Shown here one piece after another: positions 1 to 38,313 of a DNA stretch of 38,313 nucleotides. Location of the stretch: positions 1 to 38,313 of the IMG/VR virus record IMGVR_UViG_3300045947_000165, one strand, 5' to 3'. The notes beneath the pieces were generated by a model that saw nothing but the letters and a program-made list of their open reading frames with translations, searched no databases and was not told the origin of the DNA. This DNA is from a virus. The position numbers were made by a program, and so were the translations under genes. How positions within the stretch are numbered: the first letter of the stretch is position 1; each line of letters opens with the position of its first letter.

Positions 1-999
1 CCTGTTCGGGAGCGTGAACACGAACGGTCGGACCTGATCGGCGCCGATGTCCCACGCGCCCTCGCGCGTCACCCCGTCGATGTCGTCAGCGAAGAGCCCG
101 GAGCCTGGGTCGGTGAAGCCGAATCCCCTGGCTCCGGCGTCGGACGCGGCAAGGTGGTAATCGTCTCCGGCCGCGTTGACGAACGTGAAGGTCTGACCCG
201 TGCGCGAACTCGTGCCGGGGGCGGAGCCGTCACTCGATGCGTTGTTCTTGGTCCCCGCCGCGTAGGCGCCACCGACGACAAACGTGACGTCACCGCCCTC
301 CCCCAGGCAGTTGATGCAGAGCGCGCCGTTCGTCGCGTTGGAGACGAACGGAAACTGACCGGACACGCCGATGGCCGTGCAGTTGTAGAACTCGGTGGAG
401 ACGAACTCCCCCTGGAATCCAATGGAGCAGTCGTACGCGATGCAGTTCCAGAATTCCGTACTGCCCGTGGCCCCGCCGGTCGGGCGCGCGTGGAACCCGA
501 TGAGCGTCCCGCTCGTGAGGACCCCGCGGACGATGCAACTACTGACGCGCATGTCGACGGTGCCCGTCGTCTGGTTCGCGTTCGTCGTCTTGATGCCCTC
601 GTAGGAATCGCCGTCGTTGACCGTCACCTGCACCTGGAGCCCGTCGATGCGGACGTGGGCCGAGGTGTTGCCGTACAGCGCGTTGGCGTTCGTGACTTCG
701 AGGCGGTACGCGTTCCCCGTCGTGGTCCACTTCCCCTGATGACGCGCCGTGCCCGTCGTCGTGATGAGGAGGTAGTTGGTGGCCGACGTCGCGAAATCCC
801 ACGGGGTCTGATCCACCGCCGAGGTATCCGCGCCTCCCGACCCATCGCAGAAGATCGTGGTCTGGTCGGTGAGCGTGCCGGGCAGGCTGTTGATGGCTTC
901 GAGCAGCGTGGCGAAGGCGCGCGTCGAGCCCGAAGTGTTATTCGTGGTCCCGTCGCCTCCAGCAGTTGAAGCCGTATTTACGAAGCGCGTGATGGCCAC
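1..999 (-). CDS. Right-handed beta-helix virion/receptor-binding protein (partial, runs off left edge)
   Basis: An uninterrupted reading frame of 333 codons runs from a GTG at 999 to the window edge with no stop, so the C-terminus is missing. The start lies 3 nt after the stop of the upstream gene. The N-terminus (VAITRFVNTAS, then a Gly/Thr/Asn-rich stretch) resembles the opening of many phage and secreted beta-helix proteins. Short Asn/Cys-rich rungs such as EFWNCIAYDCSIGF (about residues 180-195) recur. Near the edge, DIDGVTREGAWDIGADQ (about residues 308-325) is a motif I know from the ends of parallel beta-helix proteins. It is most likely a fibre, tailspike or surface-adhesion protein; a polysaccharide-degrading role is possible but no catalytic site is evident. 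The codon pattern matches the neighbouring structural genes. Confidence 0.8.
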   Translation of the reverse strand, partial: MAITRFVNTASTAGGDGTTNNTSGSTRAFATLLEAINSLPGTLTDQTTIFCDGSGGADTSAVDQTPWDFATSATNYLLITTTGTARHQGKWTTTGNAYRLEVTNANALYGNTSAHVRIDGLQVQVTVNDGDSYEGIKTTNANQTTGTVDMRVSSCIVRGVLTSGTLIGFHARPTGGATGSTEFWNCIAYDCSIGFQGEFVSTEFYNCTAIGVSGQFPFVSNATNGALCINCLGEGGDVTFVVGGAYAAGTKNNASSDGSAPGTSSRTGQTFTFVNAAGDDYHLAASDAGARGFGFTDPGSGLFADDIDGVTREGAWDIGADQVRPFVFTLPNR

Positions 1000-1002
1000 G
1001 TC

Positions 1003-1326
1003 TTACTGCACCCCGAGACTCGCGGGCGCGGCGGGCACCTGCCTCGATTCGTCGTGCCAGAATCCGTCGGCGGGCCGCGGCGTGCAGGCCGTGGCGTTGC
1101 AGGCGTGCAGGCGGAACAGCGTCAGCGCCGCCTCGGTGCCCGTGTACGTGAACGGCGACGTCGCCGTGGCCGAGACCAGCGCCCACGACGCGCCGTTGTC
1201 GGTCGACTTCTCGAGCCGGTAGGACGTGGCGCCCGCCGACGGCGCCCACGAGTACACGGCCGACCACGCCTGAGCCTCGGCGGCGATGGCCAGGAGCAGC
1301 GCGAGCGCGAACAGCAGCGTCTTCAT
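1003..1326 (-). CDS. Small secreted protein with signal peptide and fibronectin III-like domain
   Basis: This 107-residue protein starts at an ATG overlapping the upstream stop (ATGA). It begins MKT followed by a 13-residue hydrophobic stretch and an AEAQA-W boundary, a textbook Sec signal peptide with a likely cut after residue 20. The rest (YSWAPSAGATSYRLEKS, then short beta-strands) looks like one fibronectin type III domain with two cysteines close together (HACNATAC). Signal peptides are unusual among virion proteins, so it may be exported to the host envelope, or it may be a lysogenic-conversion or superinfection factor. No specific function is recognised. It sits between structural genes and shares their strand and spacing. 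Confidence 0.75.
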   Translation of the reverse strand: MKTLLFALALLLAIAAEAQAWSAVYSWAPSAGATSYRLEKSTDNGASWALVSATATSPFTYTGTEAALTLFRLHACNATACTPRPADGFWHDESRQVPAAPASLGVQ

Positions 1327-1559
1327 TGCGGTCCCTCCTCGATGGGCCAGCGTTGCGTGAGCCCGCGGCGCATCACGACGAGCAGGCGCGCGGGCAGGGA
1401 GTGGTCGTGCGTGGTGGGCCTCGGCCCGTCGTTCACGGTCAGCGGCGGCGGCGGGTACAGGCGACCGAGCGGACTCTCCGGGTCGACGGAGAGCAGCCGC
1501 ATCGCGCGCCGGTACTGCGGCGATCGCGTGAACATGCCGGTGCCGAGGGGCTTGGACAC
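1323..1559 (-). CDS. Hypothetical small protein in tail region
   Basis: A 78-residue frame starting at GTG (SKPLGTGMFTRSPQYRRAM) lies 4 nt after the upstream stop and overlaps the next start by ATGA. It is rich in Pro and Arg, has no cysteines, no membrane segment and no domain I recognise. Tight packing on both sides is the main reason to accept it. It may be a minor tail or assembly protein, inferred only from position. Confidence 0.55.
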   Translation of the reverse strand: MSKPLGTGMFTRSPQYRRAMRLLSVDPESPLGRLYPPPPLTVNDGPRPTTHDHSLPARLLVVMRRGLTQRWPIEEGPQ

Positions 1560-1563
1560 CGGC

Positions 1564-1989
1564 TCAGTCTTCCGAAATCGTGCTCGTCGTCTTCAGGCGG
1601 GGGATCACGCCGACCGCGAGGGTGATGTTCGGCGTGACCGGGCCTTTGTACATGAGGTTGTTGCTCACGCCGGTCCCGATGCCGAAGTGCGTGATGGCGG
1701 CCCCGGGCGACGCCGTGCATTCCCCGAAGTCGATGTTCGCGGTGGGGCTGACGCTGTTGCCGGTGACCGTCCAACCGCCTGAGTTCCGGTTGACCGTGAC
1801 GCGCGAGTACCCCGTGTAGGCGGTCTCATTCGTGGTCATGGTGCCGGCCTCCCCCGGATCGGCCGTATGGAGCGAGACGGTCAGGGTGGTCGCCGGGCTC
1901 GAGGCGTCGTTCTCGGCGAGGTCCGCGATGGCGGTCCCGTTGAACAAAAGCAGAAGGAGCGAATTTTCGAGCGCGTTGGTCTTGGACAT
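1564..1989 (-). CDS. Putative virion structural protein (tail-tip associated)
   Basis: This 141-residue protein starts at ATG 1989 with a GGAGG about 11 nt upstream. Its N-terminus (MSKTNALENSLLLLLFNGTAI) and the following short strands resemble a beta-rich phage protein family usually found next to tail-fibre genes; I recall the pattern but cannot name a Pfam family. The strand-rich Thr/Ser/Gly composition, absence of charged helices and position between the hub protein and the fibre-like genes support a structural role. No catalytic motif is visible. Confidence 0.7.
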   Translation of the reverse strand: MSKTNALENSLLLLLFNGTAIADLAENDASSPATTLTVSLHTADPGEAGTMTTNETAYTGYSRVTVNRNSGGWTVTGNSVSPTANIDFGECTASPGAAITHFGIGTGVSNNLMYKGPVTPNITLAVGVIPRLKTTSTISED

Positions 1990-2076
1990 GCCCCTATACC
2001 CTCCGTGACTGAAGGGCTCGGGGCTCTGGGCTCAAGGCCGCTGGCCGCTGGCCGCTAGGTGTGCGTCGTTACGCCG
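1990..2076. other. Short intergenic spacer with GC-rich direct repeats
   Basis: Eighty-seven bases between two structural genes. On the plus strand the 7-mer GGCCGCT occurs three times close together around 2036-2057. The start-proximal end holds the ribosome binding site of the gene ending at 1564. No clear promoter or T-tailed hairpin was seen. Confidence 0.5.
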
Positions 2077-2274
2077 CTATTGTACGCGGATTGCCGGCGC
2101 TTTCGATCCTCCAAGGATCGTGATGTGGTTGACCGCCAGGATCCGTAACCGCAGCCCGCATCGGCAGATGATCTGCACCGGGGGGCTCAGGGCGACCCGA
2201 TCGCCCCCCTCCAGCTCGAAGAGCGTGTGGGCGCTCACCGGGCACTTGATCGGGCGGAGGGCGGTCGCGTCCAT
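2077..2274 (-). CDS. Small hypothetical tail-region protein
   Basis: A 65-residue protein whose ATG at 2274 shares one base with the stop of the 851-residue gene (TGATG), a strong sign of translational coupling. It contains IKCPVSAHTLFELEGGD and IICRCGLRLRIL, so three cysteines could form part of a metal site, though a fourth ligand is not obvious. The C-terminal half is beta-rich and basic. Unknown function; probably a minor structural or assembly protein. Confidence 0.65.
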   Translation of the reverse strand: MDATALRPIKCPVSAHTLFELEGGDRVALSPPVQIICRCGLRLRILAVNHITILGGSKAPAIRVQ

Positions 2275-4829
2275 CACCAGAAATAGAAGACCGCGGTCCC
2301 GGTCCGGACGCCGGCCGCCGCGTTCAGGAGCGTGATGTTGAACCCCGAGGCCGTGATGTTCGTGGCCCAGCACACGACGTTCGGATTGCCGGAATCGATC
2401 GTGATGTTCGGGATCACCCCCAGCGAGTGAGACTTCGGCGTCGAGGTGAACTCGCCAGGGTTCAGTGAGTAGGCGTGGGGCTCCACCAGGAGCGGCTGGC
2501 GCTTGCCTGTGGTGACGGCCAGCGGCCCCAGCTTGGGCTCAGTGATCTCCAGGTCATCGATGTCCGTCCCCACCGCCCGCCCGAACGTGACCGCGAGAGA
2601 CGCGGTCCACGTCGGGGTCCCCGCGCCGGCCACGATGCCGCTCGTGTTGCCGGTGAAGTCGACGGCCTGGACGCGGTAGTGCGTCGACGAGTAGCCCGCC
2701 GAGCCGGCCTGCACCGGCAGCGTCGCACCCTCGACGAAGCCTGACGCGATCAGCGAGCCCGAGCCATTCGCCCCGGTGTGCTGCTGCCAGTTGTACCCGC
2801 GGACATCCTTCTCCGGCGACGGCGTCCACTTCAGGACGGCGGTCGTGAGCTTCTTGTCGACCAGGGCGAGGCCCGTGGGCAACGCCGGGCCGTCCTTGTC
2901 GCCAGGCGCCAGCCAGAACACGATGGGGCCGCCGGGGTTCGAGGTGAGCCCGAAGCGGTTGAAGGACTCGGCCCGGAAGACGTAGGTGTGGCCCGCCGTG
3001 AAGCCATCGAGGCGCGCGTCCACGACGCCGGCCCCGAGCATGTTCCCGCTCGCCATGATCTTGCTGTCGGCGAGGTCCGCGTAGTACACGACCGAGTGCG
3101 AGAAGTTCACGCTCGGCGTCGTGTAGCGCAGCACGACGAAGGGTCGCGCGGTGCCGTCGGTGGCCAGGGGCGCCCCCTCGGTGAGGACCGAGAGCAGCGT
3201 CGGCGGCGACGGGGCCGTATTCGAGAAGTCGACGATGGGATCAATCTCGGACTCGGACGGCAGCGGCCCCGCGACGTAGGTGTAGATCGCGTCGTAGAGC
3301 GCCTGCGTCCCGACCCAGAGGTCGAGCACGACCTCGTCGAGCCCGTCCGTGACCGAGAAGGTTTCGCAGATCGCCCCGTTGATGCCACGTGGGGCGTACG
3401 TCAGGGAGACCACGTGGCCGTATTCGATCGCGCGGGCATCCTGCTGGCACGTCACCCGCACCGACCGATCCGTGAAGTTGATCCGGGCCATGCGGCGATA
3501 GGCGATCTTGTCGGCCGTCACGTGGTTCGTCACGAAGCGCCCGTCCAGGACCAGCACCCGGCCGTGCGTCGACCCGAAGTTACTCGGGAGCGTCACGTTG
3601 CGCGTGATCGTGTGCAGCGGCGTGCCGTCGAAGCCGAGGCGGTACTCGATGCTCACGGCTCGGATGAGCTGGTCGGTCGGCCGCGGTGTGACCTCGCCGA
3701 TGGCCACGATGTTCCGGACCCCGTCGCCCACGCCGTCGCGCAGCACGAGCTCGACGTCCGGCGTGTAGGTGTCCACGTGCTCGACCCACTCCCCGTCCTC
3801 GTTCATCGTCAGCCACTGGTCGGCGAACTGGCCGAGCAGCCGGAGGACGTCGAGGGCGGGCTCCGGGCCGTTGAGCCCGATGATGCCGTCCGCGAAGAGG
3901 CTGGTCGTGGCCGGATCCACCAGGGTCTCGGCCGCGGTGAAGCTGGCCGCGTTGACCGGCTGGCCGAGCCCCCACGAGGTATTCGTCAGGATGTTCTTCC
4001 GGACCCGAGAGGAGTTTCGGTCAATCGCGGGCGTCGAGATGTCCGCGTAGATCAGGTGGAGCTCGTCGCTGTTGTGCCGCTCCTGGCGCTTGACGAAGCT
4101 GACGATCGTGAAGCCGGGGTACTCCGGGAGCGACGTGAGCACCGTGTATTCCGCCGGCGTGATCTCCTCGAACTGCTGGCCCCCCACCCCGTCGCTCTTG
4201 AGCAGGTTGAACGTGAGCGATCCGCCGCCGGCCGCCCGCGGCGCGAGGTAGTAGTTGACGTTGAGCTCGCGATCGTCGCGGATGTGCCAGAGCGGGACAT
4301 TCGTCGCGTTGCCGAACACGACGAGCAGAGGCTTGCCGAGGTCCGGGGCGTCGGGGAAGAGCTCGTTGGTCACCGTCCCCTTCGGGATCTCGTCCTGGAG
4401 CACGGACACCTTGAGGTCCTCGGCCTCGAGGATGAGATGGTCCCCGAGCCGAGGCTGAGAGACCTGCCCCATGAATCGCGTGGCCAGATACCCGTCCGCC
4501 TCGTCCGCCCGACGGACCACCAGGTTTGCGCCACGCGGATCGGCGCCGAAGACGGCCGTCAGCGCGCCGTTGAGGTTTTGCAGCGACACCGACACCCGTG
4601 TGGGCTCCAGCGTCCGATAGATGGGGTCCGACTGCCGTTGCGTGACTTCGAGGCGCTCGGCGATGAGCCCATAGCGCGGGTCCGTGCCCGCGTCCGAGTC
4701 CACCGTCGAGATGAACATGGAGCCCCCGTCCGTCACGAAGTCGCCGGGCACGAAGTCACCGGGGCCGACGAAGTCCGGCTGCCCCTCGAGGTCGACGTAC
4801 CAGCGCGGCTTCTGGGCGAGGGTCGCCAT
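2274..4829 (-). CDS. Tail hub/fibre protein with fibronectin III-like domains
   Basis: This 851-residue protein starts at ATG 4829, 3 nt after the previous stop. The first 380 residues are beta-rich and resemble the tail-tip (central hub) proteins of siphoviruses (PRWYVDLEGQPDF at the start, later LQNLNGALTAVFG). The middle and C-terminal parts (about residues 545-770) contain two or three fibronectin type III-like units, recognisable from PSPPTLLSVL, HTYVFRAESFNRFGL and HYRVQAVDFTGN. The last 90 residues (VVCWATNITASGFNITL) look like a small beta-sandwich tip. Known hub proteins are usually followed by fibres; here the large tailspike gene is upstream instead. It is probably a baseplate or tip component that contacts the receptor. 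The exact homologue (lambda J or another) cannot be decided by eye. Confidence 0.75.
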   Translation of the reverse strand: MATLAQKPRWYVDLEGQPDFVGPGDFVPGDFVTDGGSMFISTVDSDAGTDPRYGLIAERLEVTQRQSDPIYRTLEPTRVSVSLQNLNGALTAVFGADPRGANLVVRRADEADGYLATRFMGQVSQPRLGDHLILEAEDLKVSVLQDEIPKGTVTNELFPDAPDLGKPLLVVFGNATNVPLWHIRDDRELNVNYYLAPRAAGGGSLTFNLLKSDGVGGQQFEEITPAEYTVLTSLPEYPGFTIVSFVKRQERHNSDELHLIYADISTPAIDRNSSRVRKNILTNTSWGLGQPVNAASFTAAETLVDPATTSLFADGIIGLNGPEPALDVLRLLGQFADQWLTMNEDGEWVEHVDTYTPDVELVLRDGVGDGVRNIVAIGEVTPRPTDQLIRAVSIEYRLGFDGTPLHTITRNVTLPSNFGSTHGRVLVLDGRFVTNHVTADKIAYRRMARINFTDRSVRVTCQQDARAIEYGHVVSLTYAPRGINGAICETFSVTDGLDEVVLDLWVGTQALYDAIYTYVAGPLPSESEIDPIVDFSNTAPSPPTLLSVLTEGAPLATDGTARPFVVLRYTTPSVNFSHSVVYYADLADSKIMASGNMLGAGVVDARLDGFTAGHTYVFRAESFNRFGLTSNPGGPIVFWLAPGDKDGPALPTGLALVDKKLTTAVLKWTPSPEKDVRGYNWQQHTGANGSGSLIASGFVEGATLPVQAGSAGYSSTHYRVQAVDFTGNTSGIVAGAGTPTWTASLAVTFGRAVGTDIDDLEITEPKLGPLAVTTGKRQPLLVEPHAYSLNPGEFTSTPKSHSLGVIPNITIDSGNPNVVCWATNITASGFNITLLNAAAGVRTGTAVFYFW

Positions 4830-4832
4830 GGC

Positions 4833-5243
4833 CTACGCGGCGGACACCTTCTCGGGCTCCGGCATCGTGTACGGCTTGACCGCGTCCATGAACTCGAGCA
4901 CGGCCAGGGCGCGGTCGGCCGAGAACATCCGCGCGTGATGGCGCGTCGTCGCCGTGCCGGGGTTCACGCCGTCCTCGCAGACCATCTTGACGCACTCCTT
5001 GAGCACGCCGAACTCCGCGTCCTCGAGGAGCACGGTCGCCGAGCCGTCCACCAGCGGCGTCAGCACCTCGGAGCCGTCGGGCAGCGTCTGCGAGAGCACG
5101 CGCGCGGAGAGCTTCTTGTTGACGTTCGCCATCGCCGTGAGCCGCTGGCCGCCGCCGAGGATGTAGAGGTCCCCCACGCGCGCGCAGATGTAGAGGTCTC
5201 GGAGCACGTCCCGCTCCATCAATCCGAAGGTCAGGTCTTTCAT
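4833..5243 (-). CDS. Hypothetical tail-tip region protein
   Basis: The ATG at 5243 has a good ribosome binding site (GAGGAGCC directly before it) and gives 136 residues starting MKDLTFGLMERDVLRDLY. An in-frame GTG at 5294, right after the tailspike stop, would add 17 residues, so the start is not settled. The protein is mixed alpha/beta, has no membrane segment, and ends PEPEKVSAA. It resembles no family I can name. Position between tailspike and hub suggests an assembly factor or small baseplate component. Confidence 0.7.
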   Translation of the reverse strand: MKDLTFGLMERDVLRDLYICARVGDLYILGGGQRLTAMANVNKKLSARVLSQTLPDGSEVLTPLVDGSATVLLEDAEFGVLKECVKMVCEDGVNPGTATTRHHARMFSADRALAVLEFMDAVKPYTMPEPEKVSAA

Positions 5244-5294
5244 GGCTCCTCGCTTCTTCGGCCACTGGTACAGGGTGCGCTGCTTGGTCTTCAC

Positions 5295-8200
5295 CTACGC
5301 GCCGCCGACCGTCGCCTCGAAGGCGATGCTGGAGATCTGGGCGCTCGCGTTCGAGCCGTCGTTGTTGGTGAACTCCACCGAGAGCTTGTCGTCATTCGCG
5401 AACGTCACGGAGTTCGTGGTGTCGGCGTAGACCCCCGCGCCAGCGGTCGCCGCCACCGTCGCGATCACCGCCGTATCCGCCGCGTTCTTCCGGATCGTCA
5501 CGGTGAGCGACCCGCCGGCCGGCTGCGAGTTCGAGGTGTGGACGCGGAGGTTCCTGATGGTGCGCGTGGTGGCGCCGCCGACCGTCATGACGATCTGCCG
5601 CGCGGTCTCCGAGGCGCTGTGCGTCGACACGGACGGCACGCCGAACGTCGTCGTCGCTGCCGCGACCGTGAGCCCCCCGTACACCTGGTAGTGCCAGTCG
5701 GCGATGGTGACGCCGGCCTTCTGGTACACGCCGGAGAGGTTGACCGACCCGGCGCCGGGGTCCGTCACGGAGGCCGGGAGGCCGACGATCAGCCCGCTCT
5801 TGAGCGCCATCGCCGTCGCCGTCGTCGTCGAGTTGATCGCCGTCGTCTGAAAGTCGATCCACGCGCTCTCGTCCACGCCGGAGACCCAGGCGTCGAGCGC
5901 CTTCAGCATGATGTGGGCGCGACCTGCCGACGAGTACGCCGAGCCGTTGTACCCGCGGGCCGTCATTTGAAGGATGATGTCGTCGGCCGCGAGGGCGTCC
6001 GGGCTGGCGTTCGTGTCGTTCGCGCGGCGGCCAGTGATCTGGCTCGCGGCGCCGAAGGATTCCATCTGGATGCGGTTGGCCTGGCCGTCCGCCTGGCAGA
6101 GGGCGACCATCTCGTCGCCGATGGGCGCCGGCGGGGCGATGGCGTTGGCGTTCTGCGACACCACGCCGAGCCGCGACACCGAGTAGCGCTCCAGCGAGCC
6201 CGACGTGCGCAGCGCCCGAATGAAGTAGCTGGCGCCCGTCGGCAGCGCGGTCTCTGTGAACTCCAGCAGGATGCCCGTCACGCCACCGGCGCCCGGCGTG
6301 CCGGCGCTGTAGTTGATCGTCGGGTTGATGAAGAGTCCGACGCCCGCCATCGTTGAGGTCGCCGTCGGGGCGAACGTCGGCGCGATCTGGGTGGCGTAGG
6401 CGGTGCCGCCCGTGCCCGTGAAGGTCGACGTTGCCTTGAGCGTCACGGACGTTCCGGTGTTCTGGGCGTTCGAGGCCGTCGTCAGCGACAGCGCGGGCGA
6501 GCTGTTCTGGTTACCGACGTTGAAGGTGAGCGCCGTATCGCCGGACAGGCCGAGAGCCGCGCTCGAAGTCAGAATCACGTTGCCGGTCGCCGTGAGGCTG
6601 AAGACCACGGCGCCGGCCACCGAGTTGTGGACCTGGATCCGCGTCGCGCTGGAGACCTGATCGGCGCGGATCGACCAGCTCTTGGTCGGGTCCGTGCGAT
6701 CGAAGAGCCTGATCCCGGCCGCGGCGCCCCGCGCCTGGATTGGCTCGTCGTCCGACGCGGACTCCGTGAGCGTGGCGCCGGCCAGGATGCGCGTGAAGCG
6801 CGCGGCCCGCTTCGTGTCGTTCTTGCGATACCAGCCCGCGTAGTGCGTGTTCGTGCCGGCGTCGTCGATCTGGTTCGCCTGCACGTTGTTGAAGAGGTGC
6901 GCGCCCTCGATGTAGGTGTCCTCGGCGCCCGCCGTGATCTGGATGCCCCACTGCTGCGTGGGTGCGCCCTGATCATCGCCTGCCGTGATGTCTCGGAGTA
7001 CGGTGCCCTTGGCGAACGAGGCGACGCTGAACCCCTGCCGGTTCGTCGACACCGCGTCCTCGAAGCCGTTGCCAATGGCTACGCATCCGATGACGTGGTT
7101 GTCCCAGCCGCCGATGCCGATGCCGCCGAAGTGGTTGTAGGCGACGTACGAGCTGGACAGCACGTTGCGCTTGGAGAAGTTGGTGCCGCCACCGCCCGGC
7201 CCGCCGGCGATGTCGTTGTCGGCGCCGATGATGATGCCGGCGTCGCCGCGCTTGATGGACCGAATGTTGGTGAACGTGCAGTCCGACGACTGGCAGACGT
7301 TCAATCCCTCGAAGGACAGGCGCGTGTCGTCCCACGCGTACAGATCGGTCACGGTGCAGCGGTCGGCGCGTCGGAGGACGACGGCCCAGCCGCCCTTGAA
7401 CTCGGTGATCCCCCGGATGTCGTGGTGCGCGAGGAACCCGTAGGACTGCGTGGCGTTGTCGACGAAGACGAGGGTTGATCCCGGATTCGTGGCCAGCACG
7501 GGCGTGCCCTCGTTCGGCCCGGAGTACATGTCCCGCGAGATGCTGCTGAGGTCGTGGAACTTCCCGTAGGTCGCGCCAATGACGTAGACCCCGATACTGC
7601 CGTACCAGAGGTCGAAGTGGACGTCGTGGACGTACGGGCGCGTGGTCGTGCCGACGAGCACGCCGGCGGCGATGCGGTGATTCGTGGTCAGGCCGTTGGA
7701 CTTGAACGTCAGGTGACCCACCTCGCAGTCGGTCATGCCGTTGTCCATGACGATCGGGGCCTTGTTCGACGGCGTCGACGTGAACGTGTCGGCGTTGATG
7801 ATCGTGAGCCCGATGCCCGACCCGAGGATGCGCTGGTTGCTCTTCAGGACGAAGATGTTGGCCGCGCCAGTCGAGTTGACCGTGATCGTGCCCACCGGAA
7901 GCAGGATCGTCAGCGGCTTCGTGATGCCACTGAGCACGTCCGTCGCGCTCACCGAGATCGTCTGCGTCCCCGTCGCGTCTCGCGCATCGACGATGCCGCC
8001 GGTCGACGGCAGCTCGATGGCGGCGGCCCGGATGCGCTGCCCCAGGTCGCCGGCCGTCAGGAACTTCTCGGAGGAGATCACGGTCGCCGTCGAATACGAC
8101 GTGCTGGTCGCGCTCCCGTTGATGTCCATCCGCGCCAGCGAGACCACGCCATTCAACGTCTTGAAGTGGTAGAAGTCCCCAGTCGGAGACGTGTCCGTGA

Positions 8201-8450
8201 ACCGCCAGATCGAGAGGCCCGTGACGTTGTTCGCGCCGAGGATGGACGAGTAACATCCCGCGTCCACCGGCAGCGCGGCGTTGAGCCCGAGCGACTTCGA
8301 GAAGAAGAGCTTCGTCGGCGACGAGGCGGCGAAGACGACGACGGTTCCGACCTCGCCCCCGGTGACCTCGTGCGTGCCCGTCGTCGCGTGATACTCCGCG
8401 GCGCTGATCGGGAGCGTTTGCACGACGTGCTTGAAGATGACGTCCGCCAC
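5295..8450 (-). CDS. Tailspike / receptor-binding protein with right-handed beta-helix
   Basis: A 1051-residue protein starting at GTG 8450, immediately after the upstream TAG; a GGAGG inside the upstream gene lies 8 nt before it. Residues 1-150 form an N-terminal region likely to attach to the tail. Residues 150-560 show pectate-lyase-like rungs: ILGSGIGLTIINADTF, DCEVGHLTFKSNGL, NVLSSSYVAYNHFGGIGI, DNHVIGCVAIGNGFEDA. These mark a parallel beta-helix typical of phage tailspikes and depolymerases. The centre (600-750) is Ser/Thr/Ala-rich beta structure and the last 130 residues look like a jelly-roll tip (RNLRVHTSNSQPAGGSL). Such proteins bind and often cleave host surface polysaccharide; I see no diagnostic catalytic pair, so enzymatic activity is inference. 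Confidence 0.85.
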   Translation of the reverse strand: MADVIFKHVVQTLPISAAEYHATTGTHEVTGGEVGTVVVFAASSPTKLFFSKSLGLNAALPVDAGCYSSILGANNVTGLSIWRFTDTSPTGDFYHFKTLNGVVSLARMDINGSATSTSYSTATVISSEKFLTAGDLGQRIRAAAIELPSTGGIVDARDATGTQTISVSATDVLSGITKPLTILLPVGTITVNSTGAANIFVLKSNQRILGSGIGLTIINADTFTSTPSNKAPIVMDNGMTDCEVGHLTFKSNGLTTNHRIAAGVLVGTTTRPYVHDVHFDLWYGSIGVYVIGATYGKFHDLSSISRDMYSGPNEGTPVLATNPGSTLVFVDNATQSYGFLAHHDIRGITEFKGGWAVVLRRADRCTVTDLYAWDDTRLSFEGLNVCQSSDCTFTNIRSIKRGDAGIIIGADNDIAGGPGGGGTNFSKRNVLSSSYVAYNHFGGIGIGGWDNHVIGCVAIGNGFEDAVSTNRQGFSVASFAKGTVLRDITAGDDQGAPTQQWGIQITAGAEDTYIEGAHLFNNVQANQIDDAGTNTHYAGWYRKNDTKRAARFTRILAGATLTESASDDEPIQARGAAAGIRLFDRTDPTKSWSIRADQVSSATRIQVHNSVAGAVVFSLTATGNVILTSSAALGLSGDTALTFNVGNQNSSPALSLTTASNAQNTGTSVTLKATSTFTGTGGTAYATQIAPTFAPTATSTMAGVGLFINPTINYSAGTPGAGGVTGILLEFTETALPTGASYFIRALRTSGSLERYSVSRLGVVSQNANAIAPPAPIGDEMVALCQADGQANRIQMESFGAASQITGRRANDTNASPDALAADDIILQMTARGYNGSAYSSAGRAHIMLKALDAWVSGVDESAWIDFQTTAINSTTTATAMALKSGLIVGLPASVTDPGAGSVNLSGVYQKAGVTIADWHYQVYGGLTVAAATTTFGVPSVSTHSASETARQIVMTVGGATTRTIRNLRVHTSNSQPAGGSLTVTIRKNAADTAVIATVAATAGAGVYADTTNSVTFANDDKLSVEFTNNDGSNASAQISSIAFEATVGGA

Positions 8451-9296
8451 CTAGGCCACCTCCTCCCACTCGAAGCTCACGTCGTCCGCCGGGAACTGCA
8501 CACTGCGCCGCGCAGAGACATGGCGGAGGAGGGCGACGGCATAGGGGTTGTCAGGGAACGGGGCGACCAGCGCGCGGCCGGCCGCCTTCCAGCGGCGCTC
8601 GAAGGCTATCCACTCGGCGACCCCGTCGGCCAGCAGGGTGCCCGTCGCCGCGCCGTTGCTGGCCACCCGCACGAGCGCGTTGCGCGTGCCGGTGAGGCGC
8701 GCATACTCTGGACCCATCAGGAGGGATTGCGAGCCGCCGCCCAGCGAGCGCGAGATGATGATCGGCTGCGTCGGCGTCGGATCGAAGCCCCACCGGAAGT
8801 TCCGGATCGTCGTCAGCGGACACACGAGAAACGCCCCCAGGCGGAACGCGGTCGGGAGATCGGTCTGGTTCGCGATCCCGGTCACGGGCGTCTGCTCCGG
8901 AATCACGATGCGCCAGAATCGCCGCGTCACCGTCGACGTCGGGGCGTGCCAGAGGCAGAGGCGGCCATTCAGCGGGCTTTCGCCGATCGTGAGCACCGCT
9001 GATTTGTAGTTGGGCTCCCCGCCCCCCCCGGAGTCGAAGGTGTTCGCGTCGTCGGCCCAGATCTGGACGCTGGCGAAATTCGTGTACAAGAGCGCCCACC
9101 ACTGCACGGCCTTCGCGCTGCCGAGGTCCATGCTGATGAGCTGCAGCGTCGCGGCCGTGCTCTTCCAGGGAATATCCGGCGACGCGGGGTCCTGGATGTT
9201 CGTGATGGGATAGCCGGCGGCCTGGCTGCTCACGTTGTAGATGGTCGCGGCCTGAACCCAGTCCGTCGTGACCGTGGCGCGGAGATCCACGGTCAT
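8451..9296 (-). CDS. Distal-tail-like / minor tail protein
   Basis: The real protein is 281 residues, starting at an ATG that overlaps the tape-measure stop (ATGA at 9296). It opens MTVDLRATVTTDWVQAATIY and carries a strand-rich N-terminal region (STAATLQLISMDLGSAKAVQ) reminiscent of discoidin/F5-8 type C carbohydrate-binding sandwiches. The C-terminal half includes RWGFDPTPTQPIIISRS and ends FEWEEVA. Directly after the tape measure, siphoviruses encode the distal tail and tip proteins, so a ring or adaptor linking tail tube and tip is the best guess. No catalytic motif. Confidence 0.75.
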   Translation of the reverse strand: MTVDLRATVTTDWVQAATIYNVSSQAAGYPITNIQDPASPDIPWKSTAATLQLISMDLGSAKAVQWWALLYTNFASVQIWADDANTFDSGGGGEPNYKSAVLTIGESPLNGRLCLWHAPTSTVTRRFWRIVIPEQTPVTGIANQTDLPTAFRLGAFLVCPLTTIRNFRWGFDPTPTQPIIISRSLGGGSQSLLMGPEYARLTGTRNALVRVASNGAATGTLLADGVAEWIAFERRWKAAGRALVAPFPDNPYAVALLRHVSARRSVQFPADDVSFEWEEVA

Positions 9297-12200
9297 CGGC
9301 GCGACCCCTTGTGGTGGCCCGTCTTCTCCATCACAACCTCGTAGAGCCGGCCGCCGCTCCGGAAGTCGCGTTCCACGCGCGCGAGGAACTTCTGGTACAT
9401 CTCCTCGTCGCTCTTGGCCCCGACGAACGCCCCGGGCGCGACGGTGAAGGTCACGTGGACGTCGCCACTCGAAGCTGATGGCGCGGCCATCGGCGCCAGG
9501 ACCGTGCCGCCGCCATCGGACTTCATCCCGCGCCACACCTCGGCGTCCTCGGGATTCAGCACCGCCTCGCCGCGATGGAGCATCGCGAGACCGCCCGGCG
9601 TGTAGTCCGTGCCGAGCGCGTGCTGCGGAATCGTGTTGAAAATGTCCGTCAGCCGGTCGCGGATGATCACCAGCGCGTCGTAGGCGTCCTTCTGGATCCT
9701 GGCCAGGAACGCGAGCGGCGAATCGCCGCCGGTGACCTCGCGCATCAGTTGGTTTTGTCGCTCCAGCAGGATGCCGGTGAGGGCCGCCTGCTCCGTCGCG
9801 ATGAGGGCCAGGGCCTCGGCCAGCCCCTTCTTGATGCCCTCGATTTCCTTGTCCGCCGCGGCGTTGATCGCGGCGACCTGGGCGGCCTCGGCGGCGCGGA
9901 TGGCCTCGATGTTGGCGTCGCGCTGCTGCTCGATCGCGCGCACGGCGTCGGCCGTGTTCCGCTCGATCTCGCGATTCATGGCCTCGAGGCCCTTGTTCGC
10001 CTCGGTCAGCGCGGCGATCTGCTCGTCGATGGATTGCAGGCTCGCCGCCGCGCTCTCCTCCGGCGTGACCCGCGCCGCCGCGGCGGCCTTGACGGCCTCG
10101 AGCTTGCCCACCATCTCGTCGAAGAACGCCTCCCACTTCGGGCCGGGGCGACGCATGACGTCCGTGCCGGCGGCCAGCGCGGCCTGGATGGCCTGCTGCA
10201 CGGCCGCGGCGTTCTCGGGCGTGGCGTTGGCGGCGAAGGCGGCCTCCGCGGCCCGGACATTGCTCAGCGCGAACGCGAGTCGATCGGCCGGGCCCAGCGG
10301 CGAGGTTCCGCCGAGCTTGAGGTCGGCGATCATCTTGTCGATGTCCTCGACCACGCGCGCCCACTCGCGCGAGAGCCGGATGTTCTCCTCGATGGTCCGG
10401 CGCTGCTCGCGGAGCGCGTCCATCTCCAGGTTGTTCGCCTCGATCTGGAGGCGGTTGGCTTCCATCGCGGCGTCGGCGGCGGCACGCGCAGCGGCGATGG
10501 CCTGGTCGGCGCGCTCCTGCTCCATCCGGATCAGAGCCTCGGTGTTCGCGCGCGCGGCGTTGAGCGATGCCGTCCGCCACGCCTCGACACCGGCGATCAG
10601 CCCGTTCGCGAGGTTCGTCAACGACGCCGCGCCCGTCTGGAGGATCTGGAGCGCACCCTCCAGGTTGCCGGACGCCTTCGCCTCGTTGAACATCGTCCCG
10701 AAGGTCGTGAGCGCCGGGATGGCGGCCTGCACGGCGATCCCGATGCCCTCGCTGAGCATCTGGGCGCTCGAGCCGCCCTGGCCCGGCGCGAGCCCCGCGA
10801 GCTTCGCGAAGAGCGCCGGCAGCGCGGCGGTGATCGCCTGGAGCGCCGCGGCGGCCGCGAAGAGCCGGACGGAGGCGTTCTCGGCGCTCGTCGCGACGTG
10901 GTTGAGCATCGTGACCAGCGTCCCGATTGGTCCCGCGTTGCCGATGTCGAGCGACGTCAGCGCGGACGTGATCGCGTTCGACAGGAAGTTGCTGCCGAAG
11001 GTGTCGAGCAGCCGGTCGATCTCGGCCTGGATCTCCTGGACGAGCCGCTTCTCCAGCGCGTACTTCTCGAGGATGGCCTTTTCGAGCGCGGCGCCCGCGG
11101 TCGCCAACTCCTCGCTCGTCATCGCCTCGGCCCATCGGCTCGTGGCGTCCTGGACGGCCTGCGTCGCCAGGGCCATTGAGAGCCGGATAGCCTGGAGCGC
11201 GCCCTCCATTCGCGTGTTCATGTCGAGCGACATGGCGGCGATCGTGGCGCCGAGTCTGACGTACTGCTGCGACAGCGCCGCCACCGCGGCGATTTCCTTG
11301 GTGAGCGCTTCGAGCTCTTCCTTCGTCGTGTTGGCGTTGCCGGCAAGCTCGACGAGCTTTTGGCGGAGCGGGGCGACGAGGTTCGCCGCGAACGCCTCCG
11401 CGATGCCGCCGAGGGCCAGTTTTGCGGCGTCCCCGATGAACCCGTCGATCAGGCTCGCGAGGCCCGCAAGTTGCGTCAACCGCTCCCCGATCGCCGGGAG
11501 CGACTCCTCGAACTTCTTGATGTCCTCGGCGGTTGCGCTGGCCGAGGACACGAGGCGTTCAAACTCTTCGCGGATCGCCTTGATGGGGCCGTTGACGAAG
11601 GCGGCCGCGACATCATCCGGCAGCGCCTTGCGGGCGGCGTCGGCGAATTCGACGCTGATCGTGTTCCGCATCGCGTCGAGCATCGTGTTGATGCCGGCCT
11701 GAAACTGGTCGATGAACGGGCCGAAGTTGAACGCCAGCCCCCCTTCGTGCTGGGTGCCGGTGGCGCCGGGGATGCCGGGCACCTGGAACGGCCCGAGCCC
11801 AGCCGTGGCCGCGAAGAAGCCGCCGACGCCCGCCTGGTCCTCGATCGAGTGCCGAAAGTCCTCGATGGACTTGGCGACACCGGCGAGGTCGACGGCTTCG
11901 GACAGTTGGTTGCCGAACGCCGTGACGGCCTCACCCTCCTTCGTCAGCGTCTCCGAGAGCCGCGTCGAGAACGAGAGCCAGCGCTCGGACGCCTTGCTGA
12001 AGACGCCGGTGAACTCGAGGACAAAGCCAGTGATCGCCAGCCCCGCGGCGGCCAGCCAGCCGTAGGGGCCGCCGAAGATCGCGGCGGCAGCGGCGGCAGC
12101 CAACAGTGCCGACTGCACGGCCTTGCCGGCGTCCGTGATGTCCTTCCGCATCGCGGTCAGGGCGATGCCCACCGCGGCCGCGACGGCGGTGAAGCTCGCG

Positions 12201-14554
12201 GCGGCGGTGCTCATCTTCCCGACGTTGGCGGCGACGCCCGCAGCGTTGAAGGCCTCGCCGAGCGTGCCGCCGGACCGCAGCGCGAGCGCGAAGGTCTGCC
12301 CCGCGGCCACGACGGAGTCGAAGACGGTGACGAGTTTGCCGCCGATGCCGATCAGCGTGTTGCCGAAGCCGGCCAGCGCCATGACGTCGGTTCCGCCGGC
12401 CAGGCCGGCGCCGCCGAGGGTAAACGTGCCCTCACCGAGCGGGTCCGTCATCGTGACACCGCCGCCGCCGAGCGCCGCAGCCACCGCGCCTCCGCCACTC
12501 GTCGCGAGCCTTGCGCTCCCCGTGAACACGGAGATCAGCGCGTCGATCACCGGCTCGATGGCGCGCTTGAGGAGTCGGTTGATCAGCTCGGCGGCGATCG
12601 AGTTGATGACCTGCATCGCGATGTCGCCGAACGACTTCCACGTCAGGGTCCCCTGCTGGAGGCCCTTGACGACCTGGTCGATGCCTTGCGTGATCGAGCC
12701 GAAGATGTCGCGCCAGAAGTCGCGGGCGTTCGCAAGATCGGACAAGCGATCGAACTCGGCCTTGAGGCGCACCACCTCCGGCGTGATCCCCCCCGCCGCG
12801 TTCGCCACCGCGAGCATCCGCGCCCGCACCGCGTCGAGGCTGGCCCCGAGCGCATCGAAGCTCGGGCCGAGCAGCTGCGACTGGAGGTTGATCGACGTGA
12901 AGACCGCATCGACGGCCCGCGCGGCGTTCGTGATGTCCACGATCGCCATCTGCTCGTCATGCAACGCCTGCTGCACGTTCTCGGCGTGCTGCACCCACTG
13001 GGCGTCAGACATCGCGAGCGTCTTCGCTTCCTCCGCCCGCGCGCGATTGTTGATCTCCACCTCGGCCATCTGGCTCTCGTGGAGGAGCGCCAGGCGCGCG
13101 TCGATGTGCGCCACCCACTCGGCGTCGCTCAGCGCGAGCATCTGCTGTTCGTGCTGGCGCGCCTTGTTGGTGATCTCGACCTCGGCCTCGAGGGCGCGCG
13201 TCGACTCGGCGATGATGGCCTCTGCCGAGTCGACGTGCATTTTGAGGATCTGCTCGCCCAGCTTCTTGATCTCGGCAGCCGACATGGCGGCGTTCTTCGG
13301 GAGGTTGCCGAGCGGATTCGTGCCGAGTTTGCTCAGCTCCTTCTGCGATTCAGTGGTGCCCTTGGCGCTATCGTTGAAGCGATCGAGGGCGTCACGGGCT
13401 TCCTGGAATCGCGTCGTGGCCGCGCTCATCGCCGCCTCACCCGCGGCGAAGGCTTTCGTCATGTTCGGAAGCCGGCCATTCGCGAGGTCGTCGGCGAGGC
13501 TCCCATAGAAGGCCGTAATGTTGGCCAGGGGGACCATCACCGCCGCGAGGCCGACGCCGATGATGGCGATCTCTCTAAACGTCTCTTTGATCGTCGGCCC
13601 GATCGTTTTCTCTAGGACGGTGCCGACCGGACGAAGCACCTCGAGCGCACCCTCCCACGTCGCCTTCCAGATCTTGCCGAGCTCGGTCAGCGCAGGCCCC
13701 ATCGTCCCGATCTCGCGGCCAATCTTTTGAATCCACTCCAGGATGGCCGCCGCCACGGTATTGAGGAGCTCCCCGAACGACTCCTGCGTTTCCTTCCACG
13801 CCACCTGGAGCCGCTTGACCGATTCGGCGTGGAGGTTGTTGACGCCCGTCAGGCTGTCGACGACGGGCTTGGCCTTCGCCATCGCCTCGGTGTGGATGGC
13901 TTGCGCTCGCTGCGCGTCCGTGAGCTGGTCGACCTCGACGCCCAGCGCCGCCGCGTACTTCTTCGCCGCCTCCGTCGCGTCGACCTGGATGCCGACCATC
14001 TGGAGGGCCCGCGTTCGACCCGTCGCCGCGGCTTGCGCGAACGCGTCGAACGCGGCCTTGACGTCGCCCCCGAAGAGCTTCGAGAGCTGGCGCGCCGCCT
14101 CCATCATCTCGATGATCTGCTTCGGCTGGAGGCCCTCGATCAGCGCTTTCGAGGCCGCCTGCATCGCGTCCTCGATGTCGAGCAGCCCGTCAGAGGCCTT
14201 CATCAGTTGCTCGGCCAGCGCCTCGCCATTGACGCCAATCGCCTTCGTCAGCGCCATGAAGGAGGCCTGTTGCATCTCGGCCTCGCGCGCCATCCGCGAG
14301 GCCTCCAGCACGTAGTCCTTGATGGCGACGACCGCCTGCTGGAAGACGTTCGCGAGGTTGACGCCCGTGAAGACCTCGAACACACGCTTCGCCGTGTCGC
14401 GGAGGCCGGAGAGCTCGCGGCTCGCGGCCGCGGCTCCGCCCGCGACGACTGAATGGAGTTTCGCCCCTGACTGCGCGACGGCCTCGAGCGCTCGGGCCGC
14501 TTCGGCGGGCCCGCTCGCCACGACTCGGATAACAACCGTGCCTTCGTTCGCCAC
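9293..14554 (-). CDS. Tail tape measure protein
   Basis: The longest gene, 1753 residues, GTG start at 14554 overlapping the previous TAG by one base. Length, position after two small chaperone-like genes, and long Ala/Glu/Lys-rich helices identify a siphovirus tape measure. Residues about 775-800 and 810-855 are hydrophobic (AAAAAAAIFGGPYGWLAAAG), likely the membrane-interacting segment used in DNA entry. Residues about 1330-1600 are strongly coiled coil with many Arg/Glu/Ala heptads. At roughly 0.15 nm per residue, a family rule of thumb, the tail would be about 260 nm, longer than lambda's. No lysozyme or peptidase motif was seen. The repeated Ala-helix composition explains the long spurious frames on both strands here. 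Confidence 0.93.
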   Translation of the reverse strand: MANEGTVVIRVVASGPAEAARALEAVAQSGAKLHSVVAGGAAAASRELSGLRDTAKRVFEVFTGVNLANVFQQAVVAIKDYVLEASRMAREAEMQQASFMALTKAIGVNGEALAEQLMKASDGLLDIEDAMQAASKALIEGLQPKQIIEMMEAARQLSKLFGGDVKAAFDAFAQAAATGRTRALQMVGIQVDATEAAKKYAAALGVEVDQLTDAQRAQAIHTEAMAKAKPVVDSLTGVNNLHAESVKRLQVAWKETQESFGELLNTVAAAILEWIQKIGREIGTMGPALTELGKIWKATWEGALEVLRPVGTVLEKTIGPTIKETFREIAIIGVGLAAVMVPLANITAFYGSLADDLANGRLPNMTKAFAAGEAAMSAATTRFQEARDALDRFNDSAKGTTESQKELSKLGTNPLGNLPKNAAMSAAEIKKLGEQILKMHVDSAEAIIAESTRALEAEVEITNKARQHEQQMLALSDAEWVAHIDARLALLHESQMAEVEINNRARAEEAKTLAMSDAQWVQHAENVQQALHDEQMAIVDITNAARAVDAVFTSINLQSQLLGPSFDALGASLDAVRARMLAVANAAGGITPEVVRLKAEFDRLSDLANARDFWRDIFGSITQGIDQVVKGLQQGTLTWKSFGDIAMQVINSIAAELINRLLKRAIEPVIDALISVFTGSARLATSGGGAVAAALGGGGVTMTDPLGEGTFTLGGAGLAGGTDVMALAGFGNTLIGIGGKLVTVFDSVVAAGQTFALALRSGGTLGEAFNAAGVAANVGKMSTAAASFTAVAAAVGIALTAMRKDITDAGKAVQSALLAAAAAAAIFGGPYGWLAAAGLAITGFVLEFTGVFSKASERWLSFSTRLSETLTKEGEAVTAFGNQLSEAVDLAGVAKSIEDFRHSIEDQAGVGGFFAATAGLGPFQVPGIPGATGTQHEGGLAFNFGPFIDQFQAGINTMLDAMRNTISVEFADAARKALPDDVAAAFVNGPIKAIREEFERLVSSASATAEDIKKFEESLPAIGERLTQLAGLASLIDGFIGDAAKLALGGIAEAFAANLVAPLRQKLVELAGNANTTKEELEALTKEIAAVAALSQQYVRLGATIAAMSLDMNTRMEGALQAIRLSMALATQAVQDATSRWAEAMTSEELATAGAALEKAILEKYALEKRLVQEIQAEIDRLLDTFGSNFLSNAITSALTSLDIGNAGPIGTLVTMLNHVATSAENASVRLFAAAAALQAITAALPALFAKLAGLAPGQGGSSAQMLSEGIGIAVQAAIPALTTFGTMFNEAKASGNLEGALQILQTGAASLTNLANGLIAGVEAWRTASLNAARANTEALIRMEQERADQAIAAARAAADAAMEANRLQIEANNLEMDALREQRRTIEENIRLSREWARVVEDIDKMIADLKLGGTSPLGPADRLAFALSNVRAAEAAFAANATPENAAAVQQAIQAALAAGTDVMRRPGPKWEAFFDEMVGKLEAVKAAAAARVTPEESAAASLQSIDEQIAALTEANKGLEAMNREIERNTADAVRAIEQQRDANIEAIRAAEAAQVAAINAAADKEIEGIKKGLAEALALIATEQAALTGILLERQNQLMREVTGGDSPLAFLARIQKDAYDALVIIRDRLTDIFNTIPQHALGTDYTPGGLAMLHRGEAVLNPEDAEVWRGMKSDGGGTVLAPMAAPSASSGDVHVTFTVAPGAFVGAKSDEEMYQKFLARVERDFRSGGRLYEVVMEKTGHHKGSRR

Positions 14555-14967
14555 TACCGCACCCGCGCCTCGTCTCGCGCCCGGGCGAGTTCCTCGGGCG
14601 TGAGCCGGCCCGTCTGCGCCATGCCCAGCGACTCGTACTCTCGGGCGAGGGTCATGGAGTCCTCGACCAGGTCGTGCTCGTGGCGCTCCTCGGCGTCGTC
14701 CTCATCCGATGGCTTCGGCTGCCAGCGCGGGTCGTACGGCTTCGGCTCGCGGCCGATGACGTCGCTGAGGGATGGACGGGCGTCCTGCGACCACATGCCC
14801 GTGCGGAGCGCGTGGCGCGCGAGAATGTCCCAGAGCAGCTCGTGGCGGTACGCGACGCCCGCGAGCATGGCCTCGACCTCGCCCGGCGTGCAGCGGTCGA
14901 ATTCCCACGGCTTGAGACCGAGGAGCCCGAGCGCGACGGGCTCGGTCTCCTCGATCCAGGCGTCCAC
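14554..14967 (-). CDS. Tail assembly chaperone, second (T-like) component
   Basis: A 137-residue frame ending at the tape-measure start. The first start is GTG at 14967, preceded by AGGGG 6 nt upstream. It contains GLLGLKPWEFDRCTPGEVEAM, a pattern typical of small phage proteins just before the tape measure (lambda gpT region), then an acidic linker. The same frame stays open upstream back to about 15063, overlapping the end of the previous gene in the -1 frame, so it could also be expressed as a G-T fusion by ribosomal slippage. No canonical slippery heptamer was found in the overlap. Confidence 0.75.
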   Translation of the reverse strand: MDAWIEETEPVALGLLGLKPWEFDRCTPGEVEAMLAGVAYRHELLWDILARHALRTGMWSQDARPSLSDVIGREPKPYDPRWQPKPSDEDDAEERHEHDLVEDSMTLAREYESLGMAQTGRLTPEELARARDEARVR

Positions 14968-14990
14968 GTCGATCCCCTGAAGCTCGCGAA

Positions 14991-15398
14991 CTAGTCGCCC
15001 CTCGGAGGGCTCGCCATCGCCAGCGTAGGGCGCGGTCGCTCCTCCTCGGAACGATCGGGTGACACCTCACGGACGCATCGGGCCTCGATGAGCGCGTCGA
15101 CGAGCGCCTTCGCGATGCCGTGGAGCGAGTCGTGGGCCTCGAGGTGGGCGTCCATCCAGGACCAGAGCTTTTCCTCGGAGATCTTCTCCTCGAGGCCGTG
15201 CCGGAGGAAGATCACGATGCCGTCGCGGTCGTTCTGCTCCTCGATCAGCCTCGCGGCGCCGTCGATCTGGAGCTTGTGTTGCACGAGGCCCACCTGCATG
15301 TGGGCTTGCAGCTCGTTCGTCGCGCGCTGCGCCGACTTGCTGCTGAAGCGGAGATACCGGACCTTGCCGCCGAGCTCGACCGGAATGGACTTCGCCAT
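14991..15398 (-). CDS. Tail assembly chaperone, first (G-like) component
   Basis: A 135-residue protein starting at ATG 15398 with an excellent AAGGAGG 6 nt upstream. It opens MAKSIPVELGGKVRYLRFS, typical of tail chaperones that hold the tape measure, followed by helices (EKLWSWMDAHLEAHDSLHG) and a Pro/Arg-rich tail. It lies between the tail tube gene and the T-like gene, as lambda G does. The strong ribosome site after a hairpin-rich spacer suggests separate control of its level. Confidence 0.78.
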   Translation of the reverse strand: MAKSIPVELGGKVRYLRFSSKSAQRATNELQAHMQVGLVQHKLQIDGAARLIEEQNDRDGIVIFLRHGLEEKISEEKLWSWMDAHLEAHDSLHGIAKALVDALIEARCVREVSPDRSEEERPRPTLAMASPPRGD

Positions 15399-15419
15399 GA
15401 GGAACCTCCTTCGTGGTGA

Positions 15420-15441
15420 CCGGCCCCTCTGACAGGGCCGG
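15420..15441 (-). terminator. Second hairpin just before the G-like chaperone gene
   Basis: CCGGCCC (15420-15426) pairs with GGGCCGG (15435-15441), loop 8 nt. It ends about 10 nt before the ribosome binding site of the chaperone gene. It could lower read-through from the highly expressed tail tube gene or shape initiation. No T-run follows. Confidence 0.4.
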
Positions 15442-15512
15442 GTTAAACGCGGCAGCTGATGCCCACCGGGGTCTCAGGGCGGGGTCGCTATCCCGGCTTC
15501 ACGTTCAGAACC

Positions 15513-15543
15513 CCGGCGCCCCCAAGGAGGAGAAAGGCGCCGG
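15513..15543 (-). terminator. Strong hairpin after tail tube gene, possible terminator or processing site
   Basis: CCGGCGCC (15513-15520) and GGCGCCGG (15536-15543) form a perfect 8-bp stem with a 15-nt loop. It sits about 40-70 nt downstream of the tail tube stop in the direction of transcription. There is no U-tract, so it may attenuate or stabilise mRNA rather than fully terminate. A smaller stem, GCGGC/GCCGC at 15557-15570, precedes it. Confidence 0.4.
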
Positions 15544-15580
15544 AGTACCCCACCGAGCGGCGTCAGCCGCCGCGCGTCGT

Positions 15581-16000
15581 TTAATCGCTGAACGCCGGCA
15601 GCTCAAGCACGCGCAGCGTGACCTGGGCGCGCCGCGGCCCGTCCGTCGGGCGGCTCCGCGCGTAGGTCTTCACCGCGCACCGATACGTCGCGAACTCGCC
15701 GCTGGTCTCGACCACGCGGTAGTTGCGCTTCGTGAGCGTGAAGGCGTCGTTCCGGAGCTGCTTGTGCAGCGCGTTGGCGGGGATCTCCGAGATTGGAAAG
15801 CTGAGGGCCCCCGAGTTCACCAGGCCGAGCAGGGTCTCCGTGTGGATGCCGTCCGTGCTGTGGCTGGTGACGTCGTGCTCGGTCTTGTCGGGGCTCGGCC
15901 CCTCGATGGCGCCGACCTCGGGGATGGTGACGTAGGCGCCGGAGCCCTCCGAGGTCTCCACCTGCATCAGCGTGCCTTTGGCGTGTACGGCCTGGCTCAT
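15581..16000 (-). CDS. Major tail tube protein (lambda V-like)
   Basis: A 139-residue protein from ATG 16000, preceded by a GAGAGGAG ribosome site. Motifs MSQAVHAKGTLMQVE, IPEVGAIEGPSPDKTEHDVTS and a mid-sequence LRNDAFTLTKRNYRVVE match the tail tube fold (lambda gpV N-domain family). The family forms the hexameric rings of the tail shaft. Position between the terminator-like protein and the tail chaperones agrees. It lacks the extra Ig-like C-terminal domain found in lambda gpV, giving a shorter protein. Confidence 0.85.
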   Translation of the reverse strand: MSQAVHAKGTLMQVETSEGSGAYVTIPEVGAIEGPSPDKTEHDVTSHSTDGIHTETLLGLVNSGALSFPISEIPANALHKQLRNDAFTLTKRNYRVVETSGEFATYRCAVKTYARSRPTDGPRRAQVTLRVLELPAFSD

Positions 16001-16024
16001 GGAGTTCTCCTCTCCCCGCTCGGG

Positions 16025-16537
16025 CTACGCGCTGGAGCCGCCGAGGTAGATGTCGTAGGTCACGCCGGTGACGCCCGCCGTGTTGAGCACGTTGATGAGG
16101 TCGCCGGTCGTGGGCGTGACCGTGATGCCGACCAGGTCGAACCAGCCGAACCCGCTCTGGGGGCCGATGTCGACGCCGGCGCTGGCGGCCGAGATCCAGG
16201 GCACGCCATTGGTGGCCCCGCGGCCCACGCGGATCCTGTTGCCGCCGAGCGCCGTCGTGTTGAACACGTAGAGCGCCTTGAGCTTCGCGAAGACGACGGC
16301 GACGCCGAAGGCGTCCAGCAGGGCCCCCGCCAGGTCGTGATCCTCGTTGGCGCTCGCCGCGAGCGCTCGTGACAGGCTCGTCCACTTGAGGTCGGCGAGG
16401 CCCACACCGGTGCCCGGAGCGACGGTCCACTGCAGCAACCTCGGGCCCACCTGCGACTTCACCACCTCGGCGCCGATCTGCCGGCTGTCCAGAATGTCGA
16501 CGCCCAGCGAGAGGGTCCCCGTGAGTGATCCTGGCAT
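16025..16537 (-). CDS. Putative virion structural protein between tail terminator and tail tube
   Basis: A 170-residue protein, ATG 16537, AAGGAG about 10 nt upstream. It contains the recognisable segment EDHDLAGALLDAFGVAVVFA and ends GVTYDIYLGGSSA; similar proteins appear in many phage head-tail modules, but no function is known to me. The later half (NGVPWISAASAGVDIGPQ) is beta-rich. Its own ribosome site and place next to the tail tube suggest an abundant virion protein. Confidence 0.7.
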   Translation of the reverse strand: MPGSLTGTLSLGVDILDSRQIGAEVVKSQVGPRLLQWTVAPGTGVGLADLKWTSLSRALAASANEDHDLAGALLDAFGVAVVFAKLKALYVFNTTALGGNRIRVGRGATNGVPWISAASAGVDIGPQSGFGWFDLVGITVTPTTGDLINVLNTAGVTGVTYDIYLGGSSA

Positions 16538-16563
16538 GGCTCAGTTCTCCTTATCCGCGTCCT

Positions 16564-17034
16564 TTACGTGTGCGCGACCCAGTGCTGGCGAAAGACGCCG
16601 TAGGGCTCTTTCGCGCCGTCGTCGGTATCCATCGGACCGTCGGGCGTGAGGAGCATCTTCGCGAGACCGGCGAGCGTGCGGTCGAGCAGGAGGCACTTCG
16701 TCGCGTCCTGCCACAGCCGGTTCAGCAGATCGTTGACGGGGTCGTCCTCGATCCCGCTGTAGACGTAGCCCCAGAGCGCGAAGCGGTGCGCGTGGCTCTC
16801 GCTCGTCTGCGAGTAGTCGGGATCGAAGGTGCTCCCCGAGCCGCGCATCACGCCGAGGATCGGCCCCTCGCGCAGCAGCGCCTGATACTTGAAGTGCTCC
16901 AGGTCGAGCATCTCGCGCGTGAGGCGCTCCGGCGTGATCGTGAAGAAGTAGTCCGGGCCCTCGACGATCGTCACCAGGCGCGCGGCCACGGCGCGCTCGA
17001 TCTGCTCGCGGATCGGCGGGGCGGCCGGCGGCAT
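16564..17034 (-). CDS. Tail terminator-like protein (gpU-like)
   Basis: A 156-residue protein starting MPPAAPPIREQIERAVAARLV at ATG 17034, 4 nt after the Z-like stop. The opening helix followed by alternating strands (GPDYFFTITPERLTREM; ESHAHRFALWGYVYSG; two aspartates in GIEDDPVNDLL) resembles tail terminator/completion proteins that cap the tail tube. Lambda gpU is 131 residues and sits at the same place after Z. Sequence similarity is weak, so the call rests on fold pattern and order. Confidence 0.65.
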   Translation of the reverse strand: MPPAAPPIREQIERAVAARLVTIVEGPDYFFTITPERLTREMLDLEHFKYQALLREGPILGVMRGSGSTFDPDYSQTSESHAHRFALWGYVYSGIEDDPVNDLLNRLWQDATKCLLLDRTLAGLAKMLLTPDGPMDTDDGAKEPYGVFRQHWVAHT

Positions 17035-17038
17035 CGCG

Positions 17039-17632
17039 CTACGCGGCCTCGCGCCCGGCGCGCTGGCTCAGGATGAAGTTGATCTCGTGCACCAGGCGCG
17101 AGCGGAACTGCTCGCGCGCGGTCGCCACGTTCTCGTCGACGAGCTTGGCGTTGAACACGCGGAGCGGCGACGGCCCGAACCGCTCGTCGATCGGCAGACG
17201 TCCGACGAGTCCGGTCGGCCCGGCGCCGCGGCGGCGTCCGACCACGGCCTTGTGCCCGCTGCGCATCGTGGCGAGGAACGCCCGCGGCGCGAACAGCGAG
17301 CCCGCCTGGACGCCGGCCAGGAGCTGGTACGGCCGGAAGTCCTGCATCGGGATCCGGCCCAGCACGTGCGGCGGCTTGCCGTCCGTGCGCCGATACGGCC
17401 CGATCGCCAGGGTGCCCTCGAGCGTTCTCGGGCTCGCCTTCGTGATGTGGAGTGAGCGGTCGACGGCCCGCTTCGTGATACCGCCGCCGAGATCCGCGAC
17501 GATGGCCGCCGACGCGCGCGTCTTCGCGCCCTCGAGCGTCCGGTTGATCGCCCGCATCTGGGCGATGGGCAGATCCTTGCCGATGGCCAGCAGGTTGGCC
17601 GCCATCCGCTCGGTGCCCTCGACGGTGATCAC
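17039..17632 (-). CDS. Minor tail protein Z-like
   Basis: A 197-residue protein with GTG start at 17632; lambda Z is 192 residues. The N-terminal pattern AQMRAINRTLEGAKTRASAAI followed by ITKRAVDRSL is characteristic of prophage minor tail protein Z. This family acts at the head-tail interface in tail completion. It lies between the FII-like connector and the U-like terminator, the same order as lambda. Confidence 0.82.
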   Translation of the reverse strand: MITVEGTERMAANLLAIGKDLPIAQMRAINRTLEGAKTRASAAIVADLGGGITKRAVDRSLHITKASPRTLEGTLAIGPYRRTDGKPPHVLGRIPMQDFRPYQLLAGVQAGSLFAPRAFLATMRSGHKAVVGRRRGAGPTGLVGRLPIDERFGPSPLRVFNAKLVDENVATAREQFRSRLVHEINFILSQRAGREAA

Positions 17633-17636
17633 GTCA

Positions 17637-17957
17637 TCACACCACGAGGCAGGTGATGTACTCGGGGTCGAGGTCCACGGTGCGGATCACACGCCACGCC
17701 TTCGGGCTCTGGCCCTCCACGCGCGCCGCGGTGATCGTGGTGTCGACGGGCACCTCGTCGCCGATCACGTCGCGGCGGAGATCGAAGTGGGGCGAATTGA
17801 GAATGAACGTATCGCCCTCGCGGTCGAGGGTCTGCTGCCCGAGACGTCCGTCGGGAATGACGGGCATGAGGACGGGGGCGTGCCCCGGGACGATCACAGT
17901 CGCCTCGGTCGCGAAGACGGTATCGAAGACTCCAAGGTCGGGGTGGGCGTTGAGCAT
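17637..17957 (-). CDS. Head-tail connector (FII-like)
   Basis: A 106-residue, strand-rich protein, ATG 17957. It begins MLNAHPDLGVFDTVFATEATV and includes a central DREGDTFILNSPHFDL, then a long strand pair ending PEYITCLVV. This size and position (after the decoration protein, before Z) fit the FII family that joins the filled head to the tail. The similarity is structural pattern only. Confidence 0.68.
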   Translation of the reverse strand: MLNAHPDLGVFDTVFATEATVIVPGHAPVLMPVIPDGRLGQQTLDREGDTFILNSPHFDLRRDVIGDEVPVDTTITAARVEGQSPKAWRVIRTVDLDPEYITCLVV

Positions 17958-17960
17958 CGT

Positions 17961-18308
17961 TTACGCGAGAGCCGCTCCGAGACCGGAGCCGTAGAGAAAG
18001 ACCAGGCCGGTCGCCGTCGGGTTGGCCGCCGCCCGATAGGCGTAGCCAGCTTTGAAGTTTCCCGTGGTGACCGTCGTGAACCGCTTGTTCGTGTCGTCCC
18101 AGTTGACCTGCTGGCCTTCGGTCCACGCCTGAGCCGACAACTTCGCGTGCTCGACCACGCCCCGGACGACCCCAGTGAACTGGGCGCCCGAGAGGACGGT
18201 GGTGGTCGGAATGACCAGCTGGTCGCCAATCTTCACGCCGATGCCGGCCGTCACGTTGGCGGGCGCCGTGTGAGTGGGGTTGTCAGCGTCCTGGGAAAAT
18301 GTCTTCAT
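17961..18308 (-). CDS. DUF2190-family capsid decoration-like protein
   Basis: A 115-residue protein, ATG 18308 with AAGGAG 7 nt upstream. The pattern GIGVKIGDQLVIPTTTV...GVVRGVVEHAK, ending in a Gly/Ala-rich tail, is the DUF2190 family. It takes the place of the lambda D gene, though here it follows rather than precedes the capsid gene. DUF2190 proteins are found in virions and are likely capsid cement proteins. Confidence 0.82.
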   Translation of the reverse strand: MKTFSQDADNPTHTAPANVTAGIGVKIGDQLVIPTTTVLSGAQFTGVVRGVVEHAKLSAQAWTEGQQVNWDDTNKRFTTVTTGNFKAGYAYRAAANPTATGLVFLYGSGLGAALA

Positions 18309-18329
18309 GCCAGTCTCCTTGGGCTGCGC

Positions 18330-20357
18330 CTACGCGCCGACGTTCTTGTACGCGGCGCGCCAGTCGGCGGCCTTGAAGGCCACATCGATCCGGCACCGGA
18401 ACTTCATGCCGTCGACGTCGAAGCCCTCCATCTGCGTGACGAGAGGGCCTTCCTGCCCGTCGAGGACCCCGTGATAGAGCAGTGGCGCCTGCGAGACGTT
18501 GGTCGCCATGTACCAGGCCGTGGCACTGTTGACGTCGAGCCGCGGCTCGACGATCGTGGTGAGCGGAGTGCGGCCGGCAGCCGCGAAGGGATTCACGCTA
18601 CCCGACACCGCCGGAGTGATCTGGGTCACGAACTGATCCGCGATCGTTTCGAGCGCCGCCGGCACGATCAGATAGCTCGGCGAGAGATTGAGCGGGGTCA
18701 CGGCATCGATGCCCTTTTGATTCCGCAACGCGGCCCGGCCGACACCGAGCGAGGCCACCGAGATCACCGTCCCGGACGAGGTCAGATTGAAGTGGCTCCC
18801 CGCGTGGAACAGCGCCACGCCGTCGCCCATCGTCGGGTTGGTCGTGATCTGAGCCCAGGCGAGATCCGATTCGATGTCGCGCGCCTTGCGGCCGAACGCG
18901 GCCGGCACTTCACCGAAGGCGTTCAGGTCGTCGTTGATGAGGGCTTGGCGGGTGATCCCGAACATGCGGCCGTAGGTCTTGAGCTGAATCGTCTCTTTCG
19001 CCTCGCCGATCGTGCCGAACGTGTATTCGCCGTGCTCGAGGATCTCGAGCAGGGCGGGAGCATCTCCGACCTGGAGCTGACGAGACGGCTTGAAGTCCGT
19101 CAGCGTGACGAGCCTGGAGATGGTCAACCACGTCTGCGGTGCCGCCTCGTAGGCCGCCCGGAGGTTCTTGTTCGCCGCGTCCTCGAAGAGGCCCGGGAAA
19201 TCCGTGGTGGTGTGGAGGCCTGCCGCCCGCACCATCAGGGCATCGACGAGCCTGGAGCGATCGAGGCTGCTCGTGCGCACTCCGCGGGCGTTGAGGAACG
19301 CTCGGCCGACATCCAGCAGACTCATGCCGCGGTAGTGGCGACTCCTGTCGTCGAGGGGAAACCGATGGGGGGCCACGCGGTGCAGCAGCGCGCCCTCGAT
19401 GCCCGCGCGGACGTGGATGAACGGGTCGTCCCCGACAATGATCTCGCTGGCTCCACTGGGCGAGCGAGGGCCACGGTCATCCCCGCCCCGCTTCCGCAGT
19501 TCGTCGAGCACCAGGCCCTGCGCCTTGACCAGAGACATGCTCCGATCACGGATCAGCTTGTCCTCGAAGGATCGTGGCATCTTCGCGGCCAGACAGGCAC
19601 TCCGAATGCCCTCGCAGCGTTCGTTCTCCGCAGCGGCACCCTCATCGCGCTCGTTCGGCTCCGGCGGATCGACTGATGTCGCGGCTGGAGCACTGAGAAG
19701 CGGCGACGCCGGCATCATCATCGGGTTGTCTGCCGCGATGGTTTCCGACCGATCCTCTGCCATGTTCAGCTCCTGTCGACGCACGATCACGCACGCGTGC
19801 TTCGTCGCGGTGTCGGCGGCTTTGATTTTGGCGCCGGGATCGGCACCGATCGGGACCGCGGAGATCTCGAAGGGCTCCCAGTCCGTCGCGTGCCGCTTCA
19901 TGGGAGTGGTACCGGTGGCCTCGGTCTGTTCGAACTTGTAGAAGTTCGCGCCGACGCTCACGTTCCGGATGATCCGGTCCTTGATGTCCTGCCAGATCGG
20001 CTCGACCTCGGCGCGCTTTGAAAAGCGCACGGTCGCGACGGCTTGGCCCTTCTCGATGCGCGCGCTTTCGACGGCGCCGAGGACGGCGCTCAGCTCGGAG
20101 GCGTGGTGCGCGTCGAGGAACGGCGCCCCGTTCCTCAGCCGATCCAGACGGACATCGGACGGCTTGAGGGAGAACGTGAGCAGGTAGGGCTCGCCGCGGT
20201 CCCAGTCGTACATGCGGATCGGCGCCCCGGTATAGAAGATGACCTCAGCGGTGCGCGCCTCGACGTTGATGCTCGAGGGCGCGATCGCGGCGACGATGTT
20301 GAGCGGACCTTGTTCGATCGTCTGGGCGCGGTCGGCTGCGGCGACCGTGGTGGTCAT
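18330..20357 (-). CDS. Fused prohead protease - major capsid protein
   Basis: A single 675-residue frame from ATG 20357. Residues 30-185 look like an HK97-type (S78) prohead protease: candidate nucleophile region RNVSVG (Ser134), histidines in FLDAHH (84-85) and ATDWEPFEISAVPIGADPGA, typical of the end of this domain. Residues about 200-330 are acidic and low complexity, like a scaffold (delta) domain. Residues about 330-675 carry the major capsid fold (TWLTISRLVTLTDFKPSRQL, ETIQLKTYGRMFGITRQALI, ending AYKNVGA). In most phages protease and capsid are separate; here no stop or internal start is obvious, so self-cleavage between domains is inferred. It replaces lambda C, Nu3 and E in one gene. 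Confidence 0.88.
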   Translation of the reverse strand: MTTTVAAADRAQTIEQGPLNIVAAIAPSSINVEARTAEVIFYTGAPIRMYDWDRGEPYLLTFSLKPSDVRLDRLRNGAPFLDAHHASELSAVLGAVESARIEKGQAVATVRFSKRAEVEPIWQDIKDRIIRNVSVGANFYKFEQTEATGTTPMKRHATDWEPFEISAVPIGADPGAKIKAADTATKHACVIVRRQELNMAEDRSETIAADNPMMMPASPLLSAPAATSVDPPEPNERDEGAAAENERCEGIRSACLAAKMPRSFEDKLIRDRSMSLVKAQGLVLDELRKRGGDDRGPRSPSGASEIIVGDDPFIHVRAGIEGALLHRVAPHRFPLDDRSRHYRGMSLLDVGRAFLNARGVRTSSLDRSRLVDALMVRAAGLHTTTDFPGLFEDAANKNLRAAYEAAPQTWLTISRLVTLTDFKPSRQLQVGDAPALLEILEHGEYTFGTIGEAKETIQLKTYGRMFGITRQALINDDLNAFGEVPAAFGRKARDIESDLAWAQITTNPTMGDGVALFHAGSHFNLTSSGTVISVASLGVGRAALRNQKGIDAVTPLNLSPSYLIVPAALETIADQFVTQITPAVSGSVNPFAAAGRTPLTTIVEPRLDVNSATAWYMATNVSQAPLLYHGVLDGQEGPLVTQMEGFDVDGMKFRCRIDVAFKAADWRAAYKNVGA

Positions 20358-20390
20358 GGGCGCAGGGTGACGCCGGGAACAGGGTGAGGG

Positions 20391-20990
20391 CTAGCTACAT
20401 TCTGCGATACCTATCGGACCCCGGAGACTGCTTAACTCCGCTCTCCACTCCTCGGCCGACATGACCCCCTTACCCCGGTTGCAAGAGACGCATGCCGTGG
20501 TGAGATTGTCCGCCGTAGTCGTCCCGCCGCAGCTCCGAGCGATGACGTGATCGACGTGAAGCGCGACGTCCGGACTCGCGGCTCCACAATACTGGCAGGT
20601 GAAGTGATCTCTCTGGAGCACGAAGAAGCGGAGTTTCGGCTCGACGAAGGGCTTCCGGTCCACAGGATAGATCGACTGCCGCTGGCGACGCTCCGAGTAG
20701 GGCATCTCCCCAATGCGTATCCGGCTCACCGGATGAAGTGGGAGAACGGGTGATCCCGTTGAGCGAAGCCAGCCTTTTCGCCAGAGAGCGTCGACGTGAG
20801 TCTGGCAGCCTCGCGGCGAGAGGTTGAGGCGCTTGGCGATGTAGGCCCTGGTACACCCCTCCCCCAGCTTCGCCAGATAGTCCGCGGCGAGCGTGTAGAC
20901 CTCAGCCTGTCGAGCGGTGAGGACTCTGGGGTTGTCGATCGGTGGAGGGGATTCCGGCGCCCTCGGTTCTGGCCAGATCACCGAGAACAC
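20391..20990 (-). CDS. Winged-helix plus HNH endonuclease (homing-type)
   Basis: A 199-residue protein with GTG start at 20990, overlapping the upstream gene by 13 nt. Residues 25-90 (LTARQAEVYTLAADYLAKL; RAYIAKRLNLSPRGCQTHVD) form a LexA-like winged helix. Residues 120-175 carry an HNH domain: FFVLQRDHFTCQYCG, HVDHVIARSCGGT, NLTTACVSCNRGKG, including two CxxC pairs. It sits between portal-associated genes and the capsid fusion, so it interrupts the head module, as homing endonucleases do. A packaging-associated HNH is the alternative, but those usually lie beside the terminase. Confidence 0.88.
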   Translation of the reverse strand: MFSVIWPEPRAPESPPPIDNPRVLTARQAEVYTLAADYLAKLGEGCTRAYIAKRLNLSPRGCQTHVDALWRKGWLRSTGSPVLPLHPVSRIRIGEMPYSERRQRQSIYPVDRKPFVEPKLRFFVLQRDHFTCQYCGAASPDVALHVDHVIARSCGGTTTADNLTTACVSCNRGKGVMSAEEWRAELSSLRGPIGIAECS

Positions 20991-21289
20991 TCGGCGACCG
21001 CGTCACGGCCCGCATTGAATGCCCTCAGATCATGTTGATCGCGCACGCCAGGACGTACGGCTCCGGGATCTTCTCCGGCCTCCATCGCGAGGATGGCCGC
21101 GCGCTGACCGCGGGTCCAGCAATCGCGGCAAGGCGACGAGGAGGGCGGCTGCAGCGCGCGCGCCGCGGCGAGGCGCTGGGCGGGTGTGGGCGGCGCCGGC
21201 AGTGGGGTCTCTGGCGCCCTGTGTCCGTTGCGCTTCGACTTGTCGTCCTGGTCCGCGACGTCGGCCCTCACGTCGAGCTTGGTAATCAA
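20978..21289 (-). CDS. Hypothetical head-module protein with CxxC
   Basis: A 103-residue protein; ATG 21289 overlaps the portal stop by ATGA. The N-terminal half is Pro/Ala/Lys-rich and probably disordered. The C-terminal half (PCRDCWTRGQRAAILAMEAGE, then PGVRDQHDLRAFNAGRDAV) is a conserved-looking helical unit with one CxxC pair at residues 54 and 57. Unknown role; its coupling to the portal suggests a head-completion or regulatory protein. Confidence 0.65.
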   Translation of the reverse strand: MITKLDVRADVADQDDKSKRNGHRAPETPLPAPPTPAQRLAAARALQPPSSSPCRDCWTRGQRAAILAMEAGEDPGAVRPGVRDQHDLRAFNAGRDAVAECSR

Positions 21290-22872
21290 TGCCCTCCTCC
21301 GTTGCTGGCGCCGTTGCTGGCCGCGTCCGTGATGTCGCGCCGGAGTTCATCGAGGAGTCTCGCGACGGCCTGCGGCGGGCTCGACCCAGCCGCGGCGCCC
21401 TGGAGCTGCCCGCCCTGCGTCATCTTGCGTCCGTCCCCGTCAAAAATGACACCCGCCTTGTCGAAGGCCCCGTTCCACCGCGCGATCTCGTCAAGCTGTT
21501 CATCGGGGTCATAGCCGAGCTCGCGCACCATTTCGGGCCACGTGATCGCGCCGAGGCGCAGGAGCCGCATGTAGGCGATGGCCTCGACGCCAGGATCCAG
21601 CAGCGCGGGCGGCGGCGGGGTCCACTCCACTGCGGGGGTCTCGGTGAGCGCGGCCCCGATGACGGCGGCCTGCATCGCCCAGCGCCAGACGGGGTCGCAG
21701 AATTGCGGGATGAGGAGACCCCAGCGCCAGCCGTGGACGTTCTCCCAGTGCCGGATCCGCGACATGCGGGCGGCGGAGTACGGGAGACCCGTGTAGTCGC
21801 CGACCAGGTCCTCGTAGGCGACGCCGAGGCCGGTGGCGATCTCGCTGAGGACGGTCTTCGCATAGGCGGCGTGTTCGTTGATGGCCGGCGGGTCGACGAC
21901 GGTGATGCTCCGGCCGGGCGGGGCGTTGTGGATCAGACCCGGCTCGAGGCGGTCCCACTGCATCTCGCCGGCGCCTTGGGCGACCGCGATGCCCAGCGGC
22001 GTCGCATCCCCGCTGATATCCGACGTGATGACCGCCAGGCACGCGGCGATCTTCTGCTTCATCAACGCCGCGTCGAGGTACTCGTCGAAGTCCTTCATCC
22101 GCAGCGCCACGCCCGCGAACCACGAGGGCGCGCGCACCTGACCCGGACGACCGGGTCGATAGACGTGCAGGATCTCGCTGGCCGGGATGCGATCCGACGT
22201 GAGCGAGAGCGACGGCGGGTGCGAGGAGCCTGGGTGATCGCGGAACATCCAGTAGGCGATGCGGCGGCCGATCCGATCGAACTCAATGCCCTGGATAATC
22301 GACCTGTCGGCGCCGCCATCCGACGAGGCGAAGCCAGCCGCGGTGGCATTGTCCTTCGTGGAGTCGAGATAGTCAGGCTCAAGGACCTGCAACTGGAGGG
22401 GGATCGGGAGATTGTCTTCGGGCCGGCGAAGGCGGCGGCGCACGAGACACTCACCCGATTCGACCACGGTCCGCATGACCGTCTTCTGCAGGCCCGCGAA
22501 GTCCTGTCGGCCGTCGGCATCACACGCCGTCGTTCCGGCCCACGCTTTCCAGAGCTCGGCCGCCTGCTTGTGCTTCGTCGAGGCGGCGATGCCCCAGCCG
22601 CCGCAGGTGTGGTTGACGATCGTGGAGAGCGCGGACTCGGCGAAGGCGTTGTTCCGAATCAACTCACGCGCATCGCTTCTGAGCGTCGCGAGCGCGCCTC
22701 GCAATTCGGCATTGGCGTCCGTCGACGGACGTTTCCAGCCTGCGGTGCGACGACCATACGAGGCGGCATCGTACCCGGCGAGCGCGTCGAGGGCGATGCG
22801 GGCGCGCACGCGCCGAGCCGTCCACCGCGGGGCGAACGGGGCGGTGAGCTTATCGATCCAGGCGACCATCAT
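21286..22872 (-). CDS. Portal protein (lambda gpB family)
   Basis: 528 residues from ATG 22872, which overlaps the gpW stop by ATGA; a longer upstream extension is spurious. Family motifs include AGWKRPSTDANAEL, IRNNAFAESALSTIVNHTCG, QVLEPDYLD, GIEFDRIGRRIAYWMF, HVYRPGRPGQVR and VAYEDLVGDYTGLPYSAAR, all typical of lambda-family portals. It forms the dodecameric DNA channel at the capsid vertex, docking the terminase. The C-terminus is Gly/Asn/Ser-rich. Order TerL...W-portal matches lambda A-W-B. Confidence 0.93.
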   Translation of the reverse strand: MMVAWIDKLTAPFAPRWTARRVRARIALDALAGYDAASYGRRTAGWKRPSTDANAELRGALATLRSDARELIRNNAFAESALSTIVNHTCGGWGIAASTKHKQAAELWKAWAGTTACDADGRQDFAGLQKTVMRTVVESGECLVRRRLRRPEDNLPIPLQLQVLEPDYLDSTKDNATAAGFASSDGGADRSIIQGIEFDRIGRRIAYWMFRDHPGSSHPPSLSLTSDRIPASEILHVYRPGRPGQVRAPSWFAGVALRMKDFDEYLDAALMKQKIAACLAVITSDISGDATPLGIAVAQGAGEMQWDRLEPGLIHNAPPGRSITVVDPPAINEHAAYAKTVLSEIATGLGVAYEDLVGDYTGLPYSAARMSRIRHWENVHGWRWGLLIPQFCDPVWRWAMQAAVIGAALTETPAVEWTPPPPALLDPGVEAIAYMRLLRLGAITWPEMVRELGYDPDEQLDEIARWNGAFDKAGVIFDGDGRKMTQGGQLQGAAAGSSPPQAVARLLDELRRDITDAASNGASNGGGH

Positions 22873-23075
22873 GTGCCCTTGCTGGTCGCCGCCAGCCGCG
22901 AGCTGGCACCGCCGGCCGAGATGTTGATCTCGGCGATCATCAGCGCGCGGAGCTTGAGGAGATCCGGCAGGTCTTGGCGCGTCACGGAACGGCCGTTGAA
23001 CGTGACGGCCTTGCCCTGCGTGACGGCGAGGATTGTCGCTTCGAGCTCTGCGAGGTGGGTGGCGGTGAAGGCCAT
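22869..23075 (-). CDS. W: Head-tail joining protein gpW
   Basis: Exactly 68 residues, the same length as lambda gpW. It opens MAFTATHLAELEATILAV and continues with a GKAVTFNGRSVTRQDLPDLL hairpin and helix. This small alpha/beta protein binds the portal after packaging. Start ATG 23075; the stop overlaps the portal start. The ribosome binding site is weak. Confidence 0.9.
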   Translation of the reverse strand: MAFTATHLAELEATILAVTQGKAVTFNGRSVTRQDLPDLLKLRALMIAEINISAGGASSRLAATSKGT

Positions 23076-23204
23076 CAGGCGCCGGCGCGAGACCTGGAGC
23101 GGCGAGTGGCGTTGGCCACGTCGACTCCATCGGCACCAACGCCGCGTTGCGGGGCGTCTGGGGTTGCCAGGGTTGCCCCTAGGTTGGCTGATTTTACTAC
23201 GAGA
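23076..23204. other. Intergenic spacer upstream of gpW
   Basis: 129 bases, one of the few larger gaps. It holds two copies of GGGTTGCC (about 23161-23178) and a short AT-rich patch (GATTTTACTAC, 23190-23200). A promoter for gpW-portal is possible but I cannot point to a convincing -35/-10 pair. Confidence 0.35.
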
Positions 23205-23363
23205 TCACTCGATTCGCCCCTGGCATGTGCAGGCAGTCACGATCCCCTGCTTCGAGACCTTGAGCACGATCTCCGCGCCGCCCGGCCAGTTCTCCGGCAC
23301 GGCTTCGAGGAACTCTCGGATTCGCCGCCAGATATGCGGCGGGATCGGCTGCTGCTCAGGCAT
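23205..23363 (-). CDS. Small hypothetical protein in packaging module
   Basis: A 52-residue gene. The ATG at 23363 has a perfect GGAGG 5 nt upstream; another in-frame ATG at 23375 would add 4 residues. The sequence begins MPEQQPIPPHIWRRIREFLE and includes ENWPGGAEIVLKVSKQG and a CTCQG near the end. It has an N-terminal amphipathic helix and a short beta hairpin. No family recognised; position between TerL and gpW suggests an accessory packaging or head protein. Confidence 0.65.
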   Translation of the reverse strand: MPEQQPIPPHIWRRIREFLEAVPENWPGGAEIVLKVSKQGIVTACTCQGRIE

Positions 23364-23387
23364 GTGGTCCTCCATGGATCGATCCGG

Positions 23388-23645
23388 TCACCGGCTCCTC
23401 CGCAACCACCCGCGCGTGTTCGGAATCCACTTCCGAGACTGCTCCACGCGCTTCAGGCTCCCGTCGGGATTCTTGCGGTCGTCGCGCATGAACGGGTCGC
23501 CGCTCGGTGGTGAAGCGCTTGGGGTTGGCTTCGGTGTCTTCGGCTTCGCTCCAGCCAGACACCGCTTGCAGACGTAGGGCGACGGCACCGGCGGGTCGGC
23601 GTAGCGATCCGCGCCGCACTTCGAGCACTGCGTCTTGATCTTCAT
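23388..23645 (-). CDS. Small zinc-ribbon protein after terminase
   Basis: 85 residues; ATG 23645 overlaps the terminase stop (ATGA). Four cysteines in CSKC (7,10) and CKRC (26,29) make a compact zinc ribbon. A Pro/Lys/Ser linker follows, then a basic tail (RKWIPNTRGWLRRSR). A nucleic-acid-binding role is likely but unproven. It belongs to the set of small zinc proteins found throughout this phage. Confidence 0.75.
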   Translation of the reverse strand: MKIKTQCSKCGADRYADPPVPSPYVCKRCLAGAKPKTPKPTPSASPPSGDPFMRDDRKNPDGSLKRVEQSRKWIPNTRGWLRRSR

Positions 23646-25528
23646 GCCGTGATCTCAGCCGCCTCCGCGTCTGGCACCTCGTCGTCGTAGACCTCCGGCT
23701 CGAGGTCCACCGGCTTGCCAACCGCGGCCTCGAGCGCGAGCCAATCGGACTCCGCGAAGCGGTCGAGGCCGACGACGGCCGCGGCCGCGCGCGAGTACCC
23801 GCGGGCGTCGAGCCAATCGTTGCGCCGGTTGGGGATGAGCGCCCACTCGAGCCTCACGAAGCCGCGGCGATTCTTCACCGCCACGAGATGCTCGGCCGTC
23901 AGCTCGCGGAAGTACTCCTCGGCCAACTCGGGGAAGTGCAGGAACCCGGGCGGGTACCCCTCGCCGCTCGTCGGCATCGGCAGCGACAGCCAGCCGTACA
24001 GCTCGCTCTTCGCCACGTGGCCGCACACGGGCCAGACGCGGTACGCCCCCTTGAGCTTGCGGCCGCGTCGGCTCATCTCCACCGGGGTCGGCGGGCTCAC
24101 CAGCACGTGCCCCGACTCCTGGCCCTTGATGGCGATCACGCGATTCATCGGGTAGCGTCGCGCCCACGCGTAGACGGTCTGCGTGTTGTAGCCGCTGTCG
24201 ACGGCCAGCATCTCGATCCGCAGGTCCACGCCGTAGACGTGGCGGAACGGGCGCGCGAGGAGCGCGTCGAGCTTCACCCACGGTCCGCGCTCGAGGTCCG
24301 ACGTGTCCCCCGGCATCGCGCCCGCGTCGATCACCCACGATTCCTTGCCGCGGCCCCAGCCATCGACGTGGTACTTCAGGAGATCCTTCTGCACGTCGAC
24401 GCCGCACGTGAGGAACAGCACGCCGGGCGGGCACGTCCCGATCGCGTACGGCTCGCGCCGCGCGTGCAGGCGCTCCCAGTCGGGCGCGTCGCCCCGGTGC
24501 TTCCACGGACGGCCAAGGATCGTGTTGACTGCCGTCTTGTGCGTGTCCGGGCCCCCACGGACGGCGGCCACGTACTGCGCGGCGATGGCTCCCCACGTGA
24601 CCTGCGGCAGGTACGAGTACGCCGCCCAGATGGAGAACGATCGGTGTCGGTTGCTCTCCGTGAAATGCTCCGGCTTCTCGGGCCGCCACTCCCCTGCGGC
24701 GTCCATGTCGCGCAACTGCCGATGCGTGATCGTGCAGCCCCGATCGACGCAGACGAACACGGCCGCCTCCGGCTTGCCTTCGGGCCATCGTAGGTGCTCG
24801 AACTCGAGCGGCTGGTAGTACCCGCACGCGGGGCACGGCAGATAGCGCCGGCGCTGGTCGCCGGCCTCGTACAGCTCGACGATCTTACTGTGCCCTTCGA
24901 GGCGCGGCGTGGACCCGGCCACGATCTTGCGATTCCAGAACGCGTCCGAGCGTCGCATCGCCAGCGCGATCGGGTCGCCCTGGTCGCCGGCGCTGACGGG
25001 ATACTCGTCGGGTTCCTCGAAGGCGATGACCCGACGTGAGATGCGGCGGAATCCGCGCGGGCTATTCGCGCCCACGAGCGACAGGTTGCCGCCGCGGAAC
25101 GCCTTGAACAGGATGGCGTTGTCGGCCGTCCGCGACTTGGGGTCCGCCACCAGGCCCCGTAGGGCCGGCAAGCCGGAGAGCAGCGGCGCGATTTCTTCTT
25201 TGCTGTACTTCTCCGCGTCGTCGATGGCCGGCTGGACGACCAGGATCCGGCACGGGTCGTGCGCGATGTAGAACGCTAGCGTGATCTGCACGAGCTTGGA
25301 CCACCCGACCTGGGTGCTCTTGAGCACCGAGACGCGCTCCACGGTCGGGTCGCCCATCGCGTCGAGAATCTCGCGCTGGTAGGGGTGCGTGACCCAGCGG
25401 CCGGCCTCCGCGTCGCCGGCCGGCAACCGGAAATGCTCGTCCGCCCACGCCGACAGGCTCACCCGCAGCGGCGGGCGCCAGATTGCGCGCAGGCGCTCAT
25501 CGCGCAGCGCCAGCGCGGCCGGCGTCAC
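23642..25528 (-). CDS. terL: Terminase large subunit (lambda GpA family)
   Basis: 628 residues, GTG start at 25528 overlapping the TerS stop (GTGA). The ATPase domain shows a Walker A-like LKSTQVGWSK (69-78) and Walker B-like RVIAFEEPDEYP (166-177), then KIVAGSTPRLEG as coupling motif. A zinc site (CPAC at 232-235 and CVDRGC about 259-264) follows, as in GpA proteins. The nuclease domain has the expected acidic residues in CGVDVQKD, LAVDSGYNTQTV and NDWLDARGYSR. The enzyme cuts concatemers and pumps DNA into the head. GpA-type terminases usually act on cos sites, which supports cos packaging. Confidence 0.95.
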   Translation of the reverse strand: MTPAALALRDERLRAIWRPPLRVSLSAWADEHFRLPAGDAEAGRWVTHPYQREILDAMGDPTVERVSVLKSTQVGWSKLVQITLAFYIAHDPCRILVVQPAIDDAEKYSKEEIAPLLSGLPALRGLVADPKSRTADNAILFKAFRGGNLSLVGANSPRGFRRISRRVIAFEEPDEYPVSAGDQGDPIALAMRRSDAFWNRKIVAGSTPRLEGHSKIVELYEAGDQRRRYLPCPACGYYQPLEFEHLRWPEGKPEAAVFVCVDRGCTITHRQLRDMDAAGEWRPEKPEHFTESNRHRSFSIWAAYSYLPQVTWGAIAAQYVAAVRGGPDTHKTAVNTILGRPWKHRGDAPDWERLHARREPYAIGTCPPGVLFLTCGVDVQKDLLKYHVDGWGRGKESWVIDAGAMPGDTSDLERGPWVKLDALLARPFRHVYGVDLRIEMLAVDSGYNTQTVYAWARRYPMNRVIAIKGQESGHVLVSPPTPVEMSRRGRKLKGAYRVWPVCGHVAKSELYGWLSLPMPTSGEGYPPGFLHFPELAEEYFRELTAEHLVAVKNRRGFVRLEWALIPNRRNDWLDARGYSRAAAAVVGLDRFAESDWLALEAAVGKPVDLEPEVYDDEVPDAEAAEITA

Positions 25529-26115
25529 TCGTCGTCCTCCAGCCCCGCGCCGGCCAGCTCGTCCAGGGCTTCGCGGATCACGGCGTCGATGGCGGCGAGC
25601 GTCACGGCGTCGAGCTCCGGCGCCACCCGCTTGATGCGACTCGGGAGCCCCAGCAGGCGATTCTTGGCGAGGCTGATCCGCTCGGCCTCCTGGCGCTCAG
25701 CCACGTCCGCCCGGATCAGTAGGCCCTCGCGCTCGTCGTTCGCGAGCTTGAGCTTGCGCTGCCGCTCCCGCTCGATGGCCCGCCTGATGTCCGCGATGAC
25801 CAGCAGATCCCTCGTCGCCGGGCGCGGATCCTTCGCGTGATCTCGGTTCCGCCGCCATTCCTGGACGCCGAGGGCGACGTCGGCGATCACGACGCGCCCC
25901 TTGTCGTCGCGCCCGAGACTCTGCTCGAGCCGGCCGTTCCGGATGCCCTTTCGCACGGCCGCTGTGTCGACGCCGACCCGTCGCGCGAACGCAGTGACGC
26001 CGAGCCGCTCCGTGGCCCTAGGATCGACGATCGCGCGTTTCCGGCCCCCTTGTCGGTTATGCAAGGTCCTCCCCCATCGGTCGCACAGTGGACCCGTGGA
26101 TTCCACCTGCGGCAA
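25525..26115 (-). CDS. terS: Terminase small subunit
   Basis: Up to 196 residues; start uncertain. The longest form begins at TTG 26115; a TTG at 26064 has GGGGAGG just 3 nt before it and could be the true start. Residues about 38-95 form a helix-turn-helix (GVTAFARRVGVDTAAVRKGI, then a strand pair), as in Nu1-type DNA-recognition subunits. A charged helix (RRAIERERQRKLKLANDERE) and a helical C-terminus follow, suited to oligomerisation and TerL binding. Its stop overlaps the TerL start. It would recognise the cos region just upstream. Confidence 0.85.
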   Translation of the reverse strand: MPQVESTGPLCDRWGRTLHNRQGGRKRAIVDPRATERLGVTAFARRVGVDTAAVRKGIRNGRLEQSLGRDDKGRVVIADVALGVQEWRRNRDHAKDPRPATRDLLVIADIRRAIERERQRKLKLANDEREGLLIRADVAERQEAERISLAKNRLLGLPSRIKRVAPELDAVTLAAIDAVIREALDELAGAGLEDDE

Positions 26116-26187
26116 AACGCGGATCGGGCCCGACGCGTCCCGCGACGGGGATGCGACGGAAGAACCTATGCCGCCCCCCTATGCACT
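26116..26187. other. Candidate cos/TerS-binding region
   Basis: Seventy-two bases between the replication initiator and TerS, the usual place for cos in lambda-type packaging. The 7-mer CCTATGC occurs twice on the plus strand (26165-26171 and 26178-26184), separated by a CG-rich run. On the minus strand this gives GGGCGGC, the same as the first seven bases of the lambda cos overhang, possibly by chance. No cutting site can be proved from sequence. Confidence 0.35.
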
Positions 26188-26907
26188 TCATACGATCGCC
26201 CCTCGATGCACCGCGCACTGCTTCGGCGTTCCGTCTCGCTTCGAGGGAAACGGCTCGCCGGGATGCTCGGCCACCCACGACGACCTGACGCACTGGTACT
26301 CACGCCAGGCCGGGTCGAGGCAGTCACGGTTGAACATCTCGGCGGGCCAGCGGCCGTTGATCAGGCGGCCGTTCTGACTGCTGTTGCTCGAAGGGCCTTC
26401 GAAGACCCTTCCGGGGGGTATCGTTCTCGTACTCGTACTACTACTCGGAGGGGATGGGTCTTCCAAGGGCCTTCCGAGGGCCTTCGGAGGGCCATCGAAG
26501 GGCCTCTCTATTCGGTAGTAATCACAGAACCTTGCGACGATTTGTAGTCTCGGCAGGCTCGCGACCGCCCTTTCGACGCTCTTCATGTGCTTCTTGTCCG
26601 CCAGTCGGATGTTCGGGTCATGCCGGAGGCCGTTGCGGACCCACACGACGGGCCCCTCGCGGAAGATCCACGGGGCCTCCGAGCTCGGGGAGCGCTCCAG
26701 CTCCGCGAGGGTGGCGTCGAGGATCTCGTTCGTGAGGCCGGTCTGGGATCGGAGGACCTCGGGGTAGTACCGGAAGATCGAAGCGGCGGAGTTCTGAGCA
26801 CACAGCCGGAGCGTGACGAGGGTGAGCCGCGCGTAGGGAGTGAGCTGCTGGTAGTCCAGGTCGTCGAACAGCTTGCTGAACACGCCGCGGTAGGTGCCGC
26901 CCGCCAT
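26188..26907 (-). CDS. Replication initiator (lambda O-like, winged helix) with internal iterons
   Basis: 239 residues from ATG 26907, with GGAGG 9 nt upstream; a GTG at 26913 is an alternative. Residues 8-115 (YRGVFSKLFDDLDYQQLTPY; SQTGLTNEILDATLAEL; VVWVRNGLRHDPNI) resemble the winged-helix replisome organiser domain of phage initiators. Residues 135-180 are a low-complexity Pro/Ser linker, and the DNA coding it contains 11-bp tandem repeats. The C-terminal 60 residues include two cysteines and WREYQCVRSSWVAEH, possibly the helicase-contact domain. It lies just downstream of dnaB. Known lambda O proteins bind iterons inside their own gene and load DnaB. Confidence 0.72.
   Translation of the reverse strand: MAGGTYRGVFSKLFDDLDYQQLTPYARLTLVTLRLCAQNSAASIFRYYPEVLRSQTGLTNEILDATLAELERSPSSEAPWIFREGPVVWVRNGLRHDPNIRLADKKHMKSVERAVASLPRLQIVARFCDYYRIERPFDGPPKALGRPLEDPSPPSSSTSTRTIPPGRVFEGPSSNSSQNGRLINGRWPAEMFNRDCLDPAWREYQCVRSSWVAEHPGEPFPSKRDGTPKQCAVHRGAIV
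26387..26504. repeat. 11-bp iteron array, predicted replication origin
   Basis: On the plus strand four 11-mers stand in exact tandem at 26461-26504: TTCCAAGGGCC, TTCCGAGGGCC, TTCGGAGGGCC, ATCGAAGGGCC. A second cluster lies at 26387-26419 (CTCGAAGGGCC, TTCGAAGACCC and a weak third). Between them is a TAC/TCG-rich, less GC-rich stretch (26420-26449). Consensus TTCSRAGGGCC. Because 11 is not a multiple of 3, the encoded protein is not repeated, so selection acts on DNA. Spacing near one helical turn fits initiator binding sites. Confidence 0.7.
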
Positions 26908-26909
26908 GG

Positions 26910-28292
26910 TCACCGTCCTCCGTCCAGCACCCATGTCGGCTGGGGTGGCGCTTCATCCGGAATCGTGAACTTCACGAACGCGGGCTCGAAGTCAAGCAGC
27001 AGCGGCGCGCCACCGCCTTCCCCGTCCCGCACCTTGGCGAAGATCAGCTCGCGCTCGGATTGCTCGGTGTCCGGCCAGTGAAGGATGAGCACCGCATCCG
27101 AATCGGCCTCGACGTCCCCGGACTCCTTGAGCTTGTCCATGCCCGGGCGTTCGACCTTCTTCCCTTTGTCCTGATAGAGCCGCGTCAACGACGACAGGGC
27201 GATCACGGAGCAGCCCTCACGCCACGACGCCAAGCGCTTGAGCCCGGCACTCACGGCGCTCACCTCCAGCCGCCGGTCGCGGTGCTCGGGAGCGCGAAGG
27301 AGCTGGAGGTAGTCGACGATGACGAGGCGGTACGCACGCTCGCGCAGACGCCGGCGGAGCCCATTGAGCGTGGGCTTGCTGTCGTCAATCCACAGCGGGA
27401 GGTCCTCGAGCCGATCCATCGCACCGAGGAGCTTCGGCCAGTCGTGCGGGTCCACGTCACGCCGACGGAGAGAGGTCGCACTCGTCCTCGTCTGCTGGGC
27501 GAGGATGCGTCGCCCGATGGCCGCGGCGTTCATCTCCTGGGACACGAGCAGCACCGACTGGCCACGCTGCGCGACGTGAATCGCCCACTGCACGATGAGC
27601 GCTGACTTGGCCACCCCAGGGCGGCCCCCGAGCGTGAGCATCTCGCCTCGGAGCAGCCCGCCGCCCAGGCGATCGTTCACGCCGTGATGGGGACACGTGA
27701 CGAAGTCGGATTCCGGCGTGTCCAGGGCCTCAAGAATCGACCGCAGCACCTGCCTCACCGGTTTCGGTGGCTCGCCGTGCCGCCCCTTCTCACGCAGCGC
27801 CTCGCCGTCCGTGCGCTCCGCGATCTGCGTCAGCGCGTCGGTGACCGACGTGGCGAGCTCGGCGGGCGCCGTGCCGTCGTAGGCGGCCTGGAGCGCCTGG
27901 GTCAGGACCTGGATGTCCCGGCGCGCGCCGGCATGCACGAGAATGATCCGGAGGTAGTCGTCAACGAGGCTGGGGATGGCCCCCTGCTCCACGAGGAGCG
28001 CGAGCGCGGCGGGCCCACCGGCGGCCTCCAGCTCGTGGCTGGCGCGCAGCGCATCGGTCAACGTGATGAGCCCCACGCTTGACTGGGCCTCGTGGAGGTC
28101 CAGCATCCGGCGGTAGATCGTCCGGTGCGCCTCCGTGTAGAAGTCCTCGGGCTCGAGCTTCACGGCCGCGCGCTCGAGGATGGCGGCCTCGAGGAGGCAG
28201 CCGCCCAGGACGGCGGCCTCGGCCGCGAGGTCGTGCGGCGGGATCCGGTTCGGGATCTCGGCAGGAATGGTCGTCGTCCTCGTCCTACTCAC
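26910..28292 (-). CDS. dnaB: Replicative DNA helicase DnaB-like
   Basis: 460 residues from GTG 28292. The N-terminal helical domain (IPPHDLAAEAAVLGGCLLEA, then YTEAHRTIYRRMLDL) is typical DnaB. The RecA-like core has Walker A GRPGVAKS (223-230), Walker B RLVIVDYLQLL (322-332), and the LKESGDVEADSDAVLIL motif with the arginine-finger region later. The Walker A differs from the usual GxGK: alanine replaces the glycine before lysine. It unwinds DNA at the fork and is presumably loaded by the initiator encoded immediately downstream. The start overlaps the end of a short upstream frame by 8 nt. Confidence 0.92.
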   Translation of the reverse strand: MSRTRTTTIPAEIPNRIPPHDLAAEAAVLGGCLLEAAILERAAVKLEPEDFYTEAHRTIYRRMLDLHEAQSSVGLITLTDALRASHELEAAGGPAALALLVEQGAIPSLVDDYLRIILVHAGARRDIQVLTQALQAAYDGTAPAELATSVTDALTQIAERTDGEALREKGRHGEPPKPVRQVLRSILEALDTPESDFVTCPHHGVNDRLGGGLLRGEMLTLGGRPGVAKSALIVQWAIHVAQRGQSVLLVSQEMNAAAIGRRILAQQTRTSATSLRRRDVDPHDWPKLLGAMDRLEDLPLWIDDSKPTLNGLRRRLRERAYRLVIVDYLQLLRAPEHRDRRLEVSAVSAGLKRLASWREGCSVIALSSLTRLYQDKGKKVERPGMDKLKESGDVEADSDAVLILHWPDTEQSERELIFAKVRDGEGGGAPLLLDFEPAFVKFTIPDEAPPQPTWVLDGGR

Positions 28293-28383
28293 TTCCCGCC
28301 AGGGATGGGATGACCTCAATAAGCACACGGCCCGGAGCGGCTGACCGCAACGAGGCATTCAGGTCGTCGATCGGGCGGCTCAT
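28285..28383 (-). CDS. Possible 32-residue protein before dnaB
   Basis: ATG 28383 opens MSRPIDDLNASLRSAAPGRV and ends LAGSE, its TAG overlapping the dnaB start. It runs in another frame inside the ATPase remnant, so one of the two is probably not real. The clean link to dnaB slightly favours it. No function can be suggested. Confidence 0.35.
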   Translation of the reverse strand: MSRPIDDLNASLRSAAPGRVLIEVIPSLAGSE

Positions 28384-28459
28384 AGGTCTGCGTGACCGCG
28401 TCGTCGGGCAGGATGAAGTCCGGCGAGATCTTGAGATGTCGAGACGCCGCGGTCGTCAC
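28316..28459 (-). pseudogene. Truncated remnant of a HerA-like (DUF87) ATPase gene
   Basis: A GTG-started frame of 47 residues. Its first part, RHLKISPDFILPDDAVTQTY, matches my memory of the N-terminus of HerA/DUF87-type phage and plasmid ATPases, in which the Walker A loop follows within about ten residues. Here the sequence breaks off at that point and continues with EPPDRRPECLVAV and an early stop; no P-loop or ATPase core follows. The best reading is a deletion that removed nearly the whole gene and joined its start to the dnaB leader. An unrelated small gene is the alternative. Confidence 0.5.
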
Positions 28460-28533
28460 GTTTCGCCCTCGCTTCGTCGGTGATGTCCCGCCGCGCCAGA
28501 TGCCAGCCCGACGCGGCGGGTGTGGTAGTGCTG

Positions 28534-28788
28534 CTAGGCCGTCTGCTCGGTCTCCGACGCCGGCGGCGTCTCCTGCTGCTGCTCGTCGCCGCCCTGCTCC
28601 TGCTGGTCCTTGTCCTGCTCCTTCTCGACGTCGCGTTCCATGGCTCCTCCTTTCTGGCGCCTGCCGGCGGCGCCGAGTAGGTCGGTGAGTCGCCCGAGGG
28701 TGATCGAGTCGCCGAGCTTCGAGCGGAGGCGCTTGCCGCGCGATCCCCAGCCGCCTCCGTGCGCGGAATTGTGGCGCCCGTGGCTCAC
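28534..28788 (-). CDS. Hypothetical charged protein, possible internal start
   Basis: 84 residues; ATG 28788 overlaps the upstream stop (ATGA). The first half (GSRGKRLRSKLGDSITLGRL) is basic and probably helical; the second half is Glu/Gln/Asp-rich and disordered. An in-frame ATG at codon 50 (28641) has a very strong AAAGGAGGAGCC in front, so a separate 35-residue acidic product (MERDVEKEQDKDQQEQ) may be made too. No family recognised. Confidence 0.6.
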   Translation of the reverse strand: MSHGRHNSAHGGGWGSRGKRLRSKLGDSITLGRLTDLLGAAGRRQKGGAMERDVEKEQDKDQQEQGGDEQQQETPPASETEQTA

Positions 28789-29576
28789 GGCGTCCGCTCC
28801 ACGAGCGACGCCTGCTCTGGTGGGACATGCGCGACGCGGATCACCACGCCCGGGGCGAACCGCTGAGCCCGCGGCCTCGGCGTCGTCCGACAGGCGATGC
28901 AGATACGCGCGTATCCGAGCAGATCCGCGCGATTCTTATGAAAGCGCGAGACATCCAGCAGGAGTCCGCACGCGGAACAGATCTGCTGAGGTTCTTCGCC
29001 GTCCTGGCCAATGCCCACGTACAAGCGCGGCGCGGCCTTCACGACCTCCCAGTCGAGCCGACGGATCGCGAACCATCGATCATCGACGCCGATGCCATCA
29101 GCGACCGCGTCGCAGACCACGTCAACGACGTTGACGGCATCGCCGTTGGCCCGTGGCTTCTGGACGAGGATGTCGATGTACGTCTTTCGTCGCGGCCATG
29201 CCTCGCCTGCGTTCGCGGCTCGAATGCGATCAGCCAGTGCGCCGCGCGCGGCGCGACACTTGTCATGAACGAGCATCGCCTTCTTGCCGTCGCGCCGCCC
29301 CGCGAGCTGATGAAGCCAGTTCTTGGAAAAAAACCATGTGAACGGGACAGACACCCTGAGCATCCTGACGATGTCGATGGACTCGGACGCCGACCAGAAG
29401 ATGGAGGAGGCGGACGCGCGATTCTTCGAGCGCCCAGCAGCGCGTGGCGCCAGATAGCGCCGTCCGGCACATCGCCCACAGAAGCGTTGCGCGTTCGAAG
29501 TGCGACGAGCCGACTCGCCGCACTGAGCGCACACCACCGGCTCGAAAGACAGCCGCCGCTCGCTATACGCGCTCAT
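28785..29576 (-). CDS. RusA-like resolvase flanked by two zinc ribbons
   Basis: 263 residues; start ATG 29576 overlaps the RusA stop (ATGA). Residues 16-36 hold a first zinc site (CAQC, CGRC). Residues 72-190 resemble the RusA fold: RVSVPFTWFFSKNWLHQ, KTYIDILVQKPRANGDAVNV, DVVCDAVADGIGVDDRWFAI; aspartates 146, 152, 156 and 165-166 are placed like RusA metal ligands. Residues 200-229 form a second ribbon (CSAC, CIAC) with RFHKNRAD, a pattern common in phage zinc proteins tied to nucleases. A RusA-like core with two DNA-binding ribbons, next to a plain RusA, is unusual. Activity is inferred. Confidence 0.65.
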   Translation of the reverse strand: MSAYSERRLSFEPVVCAQCGESARRTSNAQRFCGRCAGRRYLAPRAAGRSKNRASASSIFWSASESIDIVRMLRVSVPFTWFFSKNWLHQLAGRRDGKKAMLVHDKCRAARGALADRIRAANAGEAWPRRKTYIDILVQKPRANGDAVNVVDVVCDAVADGIGVDDRWFAIRRLDWEVVKAAPRLYVGIGQDGEEPQQICSACGLLLDVSRFHKNRADLLGYARICIACRTTPRPRAQRFAPGVVIRVAHVPPEQASLVERTP

Positions 29577-30001
29577 TCGTGACGCCACGCAGGAGCGTGC
29601 GCAATCCGTATCTCTGCCCCCGGCGCTGGGTCGTACCGCTTGGCCATCCGGATCTCCACGAGGCGTGAATCGTCCACGAACACGATTCCGTTCAGCGCGT
29701 CCTCGATCGCCTTGAGGCAGTTCGAGAGATCCGGTTTCGTGACGGGGTACTCCACGCGCTTCGGGAGCGACTTCGGCCGCGGAAGATAGAACGTCACCGT
29801 CATGACCAGCGGCCCATCCACTGGTGCCGGCGGACGGTGAGGAAGGACCTGCGCGAGCACCGTGCGCTTCCAGTCCTTGTCCTCGGCCCGCTCGTAGACG
29901 GACGCACGGACTCCGCCGTTCGGAAGCCGGAAGGCGCGCGCACGGGGCCGGCCCTGGGGGACCGGGACGCCGTAGACGCGGACGGCGAGGATCTCGGCCA
30001 C
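29573..30001 (-). CDS. rusA: Holliday junction resolvase RusA
   Basis: 142 residues, GTG start at 30001 with AAAGGAGG 7 nt upstream. It shows the RusA signature: VYGVPVPQGRPRARAF, then TKPDLSNCLKAIEDALNGI and FVDDSRLVEIRMAKRY, with aspartates 91, 101 and 110-111 as metal ligands. Such enzymes cut four-way and branched DNA, clearing recombination or replication intermediates before packaging. It is coupled to the second RusA-like gene. Confidence 0.9.
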   Translation of the reverse strand: MAEILAVRVYGVPVPQGRPRARAFRLPNGGVRASVYERAEDKDWKRTVLAQVLPHRPPAPVDGPLVMTVTFYLPRPKSLPKRVEYPVTKPDLSNCLKAIEDALNGIVFVDDSRLVEIRMAKRYDPAPGAEIRIAHAPAWRHE

Positions 30002-30002
30002 T

Positions 30003-30197
30003 TCAGTCCTCCTTTTCCAGCCGCGTCGTCGGCACGCCGTGCACGCGCCGCAGGATCGGCAGCGCCTCGCGCGAGAGCGAGACCACCGGGCCGAGGCCGT
30101 ACATCTCTATCGACGCGCGCGAGGCTTCGATCCGCGCTCGGAGCGTCGGTGGAAGCTGGGCGCGCCGGCGGCGACGGTGGCGGGCCTGCCTGATCAC
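30003..30197 (-). CDS. Small basic hypothetical protein
   Basis: 64 residues, ATG 30197 overlapping the upstream stop by ATGA, one base before the rusA start. It begins MIRQARHRRRRRAQLPPTLR and is very Arg-rich, with a helical middle (RARIEASRASIEMYG). Likely nucleic-acid binding by charge alone; no family recognised. Confidence 0.6.
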   Translation of the reverse strand: MIRQARHRRRRRAQLPPTLRARIEASRASIEMYGLGPVVSLSREALPILRRVHGVPTTRLEKED

Positions 30198-30421
30198 GCG
30201 GCGCCCTCCTTGCTCGCCCGAGCCACCGCTGCCGCGTACTCGTCCGGTTCCAGCCAGCCAGCGTCACGGCAAAGCCTGCAGATCTGACCGAGCCGCGCCT
30301 GCTCGGCCGTGTTCGTGATCGGGGTGCTGCACGTTACGCAGGGCACCCACCGCGTCGCGTACGGCGAGCGCTTCGCGAGGGCGCCGTGAAAGTTCCGTTT
30401 GTCAAGCGGAGCCAGGGTCAT
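30194..30421 (-). CDS. Small zinc-finger protein
   Basis: 75 residues from ATG 30421 (ATGA overlap). It has the four-cysteine pattern CVTC (28,31) and CRLC (48,51) with TPITNTAEQ between, followed by an acidic helix. Similar short phage proteins occur beside rusA, but the role is unknown. A longer upstream extension is spurious. Confidence 0.7.
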   Translation of the reverse strand: MTLAPLDKRNFHGALAKRSPYATRWVPCVTCSTPITNTAEQARLGQICRLCRDAGWLEPDEYAAAVARASKEGAA

Positions 30422-30663
30422 GCCGCCTCTGGCCCCCCTGCGGTCCCTGGGCGTCCCTGGGCGCGTTTTGTCGCCTGAGCCCGTGCCGAGGCCTCCCGGC
30501 GCGCCGATCGTGTCTCCACGGGTGTCGCGCGGCACAGGGCGCAGATCCAGCCTGGCCCCGGCGGCTCGGCCAGCGTCGGGTACTTGACCTCGCCGCAGAC
30601 CGAGCGCGTGGCGACGTAGGTCTGGCCGTGGCCCTGGCACTGACATCTAGGACATGTGGGCAT
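30418..30663 (-). CDS. Small zinc-ribbon protein
   Basis: 81 residues, ATG 30663, overlapping the HNH gene end by 17 nt. Cysteine pairs CPRC (4,7) and CALC (41,44) with GHGQTYVATRSV between form a ribbon. The C-terminal half is Arg/Ala-rich and disordered. Its start region resembles the 11-codon frame just beyond the HNH gene (both read CPRCxCQG). Confidence 0.7.
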   Translation of the reverse strand: MPTCPRCQCQGHGQTYVATRSVCGEVKYPTLAEPPGPGWICALCRATPVETRSARREASARAQATKRAQGRPGTAGGPEAA

Positions 30664-31039
30664 CGCGTCGCCTCTCGTTCTCGCAGGTCAGGCAATACCG
30701 CTGACGGCGCTTCCGGTTGTACGCATGGCCGCGCGGGCACGTCGTCTTGGCCGCGTTGATGGAATTCACTGTATGGGGCGACCGTCGTAAGTTTTCCCGC
30801 GTGGTCACAGGCTCAAGATGTGACGGGTTGACGCAGGCCCGCTCTCGGCAGAGGTGGTCTATGCTTAGGCCGGCCGGGATCGGCCCTCTGGCCAGCTCGT
30901 AGGCGAACCGATGGGCCTGGACATAACGTCCTTCAACCCAGAACTGCCCGTACCCGTTTTCCTTGATGACTGAGTTCCAGAGCCAGCAGGCGCCGTCGCG
31001 GTCAACCTTCATCCAGAAGCGGACATCGGGGCGCATCAT
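30647..31039 (-). CDS. HNH homing-type endonuclease
   Basis: 130 residues from ATG 31039 (TGATG junction). Motifs: CWLWNSVIKENGYGQF, AHRFAYELARGPIPAGL, SIDHLCRERACVNPSHLEPV, then a zinc pair CPRGHAYNRKRRQRYCLTC. This is the classic HNH family of phage homing endonucleases (NUMOD-free form). It closely resembles the gene at 35502-35954, so the two are paralogues. It is inserted between the DksA-like gene and a small zinc gene. Confidence 0.92.
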   Translation of the reverse strand: MMRPDVRFWMKVDRDGACWLWNSVIKENGYGQFWVEGRYVQAHRFAYELARGPIPAGLSIDHLCRERACVNPSHLEPVTTRENLRRSPHTVNSINAAKTTCPRGHAYNRKRRQRYCLTCENERRRDAHMS

Positions 31040-31074
31040 CAACCCTGGCAGCCGCAGCGCGGGCAGGCTTTCAT
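31039..31074 (-). CDS. Very short cysteine-rich frame (11 residues)
   Basis: ATG 31074 overlaps the DksA-like stop (ATGA); the 11-residue product MKACPRCGCQG stops as the HNH gene begins. It is either a tiny coupling peptide or the broken start of a zinc-ribbon gene cut by HNH insertion, since the next downstream gene starts MPTCPRCQCQG. Codons differ between the two, so a recent duplication is unlikely. Confidence 0.35.
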   Translation of the reverse strand: MKACPRCGCQG

Positions 31075-31547
31075 GGCCATTCCTCCCCTGGGTCGTTTGC
31101 CGCCGGGAACCCAGCGAGCTCGTCCACCGGCGCATCCTCGAGCACGGGCTCGGCGATCTTCCTCGGCCGACCACGTGGGCGACGGATCTCCGGCGCGGCC
31201 GCGTAGGCAGCCCGGCGCGCCGCCACCTCATCCTGCGTCGCGCAGGCGACGCAGGTCGGAGCCCAGGGGTATGCGACGAGACGCCGGTCCGCGATCGGCT
31301 CCCCACACGAGGTGCAGGTGCCCCACGTCCCGTCGTCGAGCCGCCCGAATGCCTCTCGGATCTGCCGCACGCGATCGAGGAGCACCTCGCGATGCTGCGC
31401 GGTCACCTCGGCGTCCTGGCTGCTGGCCACCGCGTCCATGTCGGGGTCCGAGCCGCCGGGATGCGCCAGCGCGTCCCCGTCGCGGCGCTGGAGGCGCGCG
31501 AGGTCCTCGTCGAGCTGGCGGTGGAGGGCCACGCGGATCGGGTTCAC
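31071..31547 (-). CDS. DksA/TraR-type zinc-finger protein
   Basis: 158 residues, GTG start at 31547 overlapping the upstream stop (GTGA). A helical N-terminal part (RVALHRQLDEDLARLQ; EVLLDRVRQIREAFGRLDDG) precedes the family zinc finger WGTCTSCGEPIADRRLVAYP...CVAC, cysteines 78, 81, 99, 102. The C-terminus has an AT-hook-like RRPRGRPRK. Family members bind the RNA polymerase secondary channel and alter transcription; here it may redirect host polymerase. The AT-hook-like tail hints at added DNA contact. Confidence 0.85.
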   Translation of the reverse strand: MNPIRVALHRQLDEDLARLQRRDGDALAHPGGSDPDMDAVASSQDAEVTAQHREVLLDRVRQIREAFGRLDDGTWGTCTSCGEPIADRRLVAYPWAPTCVACATQDEVAARRAAYAAAPEIRRPRGRPRKIAEPVLEDAPVDELAGFPAANDPGEEWP

Positions 31548-31777
31548 GCCACGTCCTCCAGCGTCAGCGTGCCGTCGACGTCGCAGTGGGGATGACGGTA
31601 GCGGTCGCCCGGGAAGTCGAACGACGGGGCCGGGACCGTATCGCAGGCCCGACAGATCAGCCGCTGACATCCCTGGCACCGATCGCACCGCCAACACGCC
31701 CGCCCGCCGCACCGCGCGCATGCCCCGTGGGGGCGCTGTTCGCAGACCACGCAGGCAGTGGAGCGGCAGACCTTCAC
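31544..31777 (-). CDS. Cysteine-rich multi-zinc protein
   Basis: 77 residues, GTG 31777, with GTGA overlaps at both ends. It holds 12 cysteines within the first 65 residues (4, 9, 12, 20, 23, 28, 31, 34, 37, 42, 45, 65), arranged as repeated CxxC units, enough for two or three zinc ions, like RING/FYVE or B-box-type cross-brace domains. The tail (DGTLTLEDVA) is acidic. Unknown function; protein-protein or nucleic-acid binding. Confidence 0.68.
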   Translation of the reverse strand: MKVCRSTACVVCEQRPHGACARCGGRACWRCDRCQGCQRLICRACDTVPAPSFDFPGDRYRHPHCDVDGTLTLEDVA

Positions 31778-31969
31778 GCCAGGACCTCGCGCGCGCCCTT
31801 CAGCGCGCCGAGCTGGCGCTCCAGCTTCGCGATCTCCTGGTCGAGGAACTCCACGGCCGGGCTTCGTCGCGCGGCGAGCTCCGGCTTCGCCGCCGGTCAT
31901 GAAGTGGTCGGCGAGCGCGCTGGCATGCGGGGCACTCACGGTGCAGCCTGGTTCGGGGCAGGCGATCAC
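31774..31969 (-). CDS. Small zinc-finger plus coiled-coil gene with apparent frameshift
   Basis: GTG 31969 overlaps the upstream stop. The first frame reads VIACPEPGCTVSAPHASALA then DHFMTG, a C2H-type finger. From about 31886-31897 the sensible sequence moves to another frame (KPELAARRSPAVEF, DQEIAKLERQLGALKGAREV) and stops at 31774, overlapping the next GTG start in the same GTGA pattern seen everywhere here. In the first frame the sequence becomes Arg/Gly/Pro-rich noise. A +1 shift, either an assembly error or a real mutation, is the likely cause; about 65 residues if restored. Confidence 0.5.
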
Positions 31970-32127
31970 GCGGCCAGATCCGGGACCGCGGGCTCGAAGC
32001 AAGGGCAGCTACACGCGAGGCAGGCGCCCACGGGGCGCCCGTCGGCGAAAACGGTTGGGGCGTGGTCGGTCGAGGGGCAGCCGCAGCGGCAGACGACAGC
32101 GAAGAGCTGAGCGAGCGCAGCCGTCAC
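31966..32127 (-). CDS. Small cysteine-rich protein
   Basis: 53 residues from GTG 32127 to a TGA overlapped by the next GTG. Seven cysteines: CRCGC (13-17), then C36, C39, C41, C43 (ACLACSCPCFEP), probably one or two zinc ions. The start lacks a clear ribosome site, and this is the first gene after the 153-bp integrase-downstream gap. Confidence 0.55.
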   Translation of the reverse strand: MTAALAQLFAVVCRCGCPSTDHAPTVFADGRPVGACLACSCPCFEPAVPDLAA

Positions 32128-32173
32128 GATGTCTCTACATCGCGCCCTCCGCTTACACCAGGATGGTGAGGTC

Positions 32174-32267
32174 GGTAACCCGGAACGGAAAGAACGTCAG
32201 TGTGCCGTGGGGTTACGACGCCAGAGACCGCCGGGTATCGTTCCCGGCTTACACGCCCTCTCTGGCG
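32174..32267. repeat. Nested inverted repeats after integrase (candidate attP or terminator)
   Basis: Within the 153-bp gap: GTAACCC/GGGTTAC (32175-32181, 32210-32216); CGCCAGAGA/TCTCTGGCG (32219-32227, 32259-32267), and inside that pair GCCGGG/CCCGGC (32230-32235, 32243-32248). The 9-bp outer and 6-bp inner stems stack into one structure about 14 nt past the integrase stop. No T-run is present. Both an att site and a transcript-end structure fit. Confidence 0.5.
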
Positions 32268-32280
32268 CACACTAACCTTT

Positions 32281-33252
32281 TCAGGCACTTGCTGAACGCT
32301 CCGTCTCGTCAGAATTACCAGGTACAGAACCCCGGAATGTAACCCCGAGCGGTTCTGTGCCCTTCGACGACAGGCGCAGGGCTGCCCCGAACGCCCGATC
32401 GTCGACCACCTTGGTGTAGAGGGCTGTCGTGCCGATGTCGGCGTGGTCCATGAGCACTTGGATGATGCGGATGTCGACGCCTCGCTCCAGCAACGCTGTC
32501 GCGAACGTGTGGCGGAATCGGTGCGGCAGGCACTCCGGAACGCTGGCCTGGACGCCCCAGGCCCGGGTCCGGTCCTCGAGCATCTTCCGTGAGTACGGCC
32601 GGCCGTTCTTCTTCGCCAGGACGAACGAGGCCGGCTTCATGTCCGTGTGCTTGAGGCACCAGTCGAAGAGGACCTCGTAGAGCTCGGGCAGCATGGGCTT
32701 GACCGAGGTCTTGTTGCCCTTCCCCGTCGCCCGGATCGTTCCGGGGACGACGTCGCCAGTCGTGAGCGTGACCGGCGCGAAGGAGCAGTCACCAACGCGG
32801 ACATTGCAGATCGGCGTGGCGCGGAGGCCGGTGTAGTACAGCAGCGCGCGGATGACCTTGTCGACGCCCTGGAGGTCGAGGGCCAGGAGGGCGTCGCGCT
32901 GCTCCGGCGCGAACGGCCGCGGGAGATGTTTCGGCCGCTTGATGGGCGGCACGTCGAGCATCGGATCGACGGGCCACAGCCGCTTGCGGAGCCCCCACTT
33001 CGCGAACTCCGAGACGCTCGCCCGGCGACGATGCAGCGTCGAGAGGCTCAGCGGCTTCTCGCGGCGCGCGAGCGACACCATGAACTCGCGGGCCAGGTCG
33101 GGGGTGAAGGCGATCACGCTGTCGCCCATGCGCACGGTTGCCAGGGCGATCAGGAGATTCAGATCCGACTTGTAGTTGGCGATCGTCTGCTTCGCGATGC
33201 CGCGGAGCTGGGCGTCCACCAGGAACTGCTCGCGCGCAGTGGAGAGCTTCAT
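32281..33252 (-). CDS. int: Tyrosine recombinase / phage integrase
   Basis: 323 residues from ATG 33252 (GGGGGTGG upstream); ATG 33330, overlapping the previous stop as ATGA, would add 26 residues. The N-terminal core-binding domain (REQFLVDAQLRGIAKQTIAN) is followed by the catalytic domain with Arg144 (TGLRATP), Lys178 (ATGKGNKT), His244-x-x-Arg247 (PHRFRHTF), His270 (LMDHADIG) and nucleophile Tyr279 (TTALYTKV). All catalytic residues are present. The motif after Arg144 is ATPI instead of the usual xxEL. It resembles XerC/D-type enzymes and would insert or excise the phage genome. Confidence 0.93.
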   Translation of the reverse strand: MKLSTAREQFLVDAQLRGIAKQTIANYKSDLNLLIALATVRMGDSVIAFTPDLAREFMVSLARREKPLSLSTLHRRRASVSEFAKWGLRKRLWPVDPMLDVPPIKRPKHLPRPFAPEQRDALLALDLQGVDKVIRALLYYTGLRATPICNVRVGDCSFAPVTLTTGDVVPGTIRATGKGNKTSVKPMLPELYEVLFDWCLKHTDMKPASFVLAKKNGRPYSRKMLEDRTRAWGVQASVPECLPHRFRHTFATALLERGVDIRIIQVLMDHADIGTTALYTKVVDDRAFGAALRLSSKGTEPLGVTFRGSVPGNSDETERSASA

Positions 33253-33326
33253 GTGCCGCCACCCCCGAACGAGAGGTTGCGCCGGCACGGGGGCCGGTCG
33301 CTGGGTGGCGAGCATCGTAGCCGATC

Positions 33327-33920
33327 TCATCCGATGTTGACCCGCATCTCCGACTCGAGGTCGGCGATGTGACGCTTGAGCTCCGTGAGCAGCTCCGTCG
33401 GGCGCGGGTTGAACCGCAAGAGGCTGGGAATCGAGAGGCTCATCCGCACCGCCTGGGCGGCCCGCTCGACGTTCGACGCGGCGAGCAGGAGTGGGCGCCA
33501 CGCGTCTCGACTCGGGCGGCGATCAGGCCGAGGCTCCCGAATGATCGGGATGAAGATCCGGCGGCGATTCATGAGGGGTTTCAGCTCGCTGATCGCACGC
33601 TCCTCAGCCTCGACGGCGGCACCTTCCGAGGTTGGTGACCAGAGGCAGAACGAGTCGCCATCGCGGACCGAGTCCGTCAGGATGTGATCGTGTCCGTGAT
33701 CCAGTGGGCGCTGCGCGCCACGCAGGGACATGCCGATGTATCGCGCGCGTCCATCACGAAGCCAGGCGTAGACGATCGGGCTCCTGAGCGCCGAGAAGTC
33801 GATCGACGACCACATGAAGCTCGGCTGAGCGCCGACGATTTCAGACATGCGAGCGACGTCGCGGCTCTCACCCATGGCGGGCGCCTCCGGCTCGATCGGG
33901 GGATAGCTGATTCGCGCCAT
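33327..33920 (-). CDS. GIY-YIG-type endonuclease
   Basis: 197 residues, ATG 33920. The core SPIVYAWLRDGRARYIGMS (47-65) is a GIY-YIG signature (VYA...YIG), followed by Arg71, a glutamate in EAEERAISELKPLMN (105-107) and Asn118, matching the catalytic set. The C-terminal 70 residues are helical and basic. Such enzymes are homing or repair nucleases. It sits just upstream of int and could also be a free-standing mobile gene. Confidence 0.8.
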   Translation of the reverse strand: MARISYPPIEPEAPAMGESRDVARMSEIVGAQPSFMWSSIDFSALRSPIVYAWLRDGRARYIGMSLRGAQRPLDHGHDHILTDSVRDGDSFCLWSPTSEGAAVEAEERAISELKPLMNRRRIFIPIIREPRPDRRPSRDAWRPLLLAASNVERAAQAVRMSLSIPSLLRFNPRPTELLTELKRHIADLESEMRVNIG

Positions 33921-33972
33921 GGTCAGTCTTTCGCTCCGGGAGTGTCAACGGGGGTGAAGGGCGCGCGATCGA

Positions 33973-34247
33973 TCACGTGCCGACCCTCGGGCCGTTGGTG
34001 CCGTCCGTTTCGATCCACACGAACTCGCCGTGCTCTCCGACCGGCAGGTGCGTGCGGCACTCGACGCAGAACGTCGAGCCGTAGTAGTGGGGAGCGCGGG
34101 CGTAGGTCTCAGCCAGCCCGGCGCTGTCGACGAGCACTTCACGCAGTGGGGCGGCGCCTCAGGCGTGGGGCGGTACATCACGCCGCGGCAGGCGAAGCCG
34201 TCGACAACCCGACCGCAGACCTCGATCTCGGCGGGGAGGTCGGTCAT
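33973..34247 (-). CDS. Small phage protein with apparent frameshift
   Basis: ATG 34247 overlaps the upstream stop (ATGA) and reads MTDLPAEIEVCGRVVDGFAC then RGVMYRPTPEAPP. Near a CCCC run (34148-34151) the meaningful sequence moves to the -1 frame: LREVLVDSAGLAETYARAP, then YYGSTFCVECRTHLPVGEHG, ending RVGT at 33973. That second part is a pattern I know from many phage hypothetical proteins. Without the shift, the first frame runs on to 33945 as Ser/Arg noise. A GTG at 34137 could start the second part alone (54 residues) but has no ribosome site. Confidence 0.55.
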
Positions 34248-34978
34248 CGGCTCCTCGCCGACGTCACGGTCCGGCTGAACACGCGGACGCCCGGGATCCG
34301 GCACGAGCCACGCATCGCGCGCACGACGCCGGCGAGCTTCTTGTCGTCCACCGCCAGGTACTCCCTCGGGATCAGCTCCGCGTTGACGACCTCGTACGTC
34401 CACTCCTCGCGGAACGAGACGCCCTCGACCTTGGGCGGCGCCGTAATCAGCGCGGGCGGCGCGAAGACGGGCCGCGGCGCCGGCGCGGTCACGACGACGG
34501 GCTCCTCGATCAGCTTCCGAGCGGCCGACGCGTCACCGCGCTGCTCGGCCCTGGCCGCCTCCTCGAGGCGTCGATCCTCCTCTTCCTTCTGGCGCCGCCG
34601 CCGCTCGGCCTCGACGCGCTCACGCTCCTCGCGCTCGAGCCGGAGCTGCTCCTGGCGCTGCCGCTCCTGCTCCTCGAGGCGCTTTCGCTCCTGCTCGCGC
34701 TGGTAGTCGCCCATCTGCTGCTTGAGCAGCTTCTCGGCTTCCAGGGCGTGCGCCTCGACCTTCTGGCGCTGGGCGAGCACGGCGCGGTGAGCCTCGTGGG
34801 CGGCCTTCACCATGGGGGTAAAGACCTCGGCGACGCGCCCGAGGTACACCTTGACGGTCCTCAGCAGCTCGCCGGCCTGGCGAAACGTCTCGTCGTCCAC
34901 GACGGCGATCGTTTGCACGCGGACGACGAGCTCACCACCTTCGCGGTCGAGCGTCTCGGGGGCGATGGTCGTGGTCAT
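34244..34978 (-). CDS. Coiled-coil protein of recombination module
   Basis: 244 residues from ATG 34978, overlapping the exonuclease stop (ATGA). Residues 80-165 form a very strong charged coiled coil (RQEQLRLEREERERVEAERR). The last 60 residues (VSFREEWTYEVVNAELIPRE, YLAVDDKKLAGVVRA, IPGVRVFSRTV) are a small conserved domain seen beside phage recombinases. It has no catalytic motif. It could bridge exonuclease and annealing protein, or organise ssDNA; inference from position. Confidence 0.78.
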   Translation of the reverse strand: MTTTIAPETLDREGGELVVRVQTIAVVDDETFRQAGELLRTVKVYLGRVAEVFTPMVKAAHEAHRAVLAQRQKVEAHALEAEKLLKQQMGDYQREQERKRLEEQERQRQEQLRLEREERERVEAERRRRQKEEEDRRLEEAARAEQRGDASAARKLIEEPVVVTAPAPRPVFAPPALITAPPKVEGVSFREEWTYEVVNAELIPREYLAVDDKKLAGVVRAMRGSCRIPGVRVFSRTVTSARSR

Positions 34979-35526
34979 GCGGCCCTCCGCCCTGGTTGGG
35001 CGCGATAGACGACGATGGCCGCGAGAGCGACCTGTGTCGCGGCGGCCAGGTCGACCTCGGTGAAGCGATACGTGGCGTCATCTCGTAGTTCGAGAATTGC
35101 GCCGACGCTGACGGGTTCGTCGGGGTGCTCGTGGTTGTACGCGAGCACGTAGAGAGCGATCTGGTACTCCGCGCCGTCAGTGCCGCCGGACTTGAAGTCG
35201 ATGATGCAGCGGTGCCCATTGATCCAGCCAAGCCGGTCGGGGTGACCGATGAACTTCCACGCAGCATGGCGGACCTCGAACTCGGTCAGGACGGGCTCAT
35301 GGCCTGAGTCCGCGACAAACTTCCGGTAAGCGTCGAGGCGCGGCGCGAGCTCAGGCGTCACGTCCGCCTCGTCGAGATAGCCGTAATGCTCGGCCTCCAG
35401 GAGCGCGTGAAGCCTTGAGCCTCGGTCACGAGCGAGTTCGACGACGTCGGGGCGGACCAGGGTGAAGTCGGGTCCGAGGCCAACCGCCGACAGAATCGTC
35501 GTTACACGCGGGTACGTCGCGCCCAT
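34975..35526 (-). CDS. RecB/Cas4-fold (PD-(D/E)XK) phage exonuclease
   Basis: 183 residues, ATG 35526, overlapping the HNH gene end by 25 nt. Catalytic pattern of the PDDEXK family: His40 in GSRLHALLE, Glu82/84 region EFEVRHAAWKFIG, Asp97 in GHPDRLG, Asp110-x-Lys112 in IIDFKSG, then Gln122 and Tyr126 in AEYQIALYVLAY. This matches RecB-like and Cas4-like nucleases used as lambda Exo-type partners of annealing proteins. It would resect DNA ends to give ssDNA for the annealing protein encoded two genes upstream. Confidence 0.87.
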   Translation of the reverse strand: MGATYPRVTTILSAVGLGPDFTLVRPDVVELARDRGSRLHALLEAEHYGYLDEADVTPELAPRLDAYRKFVADSGHEPVLTEFEVRHAAWKFIGHPDRLGWINGHRCIIDFKSGGTDGAEYQIALYVLAYNHEHPDEPVSVGAILELRDDATYRFTEVDLAAATQVALAAIVVYRAQPGRRAA

Positions 35527-35954
35527 CCCACCGTCTTCCTCAGATTGATGCAGCGCCGACAGGAGCGCTTCCCGTTTGACCGGACCTTGATGTTCTCGGC
35601 GGTCAGATCGTGGCCGCGTTGGCAGCGCCCCTCCCGCGCAGTCCGCGTTGATGGACTGCTACCGCGTCCTGTGTTGACCGCTGGCGACACCGGCTCCAAG
35701 TGCGCCGGATTCACGCACTGGCGAACACGACACAGGTGGTCCACCTGGAGGCCGACGGGAACCGGACCGACGAGCAGCTTGTAGGCAACGCGATGTGCGT
35801 AGGACATCGCCCGGGAATCTGATAGCAGCGAACCCGTCCGGATCGTCCCGTAGCCGTTTGGCTGAATATGACCAACCCACAGCCAGCAGCCGGTGTTCGG
35901 CTCGGGCTCGACCTTCGATTCCCAGCGTTCCAGCAGCGGAAGCGCCACGCTCAC
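35502..35954 (-). CDS. HNH homing-type endonuclease (paralogue of 30647-31039)
   Basis: 150 residues from GTG 35954, which overlaps the annealing-protein stop (GTGA). It shows CWLWVGHIQPNGYGTI, AHRVAYKLLVGPVPVGLQ, VDHLCRVRQCVNPAHLEPVS and a zinc pair CQRGHDLTAE...CRRC. It is clearly related to the HNH gene 4.5 kb downstream. Its place between annealing protein and exonuclease splits what is normally a linked recombination pair. Confidence 0.9.
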   Translation of the reverse strand: MSVALPLLERWESKVEPEPNTGCWLWVGHIQPNGYGTIRTGSLLSDSRAMSYAHRVAYKLLVGPVPVGLQVDHLCRVRQCVNPAHLEPVSPAVNTGRGSSPSTRTAREGRCQRGHDLTAENIKVRSNGKRSCRRCINLRKTVGWARRTRV

Positions 35955-36931
35955 GCCAGCGTGCCCTGCTGCTGGCCGGGCTTGCTCAGCCCCTTGTCCG
36001 GCCCCTGCTTGAGCTTCTCGCACAGCGTCTCGTAGTCCTTGATCTTGACGTCCCGAGGCGAGTTGTACTGGTATCCCGACAGCAGCTCGTGCAGCTGGTC
36101 GTCGGACCACTTGGTGCCGGTCGCGATGGCCCGGAGCCGCTTGTGCTGATTCTCGTTGATGACGATGTCGGGATCGGTCCGGTGCTCCTGCTGCGGAACC
36201 CCCTGCCCGCGCGACGACGGTGCTTCACGCCTCGACGGTCGATCCTCGTCCTCGTCGTCGCGGTCCCGCTCGTCCTTGTCGTCGACGTCCTGCGTGAAGA
36301 TCTCGGACGCGGCTGTCACGTTCAGCACCGCGGCGACGAGCGCGCGCTTGTTGGACATCTTCAGGACGGTGTTGTGCGTGTCGGGCAGGTCGGGGTTCGC
36401 GACGCGCTGCTCCGTCTGCTGCTGCTCGATCGCGTCGTCGCCGTCCTTGAACTTGGCCCCGCAGCCGCCGCGCTTGCCGAAGCACAGCCAGCCGCCGCCG
36501 AACTCGGCCTTGCCCTTGATGATGGTGTCTTCCTTGCCGCACGAGGGGCACGTGCGCCCGGAGCGCCGGTAGGCGTACTTCGCCTCCCGCGTCGAACACG
36601 AGCCCATCCCCGACCCCATCCGCTGCCCGGTCGGGATGTGCCAGAGCGTGCACGTGCTGCGCACGATCAGGTGGTCCCCGTCCCGGATCTCCTCGGTGCC
36701 GTACTGCGGGTCGAGCCGGAAGAGCATGTTCAGTAGCTCGGCGCCCGGCTTGTAGAGCGTCGGCTTCTTCGTCCCGGGGATCACGCCGAAGTGCGTCTCC
36801 GGCTTCATGAGCTTCGCCATGACCTCGTGGATCTTCTTGACCTGGCCGGCCAGCTCCTCGACGGTCAGCTCGTGGCGGTACGCGAGGGCGATGGCGCCCT
36901 GCTGAGTCTCGTGCTGATGAACGACCGACAT
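35951..36931 (-). CDS. Putative single-strand annealing recombination protein with zinc ribbon
   Basis: 326 residues, ATG 36931, GGAGG 7 nt upstream. The N-terminal core KPETHFGVIPGTKKPTLYKP then GAELLNMLFRLDPQYG recurs in phage recombination loci. Residues 128-157 insert a zinc ribbon (CPSC, then C150, C157). The acidic Asp/Glu/Arg linker (215-240) leads to a C-terminal helical domain (NENQHKRLRAIATGTKWSDD, ETLCEKLK) like that at the end of RecT/Erf/Rad52-like annealing proteins. Next to a RecB-like exonuclease, strand annealing is the best guess; an ssDNA-binding protein is the alternative. Confidence 0.65.
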   Translation of the reverse strand: MSVVHQHETQQGAIALAYRHELTVEELAGQVKKIHEVMAKLMKPETHFGVIPGTKKPTLYKPGAELLNMLFRLDPQYGTEEIRDGDHLIVRSTCTLWHIPTGQRMGSGMGSCSTREAKYAYRRSGRTCPSCGKEDTIIKGKAEFGGGWLCFGKRGGCGAKFKDGDDAIEQQQTEQRVANPDLPDTHNTVLKMSNKRALVAAVLNVTAASEIFTQDVDDKDERDRDDEDEDRPSRREAPSSRGQGVPQQEHRTDPDIVINENQHKRLRAIATGTKWSDDQLHELLSGYQYNSPRDVKIKDYETLCEKLKQGPDKGLSKPGQQQGTLA

Positions 36932-36933
36932 GT

Positions 36934-37182
36934 TCAATCCTCCATTCGGATACTGTGGCACTCGCCCGCCACCGCCCCCACCGTCGCCCCCGACACCGCG
37001 CGCATCAGCTCCGAGACCGTGGCCAGCACGCAGGCTTGAGAGCACAACGTCCGGGCTGTGAACGCCTCACGCTTGTCGCCATTGACCAGCGTCAGCACCA
37101 GGCGCGTCTCGTACCGCTTGGCGTGCTCGGGAATGATCGAGTGGCACGTCGGAACGTCGCAGCGGATCACCGTGTCGATCAC
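36934..37182 (-). CDS. Small zinc-binding protein
   Basis: 82 residues, ATG 37182 overlapping the HNH-AP2 stop. Cysteines 8, 13, 47 and 51 (RCDVPTC, CSQAC) could bind one zinc ion, flanking a beta hairpin (RYETRLVLTLVNGDKREAF). Ends 2 nt before the annealing-protein start, so the two are probably co-translated. No known family. Confidence 0.65.
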   Translation of the reverse strand: MIDTVIRCDVPTCHSIIPEHAKRYETRLVLTLVNGDKREAFTARTLCSQACVLATVSELMRAVSGATVGAVAGECHSIRMED

Positions 37183-37802
37183 GCCGAAGCCTCCTCCACC
37201 TCGTTGAGTCTGGCGAACTCACCGCGCAGCTCCGAGGCGGCGCGGTTGTATGCGATGGCGGCTAGCTCCTCTGAGTCGAACCGGCCGAGGGACTTGTTCC
37301 GTCCGTCCACCCAGATCGAGGCTACCCAGCGCCCATCGAAGTGGACCCCGCGGAACCGGGATTGACGTCGCCGCCGGTTCGCATTCCAGTTCCACGCGTT
37401 CTGGGCGGCCGTGCATGGCCTCAGGTTCGCGCGACGGTTGTTGAGGCCGTCCCCGTCGCGGTGATCGATCTGGGTCGCGACGTCGGACAAGATGAATCGG
37501 TGCATGTACCTGAGGTCTCTGCGGTCCTCTATCCGAGCGACGGCGTACCAGGCGTTATTCCTCCTGACGGCAGCCCAGCGATACGCGCACACGCGCTCGT
37601 GGTCGTCGCGGTCTACGATGGCCGAGCGCCCGTGGTTCAGCGGAATCCTGACGCCCTCGGTCGCGAAGAGGCACCGGCAAGGGCGCGGTGGCCGGATGGC
37701 GCCTGGCCGGCAGCCCTTGCAGTGTTCCGCGTAGCGGCGTCGGTGGCGGCTCCCGCATGACGGGCAGGAGCGGGTTGGGAGCGGGACCCACCGCCCGCCC
37801 AT
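37179..37802 (-). CDS. HNH-AP2 homing endonuclease with N-terminal zinc finger
   Basis: 207 residues from ATG 37802 (ATGA overlap). Residues 13-43 carry CPSC, CKGC and CRC motifs, a zinc site. The HNH core lies at 100-140: YMHRFILSDVATQIDHRDGD, then NNRRANLRPC. Residues 148-200 are an AP2 DNA-binding domain: SRFRGVHFDGRWVASIWVDG, RNKSLGRFDSEELAAIAYNR. This HNH-AP2 fusion is a well-known homing endonuclease architecture in phages. It is inserted in the early small-gene cluster. Confidence 0.92.
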   Translation of the reverse strand: MGGRWVPLPTRSCPSCGSRHRRRYAEHCKGCRPGAIRPPRPCRCLFATEGVRIPLNHGRSAIVDRDDHERVCAYRWAAVRRNNAWYAVARIEDRRDLRYMHRFILSDVATQIDHRDGDGLNNRRANLRPCTAAQNAWNWNANRRRRQSRFRGVHFDGRWVASIWVDGRNKSLGRFDSEELAAIAYNRAASELRGEFARLNEVEEASA

Positions 37803-37972
37803 CACCTCGCCTCCTTCGGCGGCCGCAACGAGCCGGGACACGTGCTCGACTGCCACCCGTGCTCGCCGTGGTGTCGGATCTCGCCCGCCTTCGTGATCGC
37901 GTAGTCTCGTCCGCACGCGGAGCAGATGCCGCGTGGCGACTTCGAAACGCCGGGCGCGTTGACGACGCTCAT
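37802..37972 (-). CDS. Small C2HC-type zinc protein
   Basis: 56 residues, ATG 37972 overlapping the upstream stop. The pattern CSACGRDYAITKAGEIRHHG then CPGS gives Cys17, Cys20, histidines 34-35/38 and Cys45, a compact zinc finger common among phage small proteins. Function unknown; DNA- or RNA-binding expected. A longer N-terminal form is not supported. Confidence 0.72.
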   Translation of the reverse strand: MSVVNAPGVSKSPRGICSACGRDYAITKAGEIRHHGEHGWQSSTCPGSLRPPKEAR

Positions 37973-38054
37973 GGCTCGACCATGACCGCGACCGCGGTCC
38001 ACGCGAGGACGTTCGCGAGCACCAGCACGGCCGCGAGCAACGACTCGTAGACGC

Positions 38055-38058
<4 letters not shown>
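37969..38058 (-). CDS. 29-residue single-pass membrane protein
   Basis: MSVYESLLAAVLVLANVLAW then TAVAVMVEP: one hydrophobic helix spans residues 7-26. ATG 38058 and the stop both overlap neighbours (ATGA), which is why I accept such a short gene. It could be a small membrane effector or lysis-timing factor; position among early genes argues against a holin. Confidence 0.6.

Positions 38059-38313
<255 letters not shown>

Follow-up and report, generated by a model that had tools for sequence, protein, structure and literature searches.

What keeps a series of 11-bp DNA repeats within a gene whose protein sequence does not repeat? This question is raised by a gene beside dnaB in an IMG/VR virus record of 38 kb, the whole of which was analysed here (the window). 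The initial annotation, made from the sequence alone, had proposed that the repeats form a lambda-style origin inside the initiator gene. We consider it likely that positions 26387-26547 are indeed a replication origin, lying in the linker-coding DNA of its own initiator and bound by the product of that gene, as with lambda O.

A putative initiator gene lies next to dnaB

The genes of the window include a GpA-type terminase, a portal, an integrase and RusA, annotated on the minus strand, and at least four HNH endonuclease genes were present in the 38 kb (20391-20990, 30647-31306, 35502-36110 and 37179-37916). The very end of the record (38133-38313) is made of twenty copies of the 9-mer GGCGGCGCG with 89% matches, which may be a repeat in coding sequence or an artefact at the end of the assembly.

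The putative replication initiator gene is an open frame at 26188-26934 (minus strand; 248 aa counted from the ATG at 26934). It lies directly downstream of a DnaB-like replicative helicase gene (26910-28358, minus strand; PF03796 DnaB_C, E 8e-44; PF00772 DnaB, E 1e-23; phrog_19, E 1e-64), which is therefore its upstream neighbour, in line with the adjacency first noted. Judged by sequence comparison, the ATG at 26907 is more likely to be the start codon than that at 26934, because it matches the first Met of the homologue described below and comes after the dnaB stop. The window initiator (P0001) matched no Pfam or PHROGs family and no PDB sequence; its homologue (P0004) matches the phrog_270 profile, which P0001 does not. 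With no Pfam and no PDB sequence match, membership of RepA_N was not found for P0001. Neither P0001 nor P0004 matched Phage_rep_O (PF04492), against which lambda O itself scores E 6e-36.

AF2 models built on two sequences gave the element order H-E-H-H-E-E in residues 33-100, with a pLDDT of about 50-70 in the domain. This is consistent, at low confidence, with the winged-helix N-terminus that had been suggested from the sequence, and a disordered linker is predicted after this domain, the linker being encoded by the repeat DNA. Foldseek searches with these low-confidence models returned winged helices resembling MarR, as well as 4pt7, 4pql and 5kbj, whose titles name an initiator, a DNA-binding-protein N-terminal domain and a Rep-DNA complex; all were found only at E about 1, which gives a lead and no evidence of homology to these entries.

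The repeats exceed what the protein needs

Cluster 1 (26450-26504, minus strand; core GGCCC) comprises five abutting 11-bp units of the form GRCCC-N6 at 26494-26504, 26483-26493, 26472-26482, 26461-26471 and 26450-26460. On the coding (minus) strand, from 26504 down to 26450, they read GGCCCTTCGAT GGCCCTCCGAA GGCCCTCGGAA GGCCCTTGGAA GACCCATCCCC. The four close units at 26461-26504 stand exactly where the initial annotation had placed them, and to these we add the fifth, degenerate unit at 26450-26460. Cluster 2 (26387-26411, minus strand) holds GAAGGGTCTTCGAAGGCCCTTC at 26390-26411, an imperfect palindrome, GGGTC-TTCGAA-GGCCC, with the layout GGGTC-N6-GGCCC. One strand of it can fold into a hairpin (z -2.65). 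Repeat units are thus present in this second cluster as first described, but they form an inverted pair and not a second direct array. Both clusters were detected by TRF, and both sit in the linker-coding part of the initiator gene, about 430-550 nt inside the gene. An RNA element was also considered and set aside, with no Rfam match in 25000-28500.

The paired motif GGCCCN6GGCCC was found three times in the window, each time at the array, against 0.31 expected, a count reached in 0/100 shuffles. At lag 11, 29/33 bases of cluster 1 match. When codons were exchanged between synonymous sites of this gene, no more than 26 matches arose in 2000 permutations; 2000 random recodings with synonymous codons, following the phage's codon usage, gave no more than 23, so that neither control reached 29/33 once. 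With any lag from 7 to 30 allowed, the best of 500 synonymous recodings had 24 matches. The repeated sites therefore go beyond the needs of the protein, and the protein itself (P0001: FDGPPKALGRPLEDP) does not repeat, as had been claimed.

A homologue keeps the DNA pattern in other reading frames

The collections contained one independent close homologue, with 51% aa identity over residues 14-151 of the window protein. It is represented by two records (L002 and L003), and a further record, L001, is identical in sequence to the window. A single close homologue thus stands behind the close-range comparison, which counts against reading the locus as an origin. No relatives were found in the genome contigs collection or among named phages searched with the window protein, and a protein match in L004 was rejected as spurious. 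The homologue matches phrog_270 'replication initiation protein' (E 6e-16, residues 52-253), and P0001 is related to this phrog_270 member via its N-terminal half, without the C-terminal domain. That domain is common to P0004 and other initiators, and its absence from the window protein, like the lack of any family match for that protein and the low confidence of the AF2 models, also counts against an origin at this site. The C-terminal part of the window initiator (26188-26346) is unrelated to that of the homologue, a difference due to domain loss or replacement.

The linker peptide of L002 differs from that of the window. The DNA at the same place reads GGCCCTTGCAA GGCCCATCGAA GACC, and a second cluster, GGGCC-TTCGCG-GACCC, was found at the place equivalent to cluster 2. 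When a weight matrix trained only on the window units was run over 14 kb of the relative's contig (about 28,000 sites), the two highest scores fell on the two tandem units of L002. The first unit has an identical codon phase in the two genes. In the window the shared words GAAGACCMATCC and GAAGGGYCTTCG are in codon phases 1 and 2, respectively, and in L002 both are in phase 3, a shift that arises because the two arrays differ by two 11-bp units. The GGCCC cores are retained while the spacers diverge. By themselves, the three L002 units make a weak tandem repeat, with a score that about 1% of shuffles reach. The same units are thus found with a different peptide and in other reading frames, and therefore selection appears to act on DNA; the DNA pattern, not the peptide, appears to be conserved between the window and its homologue.

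The view that the pattern is kept for DNA reasons, put forward at the outset, is thus supported by both the shuffles and the homologue. The same linker without 11-bp periodicity had been named as the case that would speak against it, and the homologue shows the opposite, a different linker peptide with the periodicity kept. The 11-mer consensus given in the initial annotation, with one mismatch allowed, is less specific (8 matches versus 3.9 expected) than GGCCCN6GGCCC. Across the collection, the 11-mer pair was found, apart from the window's phage and the relative, only in L009, by chance inside a portal-like gene, and in L011, an unrelated phage in which the pair is intergenic; neither was retained as a related case. 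The intergenic region of L011 (34-660, IMGVR_UViG_2645727571_000003) carries a five-unit 11-bp CCCCTTCGAAG array and the further repeat families CTCGCGA, CGTCACG and TTACCGGTAA within 650 bp, and may be another origin.

In the relative the initiator has a PrimPol-DnaB neighbour, so that the helicase type differs from that of the window, and the small terminase, behind an HNH gene, belongs to another family (phrog_83/Terminase_4). Since both terminase and helicase are different in the homologue, the repeats travel with the initiator. This bears on whether the repeats could be a packaging site (cosB/pac) bound by the small terminase. Lambda gpNu1 binds R sites next to its own gene, and lambda cosB consists of repeated sites bound by a winged-helix protein, which would suit such a site here: a small terminase gene (25525-26115; phrog_57, E 2e-16), which starts about 270 bp from the repeats, and a GpA-type terL lie directly downstream. 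Nevertheless, the relative has kept iterons and initiator with a small terminase from another family, and many phages have repeats of this layout in initiator genes that are flanked, as annotated, by replication genes and no terminases. Packaging is therefore a very improbable function for these repeats.

The least stable DNA of the window borders cluster 1

Across the 38 kb of the window, the 25-, 30-, 40- and 50-mers with the lowest nearest-neighbour stability all start at 26503-26508. A candidate DNA-unwinding stretch (26503-26547) therefore abuts cluster 1, where such an element would be expected. A short-repeat tract of low stability also lies between the clusters (26413-26449; coding strand TCCGAGTAGTAGTACGAGTACGAGAACGATACCCCCC); these 37 bp are rich in TAG/GAG/TAC triplets and, among some 38,000 positions, take ranks between 8 (30-mer) and 41 (40-mer) for low stability. 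The less GC-rich stretch that had been noted between the clusters is real (57% GC at 26412-26455 versus 68%), although the weakest duplex is found beyond cluster 1. In the relative, at 70% GC, the equivalents of both tracts are among the weakest loci of 14 kb: that of 26413-26449, a GATACC/TACTAC tract, is the second weakest, and that of 26503-26547 is the third weakest 40-mer locus.

On the coding (minus) strand between the clusters, 26420-26446 consists of nine NAN triplets in a row (GAG TAG TAG TAC GAG ...). The consensus of the DnaA-trio is 5'-TAG-3' (PMC8287927), but we rejected a DnaA-trio here as a resemblance only, since the triplets are absent in the relative and no DnaA box (TTWTNCACA) was found in the window. 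The initial annotation had also suggested looking for a GC-skew switch; none was seen at the site, and the cumulative maximum is at 23175, so that the skew lends no support to an origin here.

The coupling to weak duplex helps to decide on another role, in which the repeats would bind the initiator for autoregulation or copy-number control, by handcuffing or as an intragenic operator, with no origin involved. Handcuffing, copy-number and operator roles are all possible for plasmid iterons, and cluster 2 is an operator-like palindrome. However, the site lies far inside the gene and not at a promoter, and in both phages it goes together with duplex that is the weakest, or nearly so; an operator has no need of this. 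We regard this role as very improbable.

Repeats one or two helical turns apart recur in phage initiators

We assembled initiators from named phages that share the C-terminal domain of P0004 (F..FW..YPRK...PATWLNG.RW). The linker DNA of JBD68 gp54 has 22-bp GGGGTGCAA repeats, that of Marchesin has 22-bp GGGGTGMAC and 11-bp GAACCGTCC repeats, and MR13, Catfish and Mova show 11-bp steps. Because these repeats were chosen by eye, a motif-free test was used, in which exact 7-mers repeated at each lag were compared with synonymous shuffles. It replaced a first k-mer statistic (k 8-10, one mismatch), which was too blunt: the relative and Catfish were missed, lambda O was half-detected (3/60 shuffles reach it) and one near-positive came from a GC-rich terL piece.

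In 14 known-phage initiators, with the window and its relative left out, there were 14 repeats at lag 11 and 16 at lag 22, against 1.3 expected for each, and next-door control genes gave 0 and 1, respectively. For a second set, made up of 52 non-redundant initiators taken from viral contigs, the z scores were 10.8 at lag 22, 10.2 at lag 23 and 7.1 at lag 11; this set includes a few relatives of the 14 (e.g. L050, L065), so that the two are not fully independent. No excess was observed in 51 control ORFs. Repeats 11 or 22-23 bp apart were present in 33/52 of the non-redundant genes (8.7 expected), and 43 of the 59 repeat matches were located 50-150 bp before the C-terminal domain. Tandem 11-bp units like those of the window were found in L094 and L061. 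N-terminal domains vary across the family (HTH_36, DUF1376 or none known). The idea that the window has a new kind of iteron is not supported, as phage initiators often contain in-gene repeats that are spaced by 11 or 22 bp and unrelated in sequence. In a literature search with partial coverage, we found no paper describing helical phasing of in-gene repeats as a class in phage initiators.

Among the initiator genes with this C-terminal domain (L023, L024, L026, L027, L033-L046 and L050-L129), linker repeats are common whatever the N-terminal domain; in many, the repeats run on into a short strand-biased tract (AACCA, GAACC, GGAACAG or GAGACA). In L035, L039 and L042, initiators with in-gene repeats have an N-terminal DUF1376 (PF07120), which suggests that DUF1376 is an iteron-binding domain.

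These comparisons also bear on a neutral minisatellite, in which slippage produced the 11-bp duplications in a permissive disordered linker and the DNA binds nothing. The linker is indeed predicted to be disordered, its peptide is free to change, and the relative differs by two 11-bp units. Yet the GGCCC cores persist despite diverged spacers, and the gene for a protein of 51% identity retains the pattern, its inverted second cluster and the weak tract, with the DNA read in other frames. Lags 11 and 22-23 are, moreover, favoured in unrelated initiators and absent from control ORFs. Neutral slippage is thus the most improbable account that we weighed.

A proposed origin and its mode of action

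A replication origin at 26387-26547 is likely for several reasons. The array exceeds all protein-preserving shuffles, and the homologue keeps the units in place across a change of frame. The array borders the weakest duplex of the window and, in the relative, duplex that is nearly the weakest. DnaB adjoins the initiator in the window and PrimPol-DnaB in the relative, whose initiator belongs to phrog_270. Finally, many phage initiators have the same architecture, and the lambda iterons lie in the middle of O.

We infer that the protein binds the repeats, opens the DNA and recruits DnaB. The N-terminal winged-helix-like domain would bind the GRCCC cores, which, one helical turn (11 bp) apart, would point to the same side of the helix. 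Cooperative assembly of a nucleoprotein complex could then strain the adjoining weak duplex at 26503-26547 and 26413-26449, and the DnaB-like helicase from the adjacent gene would be loaded on the opened strands.

On a broader reading, for and against which we see the case as evenly balanced, phage initiators form a large modular class with cognate iterons in their linkers, in which specificity and origin are swapped as a cassette and of which the window has a stripped-down version. Such a class would span N-terminal domains that are unrelated to one another (HTH_36, DUF1376 and that of the window, which is unclassified) with a phasing of one or two helical turns. Without the C-terminal domain, the window protein would hand over DnaB in another way. 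If this reading is true, DUF1376 would be an iteron-binding domain. The way in which N-terminal domains pair with iterons hints at a function for uncharacterised domains of this sort. The locus offers a candidate pair of origin and initiator for an uncultured GC-rich phage, and suggests that many phage origins may be locatable from sequence alone by repeats 11 or 22-23 bp apart in an initiator linker. The frame-shifted conservation is, in addition, a clean case of coding DNA retained for a DNA role.

Comparison with known systems

In lambda, the iterons lie in the middle of the O gene, so that the origin is inside the gene (PMC7466680). The window resembles lambda O and ori-lambda in having iterons in the middle of an initiator gene, beside a weak (in lambda, AT-rich) tract and with a helicase-loading gene adjacent. 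In contrast to the four annotated 18-bp iterons of lambda, 20-24 bp start to start, the window has 11-bp units with no spacer, of another and GC-rich sequence. Its neighbour is the helicase itself, with no P-like loader, and its protein lacks a match to Phage_rep_O.

Initiators of the phrog_270 type (Pseudomonas JBD68 and MR13, Arthrobacter Marchesin, Azospirillum Cd and others) likewise have linker repeats 11 or 22-23 bp apart, followed by a short-repeat tract, and in several a helicase or loader is adjacent. They differ in the conserved C-terminal domain missing from the window protein and in their unrelated iteron sequences, and the N-terminal domain of the window matches none of HTH_36, DUF1376 and Phage_rep_O. 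Repeats inside an O-like gene have already been reported for Pseudomonas phage MD8 (PMC8508860).

Origin repeats also lie within the initiator gene in SPP1 gp38/oriL (PMC6316719) and in RepA_N plasmids such as pSK41, where Rep uses a winged-helix N-terminal domain to bind the repeats, and the origin DNA codes for its linker domain (PMC5703833); neither initiator has a detectable sequence relation to the window protein. An iteron origin inside a gene is therefore a known kind. Going by sequence comparison, what appears to be novel in the window is the iteron sequence, the spacerless units of one helical turn, an N-terminal domain outside Pfam and PHROGs and the loss of the C-terminal domain.
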